In this document: positions 1 through 61,806 of the stretch, one piece after another | Layout: each line of letters opens with the position of its first letter | How positions within the stretch are numbered: the stretch's first letter is position 1 | DNA from: Phlegmacium glaucopus | Lineage: Eukaryota; Basidiomycota; Agaricomycetes; Agaricales; Cortinariaceae | Direction: 5' to 3' | DNA length: 61,806 bases | Assembly (NCBI GenBank): GCA_015039465.1 | Contig: MU130382.1 | Location: 148,134 to 209,939, forward strand | Notes under the pieces: model-generated | Database searches by the model: none | Told to the model about the DNA's origin: nothing | The model's input: only the letters and a program-made list of their open reading frames with translations | Made by a program: the position numbers and the translations under genes

Positions 1-1
1 A

Positions 2-652
2 CAAACAAATGCGACTCAAGAACACAATATCCGACAACTCATTCCCCGCCTTGAAATCAATGGATTAAGTAAACGAATTGAGCAGACTTTGACCCTAACA
101 ATCCCAACTGTCAACCTCTGGATCCCCGCTCCCCCTAACTCTCCTGTCACTTTCCCAAACAACATTCCTCTTAACAACCCTTCTGAAGAGACTGGAACTC
201 GTATCCGTCCTCAACCACTCACTCGACAACCGTCCGAAGCCAACATACCTCTTATCCGATCCATCCCATACACGACACGAGCACCCACTAGTCGACCGAA
301 ATGCTTTCAATGTGGTACCCTTGGACATCGCAAACAAGAATGCGGTGCCTACAGATGCCCATCCTGCAAACGAGTGGCCCCTGGACATTGGCCCAGTAAT
401 TGCCCCAAGAACAAAGAAGAAGATAAAGCCCCTCTCCCCAAACGACGACGACAAGAACCAGAACACTGTGCTAGTTGTTGACTCCCCCTCTTCTACGATC
501 ATGTTGCTTGGTGCCGAGGACAGACGGATGGTAACACCTGCCGATGCAAATCTAAAGTCAAAAAGGAAGAAGATTGCGATCCCGACATCTACGGAACCGG
601 ATTCTACGACGTTGACGGAGATGAAGACGGTAACCTTACCGGAGAACATTGA
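2..652 (+). pseudogene. Zinc-knuckle ORF, 5'-truncated by the window edge, with an in-frame TGA
   Basis: The frame is already open at base 2, so the start lies outside the window. The visible protein is Pro/Asn-rich, followed by a zinc knuckle of the type CFQCGTLGHRKQEC and a second Cys/His group (CPSCKRVAPGHWPSNC), then a basic stretch and HCASC. A TGA at 479-481 ends the frame. The same frame then stays open for 56 codons to a stop at 650-652 and encodes a Cys-rich then Asp/Glu-rich tail, which looks like the natural continuation. Zinc knuckles like this occur in retroelement gag-like and related transposon proteins; the identity is not certain. The TGA may be a nonsense mutation or a readthrough site. 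Confidence 0.6.
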
Positions 653-770
653 GTCATACGCTAAGAATACCCCCACTCATATCTATGACTCCCCTTTATC
701 TCTGACTCTATCCCTCCTTATAAGAACTCGCGATTTATCCTTTCCCTTTCCTTATCGCCTCTTTCACACC

Positions 771-1382
771 ATGGCTCTCGCATCAGCTGCTCACATCACT
801 TCCGCTAACATGAATTTCAACACTGCTACTGCTATGAATACCGACATCGACCAATTTCACGAATACATCGACGACATCACGCCCGAAAATGGAATCCCTA
901 TCTTCAGACCCGGTCAATTACCTCCCATGCTTCATATCACTGGCGGTCACTTCTTCTTTCAAACCGAACATATTCGCTTCCGAGTTCATCGATACTTCTT
1001 CGATCGAGAATCCACCTGGCTTGCAGAACGATTGGCATTCGTTGACTCCGATCTAGCCGATGGACACACCATAGCACAATCCAAGATTCGAGGAACCAAT
1101 TTATTCGATGCCATCGAACTCCCTGGAATCACTGCTGAACAATTCGCCTCTCTTCTCTGGGTCATCTATAACCCACGATATGGAAGTCATCACGCCACCA
1201 CTCAAACGTGGAAAGACATCAATGTTGCAGCGAGAGCGCTTAAGATGGATCAAATCCTCTTACTTTCAGAACACAAGATCAAAGTCAATTCACGAAGAGA
1301 TCAACAACAGGCCAACCAACAGAAACAAGAATTAGAAGAATCCTTCATCCCTCATCAAAATCGAGGACGATATTTAGGCTAA
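771..1382 (+). CDS. BTB/POZ-domain protein (basidiomycete family)
   Basis: I place the start at the ATG at 771 because a TATA-like TATAAG lies about 50 bp upstream and the frame before it shows no recognisable domain. The 203-residue product has a basidiomycete-style BTB fold signature: a strand rich in Phe (GGHFFFQTEHIRFRVHRYFF), a charged loop, then ELPGITAEQFASLLWVIYNP and a C-terminal helix pair (WKDINVAARALKMDQI). BTB domains mediate dimerisation and protein-protein contacts; the partner is unknown. The C-terminal 30 residues are Gln/Glu-rich. No intron is needed. It ends 12 bp before an LTR-like sequence, so it could be cargo or a neighbour of a retroelement. Confidence 0.65.
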   Translation: MALASAAHITSANMNFNTATAMNTDIDQFHEYIDDITPENGIPIFRPGQLPPMLHITGGHFFFQTEHIRFRVHRYFFDRESTWLAERLAFVDSDLADGHTIAQSKIRGTNLFDAIELPGITAEQFASLLWVIYNPRYGSHHATTQTWKDINVAARALKMDQILLLSEHKIKVNSRRDQQQANQQKQELEESFIPHQNRGRYLG

Positions 1383-1393
1383 CAATGGGCTAA

Positions 1394-1829
1394 TGTTATG
1401 AACGTCTGGTATGCGCATGGCCCCCATTCCTTTTTCTCCCCTTTCTTTACTGTACATTACATCCTCCTTCATCGTTCTCTTCCTACATGCCCCCTTTCCC
1501 TATCTACCCTTTGCCCTGAACCTTCTATGTACTATACTTAGCTATCGCTTCCGTTTCCTCTATCTCTGACTCGTACCGACTCATACTCCCAGCACGGACC
1601 ATTCCCTTATCTCTGACTCGACCCCTTAGTATATAAGAGCCATACCCATAGCCATGATCCCTAGTTTAGACCTTTGTACTCTTACGGTCTTAATCTACAC
1701 AGCTTGCTCAGAACCTGTCGCCCTCAGTCTTAACTTGTTGAACACGATTGCAGTTGTATCTAAGTCCCTAGTTATTTGGTCTATCGGCCCAGCACCGAAC
1801 GCGAGTGCAAGCTTATAGTCGCCGTAACA
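1394..1829 (+). mobile_element. LTR-like sequence of a Gypsy-type element
   Basis: The segment starts TGTTATGAACG and ends CGCCGTAACA, giving the TGTTA...TAACA inverted ends expected of an LTR. It has a TATA box (AGTATATAAGAGCC near 1629) in its second half, where a U3 promoter should be. No 5-bp target duplication flanks it, so it may be the 3' LTR of an element whose body lies to the left. Identification rests on ends and promoter only. Confidence 0.45.
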
Positions 1830-2039
1830 TCCCTCTCCTTGTCTTAGTAGTAGTTTCTCATGCCATGATGTCCCTGATCACAGTGATCGCACATCAATTC
1901 TATTCTTGTTATCATTACACACCATGCCTTCCTTTTCATTTAGCTATATTAGGTCATAGACATGTAGTATATAAGTGAAAGGTGCTTATCAAAGATAAGC
2001 ACCTTTGCATTTAACTTGGTTACTGGGAACTTACATGCC

Positions 2040-2200
2040 CTTACAGTCAGTGGTGGTGGTTGTGGTGTCATGATGGTGGTGGTGGTGATGGTGGTGGTTG
2101 TCATTGTTGGTGGTGGTGATGGTGGTGGTGGTGGTTGGTGGTGGTTGCTGTTGCAACTGTTGTCATTGTTGCTGTTGTTGTGGTGGCTGTGGTGAGAGTG
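2040..2200. repeat. GGT/GAT-rich microsatellite
   Basis: Imperfect runs of TGG, GGT and GATGGT units, grading into TTG units, cover about 160 bp. There is no coding evidence on either strand other than low-complexity frames. Confidence 0.8.
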
Positions 2201-2289
2201 CAATAGTGTGACATTGTGTGACAATGTGGTAAGATGTGTGTGCCATGTTGCAGCAACTGCTGTGGTGGTATATAGTGCACATTATTTCC

Positions 2290-2945
2290 CTATGTTGAAA
2301 CAGATTGATGGCTTAACAGTCTTTAGTAGTGTTTGGAAGTCCAGTTGCAGGACTGGAAAAAGACTGCAAAAATACTGGACCAGCAGTCCGGTTTTTTGGT
2401 TTTTGAGAAGCAAAGACTGGAAAAAGACCGGTCTTCGGTCCTAGGACCAGTCTGAACCAGTAGTTTTGTAGCCCTCATTTTTTTCTTTAAAACAAGATAA
2501 AGACCATATTTATTGGTCAAATATTCACTGAGAAAAAAATAAAACAGTAAAAATGTACACAAAATAGTAGAAAACAAATAATATCACCATAAAATTGTCA
2601 ATTCCCAACGGAATTTAACATTCTTGGGCTTATTATAAAGGTATACATCACATCTACATATTTGTCTGATGTTATATATGAAAATATGACTGGTATTTGT
2701 CAAAAGTCCGGTCCTGGACAGTCTTGGACCAGGACTGGTCCAGGACTGCAAAAAACTGATGTGGACCGGTCCTAATTGGTCCAGTCTGGTCTTTTGACCT
2801 TCTAGAAGCTTAGTGGACCAGTTTAAGTCCCGGTCCTGTCCAAAAATACCAAAAGACTGGACTGGACCGGACTTCCAAACACTAGTCTTTAGCACTATGC
2901 CTCTACCAGAGGCTATGTGTTCGATTCCTGGCACTGCGTATATAC
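2290..2945 (+). other. tRNA-like (SINE-like) sequence interrupted by a MITE
   Basis: If the element at 2327-2884 and one target duplication are removed, the flanks join into a tRNA-like head: a box A-like TGGCTTAACAGT, a GCCTC...GAGGC hairpin where the anticodon arm would be, and a box B-like TGTTCGATTCC about 43 nt after box A. The T-arm stem pairs poorly, so this is not a functional tRNA. It is more likely a decayed tRNA-derived SINE. Confidence 0.35.
2327..2884. mobile_element. hAT-type MITE with perfect 8-bp TSD
   Basis: A 558-bp non-autonomous DNA element. Its ends are TAGTGTTTGGAAGTCC and the exact inverse GGACTTCCAAACACTA. It is flanked on both sides by GTCTTTAG (2319-2326 and 2885-2892), an 8-bp target duplication typical of the hAT superfamily. 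The subterminal regions are packed with short motifs such as GGACTGGTCC, GGACCGGTCC and CCAGTCTGG in both orientations, which are probably transposase-binding sites. No transposase is encoded. Confidence 0.9.
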
Positions 2946-3059
2946 TACAGTATTATATTATTTTGTATATGTTATAACAACCATACTAATACTAACTAAT
3001 ACCACTAATACACATAACTAGTACTACTAATATGAATAAGTAATACTAATAAGTAATAA

Positions 3060-3292
3060 ATAACTACAATAGTACAAATGGCTGGAATTCTGGAATTTTC
3101 GGAATAATCCTGGATTCTGGTTAGTCTCCAGACAGGAATTATTCTGGAAATTCTGGAGAAAAAGGTTGGACTGACTCCGGAATAATTCCTGAAAATGGCT
3201 GGGCCACCAGCCAAAATTGGATTCCACCAGATTCTAGTGGAATCCCCCAGAATCCACCAGAATCCAACCAGAATAGGTGGGGGAGTGTAAAG
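3060..3292. mobile_element. Fragment of an inverted-repeat element (right end)
   Basis: The segment is built of GGAATTC/CCAGAATCC-type subterminal motifs and ends with TGGGGGAGTGTAAAG at about 3278-3292. That is the inverse of the CTTTACACTCCCCCA terminus seen in complete elements at 42.2-43.0 kb. No matching left end was found, so this is a truncated copy. Confidence 0.5.
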
Positions 3293-5042
3293 ACCTTGGG
3301 AACACTCAGTTTTCCACCCAATTTGTCCAACCTCTAACTCTCACCTGGCCAGCTGAACCTGATTGGCTTTGCACCCAAACCCAAACCCAAACCCAAACCT
3401 GTATATCCCACCTCATCAACAAACTTAACTCCCTTCTCATTTCTACTCCACTCATTTTCATTCAGCCCCAACCCCCACCTAATCAACTGAACACCAGCCC
3501 AAATTCAAGTCTGAACTTAATCATTTTTCATTTATTCTGGTTTCTGGTACTGTACCACTTATGATTTTATTGTTTTCACATGACACCATTTTTATTATTT
3601 TCTCACCATGTCATTTAATTCATATTATGCCATTCCTTTATTTATTTATTTATCTATTTTCTGTAACTCCATTATCTCCATATTAGTGCTTAATACCCCC
3701 TCACCTTAGCAGAGATCCTTATCATTTCCTCTTTGGATCCCCTGCTAGGTGAGTAATATGTAACTAATAACTTGTAATATCATTAACTTTGGATCCTCTG
3801 ATGGTCTGACTAAGTCAGTACCATGATTGCCATGATAATATTATCATCACATGTCTAAGAATACACGGACCATATAATTTTATATTCATGGAAAGCTGCA
3901 AATTAGGAGAGTAAAATGGGGAAAAAACCAAGAGGAGCACATGTAATTTCACACCAAATCATGTAAAATATGAAAATGTTCTCCAAGGTTGCCTGAAGAC
4001 ACACTGAAGGTGTCAGGGGATAACCCTGAGGTATATACCATCTTTACTGTTTATATCTTATCCTCATTTCGACTTGCTTACATACTTCTTTGCTACTGTT
4101 TGGCTACCACCTTATTTCAAGTAGTAGTCAGTAATTACTATCTTATCTCATTATTAACTGGAACCCCCTACTTTGCTAGCTTGTTGCTACTGTTACCTAG
4201 TCTTTATAGACTGTCTACTCTCCCTAGAGTCCCATCTCCTCTTATATGTAGGTTGCCCTAACAGAAGGTGACCTGAGTATAGTGATTGATGTGAGTTTGT
4301 TAAGGGGATAGTAGCTTATAGACAACCTTGAGATAGAGAATATTTCAAGTAAAAGATGATAATATCATTTGTCCGTAATTCTAGAGAGCTTTTATACTAT
4401 GAAGATGTGGCACAGTGGCCTACAGAGTATAATGTGCCACAAGACTAAAATGAACTACAATGAATATGAAGGTCCAAGTACAGAAAGTCCAGATATGGAA
4501 GTGGCCGCAGGCCACATCACTTTGGCTATCATGATGATGGCCTTATTCTATGAGATAGTAAGTAAATGGCAACTAAATGAAAAAGAAAGAAAGAAAGAAA
4601 GAATCATATCATAATCTGTCCTTGCATAGCTGCTCCGCATTCCCCACATGAGTGACCTATGAAGTTCTCAGTTCTCTTAGATTTTATAGGTCTACATATA
4701 ATGGAAAAATTTACTGTAGGTCTATGCAAAACTGGGTTTTTACATGAGCAGAAATGCACTTCCAGTGGATCAGATGCATACTTTATGATACAACATATGA
4801 AATTAGGTATTTACAAAATATTTGGGTCAAACACAGTCATAAAAAATTCTACAATTTGAGAACAAAGAATCTCACCAATTCCAATCCAAACTTTAGCATC
4901 ACTGCATATCAACTAAAAAGACCAAAAAAATAGGAAGAGTGTAAGAACATACTGGAAGGTGCCAAAATAAAATTGAGAAGCAGAATGGAAAATATTTGTC
5001 TGTTGGTAATAATCAGTTGGCCTTGATGAAAAGGTTATCGTC
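3293..5042. other. Non-coding stretch with no supported gene
   Basis: AT-rich DNA. A short (CCCAAA)n run lies near 3372-3398. Small open frames on both strands show no recognisable domains, splice pattern or codon bias. I see nothing else here apart from a weakly hydrophobic frame at 3989-4261 that I do not trust. Confidence 0.5.
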
Positions 5043-6045
5043 CTAATCCAGAAACTATATTTGAGAGCAAATGTAAAGCAATGAAGTAAAAATGCAGTGT
5101 AAGATTGAAAAAAAATGCATACCTCTAAAACCAAAACCTCTCCAAATCTATATCCAAGGCATATCTTAGACAGATGGTGACTGATAATTGATGGTTTGTG
5201 GAAAGGAGGTGGAATCCAGATTCTCTGAAGGTTTTTGGTGTGGAATATGGTGTTGTCAGATATTGCAAGGAAAGATGGCTGAGATGAAAGATGGATGTTC
5301 CCATAAGAATCTTTCCAGGTAAAAACTCCATCAGGAAGTGGTGATTCAACAAGTAATTGAGTATTATTAGAAGATAGAACTGAGGTATGTCCTTTTAGCT
5401 CTGATTCACACTCTTCTGTGGTTCTATTCCAAATCCTGATAGTGTGATGAACAGATACAGTCACAATATGCATACCATCTGGAGAGAAGACAGCTGATCT
5501 GACCCAGGATGAATGTCCTTTCAGCTTTGCTTCACACTCCCCTGTGGCTGTATTCCAGATTTGTGCAGTGTGATCATCAGATGCAGTCACAATATGCATA
5601 CCATCAGGAGAGAAGACAGCAGATATAACCCAGTCTGTATGTCCATTCAGCTCATTTACACACTCTCCTGTGGCTGTATTCCATATCCTTGCAGTGTGAT
5701 CATAAGATGCAGACACAATATGTGCACCATCTGGAGAGAAGACAGCAGAATTGACTGTCTTTGCATGTCCTTTCAGCTCTAGTTCACACTCTCCTGTTGC
5801 TGTATTCCAGATCAGTGCAGTGTGATCATCAGATGCAGTCACAATATGCATACCATCAGGAGAGAAGATAGCAGAATTAACCATCTTTGAATGTCCTTTC
5901 AGTTCTACTTCACAATCTCCTGTGGCTGTATTCCAGATCCATGCAATGTGATCATCAGATGTTGTCACAATATGCATACCATCAGGAGAGAAGACAGCAG
6001 ATAGGACACAATCAGAATACCCTTTCAGGAGGTCTTTGCTGTGAT
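5043..6045 (-). pseudogene. 3' part of the NACHT-WD40 gene: last five WD repeats and C-terminal cap
   Basis: The frame reads leftwards from the inner edge of the inserted element and contains five 42-residue WD40 repeats with the core AVFSPDGMHIVTASDDHT...IWNTATGEC. A non-repeat cap follows (LLVESPLPDGVFTWKDSYG... to RIWIPPPFHKP and ICLGYRFGEVLVLE), the usual C-terminus of agaricomycete NACHT-WD40 proteins. I place a 68-bp intron at 5055-5122 (GTATGC...ATATAG); the last exon adds FLD and a stop at 5043-5045. This half is separated from the NACHT part by a 2.16-kb insertion, so it is probably not translated with it. It has no start codon of its own that makes sense. Confidence 0.8.
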
Positions 6046-6424
6046 CCACCAGATCTGATCAGATCTGATCAGAATTGGTCAGATCTGATCAGATTCCGGT
6101 CAGAATTTTTACAAGCCCAAATGGCAGTAATAGAGCCAATTTTTCTGACCAGATTCTGATCAGATCTGATCAGAAATACCAGATCTGATCAGATCTAATC
6201 AGATTTAATTCTGACCAATTTCTGAGCAGAATCTGACCATTTCCGAGCAGAATCTGGTCAGATTCCGAGCAGAATTAAGTGAGATCAGCAAATGAACCAC
6301 TTGAATTTACTAGAAAAATAATATAATTATGGTAATATGTCAAGTAGCACTATATTGAGATTAGATGGCAATGACCTTGTTGCCATCAAAATCGTGTATT
6401 TTGTTCAGTGCGAGGGGTGTGCAA

Positions 6425-6695
6425 GTAGCAGGCAGTAGTAGCAGCAACAGGCAGTAGCAACAACAACAGGCAACAACAGTAACAACAGGCAACAACAACA
6501 GGCAACAACAACAGGCAACAGCAGTAGCAACAGGCAACAGCAGTAGCAACAAACAGCAGTAGCAACAACAAACAGCAACAGGTAACAACAGTAACAACAG
6601 GTAACAGCAACAGGCAACAACAGTAGCAACAGGCAACAACAGTAGTAGCAAACAACAGTAGCAACAACAAACAGCAACAACAACACCGAACACCA
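6425..6695. repeat. CAACAG/CAG microsatellite
   Basis: About 270 bp of CAGCAA, CAACAA and CAGTAG units. Open frames through it encode Gln/Asn or Cys/Leu runs and are not credible genes. Confidence 0.85.
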
Positions 6696-6726
6696 AACAG
6701 TAGCAAGCTTTTGATTAATTTTTTTG

Positions 6727-7240
6727 GGGGGACCACTTTCCCCCCCACCACTACCACACAGCTCCAACTCCGTACCATCATCACCCCTAGACCACCATTA
6801 ATCATTCCATCTTAATTTTTATTTTATTTTTGTTTGTTTTTGGGGGAGCTCTCCCCCCCCATCGGCAGTGGCGGCAGCAGGCAGCACAACATGCAGCAAC
6901 ATTCGGCCACCCACAGCAAACAGCAGCAGTGTAACCAGCAAACAGCACTATGTCCAGCACACAGCAACAGCACGCACAGCATGCAACATGTACCGGATTA
7001 TGTTGTACAATCATCAGTTAATTGTATTTTACTTCATTTTTTTATGGGGGGGACCACTCCCCCCCAATGGCAACGTGCAGCAGTAGCAGCATCACAGCAT
7101 GTAACAACACCACCACAGCATGCAACAACAACAACGAGCGATAGCAACAGCATACAGCATGTACTGATAACATTCAGCAATCATTACTTAATTCTATCTT
7201 ATTTTATTTTTTATGGGGGGGAGTGGTCCCCCCCAATGGC
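6727..7240. repeat. Repeat unit with four G7/C7 hairpins
   Basis: Four copies of a module: a T-rich lead (TTATTTTTTTATG), a run of 6-7 G, a 6-bp spacer (ACCACT or AGTGGT), a run of 7-8 C, then AATGGCAAC and CAG-rich sequence. They occur near 6727, 6842, 7046 and 7216. Each G-run pairs with its C-run into a very stable stem. Confidence 0.75.
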
Positions 7241-7376
7241 AACAATGTACCGACAGCAGCAACACGACGGTGACAGCAAGCAACGGCAATAAACAACGGC
7301 AATAAACAACGACAACAACACATCACCCATAATCGTATATTACCCCCAGTTATTTTATTAGCTGAATGGAAAAATA

Positions 7377-7409
7377 CTGGTGTCTGCTACGACACGTAGC
7401 AGACACCAG
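7377..7409. repeat. Perfect 15-bp inverted repeat with 3-nt loop
   Basis: CTGGTGTCTGCTACG and its exact inverse are separated by ACA. It sits in the middle of the inserted element and has no flanking low-complexity sequence. Confidence 0.9.
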
Positions 7410-7490
7410 CAGCAATGACCGGCACACTGCCACACTCTCTGTCTCTTGCTTTAGTTGTAATGAACACGTTCAGTGTACACTAGTGCACTA

Positions 7491-7800
7491 GAAAAAAAAA
7501 AAAAAAAAAAAAAAAACGATGACGACAACGGACAACGATGACGACAACGGACAACGACAACGACAACGGACAACGACAACGGACAACGACGACGGACAAC
7601 GACGATGATGACGGACAACGACGATGATGACGGACGGACGACGAACGACGACGGCGATGCCTCCTCGTCGTCGTCCGTTTCGACCACCCACATACACCCG
7701 TTTTACGCCCATCACCCCCGTTTTGCACCCATCACCCCCTTTTTACACCCATCACCCCCGTTTTGCACCCATCACCCCCCCTTTCTACCACCTGCCCATT
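7491..7800. repeat. Poly(A), CGACAA-type repeat and 21-bp tandem repeat
   Basis: About 26 A residues are followed by GACGACAACGGACAACG-type repeats (to ~7650). Then come four or five copies of a 20-21 bp unit, CCCCCGTTTTGCACCCATCA (7690-7795). All are low-complexity. Confidence 0.8.
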
Positions 7801-8206
7801 CATTTCACACCCACTCTACCCACTCATTTTGACCACTTAGTATTTTGATTTCATTTCTCTGATATCAACTAATGTATTTTGTTATTCTAATGTACTAGTA
7901 ACTAATCCCACCTCAAAATGTATAATTAATCCATTTAAATTTAAATTTAAATTAATATGTTAGAAATTTTAGAAAAAATATGAGTTAGTAGGAATTGACT
8001 TATAAGTATTGCAATTCTGATCAGATCTGATCAGAATTGGTCAGAACTACTCAGATCTGCTCAGATCTGCTCAGAATCTGACCAGAATTGGTCAGAACTG
8101 CTCAGAACTGCTCAGATTCTGAGCGGTTCTGGTCAGATTCTGATCAGATCTGATCAGATCTGAGTAGTTCTGACCAATTCTGATCAGATCTGATCAGATC
8201 TGGTGG

Positions 8207-11200
8207 GGGACAGAAAAGTACTGCCTTTCAGCTCTGCTTCAAACTCTCCTATGGCTGTTTTCCAGATCTGTGCAGTGTAATCATCAGATGCAGTCACAAT
8301 ATGCATACCATCTGGAGAGAAGACAGCTGATCTGACCCAGTCTGAATGTCCTTTCAGCTCTGCTTCACACTCTCCTGTGGCTGCATTCCAAATCCGTGCA
8401 GTGTGATCATCAGATGCAGACACAATATGTGTACCATCTGGAGAGAAAACAGCAGAATTGAGCTTCTTTGAATGTCCTTTCAGCTCTACTTCACACTCTC
8501 CTGTTGCTGTACTCCATATCCGTGCAGTGCAATCAGTAGATGCAGACACAATATGCATACCGTCTGGAGAAAAGACAGCAGAATTGACCATATTTGAATG
8601 TCCTTGCAGCTCTGCTTCACACTCTCCTGTTGCTTTATTCCAGATCCATAGAGTGTGATTATCAGATGCAGTCACAATATGCATACCATCAGGAGAGAAG
8701 ACAGCAGATCTGACCCAGGATGGATCTTGTTTTAGCTTTGCTTCACATTTCCCTGTGGCTGTGTTCCAGATATGTGCAGTGCAATCAGAAGATGCAGATA
8801 AAATATGCATACCATCAGGGGAGAAGACAGCAGATATAACACAGTCTGAATGTCCTTTTAGCTCATTTACACACTCTCCTGTGGCTGTATTCCAGATACA
8901 CACAGTGTGATCATCAGATGCAGTCACAATATGCATACCATCAGGAGAGAAGACAGCAGATCCAACCCAGGATGAATGTCCTTTTAGCTTTGCTTTACAT
9001 TCTCCTGTGGCTGTATTCCAGATCTGTGCAGTGTGATCATAAGATGCAGACACAATATGCATACCATCAGGAGAGAAGACAGCAGAAAAGACAGAGTCTG
9101 AATGTCCTTTCAGCTCTGCTTCACACTCCCCTGTGGCTGTTTTCCAGATCCTGACAATGTGATCATGGCATGCAGACACAATATGCCTACCATCAGGAGA
9201 GAAAACACCAGAATTGACAATATTTGAATGTCTCAGAACTGCTTCTGAAAGGCTCCATGCCTTTCTCCTTCCCATGCAGAGCTTCCATTGACAGTCCACT
9301 CTACTTCCATATGTTTTCCAGATATCTGAATTTTCTGGCAGCCAAGCCAATGCTGATGGACATCCCTCAAGGCTGTTACTTCTAATGAAATCAAAATTCT
9401 CTTTCAAAAACCGTTGAGCATCAATCACTATTGCTGAATGTTTTTGCATCTAATTTCTGTCATAAGTGCAATTTGTTCACAGCAACAGGACCACTTACAT
9501 TTTCTAGTTTATATAATGCATGCATTGCAGTTTCCAACTTTCCTAAGATACTCAAACAATCCACCCATCGCAAAAGATGTGTTTGAAAAAATTGCTTCAA
9601 CTTATCAGATCCACCTTTATTGTCTGCATAGGTAAAGTGAAAGGCCCAGCTATCACAAGCATATGCAAGTGATTCAGAAATTTCTTCATATTTCCTTTCC
9701 ACCAAGTAGGAAACTTTTTTTTTACCTGACCATTCTGTATCCATTAATGATAGACACTGAAGTGCTAGGGATTTATGTGCATCACAGGGGTCAAGATAGT
9801 GCTTTGAGGAAAGAATCTCATTACTGAGGAAATCATGGAAGGAGGCATGGAATGTTGAGATGGGTACATTATGGTCTGCAGATGGAATATATATCAAGGA
9901 ATGAAGAGGAGAAAGGGCAGCCTCAGTGTGTTCTATAGGTATTTGCATCAAAGCACTGATGGCAGGGATAGAAAGAGGATTGTAAGCATATACAACAGCT
10001 GTAAGAACCATCTGTATATCCAATTTCTCCCCACTATTTGCAGAGCCATAGGCAGCATCCAAAATTCTTTCATAAAGGATATCTAATGGATGGGTCAGAC
10101 CAGATGTTGTCTCCAATGCAGAATTGACAACATCTGAAAGACGCCTAGGCATGCCAAGGCTACCTCTCTGAGCAATATATTTGCACACAGTTGCTGCATA
10201 AATGAACAAAGTACCAGACATATTGACAAGCCTGTCAAGTTCAGCCTGAGGAGGCCAGTCATGTCTATTATGCTTAATTTGATCTCCAAGCAAGCAAGCT
10301 TTGATATAAAGCTCAATATCAGCCCTAACTACCTCCTTTTCAACCTCATGAAGGATGAAATTAGAATGACCCCAAGAATGATCAAAAGTCTCCTTGAGCA
10401 CTATCTCTGGACGACTAGTGATGAAGAACTTGACTGGAAGAGATTTACTATGCTTCAAGATCACAGAGAGCAACTCAGCCACCAGGGACTGGTTGGAGCA
10501 CTCATCCAGAGCATCAAGAACAATGACTGGGACATCTACTACTTCTCTGGTCTCCCTGTATGCCTCAGTGAGTGGTTTAACAATGAAGTTCAGGAATTGA
10601 TCCCTAATCCTCCAAGATGAGCAGTCAGGATTGGCTTCCACCACATCCAGGATGAATTGTGACAGGAAAGGAAGATACTTGACCAACTGCACCAACTGAA
10701 GAGTGATGGTGGGAATGATGCAATGAACATCACTGGTATCAACCCTGAGGTGAGAAGAGAAGAATGTACCACCAAGGGAATCCTTTTCACGGAGGATTTC
10801 ACTGAATGTGTAAGCAATTGTCGTTTTGCCAGTTCCAGCCATCCCATTGAGCCAGTATACCTTCGTGGTCGTATTATCGTTTGCCCACACTTGGAGCGCG
10901 TCAAGGATCGCCTTGCGAGTGTTCTTCGTACATGCGTTACGTGGAGCAGGGGATTCTGCATTATATGCAGCGAATTGAGCACGTGGAAGGAGTTTCTCAG
11001 ATAATGCAATCTATGAACTAGCTTTTAGCGAAGACCATATCATTACACTCCAAAGATCATACACTCACTAAGATTCGAGACCTCGATTGTCCATTTCCAT
11101 CAGCTTTTGATACATGCTGTATCTGACAAGATGATACAACTCTCAGTACACCGATCGGCTCTTACGCAGATAGAATTATGCTTACACTGTTGGCCATGTT

Positions 11201-11747
11201 AAATGTCGGCTGGTGCAGGTATACATTGTGAGCGCCTGGGAAGACAGACATTGGACTATGGGTGTTTGGAGACGTGTGCTACATGAGCAATAATCAGTGA
11301 CGACGATGGCGAGCGCAGCATAGACGACACTAACCATGGGTGGAGTTTCTCGTCCTTGGCTACTAGCGGAACCAAGTTCGCTAGGCACAGCAGGTCCGGA
11401 GGCTGAAATAGGTACGGAGATTGGAGAGGACACTGTGGACGCTTCTGTATTCGTAGCCGTCGTGGCAAGTGCACTATCGACGCTGACCACAGGGACCATT
11501 TCGCGTGGTAAGTTACTTGAGAGTATCAAGATGTTAAGTAATCATCAATGAATACCGGACGACAGGCTTTAGTGACCCACCTTGTTCCTGCATCCGCCGC
11601 CGCCATATGATTACCAGAGCCTGAACCCACCTCGATCGATGATGGTGTAGGTGGGCGTTCCAATTGGAAAAGGGAAGATAACTTCGCTTTGAAAGATCGA
11701 GCAACTTTGTCTACGCGATTGTTCCTAAATGGTCTTTCTTTCGACAT
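8207..11747 (-). pseudogene. NACHT-WD40 (NLR/STAND) receptor, N-terminal part, interrupted
   Basis: The start is the ATG at 11745-11747 (MSKERPFRNN), a motif common at the N-terminus of agaricomycete NACHT-WD40 proteins. Exons by GT-AG junctions and frame: 11747-11581, 11515-11335, 11278-11186, 11122-11069, 11010-9499 and 9449 onwards, with introns of 65, 56, 63, 58 and 49 bp. All junctions keep frame. Exon 3 encodes the family motif SVFPGAHNVYLHQPTF. The NACHT NTPase has Walker A GMAGTGKTT and Walker B VIVLDALDEC. A helical linker follows, then eight WD repeats. The frame then runs into the terminal repeat of the 2.16-kb element and stops at 8184-8186. The five remaining repeats and the cap lie beyond it. 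Such proteins are thought to act in non-self recognition and programmed cell death. A product of NACHT plus eight repeats is still possible. Confidence 0.85.
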
Positions 11748-13440
11748 GATGGTGATAGTCGCAAAGAGAGTTGGCATTCCCACAGTGAAGCATTATTGAA
11801 ACGTGGAGTTCAAATTCTATAATTGTAACACAGCTGCTGACCAAAAACTCGAGGCACCCCTTCCTTTGGATCCCACAAATGAATTGAGCAGACGAACTCC
11901 ACCCTCACGACCTGCAAGGCTGCAACATATTCAGCCACATACTCCGCACAAGTTGACTCCTTGAGCGCCATCAATGCAGCTATTTCTTGGCGAACAAGTG
12001 GGTTCTTTAACGCTTCCGTAAAATCAGAGTTGGTAGAAATACATGAGAAGAGAATAGCAAGGAAGTTTAAGGACGGCTATTCGCGACGAGCTCTTCACGG
12101 TGGGTAAAAAAACATATAAGGTTTAGGTAGGAACTGGATGCAAGGGTGGAGAGGTAGGAATGTAGGATTTGTAATCCCAGGATGAGAGAGGTTTAAACCG
12201 ATCCTAGGGGAAAAGTAGACCTTTAAGGAGGCCTTAGTTGAAGATGACACTGGACGGAGGAAAAGCGTAGTAGACCGTTCATCTCTCCCCGAGATAAATG
12301 CACAAGTATCTCCTTCCCATTTGTTTTCAACGAGATCTGCTATACTGGAAGCACCACTGACACTGATGATGCGATCCACGAGCAGAGGGGGCCCAGATAT
12401 GACCTTGCTGCTAAGCCCTAATTGTCGTAAACATCGTAACAAGATGCTTCCACGCAAGAGTTATTGGGATGCAGTTCAGGTGAGGTCGAAGTTGGTGGTG
12501 GGGGAACGAAGTGTTTAAAGAGTACGGGAGGAGGTGTACCTCCGGTCGTCAAATCCACGCCCTTACGAGAACACCTCTGTATGCTGTACGGCTACGATGC
12601 GAGTCGACTAACTTTCTCGGTGCACGATGAAAATACCTATTAGTAGCAGGTCAGTCTGCAGAACAAGAGAGGGTACCAGTGAAGGAGGCGCGAACGCCTC
12701 TAAAGTCACCGATCACGAAAGGTTACAGTGAACGACCCACCATTTACCGCTGATGTTTTTTGCTCTTCACTTCCATGAGTAAACGGGTCTTCATGGTATC
12801 CACCAATTTGGAGATAAAATTCTGCCTCTAATATCTCAAACTCTGTATGCTTCTGGCCTTCGTATCCTCGTGCTCGACCACAACCACCAAGTGAGATTCA
12901 TTTGTGGTTGAAGCAGCACTCTTTTGTCTTGGCTGAAATCCAATAGTTCCTGGAGTGATACTGACAATACTGATGTTCCAAATACGTTGGCTTTGTCTTG
13001 GCTTGGGAAGGTGAAGTGGTAGTTGGTTGTTTCCTCTTCATCGTGCGAAATAGAGGTCTATAATAGGACTTGAATCATGTCCCTGAGCTGAAACCGAACG
13101 ATGCGGGGAGCTGACTGGAGCTGATGGATGATGAATAAGTACCTTGTGGTATCCCCTGGGATCCCACGAGAACTCAGGCTATCCAAACTTTTGACCGTCC
13201 GTTGTTCGGTAGTTGTTCGGTACGCTTACTCCAGGCTTTGTAGTTATCAGTTTACATAACCTGTTCCGAACGTTCCCAGCTTCGCTGTCGGTATAAGAAT
13301 TCCATCTCCAGCGTTACTTACTCATCCAGCCTAAAATAGAACTAACTGATGAGTAACTACAGGTAACTAACCATATGCTTTCATTCTTCAGCTATCACTG
13401 ATGTGCCAATTACTGGTTCCGCCGGCGACGCGACGGACAG
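11748..13440. other. Intergenic region with an unresolved minus-strand coding trace
   Basis: The reverse strand at about 12035-11917 reads as a protein-like exon (SDFTEALKNPLVRQEIAAL...), ending at a plausible GTCGTG or later donor. 12457-12095 on the same strand holds another open frame (VDRIISVSGASSIADLVENK). They do not join into a gene I can name. The rest, including the interval upstream of the first GST, shows no clear features. Confidence 0.3.
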
Positions 13441-13441
13441 G

Positions 13442-13449
13442 TATAAATA
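13442..13449 (+). promoter_or_regulatory. TATA box of GST1
   Basis: TATAAATA 77 bp before the ATG. The same box at nearly the same distance precedes all eight paralogues. Confidence 0.75.
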
Positions 13450-13525
13450 GTGGCCAGGTTGTATCTACAAGACTACAACTTATCTAGTCTTCCCATACAC
13501 CTTTTCACTCTCAAGAAACGTTAAC

Positions 13526-14444
13526 ATGGTTCTCAAGCTCCACGGTGGATCTTTCTCTCCTTTCGTTCGCCTAGTGGCAATGGTTCTGCTCGAAAAGCAA
13601 GTCCCGTTCGAGTTCGTCCCGGTCGATATGGCCAAAGGCGAACACAAATCGCCTGAATACCTCAGTAAACATCCCTTTGGTCAGGTTCCTTACATTGTAT
13701 GTTACTATTTTATTTTGTCAGTACAACCCCGACTCACTCAATGTGCTTTCCCCCCTTTTTTTGTACGACTTGGTTAGGACGACGACGGCTTCATCCTCTA
13801 CGAAAGCAAAGCCATCTGTTATTATATAGCGTCCAAGTACGCTAACCAAGGGACTACATTACTCCCAACTGGGCTCGAAGCCAATGCGCTCTTCCAGCAG
13901 GCTGTATTTGTAGAAATATCCCATTTCAGCGAACACTCCATGAGAGCTGTAAGAGAAGTTTTTTTCAAGAAGTAAGCTTATTCATTTTATAAAACCACGC
14001 CGCTGCATCCGCTTATATGTTTGTTCTTCTGCTAGGCGTCAAGGCTTGACTCCCGACCAAGCCGTTGTTGACAAGCATATTGCCGACTTGCGTGGCAAGT
14101 TGGATGTGTATGACAAGACTCTGAGTAAACAGAAGTATCTCTTAGGGGACGTAAGTCTTTTGTTTTCTGGCGGACACATGAACCTCCCTTACAACATGTT
14201 TTATTTTCTCCAGGAAATTTCGCTCGTCGACCTTTATCATATCGCTGTAGGAAGTCCGCTTGCCGTAATAGGTAGTAACGTCATGGAGTTGAAGCCGAAT
14301 GTGGACAGGTCAGATTTTTACTTATGGTGTAGGTCGGGGCTTTTACCTGACGTTTCTTCTCCAAATTATAGGTGGTTCAAGGAGATATGTTCGAGGCCGT
14401 CCTGGCTAGCCGTGAAAGATGGTGACATCAAATCCACTAATTAG
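13526..14444 (+). CDS. Glutathione S-transferase 1 (phi-like), five exons
   Basis: Exons 13526-13696, 13778-13971, 14036-14150, 14214-14308 and 14372-14444 give a 215-residue protein. The N-terminal thioredoxin-like domain carries the predicted catalytic Ser in SPFVRL, the cis-Pro in GQVPYI and the glutathione-gamma-Glu-binding ESKAI. The C-terminal helical domain follows from about residue 85. GSTs conjugate glutathione to electrophiles in the cytosol. This is the most divergent of the eight copies: MVLKLHGGSFSP at the start, HFSEHSMRAVREVFFKK in place of the common HFNQHA, and an extra Gly near the C-terminus. The fourth donor is GTCAGA, where the others have GTAAGN. It is the first gene of the array. 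Confidence 0.9.
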
Positions 14445-15526
14445 ACCTTGAAGTAGGAAGAGGTCAATTGTGTGAGCCTGCCTATTAAGAGGTGAACAGG
14501 AGAGTAAAAATGTATTTTTCACGAATCTATTTGAATAATACCTTAACCGTCAAGTGAAAATCGTGAAGGAGTCCTCGCAGTGTGGTTGAAGTGGTGCTCA
14601 ATATTCCTGTCTGTCTCCAACAGTGCCTGCAGCGACAGTAGTGTCAGTCTCTAAATGAACTCGGCTTGGGAAGATGAAATAGTAGTAGCTTGTCCTCCTT
14701 TCGTCTTGACCAATTCTGATTCATTATAGATCTAAAAACCTCGAGAACTCGTTAATTAGCCCTTGGTTTCTTTACACGTTCAATATTTGTGCCATGTTTG
14801 TGCATCTCGTGACCTTTGCTAAACTCGAGCGATACTAGTTTTAGGAGTCTGACCTCCTTGCCACAATGTTAGTGAAGTTCAAACAATAATGAGATTTTCG
14901 CGCTGTGGTCTTGCGACCTCTATGCCGGATCTTCATTCTCTGATGCCTCCTCAACAAAGCTAGAGCCCTTGCTACTGACGCGCGTGGTGGTTCATGAGCT
15001 TAACGATCGCGTCTTACCTGGCGTATCCCTGATTGGTATCAGGTGGACTACGAATAAAAAGCAGAAGCATGTACTCCCTCGGTACTCCTCGCGTTGTCCT
15101 CCTACGAGAAATTTGCAGGCTTTTTCCTGTCTTCAAGTTTCAATCCCAGACGCATAGTAACTCTTGACCATCTTCTGTTGGTTCATCAACACAGTGGATC
15201 CAGCTAGTTCTGCCACTATACTCAGTGAAGAAGGATGTATTATCAAAGTCAGGATCTAGTTAAGTTGACTGTGGAACCCTTCACCAACGTGAAACGACTC
15301 TGACAGCTCTATCACCCCAGATGTGGTAATAGACCGAAACCTGACGACCGCTGCTAACTGTTCCTAGCAATGCGGTATGTCAGCCACTTATTCATCTAAT
15401 TGATGACCAAGGTTCAATGCCGATGCTTACTTACAACGCGGGTTTTTTTCTTTTGTGCCATACAATCTCTCCTTGGATCGGACGCCCATGACAGCACCGT
15501 ATACATATTTGTCATGCACAAGAAGG
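14445..15526. other. GST intergenic module (type A)
   Basis: Contains a GST1 3' region and then a block (about 14850-15450) that recurs upstream of GST3 (17240-17830) and partly upstream of GST4 (19855-20230). Shared landmarks are GCGTGGTGGTTCATGAGC and TTGATGACCAAGGTTCAATG. No gene is supported; it appears to have been carried along by the duplication unit. Confidence 0.6.
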
Positions 15527-15534
15527 CATAAATA
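15527..15534 (+). promoter_or_regulatory. TATA box of GST2 (CATAAATA variant)
   Basis: CATAAATA, a one-base variant of the array consensus TATAAATA, followed by the conserved CAGGCTAGGTATG; 77 bp before the ATG. Upstream lies the shared GGATCGGACGCCCATG box. Confidence 0.65.
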
Positions 15535-15610
15535 CAGGCTAGGTATGTATTCCTTGTATCTACAACCCTCTGGTTTTCTCATACACATTTCACTCTCAAG
15601 CAACGTTAAC

Positions 15611-16552
15611 ATGGTTCTTAAGCTTTACGGTGTACCCCAGTCACCTTATGTTCGCCTAGTGGCAGCAGTTTTGCACGAAAAGAAAGTCCCTTTTGAGCTA
15701 GTTCTGGTCGATACCGCCAACCGCGAACACAAATCCCCTGAATACCTCACTAAACAACCCTTCGGTCAATATCCTTACATTGTATGTTACTATTTGATTT
15801 CGCCAGTACAACTCCAATTTACTCAACGTGCTGTCCCCCTTCTTTTTGTCTGACTTGGTCAGGACGATGACGGTTTCATCCTCTACGAAAGCGAAGCTAT
15901 CTCTTATTATATAGCGTCCAAGTACCCTAACCAAGGGACACCACTACTCCCAGTTGGGCTCGAAGCCAATGCGCTTTTCCAGCAGGCTGTCTGTGTAGAA
16001 GCATCGCATTTTAACCAACACGCGTTTGCAGCTGCAAAGGAAGTTATTGGCAAACGGTAAGTTCTTTCATTCTACAAATCACGCCGTTGCACACACCTCA
16101 TTGTACGTCCGTCCGCTTACATGTTTTCCTTCTGCCAGGTACCAAGGCCTTACCCACGACCAAGCCATGTTTGAGAAGCATATTGCAGACTTGAGTGGCA
16201 AGTTGGACGTGTATGACAAGACTTTGAGTAAACAGAAGTATCTCTTAGGAGATGTAAGAGTTTTATTTTCTGGCACAAGAACCTCCCCTAAAACATATTT
16301 TATTCCCCCTAGGAAATTTCGCTCGTCGACTTATATCACATCCCTATAGGATCTCTGCTTGCCGGATTAGGTAGTAACGTCATGGAGTCGAAGCCGAATG
16401 TCGACAGGTAAGACTTTTGCCTACGGTGTAGGTGGCGTAGGTGGAGGCCTTTATCTGACGTTTTTCTTCCCCTACCTTTTAGGTGGTTCAAGGACATATG
16501 TTCGAGGCCTTCCTGGGTGGCCGTGAAAGACGACATCAAATCCACTAATTAG
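15611..16552 (+). CDS. Glutathione S-transferase 2 (phi-like), five exons
   Basis: Exons 15611-15781, 15863-16056, 16139-16253, 16313-16407 and 16483-16552 give 214 residues. Landmarks are SPYVRL, GQYPYI and DDDGFILYES. It differs from the other copies in the second half of the glutathione-binding motif: ESEAISYYI instead of ESKAICYYI. This changes Lys to Glu and Cys to Ser next to the Ser that contacts glutathione, which could alter affinity. Exon 3 reads YQGLTHDQAMFEKH. All splice sites are GT-AG. Confidence 0.9.
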
Positions 16553-17978
16553 GCTTGCCAGTGGGAAGAGCTAAGCGCTCGGTTGCTTCTGAAACATAAC
16601 GGGTCTATTGAGGGATGAACAGGAGAGTGGAGGAATGTTTTCAGCGCGATCGATAAAGCGGACAATAAATAAAAATATATATATACGACATTGACCCTCG
16701 TACGGACAGACAATAATAATGAATGCCTTGCACTTTGACAGTCACATACCTAGAGCTGCATATCGCGCTATTCGTGGCGTGGCGTAGTTACAATTTACAA
16801 ACGCTTCACAAAGGGCTATAGGCCAAGGATGACTGTACAATCACGGAAAATAGCCGTGCTAGGATCGACTGTGGCATTCGATCCAATAAGATTATTATCC
16901 TGTAAGGTATCTCTGCACCTGCTTGATTCTTCTGGCGGTATGCATGTTGTTCCCTTTTCAATGTTTCGCCACCTGATTTTTACTCTATAGGTGGAACGTG
17001 CCTTTAGGGCATATTTGTTGGAAAGCCGAAAATGTTTGCAGACCAGTTCTATGCACATGAAATCAAGGGATTCATGCGTCAAGTTGATCAAATCAGTCAG
17101 AGGCGCTGGCAGGAAATTATCTCTGCCGCTACTGGCCTGATTCTAATACGGATCACGAGTAGTCTGTTTTCATTGTTTATGCCTTGTTTATGCTGATAAA
17201 ACACCTCGTGACCTTTCTGATGATGAAGCTAAACTCAAGCGTTGTTCTACTAGTCTGACCTCCTTGCCACAATGTTAGTGAAGTTCAAACAATAATGAGA
17301 TTGTGACTCTCTAGGCCGGATCTTTATTCTCTGATGCCTCCTCAACAAAGCTAGAGCCCTTGCTACTGACGCGCGTGGTGGTTCATGAGCTTAACGATCG
17401 CGTCTTACCTGGCGTATCCCTGATCGGTATCAGGTGGACTACAAATAACAAGCAGAAGCATGTACTACTCCCTCGATACTCCTCGCGTTGTCCTCCTACG
17501 AGAAGTTTGTAGGCTTTTCACCGTCTTCAAGTTTCAACCCCAAACGGCATCTTCTGTTGGTTCATCGGCACAGTGGATTCAGCTGGTTCTGCCACTATAC
17601 TCAGTGAAGAAGGATGAATTATCAAAGTCAGGATCTAGTTAAGTTGACTGTGGAACCCTTCACCAACGTGAAACAACTCTGACAGCTCTATCACCCCAGA
17701 TGTGGTAATAGACCGAAACCTGACGACCGTTGCTAACTGTTCCTAGCAATGCGGTATGTCAGCCACTTATTCATCTAATTGATGACCAAGGTTCAATGCC
17801 AATGCTTACTTATAACACGGGTTTTTTCCTTTTTGTGCCAGACAATAATCGGTGCCAACATGTCATCGATGAGATTCAACCTACCCCGGGCCCAAGTTCA
17901 ACTAGTACTATCAGTAACTTCTCCTTGGATCGGACGCCCATGGCAGCAACGTATACATATTTGTCATGTACAAGAAGG
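16553..17978. other. GST2-GST3 intergenic module
   Basis: Holds the GST2 polyadenylation region (GGACAATAAATAAAAA near 16660), a conserved block with GTACAATCACGGAAAATA, and a second copy of the type A module seen before GST2. No gene is supported. Confidence 0.6.
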
Positions 17979-17986
17979 TATAAATA
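17979..17986 (+). promoter_or_regulatory. TATA box of GST3
   Basis: TATAAATA, preceded by GGATCGGACGCCCATGG and GTATACATATTTGTCATG, both shared with GST2, GST4 and GST7. Confidence 0.75.
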
Positions 17987-18043
17987 CAGGCTAGGTATGT
18001 CTCTAGTCTTCCAATACACCTTTCACTCTCAAGCAACATTAAC

Positions 18044-18991
18044 ATGGTTCTCAAGCTTTACGGTGCACCTCCCTCACCTTATGTTCGCCTAGTGGCAATG
18101 GTTTTACTCGAAAAGCAAGTGCCTTTTGAGCTAGTCCTGGTTGATTACAAGAATAGCGAACACAAATCACCTGAATATCTCACTAAACATCCATTTGGTC
18201 AAAACCCTTACATCGTATGTTACTATTTGATTTTTCCAGTACAGTCCAATTCACACCAAGTGCTTTCCCCCTTTCCTTTTGTATGACTTGGTCAGGACGA
18301 TGACGGCTTCATCCTTTACGAAAGCAAAGCTATCTGTTATTATATAGCGTCCAAGTACCCTAACCAAGGGACACCACTACTCCCAACTGGGCTCGAAGCC
18401 AATGCGCTCTTCCAGCAGGCTGTCTGCGTAGAAGCATCGCACTTTAACCAACACGCGTTGGCAGCTGTAAAAGAAGTTATTAGCAAACGGTAAGTTCCTT
18501 CATTCTATAATTTGGCACGCCGTTACACGTACCTCATTGTGTGTCCGTCCGCTTACATGTTTTCCTTTCTGCCAGGTATCAAGGCCTGACTCCCGAGCAA
18601 GCCATCTTTGAGAAGCATATCGCAGACCTGAGTGGCAAGTTGGACGTGTATGACAAGACTTTGAGTAAACAGAAGTATCTCTTAGGAGACGTAAGACTTT
18701 TATTTTTCCGGCAGACACAACCTCCCTTTTAACACATTTTATCCTTCTAGGAAATTTCTCTCGTCGACCTATATCACATCCCTTTAGGATCTCTGCTTGC
18801 CGTTGCAGGTAGTAACATCATGGAGTCGAAGCCGAATGTCGACAGGTAAGGCTTTTTTGCCTACGGTGTAGGTGGCGTAGGTGGAGGCTTTTACCTGACG
18901 GTTTACTTCCCCTATCTTTAGGTGGTTCAAGGACATATGTTCGAGGCCTTCCTGGGTGGCCGTGAAAGACGACATCAAATCCACTAATTAG
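18044..18991 (+). CDS. Glutathione S-transferase 3 (phi-like), five exons
   Basis: Exons 18044-18214, 18296-18489, 18576-18690, 18751-18845 and 18922-18991; 214 residues. It has SPYVRL, GQNPYI (Asn in place of the usual Val/Ile before the cis-Pro) and ESKAIC. Very close to GST4 over introns as well as exons, which points to a recent duplication or conversion between the two. Confidence 0.9.
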
Positions 18992-20377
18992 GCTTGCCAG
19001 TAGGAAGAGCTAAGCGCCCGGTTGCTTCTGAAACATAATAGGTCGATTAAGTAGTGAACAGAAGAGTGAAGATATGTTTTCAACGAATCTATTCGATAAA
19101 GCGGACGATAAATAAAAAATACATATACACGAAGTTGACCCTCGTACGGACAGACAATAACAATGAATGCCTTTTAAGCCACTTTGACACTCATATTCCT
19201 GGAGCTGCATATCACGATATTCCTGGGAGGAGTGGCGTAGTCATAAACGCTTCGCAAAGGGTTTACAGGCCAAGCATGGCCGTACAATAATCACGCAGAA
19301 TATCCATGCTAGGGTCGACATTCGATCCGATAAGATTGCTATCTTTTAAGCTACCCTCTGCACCTGCTTGATTCTTCTCGCGGTATGATGCATATTGTTC
19401 CCTTTTCAATGTTTCGCCACCTACTTAACTGTGATTTTTACTCTACAGGTAGAATGTGCCTTTTGGGGATATTTTTCGGGCCATTTCCGGCCTTCTAAAT
19501 TAACTTGGCTTGGGAAGATGAAATCAAGGGGGTTTGGGAAATAAAAAAATATACCACAGGTCGAATTTTTTTTTAAGCACACTTCGGGCTGGACTACCTA
19601 CCTATGTAATCAGGCACATGTCTATATATGGAAATATTACATCATCAGCGCGAGCACTTGCTCACCCCATCCCATACCAGATGCTTCGCAAGCCTCACAA
19701 ACCCAATCCCGTGGTGCTATCTCCAATGATACACACTGGAGGATGATACTAGAAGATAAAGGTTAGTGACAAAAAGCTCGACAATTATGTTCTAAAAGGA
19801 TTAATACCCATTGAGATTGGACATTTTGACCATTATCATTGTTTTTCGCATGTACTCCCTCGATACTCCTCGCGTTGTCCTCCTACGAGAAATTTGCAGG
19901 CTTTTTCCTGTCTTCAAGTTTCAATCCCAGACGCATAGTAACTCTTGACCATCTTCTGCTGGTTCATCAACACAGTGGATCCAGCTAGTTCTGCCACTAT
20001 ACTCACTGAAGAAGGATGAATTATCAAAGTCAGGATCTAGTTAATGACTGTGGAACCCTTCACCAACGTGAAACAACTCTGACAGCTCTATCACTTCAGA
20101 TATGGTAATAGACCGAAACCTGACAACCGCTGCTAACTGTTCCTAGCAATGCGGTACGTCAGCCACTTATTCATCTAATTGATGACCAAGGTTCAATGCC
20201 AAGCTTACTTATAACACGGGCTTTTTTCTTTTTGTGCCAGACAATAATCGGTACCGACACGTCATCGATGAGATTCAACCTACCCCGGGCCCAAGTTCAA
20301 CTAGTACTATCAGTGACTTCTCCTTGGATCGGACGCCCATGGCAGCAACGTATACATATTTGTCATGTACAAGAAGG
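18992..20377. other. GST3-GST4 intergenic module with an extra insert
   Basis: Begins with the usual 3' module. About 19500-19850 is not found in the other spacers (T-rich, with a CTCACCCCATCCCATACCAG stretch) and then the type A promoter module resumes at about 19855. It looks like an insertion into one copy, but no terminal repeats were found. Confidence 0.45.
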
Positions 20378-20385
20378 TATAAATA
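20378..20385 (+). promoter_or_regulatory. TATA box of GST4
   Basis: TATAAATA followed by CAGGCTAGGTATGTCTC. The ~200 bp upstream is almost the same as for GST3. Confidence 0.75.
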
Positions 20386-20442
20386 CAGGCTAGGTATGTC
20401 TCTAGTCTTCCAATACACCTTTCACTCCCAAGCAACGTTAAC

Positions 20443-21390
20443 ATGGTTCTCAAGCTTTACGGTGCACCTCTTTCACCTTATGTTCGCCTAGTGGCAATGG
20501 TTTTACTCGAAAAGCGAGTGCCTTTTGAGCTAGTCCTGGTTGATTTCAAGAATGACGAACACAAATCACCTGAATATCTCACTAAACATCCATTTGGTCA
20601 AATCCCTTACATCGTATGTTACTATTTGATTTTTCCAGTATAGTTCCATTCACACCAAGTGATTTCCCCCTTTCCTTTTGTATGACTTGGTCAGGACGAT
20701 GACGGCTTCATCCTTTACGAAAGCAAAGCTATCTGTTATTATATTGCGTCCAAGTACCCTAACCAAGGGACACCACTACTCCCAACTGGGCTCGAAGCCA
20801 ATGCGCTCTTCCAGCAGGCTGTCTGTGTAGAAGCATCGCACTTTAACCAACACGCGTTTGCAGCTGCAAAAGAAGTTATTGTCAAACGGTAAGTTCTTTC
20901 ATTCTATAAATTGGCACGCCGTTACACGCACCCCATTGTGTGTCCGTCCGCTTACATGTTTTCCCTTCTGCCAGGTATGAAGGCCTGACTCCCGACCAAG
21001 CCATCTTTGAGAAACATATTGCAGACCTGAGTGGCAAGTTGGACGTGTATGACAAGACTTTGAGTAAACAGAAGTATCTCTTAGGAGACGTAAGACTTTT
21101 ATTTTTCTGGCAGACACAACCTCCCTTAAAACACATTTTATCCTTCTAGGAAATTTCTCTCGCCGACCTATATCACATCCCTATAGGATCTCTGCTTGCC
21201 AGTGCAGGTAGTAACGTCATGGAGTCGAAGCCGAATGTCGACAGGTAAGGCTTTTTTGCCTACGGTGTAGGTGGTGTAGGTGGAGGCTTTTATCTGACGT
21301 TTTTCTTCCCTATCTTTTAGGTGGTTCAAGGACATATGTTCGAGGCCTTCCTGGGTGGCCGTGAAAGACGACATCAAATCCACTAATTAG
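20443..21390 (+). CDS. Glutathione S-transferase 4 (phi-like), five exons
   Basis: Exons 20443-20613, 20695-20888, 20975-21089, 21150-21244 and 21321-21390; 214 residues. It differs from GST3 at a few sites: LFKNDEHKSPEY region, GQIPYI, YEGLTPDQ, and EISLADLYHI where the other copies have EISLVDLYHI or EITLVDLYHI. The coding frame and all splice sites are intact. Confidence 0.9.
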
Positions 21391-22754
21391 GCCTGCCAGT
21401 AGGAAGAGCTGGTAGCTTCTGAAACATAATAGGTCTATTAAGAGGTGAACAGGAGAGTGAAGATATGTTTTCAACGAATCTATTCGATCGATAAAGCGGA
21501 CAATAAATAAAAAATGCATATACACGACGTTGACCCTTGTACGGACAGACAGTAATAATGAACGCCTTGAAGCCACATTGACAGTCACATTCCTAGAGCT
21601 GGATATCGCGATATCCGTAGTTATAAACGCTTTACAAAGGGTTTATAGGCCAAGGATGACTGTACAATCACGGAAAATATCACTGCTAGGGTCGGCATTC
21701 TCTCCGATAAGATTATTATCCTCTAAGGTATCTCCGCACCCACCTGCTTGATTCTTCTCGCGGTATGCGTGTTGTTCCCGGAATCCCATTTCAATGTTTC
21801 GCCACCTACTTAACTGTGATTTTTACCCTACAGGTGGAACGTGCCTTTAGGGCGTATTTGTCGGGTCATTTCAAGAAGCCGAAATTGTTTGCAGACCAGC
21901 CCTATGCCCATGAAATTAAGGGATTCATGAGTCAAGGTTGATCAAATCAGTGAGAGGCGCTGGCAGGAAATTATCTCTGTTGCTACTGGCCCCCAGTTCT
22001 AATACGGATCACGAGTTGTTGGACGGAAATTTAGCCATTTATCGGCCTACCACCAGGACCTATATGAGGCGAGCAGCCGGATTAAGGCTTGGATTTGTTG
22101 ATTCAACTACATTTCCACCCAGAAAGCCTCGATTTTAAACTAACCTCCTTTCATTAATACATTTAGACGTGCAGTTGGGTCTGATAGTACATAGTCTATT
22201 GAGTTGCCGTTTGGCCATAGTCATACTTTCCGATGGGTTCTCTAGGTTTTCAGGGGTTTTACAGGTTTTTGAGGTCACATTTCTGCGAGGTTTTTCTGAA
22301 ACTATACCTGGCTTTCGAACTGTCCATCCTGTCGGGTTTTTTTGGTTGGTTTTTACATTTTATTAAGGGTTTTCTGGGTTGCAAAACTCGAAAAACCATG
22401 ACGGTCGATTTACTGATGTGTTTTCAGGTTGACACCTCTGCTCTCTATGGGCCAATTGGTAGGCATGCACTAACCTACAACCTTTCTGGTTGGGCACTGC
22501 TCTCAGAAAGATGTTTGGATATATCGGCGATTAACCGGCAGGTGAGGCTCTGCTCTCAGAAAGATGTTTGGCAGAGCGTGGATACATCGGCGATTAACCG
22601 GCAGGTAAGGCTCCACGGCAGGAATTCCTCGACTTCTGATGTTCCCTCTTCGCGTCATTGATTATCGATGAGTTTTCCCGAGTACATCTAGTATTGGGAT
22701 TGGACGCCCAAGGCAGCGACGTATACATGTTACTCGGAGTTCACTACAAGAAGG
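21391..22754. other. GST4-GST5 intergenic module
   Basis: Usual 3' module, then a different upstream type (type B) with two direct copies of ATCGGCGATTAACCGGCAGG about 65 bp apart (near 22527 and 22587). Small T/G-rich frames at 22169-22366 lack any domain. Confidence 0.55.
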
Positions 22755-22762
22755 TATAAATG
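22755..22762 (+). promoter_or_regulatory. TATA box of GST5 (TATAAATG)
   Basis: TATAAATG followed by CAGGCTAGG, 76 bp before the ATG. The upstream box reads GGATTGGACGCCCAAGG, a diverged form of the array consensus. Confidence 0.65.
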
Positions 22763-22830
22763 CAGGCTAGGTATGTGCTATAACTCTCTAGTTTTCCCCA
22801 TACACCTTTCACCCTCAAGCAAACGTTAAC

Positions 22831-23780
22831 ATGGTTCTCAAGCTTTACGGCGCACCTCAGTCACCTTATGTTCGCCTAGTGACAGCAGTTTTACACGAAA
22901 AGAAACTCTCTTTTGAGCCAGTCCTGGTCGATATGGCCAACAAAGGTCACAAATCGCCTGAACACCTCGCTAAACATCCCTTTGGTCAAATTCCTTACAT
23001 TGTATGTGATTTTGCCAGGTACAACTCCGATTCACTAAACTTGCTTTCCCCCTTCCTTTTGTATGACTTGGTTAGGACGATGACGGCTTCATTTTGTACG
23101 AAAGCAAAGCCATTTGTTATTATATAGCGTCCAAGTACGCTAACCAAGGGACACCACTACTCCCAACTGGGCTCGAAGCCAATGCACTTTTCCAGCAGGC
23201 CGTATGTGTAGAAACATCGCATTTCAATGAACACGCGTTGGCAGCCGTAAAAGAAGTTTTTGTCAAACGGTAAGTTCTTTCATTCTACAAACCACGCCGT
23301 TACACCCACCTTATTATAAGCCCGTCCGCTTACATGGCTTGTTTTTTTCTGCCAGGCATCAGGGCCAGACTCCCGACCAAGAGGTTTTTGAAAAGCACAT
23401 TGCAGACTTGAGTGGCAAGTTGGATGTGTATGACAAGATTTTGAGTAAACAGAAGTATCTCGTAGGAGACGTAAGACTTTTTATTTTCTGGCAGGTACTT
23501 GAACCTCCCTTATAACACATTTTTATTTCTTCTAGGAAATTTCGCTCGTCGACCTTTATCACCTCCCTATAGGATCTGTGCTTGCCATTGCAGGTAGTAA
23601 CGTCATGGAATCGAAGCCGAATGTAGACAGGTAAGATTTTTACTTATGATGTAGGGTGGAGGCTTTTTTTTCCCTGACGTTCTTCTTCCCCTATCCTTCA
23701 CAAATGCTAGGTGGTTCAAGGACATATGTTCGAGACCTTCCTGGCTGGCCTCGAAAGATGACAGCAAGTCCATTCATTAG
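22831..23780 (+). CDS. Glutathione S-transferase 5 (phi-like), five exons
   Basis: Exons 22831-23001, 23076-23269, 23356-23470, 23536-23630 and 23711-23780; 214 residues. SPYVRL, GQIPYI and ESKAIC are present. Diverged features are EKKLSFEPVLVDMANKGHKSPEHLAKHP (two segments) in the N-domain, HQGQTPDQEVFEKH in exon 3 and a C-terminal KSIH instead of KSTN. Intron 1 starts GTATGTGATTTTG, unlike GTATGTTACTATTTG in its neighbours. With GST1 it is the most independent copy. Confidence 0.9.
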
Positions 23781-25050
23781 GCCTGCCAGTAGGGAGAGCT
23801 AAACGTGGTTGTTTGTGAAATGCAATGGGTCTATTAATAAGTGAACAGGAGAGTGAAAATATGTTTTCACCGAATCTATTTGATACTGCCAAGAATAAAT
23901 AAACAATACATATATGAAGTTGACGCCTTGTACGGACAGACAGTAATAATCAATGCCTTGAAGCCGTATGGACAGTCACATTCCTAGAGCTGCATATCAC
24001 GATATTCGCGGGAGGCGTGGTGTGGCGTGGTTATATACTTAAACCCTTCGCAATGGGTTTATAGGATGACTGTGCAATCACGGAAAAATCTATGCTAGGG
24101 GTCGACATTCGATTCGATAAAGATTATTATCTTGTGAGTAGTAATACCTCTCCACCTGCTTTTGTGATAACCATCATATATCACTTCGAGCGCGGCGATC
24201 CTACTCAAGACATTGGTCAGCTGAAGATGATAATTTCAATATGCAATTACTTCTTGTCGATGGCTGTCCATTCATCTGGGAAATCCGTCCTTTAGGATTA
24301 GCCCCTTTTATAATCGTAGGCTATAAAGGTTAGATACCCTCAATTGTAAAACCATGTTAAATATATCATATTTTTCAAGTGTATTTCCCGACTAGGGGGA
24401 GATAGCATACCACAATGCAAGATCCAAGGTTTAGAGTGCAAGACAGTCACCATCTTCAAAGGGTCGACTAAAACATGCACGAGAAGTTACAAAAATATAT
24501 TGGCCTGCACGAGAAACTCGCGAGAACGAACTCGTCTGGAGTGCCATGTGCTATGATGTGATTGACACTAATAAATATTTTGGGGTGCCCATCAAGTTTC
24601 GGAGGCAGATACATAGTTGATCGAGGAGAACCAGAATAAAGCAGAGGAGATGGGTATGCTGAATGACTGATGATAAAATCATGAATAGCAGCGTCCATGA
24701 TGCCTGGCTAAAAGTATTTGATGTCAGTTTCGGTTTCACATGCGTACTACCTTCACCTGAGTGCTGGCGAACTCTCTTTGCCAATAACACAGCTTCACGA
24801 ATCTTTAATTCTGCCTCCCACCGCCCAGCTTAACTTTCCCGCTATTTTCTAGAGGAATTTCTATTGGTGAAGCTAACAGTCCGATCCAAGGGGAAAGGAT
24901 GAACTTGGGGTAGGTTGAATCTCATCGATGAATCAACTTAGATTATGTAAAGCGGGGCTGATACTCACCTGCCGGTTGATCGCCGATGGTTAATTGCCGA
25001 TCAAGGAGGTTCTTACACACCCATGGTGGCAACGTCATACTCAGAGTCAG
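23781..25050. other. GST5-GST6 intergenic module
   Basis: Usual 3' module (near-identical GACTGTGCAATCACGGAAAA), then type B DNA in which the GCCGGTTGATCGCCGAT motif is present in inverse orientation at about 24983. No gene is supported. Confidence 0.55.
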
Positions 25051-25058
25051 TATAAATA
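25051..25058 (+). promoter_or_regulatory. TATA box of GST6
   Basis: TATAAATA followed by CAGGCTAGGTATG, 58 bp before the ATG. Confidence 0.75.
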
Positions 25059-25115
25059 CAGGCTAGGTATGTCTCTAGTCTTCCAATACACCTTTCACTC
25101 TCAAGCAACGTTAAC

Positions 25116-26026
25116 ATGGTTCTCAAGCTTTACGGTGCACCTCCCTCACCTTATGTTCGCCTAGTGGCAATGGTTTTAGTCGAAAAGCAAGTGCCTTTTG
25201 AGTTTGTCCTGGTTGATTTCAAGAATGGCGAACACAAATCGCCTGAATATCTCACTAAACATCCCTTTGGTCAAGTTCCTTACATTGTATGTTATTATGT
25301 TATTTTGCAAGTACAACTCCGATTCATTCAACTTGCTTTCCCCCTTTTTTTTTGGTCAGGACGATGACGGCTTCATTCTCTACGAAAGCAAAGCCATCTG
25401 TTATTATATAGCGTCCAAGTACCCTAACCGAGGGACACCGCTACTCCCAACCGGGCTCGAAGCCAATGCGCTCTTCCAGCAGGCTGTATGTGTAGAAGCA
25501 TCGCATTTCCACCCACATGCCTGGGAAGCTGGAAAAGAACTTTATTTGAAACGGTAGGCTCTTTCATTTCATAAACCACGCCGTTGCACCTGCTTACATG
25601 CTTGTTCTTCTGCTAGGCGTGACGGCTTGACTCCCGACCAAGCCTTTGTTGACAAGCACATTGCAGATTTGAGTAGCAAGCTGGATGTCTACGACAAGAT
25701 TTTGAGTAAACAGAAGTATCTCGTAGGAGATGTAAGACGACTTTTATTTCCTGACAGATACATGAACCTTCCTTATAACACTTGTTTTCTTCCAGGAAAT
25801 TACGCTCGTTGACCTCTACCATATCCCTATAGGATCTGCGTTTACTAGTTTAGGTAATAACATCATGGAGTCGAAGCCGAATGTCGACAGGTAAGATTTT
25901 TACTCTATGGTTTTAGGTGGAGGCTTTTTACCTGACGTTTCTTCTCCAAATTATAGGTGGTTCAAGGACATATGTTCGAGGCCTTCCTGGCAGGCCGTGA
26001 AAGATGACATCAAGTCCACTAATTAG
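25116..26026 (+). CDS. Glutathione S-transferase 6 (phi-like), five exons
   Basis: Exons 25116-25286, 25360-25553, 25617-25731, 25796-25890 and 25957-26026; 214 residues. The exon 2/3 region forms a subgroup with GST7 and GST8: HFHPHAWEAGKELYLKR, then RDGLTPDQAFVDKH and EITLVDLYHI. The GTAGGC donor of intron 2 is also shared with GST7 and GST8. In this subgroup the xenobiotic-pocket side of the C-domain differs from GST2-GST4, so substrate preference may differ. Confidence 0.9.
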
Positions 26027-27288
26027 GCCCAATAGTAGGACGAGCTGATCGCTCGGTTGTTTCCTGAAATGCAATAGGCTTATTTAAGAGGTGAACAGGA
26101 AACAATAAATAAAAAAATACATATACATGACGTTGTGACGCCTTGTACGGACAAACAGTGATAATGAATACCTTGAAGCCATATTGACAGTCACATTCCT
26201 AGAGCTGCATATCACGATATTCGGGGGGAGGTGTGGCGTGGCGTGGTTATAAACGCTTCGCAAAGGTTTTATAGGCCAAGGATGACTGTACAATCACGGA
26301 AAATATGCTGGGGGTCGATATTCGGTTCGGTAAGGATTATTATCTTATGAGTACCTCTCCACCTGCCTCTGTGATAACCATCATATGCTCGGCCTGAGCA
26401 CTTTGAGCATGATTCCATTCAAAATATTGATCAGCTGAAGATGAAAATCAAAACATGCGATTGCTTCTGTCGATTCCATCGTGGAAAATCCATCCTTTAG
26501 GATTAGTTCCTCCCATAATAGTAGGCTATAAAGGTTAGACGGGGTGTATAGCCAAATATTGCTCAGGGAATAGTAAATTCACGATTGTAAAATAATGTCC
26601 TGGGTTCCATTGTACCCGGTTCATCACTTACTGTAAATATATCAGATTTTTCAAGTATATCTCTGGAGGAGATAGCGTATGATGATGGAGAATCTAAGAT
26701 TTACCGTGGAAGATTCAAGGCAGTTCCTATGTCATGGCCAGTAAACGGAAAACTAGAAAAACCAGAGAAGATGGGTATGCTAAATGACTGATGATAAAAT
26801 CATGAATAGCAGTGTCTATGACGTTCGCTGTTTATTTCAACCTGGCCAAACGTATTTGAAGTCAGTTTCGGTTACACAATAATTCTTCAACCCTTTGGAG
26901 CGCCCCGAATGTACGTACGCACAGTGTGTACCTTCACCCGAGTGCTGGCGAACCCTCTTTCTTTGCCAATAACACAGCTTCACGAACCTTCAATTCTGCT
27001 TCCCCTCCCAGCTTAATATTCCCACTATTTTCTATTGGTGAAGCTGAGCTAGTAAGAACACCTGGGCAATTAACTATCGGCGATCAATCGGCAGAAGCCC
27101 GCTTTACATAATCTGAGTTGATGCTTTCATTTATCTGCCAGACAATACAAAATCGTACATTGATTCATTGATGATCGATGAGATTTAACCTACCCCAAGT
27201 TCATCTTTTCTCCGTGGATCGGACGCCCATGGCGGCAACGTATACATATTAGTCATTCTCCTATCGCCCAGAGTTCATTACAAGAAGG
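26027..27288. other. GST6-GST7 intergenic module
   Basis: Usual 3' module; then type B upstream DNA with TATCGGCGATCAATCGGCAG near 27075 and the shared GGATCGGACGCCCATGG box near 27214. No gene is supported. Confidence 0.55.
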
Positions 27289-27296
27289 TATAAATA
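27289..27296 (+). promoter_or_regulatory. TATA box of GST7
   Basis: TATAAATA followed by CAGGCTAGGTATGTCTC, the same leader as GST3 and GST4. Confidence 0.75.
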
Positions 27297-27353
27297 CAGG
27301 CTAGGTATGTCTCTAGTCTTCCAATACACCTTTCACTCTCAAGCAACGTTAAC

Positions 27354-28279
27354 ATGGTTCTCAAGCTTTACGGTGTACCTCTTTCACCTTATGTTCGCCT
27401 AGTGGCAGTAGTTTTACTCGAAAAGCGGGTGCCTTTTGAGCTAGTCCTGGTTGATTACGACAATGGCGAACACAAATCGCCTGAATATCTCACTAAACAT
27501 CCATTCGGTCAAATTCCTTACATTGTATGTTACTATTTGATTTTTCCAGTACAGTCCAATTCACACCAAGTGCTTTCCCCCTTTCCTTTTGTATGACTTG
27601 GTCAGGACGATGACGGCTTCATCCTTTACGAAAGCAAAGCTATCTGTTATTATATAGCGTCCAAGTACCCTAACCAAGGGACACCACTACTCCCAACTGG
27701 GCTCGAAGCCAATGCGCTCTTCCAGCAGGCTGTATGTGTAGAAGCATCGCATTTCCACCCACATGCCCTGGAAGCTGCAAAAGAAATTTATTTGAAACGG
27801 TAGGCTCTTTCATTTTATAAACCACGCCGTTGCACCCGCTTACATGCTTGTTCTTCTGCTAGGATTAAAGGCTTGACTCCCGACCAAGCCATTGTTGACA
27901 AGCACATTGCAGATTTGAGTAGCAAGTTGGATGTGTATGACAATATTTTGAGTAAACAGAAGTATCTCGTAGGAGATGTAAGACTTTTATTTCCTGGCAG
28001 ATACATGTAACCTCCCTTATAACACTTGTTTCACTTGTTTTCTTCTAGGAAATTACGCTCGTCGACCTTTATCACATCCCTGTAGGATATTGGCTTGCCA
28101 GTTTAGGTAACAACATCATGGAGTCGAAGCCGAATGTCGATAGGTAAGATTTTTACTCTATGGTTTAGGTGGAGGCTTTTTTACCTGACGTTTCTTCTCC
28201 AAATTATAGGTGGTTCAAGGACATATGTTCGAGGCCTTCCTGGCAGGCCGTGAAAGATGACATCAAGTCCACTAATTAG
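27354..28279 (+). CDS. Glutathione S-transferase 7 (phi-like), five exons
   Basis: Exons 27354-27524, 27606-27799, 27863-27977, 28049-28143 and 28210-28279; 214 residues. It is a mosaic: exon 1, intron 1 and the start of exon 2 match GST3/GST4, while the end of exon 2 (HFHPHALEAAKEIYLKR), intron 2 and exons 3-5 match GST6. This is good evidence for unequal crossing over or gene conversion inside exon 2. Exon 3 begins IKGLTPDQ and contains YDNILSK (Asn replaces Lys). Confidence 0.9.
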
Positions 28280-29125
28280 GCCCAGTAGTAGGAAGAGCTG
28301 ATCGCTCGGTTGTTTCTGAAACGCAATAGGTTTATTTAAGAGGCGAACAGGAAAATATGTTTTCGACAACTTGAAATCTACTTGATACTATGTACCAACA
28401 ACAAACATACATGAAGTTGTGACGCCTTGTATGGACAAACAGTAATAATGAATACCTTGAAGCCATTAGGCTCAATCAAATGCCCTCAGAACGTGAGAGG
28501 GGCTTATAACAAGGTCCGTGTTTCATCGGGGCAGTGTCGACTTTTGGCCAAATAATTTATATCGTCAGTTGAGACGACTTTGAGGCCAACTTCATAGACA
28601 TATTATGTTTAGTACTACTAGGGTCCTAAATACCTAAATATGATTTTTTTGTATTCTAACATGGTTGGCCAGGTGAGGCACATCAGCAAACTTGAGTCAG
28701 CTTACCGGCAGCAGACAGCCGGACAGCATCATAGAACCATAGAAAATTGCTATTATTTATATAATTCACTGGCAGCGGGGTACCATGTCGATAAATGGAA
28801 CTCATAATAATTCTTCCAACCCTCTGGAGCGTCTCAAACGTACGCACGTACCGTCAGTGGTCCGTCACCTGAGTGCTGGCGAACTCTCTTTCTTTGCCAA
28901 TGCCAGTGACACGGCTTCACGAATCTTCTTAATGTCCCCGCTATTCCCGAGAGGAATTAGGAATTTCTATTGGTGAAGCTGATAAGCAACTATCGGCGAT
29001 CAACCGGCAGTTGAGAAGATTTCCATGATGATGCGTCATCGATGACCCCCAAGTTCATCATTTCTCCTTGGATCGGACACCCTTGGCGCCAAATTCGTCA
29101 TTCTCGTATTGCTCAGACAAGAAGG
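28280..29125. other. GST7-GST8 intergenic module
   Basis: The shortest spacer. It contains TATCGGCGATCAACCGGCAG near 28992 and a related TTACCGGCAGCAGACAGCCGG near 28703. The 3' module is shortened relative to the other copies. Confidence 0.55.
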
Positions 29126-29133
29126 TATAAATA
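29126..29133 (+). promoter_or_regulatory. TATA box of GST8
   Basis: TATAAATA followed by CAAGCTAGGGTATG, 58 bp before the ATG; slightly diverged leader. Confidence 0.7.
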
Positions 29134-29190
29134 CAAGCTAGGGTATGTCTCTAGTCTTCCAATACACCTTTCATTCTAAGCACATTTAAT

Positions 29191-30092
29191 ATGGTTCTCA
29201 AGCTTTACGGTATTCAATCACCTTATGTTCGCCTAGTGGCAGCAGTTTCACTCGAAAAGAATGTGCCTTTTGAGCTAGTCTTAGTCGATTACGCCAATGG
29301 CGAACACAAATCACCTGAATATCTCACTAAACATCCCTTTGGTCAAGTTCCTTACATTGTATGTTATTATTGTATTTTGCCAATACAACTCCAATTACTC
29401 AACGTGCTTCCCCCCCTTTTTTTTGGTCAGGACGATGACGGCTTCATTCTCTACGAAAGCAAAGCCATCTGTTATTATATAGCGTCCAAGTACCCTAACC
29501 AAGGGACACCACTACTCCCAACCGGGCTCGAAGCCAATGCGCTCTTCCAGCAGGCTGTATGTGTAGAAGCATCGCATATCGACCCACATGCCTGGGAAGC
29601 TGCAAATGAAATGTATTTTAAACGGTAGGCTATTTCATTTTATAAACCACGCCGTTGCACCCGCTTACATGCTCGTTCTTCCGTTAGGCGTCAAGGCTTG
29701 ACCCCCGACCAAGCCTTTGTTGACAAGCACATTGCAGACTTGAGTGGCAAGTTGGATGTGTATGACAAGATTTTGAGTAAACAGAAGTATCTCTTAGGAG
29801 ATGTAAGGTTTTTATTTTCTGGCAGACATATGAACCTTATAACACTTTTTTTTTCTTCTAGGAAATTTCACTCGTCGACCTTTATCACCTCCCTGTAGGA
29901 TCTCTGCTTGACATTGCAGGTAGTAACGTCATGGAGTCGAAGCCGAATGTCAACAGGTAATATTTTTACTTATGGTGTAGGTAGAGGCTTTTACCTGACA
30001 CGTTTCTTCGCCTATCCTCTAGGTGGTTCAAGGACATATGTTCGAGGCCTTCCTGTCTGGCCGTGAAAGATGACATCAAGTCCACTAATTAG
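29191..30092 (+). CDS. Glutathione S-transferase 8 (phi-like), five exons
   Basis: Exons 29191-29358, 29431-29624, 29688-29802, 29862-29956 and 30023-30092; 213 residues. One codon is missing just before the catalytic Ser (LYGIQSPYVRL against LYGAPPSPYVRL), which shortens the active-site loop. Two more positions invariant in the other copies are changed: NVNR for NVDR at the end of exon 4, and SRPSCL for SRPSW in exon 5. The frame is open, but these changes suggest relaxed constraint or a new specificity. Confidence 0.9.
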
Positions 30093-31890
30093 GCCCAGTA
30101 GTAGGAAGAGCTGAGCGCTCGGCTGTTTCTGATGCGCCATGGGTTTGTTTAAGAGGTGAACAGGAAAATATGTTCTCGACGAACCTATTTGATACTATGT
30201 ACCAACAATAAATAAAAAATACATATACCTGAAGTTGACGCCTTGTACGGACAAACAGTAATAACGGATGCCTTGAAGCCATATTGACAGTCACATTCCT
30301 AGAGCCGCATATCACGATATTCGCGGGAGGCGTGGCGTGGCGTGGTTATAAACGCTTCGCCAGGGTTTATAGACCAAGGATGACTGTACAATCACGGAAA
30401 ATATCCATGCTAGGGGGTCGACATGCGATTCAATATGATTATTATCTTGTGAGTAATACCTCTCCACCTGCCTCGGTGATAATCATCGTATGTCACTTCG
30501 AGCGCGATTCTACTCAAAACATTAATCAGCTGAAACATGAAAATTTGAATATGCAATTACTTCTGTCGATGTTGTCCATCCATCCGGGAAATCCGTCCTT
30601 TAGGATTAGGCCCCTTCGGTAATGGCAGGGTAAAAATATTAGACGGGCGTACAGCCAAATGTTGCTCGGGAGATAGCGAATTCACCATCATCCATTTGTA
30701 AAACAATGTCCTGGTTCCATCGTACCTGGCTCATCATTTACTACAAATACAGATTTTCCACGTGTATCTCCCGACTAGGGAGAGATGGCGTATGATGATG
30801 GAGAATCCGGGGTTTAGCGTGGAAGACAGTTCCTATGCTATGGCCAGTGAACCAGAATAAAGCAGAGGAGATGGGTATGGCTGAATGACTGCCAGTGATA
30901 AAATTATGAATAGCAGTGTCTACGACGTACGTTGTTACTCCAACCTGGCCAAACGTACTTGAAGTCAGTTTCGATTACAAAATAATTCTTCAACCCTTTG
31001 GAACGCCTCGAACGTACGCACGTACCTTCGCCTGAGTGCTGGCGAACCTCTCTAACTTTCTTTGCCAATAACGCAGCTTCACAAATCACGAATCTTCAAT
31101 TCCCCTCCAAGTTTAATTTTCCCGTTATTTTGTAGAGGAATTCTATAGGTGAAGCTGCGCTGCTACGCGCGTGGGGAGGTTTAGCGATATGGCCTGGCAC
31201 GACTCGAAATTGTATGTGATGTACGCCGAGAACCAAAAGGGGTTCAGCTAGGGGGATGAGTCATGTTATATGAGCCAAAGAACTGCTGTTCTACGCTGAA
31301 GAATCAACTCAGACTCGCGCAGTCTCTAAGGAGCTGTCAAAGTATTCGGATGCTGATGGTGAATTTCTGAGTCAACACTGACCATGTGTGGGGGGGATCA
31401 GATCTTGATTCTTATATCTGACTCCCCTGCCCTGATTGACTGCGAATGGCCCTGGCATTTTTATTTAGCTCGGACGCGCCGCAGCCCAATCATTAAGCTA
31501 GGCTTTGTATGCTAGGTATGTATTAGTAAATGCGTAGTTCATAGTATTCTAGCTATAATTCTTACAGTTGCTGGTGACCATCCATCCTCTGATATTTCAT
31601 GAATATTCATCTGCTTTCTATGGGGGAATGGGTAGTTCTGCACTAACCTACAACCTTCACAGCTCTCAAAAAGATGTTTGGCGATGATTGGGCCGTGGGC
31701 GATGGATATCAATGGGAGAACTACCGGCGATCAACCGGCAGGTGTCGGTCCCGCTTTCCCTTGAAGGCCAATGCTTACATTTATCTCACAGACAATACAT
31801 TGTATACGACGCGTCATTGATCATTGATCATCGATGAGATTCAACCTGCCCCAAATCCATCTACTGTTTCTTGGATCGGATTAGTGTTGC
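30093..31890. other. Ninth GST unit without a gene
   Basis: After GST8 the usual 3' module continues (GTACAATCACGGAAAATATC near 30390) and then a type B upstream region appears: ACCGGCGATCAACCGGCAGG near 31726, the TCATCGATGAGATTCAACCT block near 31840, and TTGGATCGGA near 31872. This is the promoter side of another unit, but the TATA box and the GST gene are absent; repeats follow instead. Confidence 0.65.
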
Positions 31891-32620
31891 CATATCGCCT
31901 TCCTGTTCTACAAATGACATCCTCTTATACTTCACACATATACAAAAGCTGTAGAATTTGTACTTCAACCCTCCTTTCCACAAAAATAGTTAGTTTGTAC
32001 ATCGTCATCCACTTGTACTTCACACGCTGATATACAAATGCTGCAGAATTTGTACATTTATGTAATGCCCTCGTTCTACAAATATCACTCATTTGTAATA
32101 TGCCTGCCCACTCTATCCATTTGTACCTCGCCCTCCCGTTCCAGAAATAACACCTATTTATAGTTTGCCCTTGTATTCTATGTTTAGAGATCGTCCCTTG
32201 TGTAGCCTTGTTCATCTATAAAATGTAATACTATTATATACCACCCTTTCGGGCATTTCAATCAATAAAACCTAGCGTTTATAGATTGTACATGATTTAC
32301 AAAGTGTAATATTTATTAAACATCCTCTCCATCAATAAAACCTAGCATTTGTAGAACGAACGTACTTGATTTATAAAATGTAATATTTGTCAACATCCCT
32401 TCCATCAATAAAACCTAGCATATGTAGATCGTACTTGCTTACCATTGATTTATAAAATGTAATATTCATTAGACATCCTTTCCATCAATAAAACATATAT
32501 CATTTGTAGATCATACTTGCTTACTGTTGACTTATATCCATCAAACATCCTTTCTATCAATACAACCTACCATTTATATATCATACTTGCTTGCCATTGA
32601 TCCATAAAACATAATTTGTC
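31890..32620. repeat. AT-rich tandem repeats
   Basis: 31905-32160 has short units built on TTTGTACTTCACAC/ACAAAT. 32218-32615 has about six degenerate copies of an ~85-95 bp unit with the landmarks TATAAAATGTAATATT, ATCCTTTCCATCAATAAAAC and CTAGCATTTGTAGATC. No coding potential was seen. Confidence 0.7.
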
Positions 32621-32822
32621 CTGTGAGATAGGCGTTTATATATAGGTTTCCCAAGTGAATAAGAACATTCATATCACCAAGAATGATGGAATAATTAATG
32701 GAAGTCTATCATAATCGTTGCGTCTAAGTCTCCCATGTCGAGAAGCTTCCCATGCAAACCTGACCACTCCCGTTTGCAATGAAGATGCATAACCTCTCAA
32801 ATACTGGCTTGTCAATAAGCAT

Positions 32823-34990
32823 ATGCTATTTTACCCTCTAAGGTTGGTGACAGAAAGTGCCGAGTCTGACCAGTGTGACCCCCCATCACCTGGAGCTCGA
32901 GATCATTGGCTATTACCCTCCAGCATTGGTGTTGCCAGGCGAAAAAGGCCAAGATGCGCCGCATTTCTTCATGAAGTAGAAGGCATTCCTCCTGCCAACG
33001 ATGGGCCCGAGCACGAGCTCGGCACCACTCAATACGAAGTGCTAAAATGATGATAAGTCAAAGTCATCAACGACAGGCCAGACATGCACCTGTTTGGGCT
33101 TCCTCATCGGCATCAGCCCCCATACCTAGTACTTTCCAGATCCAACTCAACTTCTTTCAGCCTTTGCTTCCAGAATCATCCAAGGTCATTCCATCAAGAT
33201 CAGCATCCTCAAGTTCACGTAAGACATTGCACCATGAAGTGTTAACAAGCGGCGTTGAAAGAACTTTCAAGGCCTTCCAAATCTTGTGGTATTTTCCTGC
33301 CAATGCAGCAGGAGGCTTCCCACCTCCTTCAAAGTTGACACAAGCTCGAAGGGGAGCAATGGCAGGTATGTAGAGATGTTGAGTCTCGATCCAAGCCTCA
33401 ATTTTTCGTCTCAAGGAGTTGGATCCTTCCACAACCTTTGCCTGCTGTAAACTTGTTGAATGTGGACCCAGCTCGGCGGCGTCTTGTACATGGCGGCGCC
33501 TGGACAAGTAAGAAACTATAACTAAGAGGATAAGTAGCAACCACTCACTGAAGATCCTCCAGTTTGAGGCCCTGGTAAATTAGCATGCTAGCCGAGATGT
33601 CACTATGTAATGCGAGCTGGGATCCAGACACAATCCTGTCAGCATCCTCTTCTGCCAGTTGAAGTTGAATGTCAGCCTCAGAAATCACTAAACGACAACA
33701 TGGACAGATGAATGACAAATATATAACCCAGAACGAACCTTTTTGTGAATCCAAGAAAGGGTTGGGCCTGAGATCAATCTTGCTCCCATGTCTGGCAGAG
33801 TTTGGTCCACACCTTAGTAGCTGATGTAGGTAGAGCGGCATTAAATTCAATAAAAGCTTCAACGTGTTCCTGACGTTTGACAATGGCCTCCTTGGATTTT
33901 TGGATAAAAGTCTCAGCTAAAAACAGGGTGTCAAATTGCAATGATACTGAAGAAGTTGCAACATACCCATCTTAGTAATTTTATTCCAGTTGTAATCCCT
34001 GAAATGATCATCAAGAGTATCGCGGCAAGATCCGGGTCCCATTTCTTTTGTGCTGGAAGCCACAGCATTGGCCGCAGCCCATCCCCGTTCTGGAGCCTCA
34101 CCATCAGTTCGGCCTACCCCAGGAACCAGATTGAACGAATAGTCAAGTTGGCATTTTGCAATGTGAGCAGCGAGGTGAAACTTTGGAACTAAAAAAGTAA
34201 GGTCCAAGTCCAACGAAGAAACAGCATTGGGGGATGTTTTTTAAGCTAGACAAGAAGAAGTAATCCATGTTGACGTATCTGGGATGAACATTAGTTAAAA
34301 CGGCTATAACATAAGTAGCACCACGTACCGTTCTCCTTTTTGCAAGTCCCCAACAGCATTTGGCTGCTTCATGTCGTGACGACTGCATTCAGTTGTCCCC
34401 AGTCCACTAGCTGCCATTCCCTTCCCACCACGCATACTGGCCGATTTGATGGCATCATGGTTGTTGCAAGAGCTCTTGTCATCGGGAACTTTGTTGTTGT
34501 ACTCCAGGAGATATTTCTTAAACTTCGTCTCTTCAACAACATAAGCATAGCCATGATTCAGGCTAGGATCCCGTTCATCGCTAGAGACATTCATACATTG
34601 GAGTCGGAAATTAGTGTCTAAGCCAACAAATAGGGAATATAGCCACCTTAAAAGAAGAAATATGTTAGGTGGTATATGGTTCAAACTTAGGAAACATACG
34701 GCTTTGGCTGATCCTTCCAGTTACTGGGCAAGTTCATCCCTGGGATGGGACAGGCTGGGCAGAGCACTGCGCATTCACCTTCCTGGGTACCCTTAACTCC
34801 TGTTGGGTCATGTCCTCGACCGAATCTTTTCAAGAGGCGGACATGTCGCCACTCCCACATGATACGGAGGAATGTGTGGTAACAATCCTAACAATTATTC
34901 AGTAAATTCAGTAAAAAGTCCAATGTCAGGTAAATTCTTACCGGAGGAGGTGTAAGGAAAGTAATTCCTTTACTGTTGAACAATGGACCC
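32823..34990 (-). pseudogene. KDZ-family transposase, decayed, N-terminus missing here
   Basis: Reading leftwards, the exons encode LTPPP|DCYHTFLRIMWEWRH, KRFGRGHDPTGV, ECAVLCPACPIPGMNLPSNW|LYSLFVGLDTNFRL, SASMRGGKGMAASGLG, CSRHDMKQPNAVGDLQKGER|YVNMDYFFLSSL, FLVPKFHLAAHIAKCQ, GRTDGEAPERGWAAAN, MGPGSCRDTLDDHFRDYNW and, near 33040-32930, LRIEWCRARARAHRWQEE. This is the order typical of KDZ transposases of agaricomycetes. Clear introns are 34941-34888, 34699-34647 and 34328-34279. Between SSLKN and FLVPKFHL the segment that in the family carries the SYDIACQW catalytic Asp is missing, so the copy cannot be active. No complete N-terminal Cys cluster lies on this strand; one is found in the complement-only block to the right. 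Confidence 0.85.
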
Positions 34991-35170
34991 ATAAAATATT
35001 ACCGGAATGGGATAGGGCCGCCAGACGGCCCAACGAAACACGTTGTATTTAGTGTATGCCACACACAATTTCTCTCATTGTCCTATTTCACTTAAATACT
35101 GGACTTTTGTACCGTAATAAATCAGTTGATTACTCCCCCCTCAATTTCATTCTCAAAGGATTCATATCAC
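34990..35170 (+). mobile_element. LTR-like promoter segment
   Basis: Contains GGGCCG/CGGCCC (short hairpin near 35015), CACTTAAATACTGGACTTTT near 35090, GTACC, AATAAATCAGTTGATTAC and a C-run. This TATA/poly(A) arrangement resembles fungal LTRs. The same arrangement (TATAAATACTG, CTTTTGTACC, a C-run) occurs near 61490 when that region is read as complement, so the two are probably related copies. Confidence 0.45.
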
Positions 35171-35234
35171 GAGTCCTATTTCTACTACTACAAATAAAAA
35201 TACAAGTAAGTTTCTCGGAGTAACGAAGGTCCGT

Positions 35235-35841
35235 TACCGAGGAGGCTTGTACTATCTAAACCTTAACCATCCGAAATCCCCGGCTTGAACACGAAGCGGA
35301 CAGTGTCCCTTCCTCTCGCATTAAATATAATACCTATTTCTACGGTAGTACAAACTACTCCATCACAGAGGTGAAGTTCCTGTATTTTCCGTTCTCCTTG
35401 CCAGTGACTGATAGAACTCAAATGCTGAAATCTTCGAGGTAAACGACAGCATTTGAAAGGTCTCTAGAACCTCAAATGTAGCGGCAGTCTTAGGTTCTAT
35501 CACAGTTGCTGGGAAAAGTTGAGAGCGGAGGAGTTGGATGGTTTTCGGGAGGGATTGCTGGCAGCCACAATAGCTTAGTCCAACTTGGTGAATCCCGTTA
35601 GCGGCAACAACGGTAAAATCATCATTGCCAAGAATTACGCGGACTTCTGTAAATACTACCGCTTTGACTGTCCCGGCGAGTTATGTTTTGTTATTAGGAG
35701 CGACTTGCGTTACGGGTAGAGATGCCTTCCCGAGCGTAACTAAAACTGCTTACGCTGACACTTCCATCTAAGCCATCCTTGCTACTACCACTTCAGGCAG
35801 TAATGTGACTGTTGACGGGGATGGCACTTATATCGATGATC
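35235..35841. other. Hidden ORFs in the complement-only block: MAPPNM- protein and Cys-rich protein
   Basis: In complement-only reading, ATG at 35235 opens a frame beginning MAPPNMIDLELVGFRGRT. A second frame from about 35380 contains YLEFTTLEAPFAVVNFPEIL. A third runs to a TAG at 35839-35841 and contains NAPEDIYDGETDRAAQY, LAERNAHLYGRARIDF and the Cys-rich CDCEGRFGRNDDGEVRHYTD followed by NCPY. They look like exons of one gag-like or uncharacterised agaricomycete gene, but the exact junctions were not resolved. None of these reads in the normal six frames. Confidence 0.6.
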
Positions 35842-36844
35842 AGTACATAGTAAAAGTTTTAGAGGTTATTATAAAAACAAGTTTTAGACAGTTAAGTTTT
35901 AGACTATGTACTTAAATGTACAGAGTATTTTATAAGACTTGAACAGTGACAGCTGGTAGCGTATTGTATTGTTGAGAAGATAGGTGGCTTGTTGGAACGT
36001 CTGTAGGAACTGTTAATACAGAAGGTCTACCATGAGAAGTGTATATGGGGGGTTTCACATCTAAAGCAAGACTATAAACATTTATTCGAAAACCTCAAAC
36101 GACTCCAATTGTTGTACCAATACTTAATCCAGGAATAGTAACAGCTGGTCCTTGACCCGTGACTAGACTAGTCGTATATACTGCCCTCGTAAACGACACT
36201 AAGCTAAGTTAGCAGACGGGTGTGACAGACGTGCAAGGTAGGTCCTTCATTAGGGTCAGAGACAACGACTAACGTGAAAACCTCCTTAGAAGTGACCGCG
36301 TCGTAATGACTGGTTGGTTTAATCGATCTGGATATAGTCTCATTACTACTAAATGTATACTTATAAGAACCTTAGGGAGAACGCGGTGACGAATAACTAA
36401 CTTCAGAACAAAGATGTTGTTGGAACAATAAACAGACTTATCTTATACTTACGGACTTGGATGTAAAGTATTACGGAAAACGAAAATCGAGTTAATCGAA
36501 GACGGAAAAGAAGTCTACACACCATTTACGTTCCGGCTGGCCCTGGGTACTTTCAGTTTCAATCTCGAATTCATCATTTGTTGACGGACGTCAAGGCGCC
36601 AATGTCACGTGGCAGACTGGAAATAAGGGCTCAGTATATACCCTACTTTATATGTATAACTATGTTTCGATCTTAAAAACTCTCAAGTTATCAGGATAAA
36701 TGTTAAGTTAAATCAGTCCATTAGAGAACAATGGCCGTTAGAGAAAGAGATTTGAATTACTAAAACCTCTATAGGTACGTTTTTTATAAAAGTTTGCCGC
36801 TAGTTCGAGATTAAAACGTATACCCTCTGAAGTGTTCTGAAGTG

Positions 36845-37631
36845 TACCGAAGTTCGTTTGCGACACCCGCGGGCTAACTTTACCTGCTTATATATGGACT
36901 GTTAGCTAGACAAGGTGTTGGTTTGGTAGTTCTTGAAGTGTGCACGATGTTCTCCTTACGTACGCGACAGGTAAGAATGAACCTAGCAAATGGAAGGGAG
37001 GGTCATTTAAGAGAGTGTTGTAGTTCCGGTGTATCGTAGGACTTGTTATTAGTCCTACTGTTACGTTTAATACTCCTACTTATAAAGGTACTTCTAAAGC
37101 TCCCGTTGTCAGAACTCGAACGCCCCGATCAGTTAGATCGTTGTGTCGGTTGAAGGCGTGTCTTAGGTGTCTTTTGGTTCTTTACTGCCTGAGTTCGGTA
37201 CTCAAAAGAAGAAGGAGAAGAAGTTAAAGAATACGCTAAAAAAAAATGGAGTCCTGGTAGGAGAAGATACGACCTAAGGTCTTTAGCTGTTGATACAACT
37301 CCTCTACAATTCTAATCTTCCGGCGTGACTACGGCGAGAGGTCTGATGGACACGACTCTAGTTGACAAGGAGTGAACGGGGATGGAAGGCAACGTACCTG
37401 ACAGAGTTAGATGTTGACAAGACACAGTTGACAACAAACCGACCAGTAAATAGAGAGGGTAAGGTAGCCTAGGTCCATCCAAAAAACTGGAAAACCTCCT
37501 ACCAATATATAAGATTGTTTGTCTATCTTCACCTTGCCGTCAATGAAACAATTCCACGGTGATTTCCTGAATCCCGAAGCATAGGTCAACCCTGTACGAC
37601 TGTTCTGTACGGGAAATGGACTTTCCTGGAA
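36845..37631. other. Hidden KDZ transposase N-terminus in the complement-only block
   Basis: In complement-only, left-to-right reading, ATG at 36845 opens 113 codons (MASSKRC...; acidic EDEYFHEDFEGNSLEL) to a TGA at 37184. After an acceptor TTTTTACCTCAG, an exon at 37254-37475 reads DHPLLCWIPEIDNYVEEML, then a Cys/His cluster (TTCAEINCSSLAPTFRCMDC, LFCVNCC, GH, PFHRIQ) and the donor GTAGGT. The next exon from 37528 reads WNGSYFVKVPLKDLGLRIQL, GHADKTCPLP. The Cys cluster, W-N-G and LGL-IQLGH order is the N-terminal signature of KDZ transposases. The gene runs into the N gap. Confidence 0.8.
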
Positions 37632-37784
37632 NNNNNNNNNNNNNNNNNNNNNNNNNNNNNNNNNNNNNNNNNNNNNNNNNNNNNNNNNNNNNNNNNNNNN
37701 NNNNNNNNNNNNNNNNNNNNNNNNNNNNNNNNNNNNNNNNNNNNNNNNNNNNNNNNNNNNNNNNNNNNNNNNNNNNNNNNNNNN
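37632..37784. other. Assembly gap of 153 N
   Basis: Run of N. It is the right border of the complement-only block. Confidence 0.99.
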
Positions 37785-38050
37785 AGATGCATCAGGAAAA
37801 ATGATTTTTGCCCTAGGTAGCCTTGGGTAATTTGTTAGTATCACATCACTACTCAGGACATCCCAGGACACCCCAGGACACCCCAGGACATCCTAGAGCA
37901 GCACAGGTAAAATTTGAGTGTTACACACTTACCCAAGGACACATCAGGACAACCTAGAACAGCATAGATAAAGTTTTGAGTGTCACCCATTTTCTCAGGA
38001 CACCTTTAGTGTATCCTGGTGCATTGACCATCTGGATCAAATCACATCAG
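37785..38050. repeat. CAGGACA-type short repeat
   Basis: Repeats of CACCCCAGGACATCC, TCAGGACA and AGGACACC. No gene. Confidence 0.7.
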
Positions 38051-38519
38051 GAGGCCCTGGGAGTCCCTTAGAATTTATGAATTTTGCTAGAAAATCTTTA
38101 ACCGCCGCGTCCAGGAAAGTATTTTGCAGTTTTCTCAATAAGGAGAGCTGCTATTAATATAATTTAAACATATTCAGGGTCCTAAAACAATTCTCTACCA
38201 TCTTTAAAAAATTTCCTTTTTTGGAATTTATGTAATCTACCCTGACCCAGCACCATATGCTTGAAATCATGCTTATCTGTGATCATGTGACCAATGGTCT
38301 GTGCGCCATCCAAAAGATATATAAACCACCCACAATTTTGTTTTCTTATTTCCTACTTCCCCAGTATTATACTAGTATATTTATGTATCACTATTTTATT
38401 ATTATTTTATTACTAGTATATATGATGTTTAGAATAATTGAATATAATTTTATTATTATTATTATTATTCTGTTGTGTGAGACCACTCAAATATCTGGTT
38501 TATATATGTTTTCTAGCAT

Positions 38520-38780
38520 CAGATCCAAAGGGACTAAGGCTGCCTCAGGATGCTCTCAGGTTGCCTCAGGTTGCTCTCAGGTTGCCTCAGGTTGCCTCAG
38601 GTTGCCTCAGGACGCTCTCAGGTTGCCTCAGGACGCTCTCAGGTTGCCTCAGGTTGCCCCAGGACAGCCTAAGACTTTTCATACATGGGTAACTTGCACC
38701 CCAGGGCGACCTCTTGACCTGAGCGCCCTGAGCTGCCTGGGGCACCCCAGGACATTTCAGGACAGCCTAGGGCTGAAGTC
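38520..38780. repeat. Tandem repeat of CTCAGGTTGCCT / CTCAGGACG
   Basis: Alternating 12-bp units CTCAGGTTGCCT and CTCAGGACGCT, about 10 copies to ~38665, then related CCCAGGAC motifs. A frame through it encodes repeated LPQ(D/V)ALR and is an artefact of the repeat. About 38890-38970 on the plus strand reads as a short exon-like frame (AQLDAHAKLAEGMDDDC) that stops at a GTGAGT donor; I cannot assign it. Confidence 0.7.
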
Positions 38781-39174
38781 ATTTTTCCTGATGCCATGCT
38801 CACCTAAACAAGAATAATTGATCACATTATGAAGACAAAAATTTAAAAAGATGGAACTAACTCTCTGTGAGGGATAAACCTGGCTCGGGGCCCAGCTGGA
38901 CGCTCACGCCAAGCTGGCGGAAGGCATGGACGACGACTGCAAACATTTGTGTTACTGTGTTGATGTGAGTGGAGTCGGAGGTACTCATGATTGCATGGTA
39001 ATTACAGTGAATTTTAAGATAACCGTCCAAGTCCTTTTAGTTGTTTTAACAAGGTTTTGGAACTATACAGTTTATCGGAAATCACTGGGAACCTGTTTTG
39101 AAGCTTGAGAAATCATCCCTGACGCCTGAACAAGCTTAAGCTCATCATAGGTAACCATCAAACACGTTATTCTA

Positions 39175-40308
39175 ATGCCAGCACCATCCTGGGCAACACC
39201 CATTCAGAAGGAATTCCTTTTGGCTCGGCAAATTGATTTCAGCCAAGCTCAAGCCAACAAAAAACTCAGTACATTTTGGGTTGGACTCTACCGCAATTTT
39301 TTTGTGAGATGGCCTGACCAAGCATCCAAATCAGTGGACCCCACCGTCGAAGGTCAGCAGCCAGAAAAAAAGAAACAAAAGAAGAAGAATAAAAGCTCTG
39401 ATTTGCTGGTCGTCGAGCTGTCTCACGACAAGTGGGTTTCTATGTGAAAAAATGTTTGTTTTTACTTTTGATTGAGAAACTTAATCTGATGCTTTTTTTA
39501 GAATATCTATAATTGGTATAACAATCACGGTGTCAATAAAGGATGAAGGGTCAGGGAAAGTCAGCACGGTAAAAATCAGCATTGCGTCATGCGCTTCACG
39601 ACTTCCCACCAAACTACATCTATACTCAAAGCGATATTACGAGACACAAGTTAAGGCTGCAGTTGATGCCGAGATTGGTGATCGGAACGTGGACTCAAAG
39701 AAATGGATTGTAATCATCAACAAACACCTAGCCGAAATTTACGGGAATGAATCAGATGAGATCAAAGCAGAGATTTGTGGGGCACTGGAGGAGGAGAGAA
39801 TGGCAAAGGAGGTGGCAAAGGAAGCAGATAGATCAATCGTCAATGCTAATGATTTGACCATGTCCAAGATCGGCTTGTAAGTCATTTCGGTTTCTCTGAT
39901 TTCATCCTGATTAAACATCGCTATGTAGGGCACAAGCTAGCTTGCATGAAATTATACAAGACTTCTTCGAGGCTATGGAAAAGCGTACCACATGGGCTTT
40001 TACAGTGCTAGGGGGAGGACGCGATCCCACTAAGGAAGGAGCAATCCGAACGATTGGTATACATGTTGGAAAAAACAGTTATGGACAGACGTTCGCAAAG
40101 GCAAACCCTAACTATCGTGAATCCGTTTTGGCTCCGTTCTCAACTTTTTTGCATTCGGTGTTTTGTAAGTAATGCGATCATGGGTCACTAAATATCATTA
40201 ATCTCTTCTTCAGCGGAGTCAGAGCGCCATAAATTCACCAACGATAAAGCCAATGATACTGCTGTTCTCCCACACCTTGCAGTCAAATATACCCGAGTTA
40301 GTCTGTGA
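39175..40308 (+). CDS. Uncharacterised agaricomycete protein, four exons
   Basis: Exons 39175-39431, 39502-39876, 39929-40164 and 40214-40308 keep frame across GTGGGT...TTTTTTTAG, GTAAGT...TATGTAG and GTAAGT...CTTCAG. The product (~320 residues) has PSWATPIQKEFLLARQIDF near the start, WVGLYRNFFVRWP, a Lys-rich basic stretch, LYSKRYYETQVKAAVDAEI, then an acidic helical region (ESDEIKAEICGALEEERMAK) and a C-terminal part with WAFTVLGGGRDP. This pattern is common in lineage-expanded agaricomycete proteins of unknown function often found near transposons. No catalytic motif is visible. The start codon is the first ATG of the frame; an upstream exon is possible. The 43-bp minisatellite begins directly downstream. 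Confidence 0.6.
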
Positions 40309-40339
40309 AAATGAAGTTGACAAAACCCCAAGGTTGTCC

Positions 40340-41455
40340 GTCAGCAGATTTCCGCCGGATTGTACTAGACTGCAGAGGATGTCCATTGAGCTCATTTACG
40401 GTGAGTACTAAACAGCCCAGGGATGTCCAGGAAGCTGACAGTAGTCAAATACTAGTCTCCCGGAGGATACCCTGTGAGCTCCTGGGATCTAATATTGAAG
40501 TGTGGAATGTGCTGGGTGAGCTCATGGGAGTGTATAATATTAAGGTCCAGAGGGTGTCCAATAAGCTGATGGGAACCTAATATAAGAGTCCGGATCATGT
40601 CCAATGAGCTCATGCTAGTTCAATATTCAACTCCGGAGGGTGTCCAATAAGCTAATGGGAACCTAATATAAAACTCCGGATCATATCAAATGAGCTCATG
40701 CTAGGTCAATATTCAACTCCGGAGGGTGTCCAATTACCTAATGGGAACTTATTATTAAACTCCAGAGCATGTCCAATGAGTTTGTGGTAGTTGAATATTC
40801 AACCCCAGAGGGTGTCCAATAGGCTGATGACATTTGAATATTCAACTGCAGAGGGTGTCCAATGAGGTGATGACAGTTGAATATTACAGTCCGGAGGGTG
40901 TCCAATGAGTTCATAAAAGTTAAATATTCAACCCTGGAGGGTGTCCAGTGAGCTGATGACAGTTGAATATTAAAGTCTGGAAGATGTCCAATGAGTTGAT
41001 GACAGTTGAATATTAAAGTCCAGAAGGTGTCCAATGAGCTCATACAACTTGAATATTCAACCCTAGAGAGTGTCCAGTGAGCTCATGGTAGTTGAATATT
41101 GAACCCTGGAGGGTGTCCAATGAGCTAATGACAGGTGAATATTACAGTCCGGAGGGTGTCCAATGAGCTAATGACAGGTGAATATTAAAGTCTGGAGGGT
41201 GTCCAATGAGCTGATGACAGTTGAATATTCAACCCTGGAGGGTGTCCAGTGAGCTCATGACACTTGAATATTCAACCCTGGAGGGTGTCCAATAAGCTGA
41301 TGACAGTTGAATATTAAAGTCCGGAATGTGTCCAATGAGCTGATGACAGTTAAATATTAAAGTCCGGAAGGTGTCCAATGAGCTCATACAACTTGAATAT
41401 TCAACCCTAGAGAGTGTCCAGTGAGCTCATGGTAGTTGAATTGAACCCTGGAGGG
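40340..41455. repeat. 43-bp minisatellite, main array
   Basis: About 25 copies of a 43-bp unit with the landmarks GGTGTCCAATGAGCTGATGA and CAGTTGAATATTCAACCCT (or TTAAAGTCC). Early copies (to ~40620) are degenerate, so the array seems to have grown out of the 3' end of the preceding gene. Two unit types alternate: ...ATTCAACCCT and ...ATTAAAGTCC. Confidence 0.9.
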
Positions 41456-41457
41456 GA

Positions 41458-41701
41458 GGTCTTTACACTCCCCCATGTCTTCCTGGAGGATTCCTGCCAT
41501 TCCTGGTAGGAATACCAGGATTCCAGGAGGAATTTGCTACCACCCAATTTCCTCTGATTTCCCCTGAAATTGACAATTCCTTGCTCTTCCTAATCCAGGT
41601 ATAAATTTCCTTGAGTACCAGGAATCCACCAGGAATCCGGGAATTCCTAGGAACTAATCCACCAGGAATCCTTGGAAAAAAAAAAAAAAAAAAAAAAAAA
41701 A
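41458..41701. mobile_element. Truncated inverted-repeat element ending in a poly(A) run
   Basis: Starts GGTCTTTACACTCCCCCATG, continues through CCAGGAATCC-type motifs and breaks at a run of about 27 A (to ~41701), after which the minisatellite resumes in mid-unit. The first ~210 bp are identical to the start of the element at 42167. Confidence 0.7.
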
Positions 41702-42165
41702 GAGTTGATGACAGTTGAATATTAAAGTCCAGAAGGTGTCCAATGAGCTCATACAACTTGAATATTCAACCCTAGAGAGTGTCCAGTGAGCTCATGGTAG
41801 TTGAATATTGAACCCTGGAGGGTGTCCAATGAGCTAATGACAGGTGAATATTACAGTCCGGAGGGTGTCCAATGAGCTAATGACAGGTGAATATTAAAGT
41901 CTGGAGGGTGTCCATTGAGCTGATGACAGTTGAATATTCAACCCAGGAGGATGTCCAGTGAGCTGATGACAGTTGAATATTAAAGTCTGGAGGGTGTCCA
42001 ATGAGCTGATGACAGGTGAATATTAAAGTCCGGAATGTGTCCAATGAGCTGATGACAGTTAAATATTAAAGTCCGGAAGGTGTCCAATGAGCTCATACAA
42101 CTTGAATATTCAACCCTAGAGAGTGTCCAGTGAGCTCATGGTAGTTGAATTGAACCCTGGAGGGG
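41702..42165. repeat. 43-bp minisatellite, second block
   Basis: About 11 more copies of the 43-bp unit. The last ~120 bp plus the start of the next element repeat 41340-41672 exactly, so this is a segmental duplication of array and insertion together. Confidence 0.85.
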
Positions 42166-42166
42166 A

Positions 42167-42991
42167 GGTCTTTACACTCCCCCATGTCTTCCTGGAGGAT
42201 TCCTGCCATTCCTGGTAGGAATACCAGGATTCCAGGAGGAATTTGCTACCACCCAATTTCCTCTGATTTCCCCTGAAATTGACAATTCCTTGCTCTTCCT
42301 AATCCAGGTATAAATTTCCTTGAGTACCAGGAATCCACCAGGAATCCGGGAATTCCTAGGAACTAATCCACCAGGAATCCTTGGTACTACTATTAAATAG
42401 TATTTATTATTAATATGTAAAGGTAAAATAGAAATATATAGGTTAATTGTAATTCATACATATATAGGTTAACATATATTAAAGGTGGCAATGCCTTGCT
42501 GCCATTTGAGTTTTGAATTTTGTTCAGGCTGCGAGGTTTGATCATGTGACCACATGTGACCACATGTGACACATCAGAATCCTGGAGGAATCCTGAGGAG
42601 GGAATCCAAGGAAGTCATGACAAATGAAGATTACAGTCCTGGTGGATTCCTAGTAAATTCTGGGTGGATTCCTAGTATTCCTGGTGATTCCTGGTTCGGT
42701 TAGTGACAGTTGTGGTTGTAAAGAAAGTGCTGTTGAGATGTGTCACACCTCACAGCCTGAACAAAGTTCAACATTCAAATGGCAGTAAGGCATTGCCACC
42801 TTTAATAGATGTTAACCTATATATGTATGGATCACAATTAACTTATGTATTGCTATTTTACCTTTAAATAATATTTAATGGTAGTACAGGAATACTAGGA
42901 ATCCACCAAGAATTTACTAGGAATCCACCAGGAATAATCTCATTTATCAGGAATTCCTGGATTCCTGCAGGAAGATATGGGGGAGTGTAAA
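42167..42991. mobile_element. Fold-back (long inverted repeat) element
   Basis: Ends CTTTACACTCCCCCATGTCT and its inverse (right end ATATGGGGGAGTGTAAAG). Almost the entire left half is repeated in inverse orientation in the right half, including CCAGGAATCC motifs, TACTA..TTAAATA and GGCAATGCCTTGCTGCCA. A short spacer near 42550-42720 separates the arms. No protein is encoded. It is inserted in the 43-bp minisatellite region. Confidence 0.75.
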
Positions 42992-43346
42992 GTTCAGGAT
43001 TAAACAATGTATAAGTAATCATAAATGATAATAGCTACCCCTCACTAAGGGGTAGAGTTGTTAGTATTAAATTAAAGAAATTACTATGTGTGTGACAAAA
43101 AAAACTAAGAAAATTTGATTGAAATGATGGTGTAGAAATAATAGTCCTGGGAATTCACCTGGAATTCATCTGGAATCCACCAGGAATTAACCAGGAATTA
43201 ACCAGGAATCCCAGGAATTTACTAGGAATCCACCAGGAATCCTGCAGGAATATTCTCATTAACCAGGAATTCCTGGATTCCTCCTGGATTCCTGGAGGAA
43301 TCCGGGCAGTCTGTGCAGATTCCTGGAGGAAGACGTGGGGGAGTGT
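42992..43346. mobile_element. Right part of a second, nested element of the same family
   Basis: Ends with GACGTGGGGGAGTGTAAAG at 43346, directly followed by the minisatellite, and carries many CCAGGAAT motifs. Its left end is probably shared with or replaced by the element at 42167, so the two are nested. Confidence 0.5.
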
Positions 43347-43785
43347 AAAGTTCAGCCTGGAGGGTGTCCAATGAGCTAATGACAGGTGAATATTGAAGTC
43401 GATGTCCGGAGGGTATCCAATGAGCTGATGACAGTTGAATATTGAACCCTGGAGGGTGTCCAGTGAGCTCATGGGAGTTGAATATTCAACCCTGGAGGAT
43501 GTCCAGTGAGCTGATGACAGTTGAATATTAAAGTCCGGAGGGTGTCCAATGAGCTGATGACAGTTGAATATTCAACCCTGGAGGGTGTCCAGTGAGCTGA
43601 TGACAGTTGAATATTCAACCCTGGAGGGTGTCCAGTGAGCTGGTGACAGTTGAATACTACAATCTGCAGGGTCTCCAATAAGCTCATACAAGTTGAATCA
43701 TTCAACCCTGCAGGGTGTCCACTGAGCTCATGGTAGTTGAATATTGAACTGCAGAAAGTGTCCAATGAGCTGATGACAGAGTAAC
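43347..43785. repeat. 43-bp minisatellite, third block
   Basis: About ten further copies of the 43-bp unit, ending near a GTAACCCAGTG sequence at 43780. Confidence 0.85.
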
Positions 43786-43985
43786 CCAGTGTTCAGTGTT
43801 TACTGTTGGGGCCAGGTAGCAACTGGCCTTACCCAGTCTTAGTTACTCAAATATCAGCTTTGAGACAGGATTATCTTTTATTCATCAGATACTACTGACT
43901 ACAAGGGCATGGAAAGAGGATGATGGAGGTGAAGGACAACAAAGACACTGAACCTTTCACAAACTTGGGTGCCTAAACTACACAT
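43786..43985. other. Short unassigned interval
   Basis: No repeat unit and no supported gene. Confidence 0.4.
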
Positions 43986-45235
43986 ATGAAAAATACATTA
44001 TACCAACCAAAGATATGAGTGTTTGTGTGGTGATGGGGGAGGACATGCATGCACAGGGACAACAACAATTCCTGGGCTCTTGGAGACTCAGGAGACTAGA
44101 TGGTACATAAACACCATAAGTAATTGAAACTATTACAACACAATCTTGAAAACTCACTGAGACATGAATGGATTCAAATTTGGGTAGGGATAGGGGGTGC
44201 ATAACTTAGGAGCCTAGATGGTACATATAAAGAATAGGTAATGCGAAGTATCAAAAGAAAATATTGAAAACTCACTGAGATCCACAGCAATCAATATTTG
44301 GGTGAAGATGGGGGAGGATGTACATACCCAGGGACAACAAACAATTCTGTAGTTTCGGACACTCGGAGCCTAGACGGTACATATAGAAAATGAGTAATAC
44401 GAAGTATCAAAAGAAAATATTGAACACTCACTGAGATCCAAAGGAATCAAGATTTGGGTGGGGATGGGAGAGGATGTACATCCCCAGGGACAACAAAAAA
44501 TCCGGGACTTTCGGAAACTCGGGAGCCTAGATGGTACATATAGAAAATAAGTAATACAAAGTATCAAAAGACAATATTGAACACTCACTGAGATCCAAAG
44601 GAATCAACATTTGGGTGGGGATGGGAGAGGATGTACATCCCCAGGGACAACAAAAATCCGGGACTTTCAGAAACTCGGGAGCCTAGATGGTACATATAGA
44701 AAATAAGTAATACAAAGTATCAAAAGACAATATTGAACACTCACTGAGATCCAAAGGAATTAACATTTGGGTGGGGATGGGAGAGGATGTACATCCCCAG
44801 GGACAACAAAAATCCAGGACTTTCGGAAACTCGGGAGCCTATACAGTACATATAGAGAATAAGTAATACGAAGTATCAAAAGAAAATATTGAAAACTCAC
44901 CGAGATCCAAAGGAATCAATATTTGGGTGGAGATGGGGGAGGATGTACATGCCCAGGGACAACGAAGAATTCTGTAGTTTCAGAAACTCGGGAGCATGGA
45001 CGGTACATATAGAGAATAAGTAATGCGAAGTATCAAAAGAAAACATTGAAAACTCACCGAGATCAAAAGTAATCAAATAAAGTGGAGATGGGGGAGGATG
45101 TATATGCCCAGAGACAACGAAGAATCCTGTAGTTTCGGAACCTCGGGAGCTTAGACGGTACATGTATAACATAAGTAATATGAAGTATCAAAAAAAAATC
45201 TTGAAAACTCACCAAGATACAAATAGATCAACATT
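43986..45235 (-). repeat. 156-bp tandem repeat with splice-like signals
   Basis: About eight units of 156-157 bp (GATCCAAAGG landmarks at 44279, 44435, 44592, 44748, 44904 and 45061). On the minus strand each unit contains a CATCTAG acceptor-like end, an open stretch (APEFPKVPDFCCPWGCTSSP, then IPTQ.LIPLDLS) and CTCAGTGAGTGTTC, a donor-like sequence. 156 is divisible by three, so open frames can run across units. It could be a multiplied exon-intron pair or a satellite; no complete gene is seen. Confidence 0.7.
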
Positions 45236-45292
45236 CGTGTACTAGTTAGGTCTTGGTTATTGTTTTCTGACTTCGAAACACGGAACGTGAAA

Positions 45293-45403
45293 ATCACGTG
45301 ACTGAACACGTCAATGTTGATCAACAGAACGTGTCAATGTTGATCAACAAAACACAGTAATCAATGTTGATCAACAAAATCACGTGATTGAATGGTATAA
45401 AAT
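45293..45403 (+). promoter_or_regulatory. Compact palindrome-rich promoter
   Basis: The palindrome TGTTGATCAACA occurs at 45315-45326, 45338-45349 and 45365-45376. ATCACGTGA-type E-boxes occur at 45293-45302 and 45379-45388, the latter a perfect 10-bp palindrome. A TATA box (TATAAAAT) follows at 45396-45403. The arrangement looks like clustered sites for dimeric transcription factors, the CACGTG pair fitting a bHLH protein. The gene it drives is not resolved. Confidence 0.6.
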
Positions 45404-46130
45404 GTCAAGCTCGCTAACTTTTATTTCCCCTTAATCATACCCTGTCAATATCCCTCACCCCGGGATACACAGCAGATGTGGACGCACATCATTGCTGTGT
45501 AGAGGTTGATGACGGGTGTGTGGTTCGTCCCTGGGTTCTGGGGGAGTCCTGTCATTGTGCCGTGTTGTGTGTAAAAGCAAACATGTGTGCACTTGGCAAT
45601 ATTTTATGGGTTCTGGGGGTTCAGGCCTAGTGCCACATGTTTCCGATGGTATCTGACATGTTTCCGGCATCATTCCGGACTGTATCCATCTCTAGGTGAG
45701 CCACTGCCATCATCCTGCCTATTTACTCACAGTTATTGTCACAGGGATGACGATTTCCAGCAGTCCAGGTATTGATTCCCAGGTCGTTTGCCATTACCCT
45801 GCCTATTCACTCACAGTTATTGTTATAGGATTATGATTTCTGGCTATCCAGGTGTAGATTCCGGAGTTATTCAACAGTCTGGTGAGCCCATTCCATCACC
45901 TTACCCACCAGCTCACTTTTGTCTGCACAGGAAATGCTCCAGAGTTGGTCTCTGGCCCCCATCCATTCCGGATTCCTTTACGGTAAGCCTCATGCATCAC
46001 CCTGACCAGCTACTTAGGTTGATTACAGGTGTCAAATCTTCCGGATTCATTCCGGAGCACTCCCTTATGTATATTTTTATATTATGTTATATTTTTTATT
46101 TCGTAAATTTCTTCTGGTGCTTTGGATAAG
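45404..46130 (+). repeat. Downstream region with ~90-bp repeats carrying splice-like sites
   Basis: Three related copies (from about 45708, 45790 and 45885) contain CCTGCCTATT(T/C)ACTCACAG, TTATTGT.A.AG, a short GAT.A.GATTTC.....CAG exon-like piece and GT. They could be microexons of a gene driven by the promoter above. I cannot build a credible protein. The stretch ends in an AT-rich poly(A)-like region. Confidence 0.4.
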
Positions 46131-46813
46131 TAGAGATGATGGGCCCCATCTCTGCTTATTCAAATCATCCCTTTTATTTATTTACTTTATCTTTTTAACT
46201 TGTATATGTAATTATCTATTAGCCATTGATTAGAATATATGTTCATTAGTTGAACCTTTATTTTTTGTTTAAGCATGCTTATGTAAGCATTTCCCATGTG
46301 TAACTACCAAAAACCTCATGCAAACGTCCTCTTACGCTGGCCTATCTCTTCCTACTTACCCCTACTCTTATATTGCGCAACCCGTAGGTTAACATTGTTT
46401 CAGTGCCACTTCAATAAAACATAAGCTTCGCAACAGTGAGAGACAGGAGAAACATTTTCGGTCCATCTTGTGGACAGGTCGGTATAGTTGGATGAGGCCA
46501 CAGTTTTATGAGAGGAGAACCATGGGAAGATTGTGATGAGTTTCAAGAGATATTGTACTACAGTCATGGGAATTGATTATAAGGAAAGAAAAGGGACCAA
46601 CGGTCAAGTCATGACGTGGAAGCTCCCTTGATCCAATATTGATATGCACTACCAAGTCAATTGATCACCTTCAAAGGCATCTATCGACCGACAAATGCAC
46701 CGAAAGACGACTCCAGTCATTGACCATCAATTGACTTTGACTTTGATTTTTCAAGGGAGATCAAAATAAACAGAATAGGTCATGAAAGAAAAGAAATGCG
46801 TAATGTTAATTAT
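46131..46813. other. Non-coding stretch
   Basis: AT-rich with a poly(A)-like CAATAAAACATAAG near 46411. No gene, repeat array or element ends were seen. Confidence 0.5.
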
Positions 46814-47470
46814 TTAATAACCATTCAAAGTACTTCCAATTGACTGCGTCTGCAGTGGTTGTTGATGTTGGTGAGAAGGCGACGACCCGACAATGGCCAT
46901 ATTAGGCGTCATCGGCGTCCTGGTCGGTGACTGACTGCGAATGTGAATGTGAAATATTAGGCAGCGGTGAAGGTGAGTGCCGCATAAGTGGGGACATTGA
47001 ATGTGATGGACCATTAACGGGCATCCCATTCCTTATCGCCGACCGCATCCCATGTTCTGATGGAGAACGTATAGGAAGACCAGTAATACCCAAGTTCGGA
47101 CTTGGTAAAGCATTCCCTCCATTCGCAGCCAGCTGTCCGTCCATCATATGATTCCCATTAACCACAGACCCTGGTCTCTGAATCTGCTGCATCTGCGTTA
47201 TAGGCGAGCCAGGACCATTAGCCCTAGCCAGAGCTCCCCACTGCATCTGTCTTGCAGCAGCAGTGGCCGCTGGAGACAACTTCAAATTCCCAATGTTCGT
47301 CCCAGGAAGCAGTTGAATACCGTTCATGTTAGGGCCGTTAGGGCCCATATGCATGTATAAACCTGGGAGCGCTCGACCGACGTTCTGTAGTGCACTCAGC
47401 TCGGGAGCGGGCATGTTGGCAAAGGCAGACTTCAAATCTCGCATTTGCTGTTGACTCAGGCGTAGGTGTC
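46814..47470 (-). pseudogene. C-terminal fragment of an Enhancer-of-polycomb-like protein
   Basis: The minus strand reads LSQQQMRDLKSAFANMPAPE, LQNVGRALPGLYMHMGPNGP, LSPAATAAARQMQWGALAR, QRPGSVVNGNHMMDG, HSMSPLMRHSPSPLPNISHS. I recognise this as the low-complexity C-terminal region of basidiomycete Enhancer-of-polycomb (EPL1) proteins, part of the NuA4 acetyltransferase complex. A 4-bp tandem duplication (AGTCAGTC on the minus strand, near 46930) shifts the frame; in the next frame PTRTPMTPNMAIVGSSPSHQ continues to a stop at 46814. The N-terminal EPcA domain is absent and an in-frame stop precedes the fragment. The family assignment is from memory of the motif pattern. Confidence 0.55.
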
Positions 47471-47736
47471 ATATCCATTACTAACTTACTAACTTAGAGT
47501 CTGTTCGGTATCCATATTTGGTTTGAATATGAATAATGAATATGAGTTTGATGGCATCCGGCTGGTTCCGGTAATTGCCAAATTGAGCAGGACTGTCACG
47601 CATGCCTTATCAGTAAATCTCTCAGGATCTTATCGGTGCATGTTATGCCCCCTCCTCCTCGAGAAACTCGACAGCGGCAGTTATTACTAGCCGCTGCATA
47701 TGTAATAAATGTTATTGGTATTGCTACTACCCTCTA

Positions 47737-48564
47737 TGTAGAATATGCAGGGTAACCAATACTAAGAAATGAGGGAACCTCAGTGATAAATAAGCACTGT
47801 AATATTCTAGAATATATATACTTAAGAAATGAGGGACTAAAACATAGTAAGTAATAGTTAAGCTATAACGAACGAGTGACTTACACCTCAGTGATAAATA
47901 AGCACTGAGGTGTCATGTAAACGACAATGAAAATATAAGTATGTATTATGTAATAATGAGTAAGCTTGTTAAGTTTAAGACAAAGAGGAGAAGTCACATC
48001 GGAGTTACTCCGGAACGGAACCAGAACAATAACCCGGAAAGGACATTGGCCTCAGCGTGTGTGCTGTGCCGCCTAGCTCCTAAGGTGTCCTGATTTTGGA
48101 ACGGAAGAAGAAAGTAACAAGTCGGAAGACCTCAGTGACTTAGAGGAAAAGAAGAGGAGGAAACTAAGTTGATATTCGAACTGAGGGAAAACATACAAGT
48201 TTCGAGTACTTAAATAATAAAAGGAATTGCAACCGAAATATAGAATATAAATATAAGTGCTGCGTTCTGCTCCCGGGAAAGGTCCTGCATTCTTGGGTGA
48301 ATAATCCATGGCTGGTGTGCTGACTGATGATGGGAAAGATGATGACAAAGAATAGTGGTAGTGGCGAAGAAGTGATAATGGGTTTGGAGTATAGACGGAG
48401 GAACCGGAATGACACGGAGAAGTCTCGGAGTTGAACATAGAAAGAGTAGTTCGGGATATAAGGGAAGGCACTGTATGGAGTATGGACTACCGGAAACAAC
48501 TCCGACGGAGCTGGACCGGAGTAACGTAAGATGGAATGTAACAAAGCTAGTGGTAGGTTCAACA
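47737..48564. mobile_element. Solo LTR, 828 bp, TSD CTCTA
   Basis: Ends TGTAGAATATG and GGTTCAACA (TG...CA, imperfect inverted ends TGTAGAA/TGTTGAA). The 5-bp direct repeat CTCTA lies at 47732-47736 and 48565-48569. Excision restores the transposase frame exactly. No gag or pol remains, so this is a solo LTR produced by recombination. Confidence 0.9.
47883..47913. repeat. 11-bp inverted repeat inside the solo LTR
   Basis: ACACCTCAGTG and CACTGAGGTGT with a 9-nt loop. Half of it (CCTCAGTGATAAATAAGCAC) recurs near 47779. Confidence 0.85.
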
Positions 48565-49924
48565 CTCTATACATCCCCGCTTTACTGGAAACAAGACCAC
48601 CACACCTCAAAACTATCTGGTGCAGAATGGGTTGAAGAACTGATCTATGGTCATCCAGATTGTATTCGGACAGAGCTTGGGATGAGTGTACACATTTTCC
48701 TGGCTCTAGTTGAAGAACTCTGTTCCATCTGCTACCTTGAAGACAGCAAGCATGTCTCTCTCAAAGAGCAGGTTGCCATCTTTCTCTACATCTGTGTAAC
48801 TGGCCTTTCAATTCGGCACGTTGGCGAGCACTTTCAGCATTCAAATGAAACAATTTCAATGTGAATATTTTCTGATCAACAAGACATTTGAGCTGAGCAA
48901 TGTGATAGATACTTTTGCAGAATTCTTGATGTGCTTTCATCAGGACCTTTCTACAAAAAATATGTCCAGCTTCCAAGTGTGCATGACCCCATACCTGATT
49001 ATCTCAAGAATGCGAAATTCAGTCCATGGTTTGACAATGCAATTGGAGCAATGGATGGGATGCATATCAATTGCTGTCCATCTGCAGAGGAATAGCATTC
49101 AGCAAGGAATCATAAAGGCACAGTTTCCCAAAATTGCCTCACTTGTGTTTCATTCACAATGAAGTTTGTCTACTTTGTTAGTGGATGGGAAGGGTCAGCT
49201 GCCGATGCCACCATGTATGCCCACTCCCATCTCAGCAATCTCACAATTCCCCCAGGAACATCCTATCTCGCAGATGCAGGATTTGGTATCTGTGATTCCC
49301 TATTGGTCCCATACCGTGGTGTTCACTACCATCTTGCTGAGTGGGGACGTACTAATACTAGGTATTCAATTTATTGAGAATTTTTTAATAATGTACTGAG
49401 TACAAAATATATAGGCCCAAGAATCATGAGGAGCTCTTCAACCTGTGTCATGCTTCAGCTCAAAATATTGTTGAATGCATTTTTGGTGTAATAAAAAAAC
49501 GATGGGGAATCCTTACTCGTCCACCACAGTTTCCAATGACAATTCAAGCAAAGGTTCCTCCTGCCCCTGCTGTGTCTCACAACTTTATCATGGACCATGA
49601 TCCTGGGGATATTGACGAATACCTTGAAGACAATGAAAATGACTTTGATCCGAATCCTGGTCAGCCTATTGAGAATGAATTTGGGACATTGGCAAATGCT
49701 GCAGGTCACTCATGCAGAGAAGGATAGGTCAACAGTAGAGAGGGATTGTATTTCACAGGAAATGTGGGAGGATTACGAGCAGGTAGTACGGATGAGGGAA
49801 TGAAGGAATTTCAAGGAAAATTGTAATGAATGTAGTGTATATGAAAGAATGAATTATTGAATGGAGCTATAGATGGCAAAAGAGAAGTATGACATTGGAA
49901 AGAGGGGTAGTGTTACCACAAATA

Positions 49925-50505
49925 TTAAAATACTATGATGCCAAGTTGCTCCAGTTGGATATGGACCCACTCCTTGCAAACATCAGTTTCAGTCAAGGCA
50001 GTGTATATATCAGCCACACTACAATCATTCCTGAGGAAGTCTATTAATGCTACTGACAGTGGAGACAGCATTTGTGTGGTGGACAGGTGATGGCTGCATG
50101 ACAGGAGCCGGTGGTGCAAGTGCAGCTGAGATAGCATTGCCGAAGCCTACAAGTGAGGCAGACATGCTCTGCAGGGCAGTGGCACCATGCGATGCTCGAA
50201 TGTGCTTGGGAGCAGGTTGGGAAGGGGTTGCTGGCTCTTGTCCTCATTTGCAGGAACTAGTAGCTGGTGGCGGCTGAGGCTATCAATACTACTTTTAGAT
50301 GAAGAGTTTTAAAAGGAAGGGTTAACAAATGACATACCTCTTCGTTGTCTGAATTGTCAAGATCTTAGGAGTTGGATGATGAAGCTGGAGGGGGAGTGGG
50401 CTCAGGAGAGGACAAGCGGTTGCTGTCATCAATTGGGGTGGGAGCTCCAGCGATTGGATAGAAGACATGGGCACCGGCAGGAGTGAAGGGAGTACTTTAC
50501 CGTCC
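49925..50505 (-). pseudogene. Myb/SANT-like partner of the Harbinger element, decayed
   Basis: The minus strand encodes TPFTPAGAHVFYPIAGAPTP, LSSPEPTPPPASSSNS, a TAA, DLDNSDNEE and a GTATGT donor; then LQSMSASLVGFGNAISAALA, PPAPVMQPSPVHHTNAVST; and, one frame over, ALIDFLRNDCSVADIYTALT and TDVCKEWVHIQLEQLG. The linker and C-terminal helices match the DNA-binding partner protein commonly encoded beside Harbinger-type transposases. One in-frame TAA and one frameshift are present and the N-terminal Myb-like domain is missing, cut off by the element at 50503. It is convergent with the transposase. Confidence 0.6.
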
Positions 50506-50665
50506 CTCACACATTCCGAGCGGAATCCAAGTGGAATGGTCGGAATTTGGTCGGAATGAGTTCTCAGTGAGAACCCAGCCAAATTCCACTTGGACTCGGA
50601 ATCATTCCGACCAAATTCCAACCAGTCCGAGCGGATTCACTAGGATCCTATCAGATTCCGATAAG
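50503..50665. mobile_element. Small inverted-repeat element
   Basis: Starts near TTTACCGTCCCTCAC. It holds CCAAGTGGAAT and its inverse, GGTCGGAATTTGGTCGGAAT and its inverse, and TCCGAGCGGA at both ends, with TTCTCAGTGAGAA at the centre. It interrupts the Myb/SANT-like gene. The exact ends and target duplication were not resolved. Confidence 0.55.
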
Positions 50666-50734
50666 ATTCTAGTGCTTGTATTCTTATGAAAAATATATAT
50701 ATATAAACCAATAATAAAGCATATTTTAATTTGT

Positions 50735-50820
50735 AGTACCCGGGAATTGAACCCAAAGCCTTATGTAAGGTAAATGGGAGACGGGATCGCTCCTTATTCT
50801 GTTACCACAACCTTCGATAA
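50735..50820 (-). other. tRNA-like sequence
   Basis: The reverse strand has a good box B and T-arm (GGGTTCAATTCCC within TTGGG...CCCGG) and upstream TGTGGTAACAGAATAAGG as a weak box A. The anticodon arm has no 7-nt loop, so this is a tRNA relic or SINE head rather than a gene. Confidence 0.35.
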
Positions 50821-50947
50821 TTTTCCCACGCTCTTAAAGCAAAGGAAAACTCAAAGGCAGTACCAGAAACTAAGTAGTAGCCTATCTATCCTCAAATACC
50901 CTCCAAAAGCCCATCCTTAAAGACGAGCCCCGCACTTTAAAAACTTG

Positions 50948-53945
50948 ATGTCGGGTAAAGCCGCACAAAGAAAAGTGAAGCAACCAGTGACACGTAATAG
51001 AAGCACCCTCGCGAATGCGAAGGGCAACGGTGACACACACTCTCGTACTCCCTCACCCCTAGTCGACAACTCTCAGAATGGTATAATCGATAATGCAGCA
51101 GCGGGCAGGAGGTTCTTGGAAAAGAGGCTCCTCTTCATGCCGGAAGGACACCCAGTGACCACAGCGACCATGGCAGCCACCCTGCATCAAATTGCGGAAC
51201 TCGACAAAATACCGTTAGAGGCAGCGCAAGCAATACGAGCAGCCGCTTACCTGTTGGACAAGATGGACGAGGGAGTAATAGCCGCAACGGCTAGGGATGC
51301 GGTGAATGACCAATTAGCATATATGAACGACGAGCTAAAAACTATGACAGGGCACTTCCTTGCCACAATGGAAACTGGGTTGGAAAAACAGCTAGCTACA
51401 GTAACCGAGGCTACAAAAGGATTCGTCGCCACCTCAGCCAGATCATATAAGGACGCCCTCCTCAAGAGCAATCAAACCCCGGTTGACACTGACCCCAGGA
51501 TTCTGGCAAGGGAAGGCATCAAAGCCCGGCAGTTCTTACTGGACTTCCCGGTCGACTTGGAAACGAGGGAACTCAGTCAGGCTGAGGTCGTCAAGAGATT
51601 CAACGAAGCTGTTGTTGGGGCCGGAGGCAGCGCTTCAATGCATAGGATACGAACGGTAGAGAGGCTAGCAAACAAGGGTTTGCTGGGCGAGTTCCTCACC
51701 GATGAAGGGGCCAAATGGTTTGCCCAGGAAGCTAACTTTGACAAATTCGTTACAGCTCTTGGCACCCTAGGTCGAGGTGCCTGTGTCAAGAAAAGGAACC
51801 ACCCTATCATCGCCTACTACGTTCCTCTGCATCTCAACACGGTGATATGATTTAAATCTGCATAAGCATGGTTTTTGCAATTTTTATCTATTATTTCAGC
51901 ATAAATATTAATTAATGCACCAATAACTGGTTAATACAACTGATAATAAACAAGGGAATCAGAGTTGTCTACCCTACAACTGCTGATTAGACCTATTACT
52001 GTGTGACTTAAATGCATATAGTTAATAAGTGTGGTCAATAGACTATCATTTGTTACACTACAAATTGCATGTCTGGATTAAAACCAATAAATCCATGAAT
52101 ATCCTTATAGACTTGGCACAGGAAAAGTTAAATAAACAATATTGGGTTAGCAAATGTCATGGGGTGTGATTTTGGAGCAACAGAATATTATTAATAAATA
52201 TTCAGGGGAAGTTGGTGCCCTAGCAACAGTGGAAGCAGAATAACCAAGATAGTGGAACCATGTGATTGTGTGGGAATCATGATGATTAAGGATAGGGGGA
52301 GTGCTGAACAATCATAAAGATTGTTTCCAGGCACAATAGGCACAGTTACCACCAAGAGGGGTGGAAACTACCTAAAATTAGGAACATGGGGCTAAAAATA
52401 GAACAACCCCTATGTTTCCAGGAACAATGAGTGCACATGGTGCCAGAACCAAAGTAAGGGTACCAGGAACCAGTATATCTATTTTTGGACATTATCTATT
52501 TTTAAATATCTCAAATGTATAAAATACCTCCCAGGGTTTGTAAATAGTCAGAAAATTGGATTCTTTCTTTCCCCCCCTCATTTGCAACCTAGTACAGCTC
52601 ACTGTCTTAGACATTGAGCAAGAACACTTGTCTTTGAGTAGTGGACTTGAAAATAAATCAGTTTCTCAGAGTTGTTTGACTTGTTGCAATAATTGTTGAA
52701 TTGTTGTAAAAGTTGTTGTTGTGTTAAAGTCATAGCAGAAGCAAGAGGGCTTCTTGTGTATGCAATTGTGTTAAAGTCATAGCAGAAGTTTGAGTCTTCT
52801 TGTGTATGCAATTGTGTTGAAGTTGTAACAAAGTCTTGGACTTTTGTGTACACAAATTGTAAATCAATCAGTAAAGTCTTAGGAATTCTTTGACTGATTG
52901 TTGGTGCAAGCCATAAATTGCAAAACCACTTTACAAGTTTGATCATCCTTTAATTGATCCAAATTATTGTTGTTGTTGTGTGTGTTTAGTTGAAGTGAAT
53001 TCAAAATATTGGAAAGGTTATACTTTCTAGAAAACCCAACTTGCATTATTAAGATTGTATAAAGTATTGATTGAGTGATTGTTTTGAGTAGAGATTTATA
53101 ATCTTGAAAATACACCTTTTCTCAACAACCTCTGTGCAGTTACATCAACGGCCAACCCAGCCCACGTCGCAGAAATTGAGGAGGTAAACGGAATGCGGGA
53201 AGGAGACCTACTCAAGATTCGGTGGGCAAAGCCGCCGACTAGACGGAGGGCCAGCCAGACGTGTGGTCACCTCGTTCTGACTTTCTCCAACCCAGATGCG
53301 GCCAACAGAGCGAAAGCGGGTGGCCTTGTCATTTGCAGCAAGCGAGTCTCAGCGGCCAAATACAAAAAGGAACCTATACGATGTCTGAAATGCCAAGGCT
53401 GGAATCATGTTGCAGCAGAATGCGTCAAGAAATCCGATGTATGCGGTACCTGCGGCAAGGAGGGGCACAGAACTAGCGACTGCATGGAACCCGACAAACA
53501 GCACTGCGTCTCCTGTGGAATCGATGGTCACCCAAGTTGGGCGAGGAGCTGCCCTACGTTCACAAGGAAATGCAGAGAGTTCGACAAGAAACACCCAGAA
53601 AACGGCCTTCCCTTCTACCCTTCGCAAGAACCTTGGACGTGGGCCACTGAACCGCCTAGGAAGGAATCCTGGGTCGTACGGGACTCAGGAGGGCAACCTC
53701 CCCCTCCTAGCGGGTCGGGCGCGCAGCACCTCAGGCAGCAGCAGCTAAGGTTTGAAAAGGCTCCGGCCGCGGGAGGAAGACCTCAGCAGAACGGAGACAC
53801 CACTCAGGTTCCCAGTACCCAGAGTGACGCTTTTCAAGACTGGCCTGTGCCCATAGGCTCCCAGATAAGCGATGTGTTATCCTATATGTCTCCAACAGAG
53901 GCTCCTATGTTCGCTGACCAAAACATCCCCTCCTTTTTCTCATGA
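50948..53945 (+). pseudogene. LINE ORF1 (gag-like), interrupted
   Basis: First part 50948-51842 starts MSGKAAQRKVKQ, is helical and Ala/Glu-rich, and ends with YYVPLHLNT. The second part resumes after the insert with ANPAHVAEIEEVNGM and carries three Cys/His zinc-knuckle groups (CLKCQGWNHVAAEC, CGTCGKEGHRTSDC, CVSCGIDGHPSWARSC), then a Pro/Gln-rich tail to a stop at 53943-53945. Joining the parts over the shared ACGG keeps the frame. ORF1 proteins bind the element RNA. As it stands the first part would add only a few residues before stopping at 51850. Confidence 0.85.
51843..53145. mobile_element. LTR-like insertion A (in LINE ORF1)
   Basis: About 1.3 kb, starting TGATATGATTTAAATCTGC and ending CTCTGTGCAGTTACAT. 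It contains a TATA-like GTATAAAATACC near 52518, then GAAAATAAATCAGTTTC, an order typical of an LTR promoter and poly(A) site. Flanks ACACGG/CAACGG are an imperfect target duplication. No protein is encoded. Confidence 0.75.
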
Positions 53946-56900
53946 ATAGAGTCCAGGAACCACCATTGAACAGATTGCGGATATTTCAACTTAACTTAAA
54001 CAAGTCGCAGAAAGCTCATCTCGACCTAATAAACGGACCCTTGGGTAACAACTGGGACATCCTACTAATACAAGAACCTTATATTACAGCGCTAGGCCAT
54101 ATTAGAACACCAAACGGGTTCTCAAGTGTATTCCCCCAAGACAGATTTCTCGAAAATTCGGAACAAGTACGCTCAGTAATATGGGTAAACAGCAAGCTCT
54201 CCTCGAACTCGTGGAGGGCCCTCAACATCTCAGGCAACAACGACATCGTGGCAATTCAGATCAAGACGCAAGACGGTCGACTTACAGTTTTCAGCATCTA
54301 CAACAATTGCAAGCACTCAAGAACACTCTCACGGCTAAAACGATTCATACAAGAGGAGCGACAGCAACTACTAGGAAGCGACGGAGACATGATGTTATGG
54401 GGAGGGGACTTCAATCGGCACCACCCTCTGTGGGATAACGACGAGGATGACCGATTGTTCACGCCTCAAGCTTTGAGAGACTCGGAGGCTCTGATCCACC
54501 TGGTGGCCGACGAGGGTATGGTAATGGCGCTACCAAAGGGGTTATCAACATTGAAGCACATGGTAACGAACCGCTTCACGAGGCCGGACAACGTTTGGTG
54601 TAGTGAAGGCCTGCTAAACCGCATCAGGCGATGCGATGTTGATGGCTTTTTGCAACCCCCATGCACTGATCATTTCCCAATAGTCACCGTTATTGACATC
54701 CCTCAAGAGCGGACGGAAGCAGTACCCTCCTTTAACTTTAGGATGGCAGACTGGGAAGCATTCCGGAAACGTCTCCAAGAAAGCATAACAGAAATCGCAC
54801 TGCCCACGCACCTGGACTCGGAGCATGGGCTACAACGGGCAGCAACAGACCTCACTCTAATCCTACAGCAAACGATACGGGAGAAGATCAAGTTGAACAA
54901 GCCCTGTCCGTACTCTAAGAGATGGTGGAACGGCGAACTGCAACAGCTTAAACGAAGAGTCAATCAGCTAAGTAGGCTTTGTTTGAAGCAGAGAGCAGTG
55001 CCTAACCACCCTTGCCACGAGGAACGTAAGGCCCTGACCAAGGAATACGGTGACGCCATCATCAAGGCGAAGAGGCAACACTGGACCAACTTCCTAGAAG
55101 AAGCGGCCGATCATGATCTTTGGACAGCGAATGGCTATCTCAGGGAACCAGTAGGTGACGGCGGAAAATCCCACATACCAACACTTAAGGTTAGAGACGA
55201 CAACGGCACCACTAGGGAGGTTAGCGCAAACGAAGATAAGGCGAGAGTCCTCACCTCACTTTTCTTCCCGCCCAAACCCGCTTTCTTGTCGGTCCCAGAG
55301 AATCAGGAATACCCAACCCCACTGCCAGACCCGCCCCCCATCTCTGAGGCTCAGTTACACCAGCAGATAAACAGGCTCTCCCCGTTCAAAGCGTGCGGTC
55401 CGGATGGTATACTGAATGTGGTCCTCCAGAAGACAAGCGACATAATAGGGGACCACCTCCTGCAGATATATCAAGGAGCGATCAGGTTAGGAAAGTATGT
55501 GGACTCCTGGAAGGAATTCACGACCATCGTTCTGCGAAAGCCTGGGAAGCCCGACTATGAGGTCCCCAAAGCCCATAGACCTATCGCCTTGCTATGCACA
55601 ATGGGTAAGGTATTCACGGCCATCCTGGCCGAAAACATTATGCGTATGGTGGAGAAAGGCCGACTACTACCCGATAACCATTATGGGGGTAGGCCGGGCA
55701 GAATGACTACGGATGCGGTTCACGTCCTGGTCGACAAAATCAAGAGGGCCTGGAGGAAAAGCAGGGTAGTTTCGATCCTGTTTCTCGACATGGAAAGCGC
55801 TTTCCCGAATGCGGTTACGGATCGACTGCTGCATAATCTGCGTAAAAGGAGAATACCAGAGGTGTACGTCAGGCTAATACAGCAGATCCTGGAGGGTAGG
55901 CGAACCAGGTTGAAGTTTGACGACTTCATATCAGAGGTCACTCAGATAAATAACGGCATAGGCCAAGGCGACCCCATCTCCATGATTCTCTACATACTGT
56001 ATAACGCTGATCTACTTGACATAGCCCTAGGACCAGAAGAGGAATTGCTAGGGTTCGTAGATGACGCTATGGTAATGGCAGAAGGTAGAACCTTCCAGGA
56101 AACGGTAGAGACCATTGTGGATTTCATGGAGCGTGATGGGGGGGGCTTCACTTGGTCCTCTCTCCACAACTCCAGGTTCGAAATTGACAAACTGGCTGTA
56201 ACTCACTTTACAAGAAAACAGGTAGTCGACCCAGCGAACCAAGGGAGACGCCTACCTCTGCCACATCCTGAGCTTCGACTTAGGGGGAAACTCATCAAGG
56301 TCGAGCAAAGCTACAAATACCTAGGGATCCATATCGACAGCCAGCTTAGGTGGTCAGTACAGATGTATAAGGTGATCGCCAAGGCCACGGCTTGGGTACT
56401 CCTATACCGTCGGCTCACCAGACCGGCATCGGGTATGCTACCAAAATTCATGAGGCAGCTTTACCTCTCCATAGCAGTCCCCAAGATGACGTACGGTCTC
56501 GATGTTTGGTACACGCCCCCCCACAAAGAGGTAGGTAAAAAAAGGAACTCAGGCTCGGTGAGAGCTCTGAGGGAATTCGAAAAGCTTCAACGAATAGCCA
56601 CGTTGGCGATAACAGGTGCTTTGCGCTCCTCCCCAACGGATTTACTAGACGCGCACTCAGGTTTGCTGCCCATGGAGCTTCTACTCAAGAAAATCTGCTT
56701 CAGGTCATTGGTACGGCTCAGCACCATGCCGCCGTTCAACCCAGTCAGCAAACAGCTAGCTTGTTACCACAGCCGCCCGGCCAAGACCTACGCCACGAAC
56801 ACTCAAAATCTGCTTAAAATATTCAATCTGAACCCCATCCGCATAGAGAAGATCACCCCAATGACCCGGTTCTCAACACAACCACCACAGATCACAACAC

Positions 56901-59281
56901 TTATCCCGAAAAGCAAAGAGGAATCGGTTGCACTAGAAAGGAATGACACCTCGGATATACGTTGATATGATTTAAATCTGCATAAGCATGGTTTTTGCAA
57001 TTTTTATCTATTATTTCAGCATAAATATTAATTAATGCACCAATAACTGGCTAATACAACTGATAATAGACAAGGGAATCAGAGTTGTCTACCCTACAAC
57101 TGCTGATTAGACCTATTACTGTGTGACTTAAATGCATATAGTTAATAAGTGTGGTCAATAGACTATCATTTGTTACACTACAAATTGCATGTCTGGATTA
57201 AAACCAATAAATCCATGAATATCCTTATAGACTTGGCACAGGAAAAGTTAAATAAACAATATTGGGTTAGCAAATGTCATGGGGTGTGATTTTGGAGCAA
57301 CAGAATATTATTAATAAATATTCAGGGGAAGTTGGTGCCCTAGCAACAGTGGAAGCAGAATAACCAAGATAGTGGAACCATGTGATTGTGTGGGAATCAT
57401 GATGATTAAGGATAGGGGGAGTGCTGAACAATCATAAAGATTGTTTCCAGGCACAATAGGCACAGTTCCCACCAAGAGGGGTGGAAACTACCTAAAATTA
57501 GGAACATGGGGCTAAAAATAGAACAACCCCTATGTTTCCAGGAACAATGAGTGCACATGGTGCCAGAACCAAAGTAAGGGTACCAGGAACCAGTATATCT
57601 ATTTTTGGACATTATCTATTTTTAAATATCTCAAATGTATAAAATACCTCCCAGGGTTTGTAAATAGTCAGAAAATTGGATTCTTTCTTTCCCCCCCTCA
57701 TTTGCAACCTAGTACAGCTCACTGTCTTAGACATTGAGCAAGAACACTTGTCTTTGAGTAGTGGACTTGAAAATAAATCAGTTTCTCAGAGTTGTTTGAC
57801 TTGTTGCAATAATTGTTGAATTGTTGTAAAAGTTGTTGTTGTGTTAAAGTCATAGCAGAAGCAAGAGGGCTTCTTGTGTATGCAATTGTGTTGAAGTCAT
57901 AGCAGAAGTTTGAGTCTTCTTGTGTATGCAATTGTGTTGAAGTTGTAACAAAGTCTTGGACTTTTGTGTACACAAATTGTAAATCAATCAGTAAAGTCTT
58001 AGGAATTCTTTGACTGATTGTTGGTGCAAGCCATAAATTGCAAAACCACTTTAAAAGTTTGATCATCCTTCAATTGATCCAAATTATTATTGTTAGTGTG
58101 TGTACTAGTTGAAGTGAAATTCAAAATCTTGGAAAGGTTATACTTTCTAGAAAACCCAACTTGAATAATAACATTGTATAAAATTATTACAAAGTATTGA
58201 TTGAATTATTGTTTTGAGTAGATGATAATCTAAAATCTCGAAAATACACATTTTCTCAACAACCTCTGTGCAGTTACATATACGTCTCTATGCGGATGGC
58301 TCAACGTCGGATGGATATGTAGGGGCAGCAGCGGTCCTATACCAAGTGCAACCAGCGCAAGACAGTCAGATTCAAGTTCTACGCTACAGATTGGGCAGGG
58401 ATAGTGAGTATTCGACGAAGGATGCCGAGGCAGTGGGGTGCATCCTGGCGCTTTGGCTCCTCAAAGGAGTAAACCAGCTGAGTAGTCGCACAGTATCCTT
58501 GTATACAGATAGTCAGGCGTTCGTACAGTCAATCGGTGCTCGGAGAGCGAAGACAGGGTCCTACCTCACTGATGAGTTCCTCAAGATCGCAGAGCAGGTC
58601 GTGGGGAGATCACCGCCAGAGCCCGTCGTCAACAGAGTCAAGGTCAGATGGATAGCAGCCCACAGCAATGTAATTGGCAACAAACGAGCGGATAACGAGG
58701 CAAAATCAGCAGCCAACGGATCTATCTCGCCGGCCGCTCGCCTCCCAAAGTTACTCAGGCGACGGTTACCATTGAACGCAGATTTAATAAAGGAGCAGAT
58801 GGCGTTCGCTCTCAGGAGAGAATGGAAGGAGAAGTGGGAAGCGTCACCAAGGAAGGCTAGGATGGAGGTGATAGACCCGAGTTTTCCTTACGACAGATTC
58901 AGAACGTTGCAGAGCGAGCTCACTCGGGCCCAGTGCAGCCTACTCTTTCAAATATGGTCAAATCACCTACCACTCAGAGCATATCTTCATTGTATCGGAA
59001 AGGCTGACAGCAAATTTTGTGCCAGTTGCAGCGATCTCAGACATCTTGACGTAGCGGAGACGGTTACGCACTTTTTGTTCGAATGCCCTAGCTACGACTA
59101 TGAAAGGCACATCTTGGACGCCAAGTTGGGATGCCAATCGAGGAACCTTAGAGCTATCTTGTCCAGTAAGGACAACATGAAGGAGTTGCTCAGTTATGTG
59201 GGACAGACGAGAAGGTTACAAACATCACTAGGTGACGTGTCCAGATTTCGCATAGCCTTAGACGATCTTCAGGATGGATAA
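53942..59281 (+). pseudogene. LINE ORF2 (endonuclease, reverse transcriptase, RNase H), interrupted
   Basis: The start codon overlaps the ORF1 stop as ATGA. Segment 53942-56962: endonuclease with FQLNLNKSQ, LLIQEPY, WGGDFNRHHPLWD and CTDHFPI; RT with KACGPDGI, HRPIALL, LFLDMESAFPNA, GIGQGDPIS and the catalytic box FVDDA. Segment 58286-59281: RNase H with LYADGSTSDGYVG, KDAEAVG, LYTDSQAF and GNKRADNEAK, then a CASC...HFLFEC zinc-like motif. Removing insert B and one ATACGT joins TSDI to RLYADGS in frame. With the insert in place, translation stops at 56963-56965 and RNase H is lost. The frame is otherwise intact over about 1,330 codons, so the LINE was young when hit. Confidence 0.9.
56963..58279. 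mobile_element. LTR-like insertion B (in LINE ORF2), TSD ATACGT
   Basis: Nearly identical to insertion A over its whole length and in the same orientation. Flanked by ATACGT at 56957-56962 and 58280-58285. Small differences from A (for example GTTGAAGTC against GTTAAAGTC, and an altered ~58090-58230 segment) show they are separate copies. Confidence 0.85.
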
Positions 59282-59746
59282 CGCATGACCTCATTTATTT
59301 TAGAAAACACATTGAACGATTCTAGAAAACGAAAGCAAGACGGACTCAACACTTTTTACTTGCCCGCAACACGTCGGGCGCACCTCTCCCCGGATCCACC
59401 CGTCGTACCTACTGCATAGCAGTCGGGTACTTAAGAGTCAGAGGGTGCTAATGCCAAACTCGCTAGCAAATACCAACAAAGGGATTAGGATCGCTACCCC
59501 ACCACAACAAGCGATGCCCACGCAAACAGCGTTTCCGTGCTAGGCTGACTGGGGATGGGTATGCTTCAGGTGTACCTCAGCAGTGCAGCGTGGGACTGCA
59601 GGGGGGGAGAAAGGCACTGGGGCCTTAGTAGCATAGTCCGTAACTAAGCGTGTAAAGTCTACATGGAGTCAAAGCTCCGAAGACCTAAATTGACAAAAAA
59701 AAAAAAAGGTAAACGGACGATGAAGACCACTAAGCCACAGAGCCAT

Positions 59747-59754
59747 TATAAATG
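59747..59754 (+). promoter_or_regulatory. TATA box of the acidic-repeat gene
   Basis: TATAAATG in CCATTATAAATGTGACGAGG, 156 bp before the proposed ATG and just downstream of the LINE tail. Confidence 0.5.
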
Positions 59755-59909
59755 TGACGAGGTATGTACACTAAGTGTAATGTCTGCTCAGCATTTCCCA
59801 GCAACCTGTCTTCGTCACAGGGCAAAGGGTTAGTTGTTAGTTGGGCTTAGGGTTCATCAACCCTTTGTCACTCACTGTCCTCAGCCTCAACGTTCAAAGC
59901 ACCACAACT

Positions 59910-60871
59910 ATGCCCCCCCGGACTTGATCAAAAAAGCCAGCCACCACCCAGAAACGCCAAGTCTCCAACGTAGATGAAACAGCCAACAAGTGCCCAAAAA
60001 TGAGCAATAACGAGGGTGCAGGGGAAATCAACAAGGGAGAGAAAAAGCCGCCGAAAGGCAAGGCGAACAGGTAGCGTTCGATGCCCACAATGTATTTGTC
60101 ATACTAACCCGAATCTTTTTTACAGGAAACTATCTAAATGTTTGGGTGGACAGCGTGTGTCGACCCCTCACTTAACGTAAGTAAACGAGTGTTTAAGTTG
60201 TATACTACTGATTTTTAACTAGTAAAACGGAGCTCGAGCTCCAGGCAAGCGGCATAAGTGTTGCCCCCCCCGAACGTACCCGATCTGCCGCCATAGCCCA
60301 CCTCACCCCTCCACAGGCCTTCGTTAGCACCCACAAACGAAGGTCTGACGTCGTCATGGAAACCAATGAAGGCAGCAACGAGGTCAGTACGGACAGCTCA
60401 CCTGAGCAGGCCCATAGCCACGACGAGGAGCAGGACGACGAAGAGCACAATGACAAGGACAACGACAAGTACAACGAGCAGGACAATGCACAGGACAACG
60501 TGCAGGACAACGAGCAGGACAACACGCAGGACAACGAGGACAACATGCAGGACAATATGCAGGACAACATGCAGGACAATGAGCAGGACAACGTGCAGGA
60601 CAACGAGGACGATGATGAACACCAGGATGAGGATAACAACAAGGATGACGACGAGGACGCCAACACCTGCCCCCTGCCCCTCCTCTCTGGGCCTGGGGCC
60701 GTTTCCAGTGCCGTCGCCACCACCCCCACCTCCTTGCATACCACCCCCACCTTCTTGCGTCCAACCCTGCCCCTCCTGTCCGTGCCTGGGGCCGCTTCCA
60801 GTGCCGTCACTATAAATCATTGTTTGTGTTGTTATAAAACACCAACCAGAGGGAACTGGACCAGACTTTAG
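59910..60871 (+). pseudogene. Acidic QDN-repeat protein, three exons, with an early in-frame TGA
   Basis: Exon 1, 59910-60070: MPPRT, then TGA at 59925-59927, then SKKPATTQKRQVSNVDETAN in the same frame. Exon 2, 60126-60176; exon 3, 60223-60871; junctions GTAGCG...TTTACAG and GTAAGT...AACTAG keep frame. Exon 3 has a charged N-part and then EEQDDEEHNDKDNDKYNEQD and about a dozen (V/M/E/T)QDN repeats, followed by a Pro/Thr-rich tail. The middle of the protein is very acidic and probably disordered. Function unknown. The TGA is consistent with a CGA to TGA transition; translation could alternatively begin at a later Met. Confidence 0.55.
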
Positions 60872-60899
60872 GTCAGAATATCCCCCTGTGTTTGTTTAG

Positions 60900-61806
60900 G
60901 GAAGGTAGCAACAACACCGATACCTGGGTGTTCAGAAGAGGAGTCGATAGATAGAACGGTATGGAGCGAGGACCTAGCGTGAGTCAGGGGATAGGAGTGA
61001 GTAGATGGAGAATAGAATAGTAAGTGACGGTTTTGGTAGTAAGTGCGCCATGGACTTCGGAAGGGTGGGAGAAATACTGTTAAATCCTTCAGGTCCTCCT
61101 AGTGCTGATTCGTCCTTAACGTCTACTTAGTCGTCGTCTCCTAATAAGAGCGTCACACAGTTCACAATAGTTCCGACGCGCTGTACCCTAGTACCCGTTC
61201 ATCACAAAAGAGCCCTTGTTCCGACGCGGAAAGTTCACAACTGAGTCCTGGAAAGTATAAAAACTGTACTGGTGTGCGGATACCTCAACTATATAAAAAC
61301 GATAACCTGATACATGTGACGGAAGAGAAGAAAAGAGAGCGTGAAACTGTGAAATGTCTAAAAAAATAACAAGGAAGAAGAAAAAGAACAAGAAAAGAAG
61401 AGCGTCGACAGGAGAGAAGTAGTAAGAAGGAAACTGTCGTGCATGAAGAAAGAAAAAATAACAAAATGTATCGGAGTAGGAATCCCATATTTATGACGAG
61501 AAAACATGGTCCTATCCATCAAGTCAAGTTAAGTAAGAATGGGGGGTTGTTAGTAGTAGAGTCACCTTAAGGTCACTTAAGGAAGGAGTTCAAGCGAAAA
61601 AGACGGAAATTGACAGTTAGATAGGGGTGACAGTTAATGATATCAGAACGACTTCTGAGGGAGAATAAGAAGGAGTAGGAGAAGGAATTGGGGAGACTCA
61701 AGCGAAAAAGTCAGGAATTGACAGGTGGGAGTCAGTGGGGAGTATAAGTAGGAGTAGGAGGAGATGAGAGAGAATTGGTTCACACGAATGATCAGAGACC
61801 AATATA
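60900..61806. other. Second block written as complement without reversal
   Basis: In complement-only, left-to-right reading there is a 71-codon frame starting MDPQVFSSAIYLAIPRSW near 60930, an exon-like GIADESAAEDYSRSVSSVIK near 61120-61200, and an LTR-type promoter with TATAAATACTG at 61487-61497, CTTTTGTACC and a C-run. The last matches the LTR-like sequence that reads normally at 35090. As written the block is purine-rich and contains nothing recognisable. The left edge lies somewhere in 60872-60930; the right edge is outside the window. Confidence 0.65.

Follow-up and report, generated by a model that had tools for sequence, protein, structure and literature searches.

A letter-reversed block in a KDZ transposase gene points to a probable gap-filling fault in a genome assembly

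Introduction

Can a stretch of assembled DNA encode a protein when it is complemented without being reversed, and if so, how did it come to be written that way? The question was raised by the initial annotation of the window (the whole stretch of DNA analyzed, 61,806 nucleotides), which placed such a block at 35175..37631, read part of a KDZ transposase gene in its complement, and thought an assembly or gap-filling error the most likely cause. We conclude with high confidence that the block, redrawn at 35628-37631, is a part of a KDZ gene reversed as a string of letters, likely by a gap filler that flipped contig-end extensions from one strand without complementing them.

Results

Extent and nature of the block

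We compared the locus with two relatives, on contigs C138 (locus L018) and C241 (locus L019). Against these, 2,004 bp of the window (35628-37631) proved to be string reversed: the order of the letters runs backwards, and the complement step is absent. The coding strand of this block is its plain complement, read from left to right. The features at the locus are the following.

34951..35367, no strand assigned: 417-bp TG...CA repeat resembling a solo long terminal repeat (LTR), written normally, inserted in the KDZ gene
35368..35627, minus strand: continuation of the KDZ exon, as written
35628..37631, minus strand: string-reversed block, N-terminal part of the KDZ transposase gene with the CxC2 cysteine cluster
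37632..37784, no strand: run of 153 N, an assembly gap adjoining the block
38799..40256, plus strand: flank to the right of the gap, collinear as written with C241 (L019 5506-6930)

To the left of the block, the window as written aligned with C138 by BLAST at 98.6% identity (34231-34952) and 99.6% identity (35368-35627). Within the block, it was the complemented sequence that aligned, with C138 at 98.6% identity (37273-37631) and with C241 over 35673-37104 and 37169-37631. Bases 35627 and 37631 are adjacent in both relatives, and un-reversing the block gives a join, 35627|37631, that agrees with C138 at 200 of 200 bases and is 85% identical to C241. No other genome stretch examined gave an alignment across the junction at 35627 as written. 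The block as written likewise had no match in L018 or L019, where reversal or complementation alone did produce one; searched on both strands against the 60.5-Mb genome, it matched itself alone, in agreement with the earlier claim that no normal rearrangement explains it. Because the right flank is collinear with C241, the true order is left flank, letter-reversed block, gap, and right flank.

Of the limits first proposed, the right one stands, at 37631 beside the N gap. The start at 35175 is rejected, since 34951-35627 matches the relatives as written, and the true start is 35628. The extra 453 bases (35175-35627) are normal and comprise most of the 417-bp repeat and part of the KDZ exon.

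The KDZ transposase gene

That the complement-only reading hides a real gene was confirmed. A 116-aa piece of this reading matched C138, in the same genome, with 95% amino acid identity (E = 4.4e-57); the complement-only exon was 82% identical to C241, and the block's own place was absent from the 24 six-frame matches to the piece. Two coding features described earlier were recovered in the complement: the 113-codon ATG frame, inside a 174-codon frame at 36662-37184, and the Cys/His-rich exon, inside 37203-37551. An "independent Cys-rich frame at 35.6-35.8 kb" was not supported; it spans the actual edge of the block and matches no Pfam family.

When the exon pair was un-reversed and spliced, giving a protein that spans the block and its flank, Pfam returned the CxC2 model (PF18803) with an E value of 1.9e-43. 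The KDZ domain (PF18758) was found further on in two frames as written, with E values of 4.1e-19 and 1.4e-28, and the two models together uphold the assignment to KDZ.

34307..34720, minus strand: open frame, as written, covering positions 1-100 of the KDZ domain (PF18758)
33920..34240, minus strand: open frame, as written, covering positions 144-217 of the KDZ domain (PF18758)

Six complement or reverse frames, tested singly against Pfam, gave nothing above the cutoff; the cysteine-cluster model surfaced only once the exon was carried on across the junction. There were 69 related proteins, and the organisms named for them are mushroom-forming fungi, e.g., Amanita, Mycena, and Pleurotus. Judged from its sequence, the gene to which the block and its flank belong is a KDZ transposase gene of the ordinary kind, a member (by PF18803 and PF18758) of the Kyakuja-Dileera-Zisupton (KDZ) group with CxC2/CxC6 clusters; a block in L021, described below, is of the CxC6 type. 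Set against KDZ genes, the window gene shows nothing unusual in itself, apart from the wrong written order.

Inside the C138 KDZ copy lies a 1.2-kb repeat (L018 6045-7229; G000:C138:315544-316728) that is missing from the window copy and has 151 candidates genome-wide. The 417-bp repeat of the window (34951-35367) may be a solo LTR, with TG...CA ends, GAGG flanks (up to 6 bp, GAGGTG, are common to repeat and target), and many copies, a genome search giving 38 matched stretches, i.e., itself and 37 others. Elsewhere in the window, 4913-10890 on the minus strand holds frames of 378, 421, and 476 aa, which we take to be WD40-repeat-like and NACHT-like and perhaps remnants of NACHT-WD40 genes. On the plus strand, 50945-59281 holds frames that we take to resemble zinc-knuckle, RNase H, and endonuclease/reverse-transcriptase sequences, the last in a frame of 1,007 aa; they are perhaps a non-LTR retrotransposon.

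Letter statistics

Orientation was scored from k-mer statistics against their reversal. The block scored -75 nats. Among 1,077 tiles of 2,004 bp, drawn from the window and the genome stretches examined with known reversed blocks masked, the mean was +52 (standard deviation, 25); four tiles fell below 0, the lowest at -4, and none was as low as the block. The wider interval 35175-37631 has a CpG ratio of 0.97 and a GpC ratio of 0.65, versus 0.63 and 0.90 elsewhere; compared with the remainder of the window, the pairs CpG/GpC, TpA/ApT, and CA/TG versus AC/GT are swapped.

In scans of order 3 and order 5, the three segments with the strongest reversed-like signal (in the window, L021, and L022) adjoin N runs, but the next two (in L019 and L040) do not. 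The L040 segment (6393-7306; G000:C106:341393-342306) is reversed-like by 19 nats, but it resembles mini- or microsatellite DNA and so was left uncounted. Used alone, the k-mer test misses short blocks (the one in L028 scored only -1.7 nats and was not called by the two-state scan), and the two-state k-mer scan misplaced the L013 block. About 10.5 of the 279 kb of non-N sequence in the tile-test stretches is reversed, a rate that applies to those stretches and not to the genome as a whole.

Other reversed blocks and their gap edges

We examined 24 genome stretches. Four lie around the window and both relatives, and 20 were placed partly near repeat matches; because of this partial choice they are not a random sample. 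Blocks were sought by complement BLAST of gap edges, together with a comparison of everything against everything.

Window 60907..61806, no strand assigned: second string-reversed block, 900 bp of high-copy repeat at the right end of the window, adjoining the following N run
L022 1948-4233: string-reversed block, by complement BLAST
L013 1894-2608: string-reversed block, by complement BLAST
L019 7915-9593: string-reversed block, by complement BLAST
L028 9614-9836: string-reversed block, by complement BLAST
L021 2673-~3732: reversed block; its reversed reading is a protein of the CxC6 type (PF18721, E = 2.5e-17) with 99% identity to C121
L024 4888-5887: reversed block; its reversed reading is a piece with 95% amino acid identity to C120

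For the KDZ block, 60907-61806, and the blocks in L022, L013, L019, and L028, other loci read across the string-reversed join in every case (6 of 6) and across the join as written in none (0 of 6). Of the 103 six-frame matches to the protein read from the reversed L021 block, none falls at the L021 place itself. Block lengths range from about 223 to 2,286 bp, which is compatible with read overhang without proving it. A 137-aa as-written frame of the reversed block in L022 had no Pfam match and, among 15 candidates, none to a protein at an E value of ≤1, a result uninformative on the origin of the fault.

The stretches contain 14 gap edges, counting repeat copies of one edge in other loci once and leaving out C106 (see below). 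Seven are reversed, six are normal, and one is undecided.

Reversed edges (7): window 37631, window 61806, L013, L021, L022, L024 5887, L028
Normal edges, by as-written matches: window 37785, L018 4693, L029, L033
Normal edges, by k-mers only: window 1, L024 6212
In neither class: L018 710, where a tandem repeat looks reversed by k-mers (-14.5 nats)

Eight blocks end at N runs: the KDZ block, the one at the window end, and those in L013, L021, L022, L024, L028, and C106. C241 is reversed from 213914 to ~216946 (L019 7915 onward, L042, and L043) without an N in the 11.5 kb examined, so the link between blocks and open gaps is not a strict one. This C241 stretch is probably two abutting reversed blocks, the second of which is suggested by k-mers and one 142-bp match; perhaps a gap there was closed or overfilled with reversed extensions. 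As far as they can test it, the joins, the eight blocks at N runs, and the reversed copies on many contigs (below) favor the assembly or gap-filling error first proposed, the C241 stretch without N being an exception. One faulty end per contig, a pattern that the window's two contigs fit, was considered as a candidate rule. Separately, the complement of window 6617-6846 matches L019 91-312 at 68% identity (E ~2e-15), with no N nearby; either of the two may be the reversed one.

Recurrence across the genome

Reversed copies lie on many contigs; the initial annotation had raised the possibility of recurrence. Baits A and B came from known reversed blocks, and the CxC6-KDZ and LTR baits came from normal copies. 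The family A reversed bait (window 60907-61806 as written) gave 74 first-look candidates, versus 825 for a normal bait (another copy, 1,015 bases), and 40 candidates were scored for each. The 40 of 74 scored for the reversed bait gave 40 long matches on 30 contigs, at 91 to 100% identity and with the window included. Family B, with a bait from the L022 block, gave 12 reversed candidates (all scored, 13 matched stretches) versus 151 for the normal bait. For the CxC6-KDZ family there were 11 reversed candidates, all scored and matched at 66 to 99% identity, versus 65 normal ones, and for the LTR family there was 1 reversed candidate versus 35 normal.

Gap adjacency of reversed copies was checked for the window, C148:1948, C148:212612, and C106. 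On C106, picked for its reversed match, a normal match at 214993-215087 and a reversed match at 215174-215496 implied a block ending at 215496. The sequence bore this out (the normal part stops at 215087, and N begins at 215497), the expectation having been noted alongside the retrieval of the sequence.

Discussion

The reversed blocks are a systematic assembly artifact and not a biological feature, because in every known DNA process a reversal of letter order comes with complementation. The block sits in a repeat-rich region and inversions occur often, so one might read it as an inversion of the usual kind, or a strand switch, in a KDZ copy, i.e., as reverse-complemented DNA whose complement frames arose by chance. 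Such DNA would have found its relatives on one strand or the other, but the block as written, on both strands, matches itself alone in the genome and nothing in L018 or L019. The k-mer test treats the two strands alike, and consequently an inversion would pass it; the block fails. We regard an inversion as highly improbable. Less probable still, to the point of being scarcely credible, is a biological process that made letter-reversed DNA, such as the joining or copying of strands in parallel, perhaps at repeats. There are numerous reversed copies, a good many of them in repeated elements, as such a process might leave them; to our knowledge, however, no polymerase or ligase reverses order without complementing, and the N runs at which eight blocks end (7 of the 13 decided edges, plus C106) are not a pattern to be expected of biology.

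A cause other than the assembler deserves more weight, although we consider it unlikely: the reversal could have been introduced downstream, in file conversion, masking, or the preparation of this copy. A script that reversed strings near N runs would leave an identical signature, and some of the N runs could be DNA that was withheld (C148 opens with 1,947 N [G000:C148:1-1947], odd for a scaffold). Yet the unrelated extents of 0.2 to 2.3 kb, the involvement of about half of the edges, and the C241 stretch without N are hard to obtain from a masking script and come naturally from read extensions.

The origin that we prefer is a fault in gap filling. A gap filler would have extended contig ends into gaps, and in about half of the extensions the letters would have been flipped. 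Extensions of ~0.2 to 2.3 kb with residual Ns would fit long-read extension of flanks that stopped short of closing the gap, and the share of edges affected, about half, would fit a strand-dependent fault. Because a minus-strand read that is complemented but unreversed has the same letters as a reversed plus strand, either operation may have been the one omitted. We suspect that the program was PBJelly, on the basis of the likely species and the general methods of a published pipeline. The species is predicted to be Phlegmacium (Cortinarius) glaucopus: a gene on C138 aligns with an NCBI protein from that species over 199 of 202 residues (106 of them at 100% identity, and the first 95 through a likely intron, at 82% of 113 columns), although a second P. 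glaucopus protein reaches at most about 85% in its long exon against the loci examined. According to the text available of the PBJelly paper, flank-extension reads that fail to close a gap are still incorporated, and the gap shrinks (PMC3504050); the text available for the JGI pipeline describes assembly with ALLPATHS-LG and the use of PBJelly for hybrid assemblies, in a paper that includes Cortinarius glaucopus (PMC7550596).

As far as the accessible text on PBJelly and similar programs goes, the blocks resemble known gap-filling misassemblies in that new sequence, of a length that would fit a read overhang, stands where a contig end borders a remaining N gap. The same portion of the PBJelly paper names overfilled and negative gaps as problems; extension with reversed letters is not described there. 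They also resemble inverted-segment misassemblies in that a segment is wrongly oriented between correct flanks, but such segments are reverse-complemented and visible to BLAST, whereas the window block is invisible to it. In the literature searched, including the available text of the gapFinisher paper, we found no report of a fault of this kind.

Affected genes and repeats escape six-frame searches and BLAST, as the window block and L021 demonstrate. Annotation, repeat masking, and read mapping would also lose these stretches, and false frames arise at the joins. An orientation test (k-mers against their reversal) and a reversed-bait search detect blocks even when no reads are at hand, and both could be applied to any assembly; searching beside Ns alone would miss cases such as the C241 stretch. 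If the fault comes from the suspected program, further hybrid genomes already published would have to be checked; their raw data would be intact, and reassembly would be the cure. Whether a long-read gap filler in wide use has a strand bug that reversed the letters in about half of the extensions it added to contig ends, hiding genes and transposons here and perhaps in many hybrid assemblies from the same pipeline, is in our estimation an evenly balanced question. If so, the hidden share of some repeat families would, on the present counts, be several percent.
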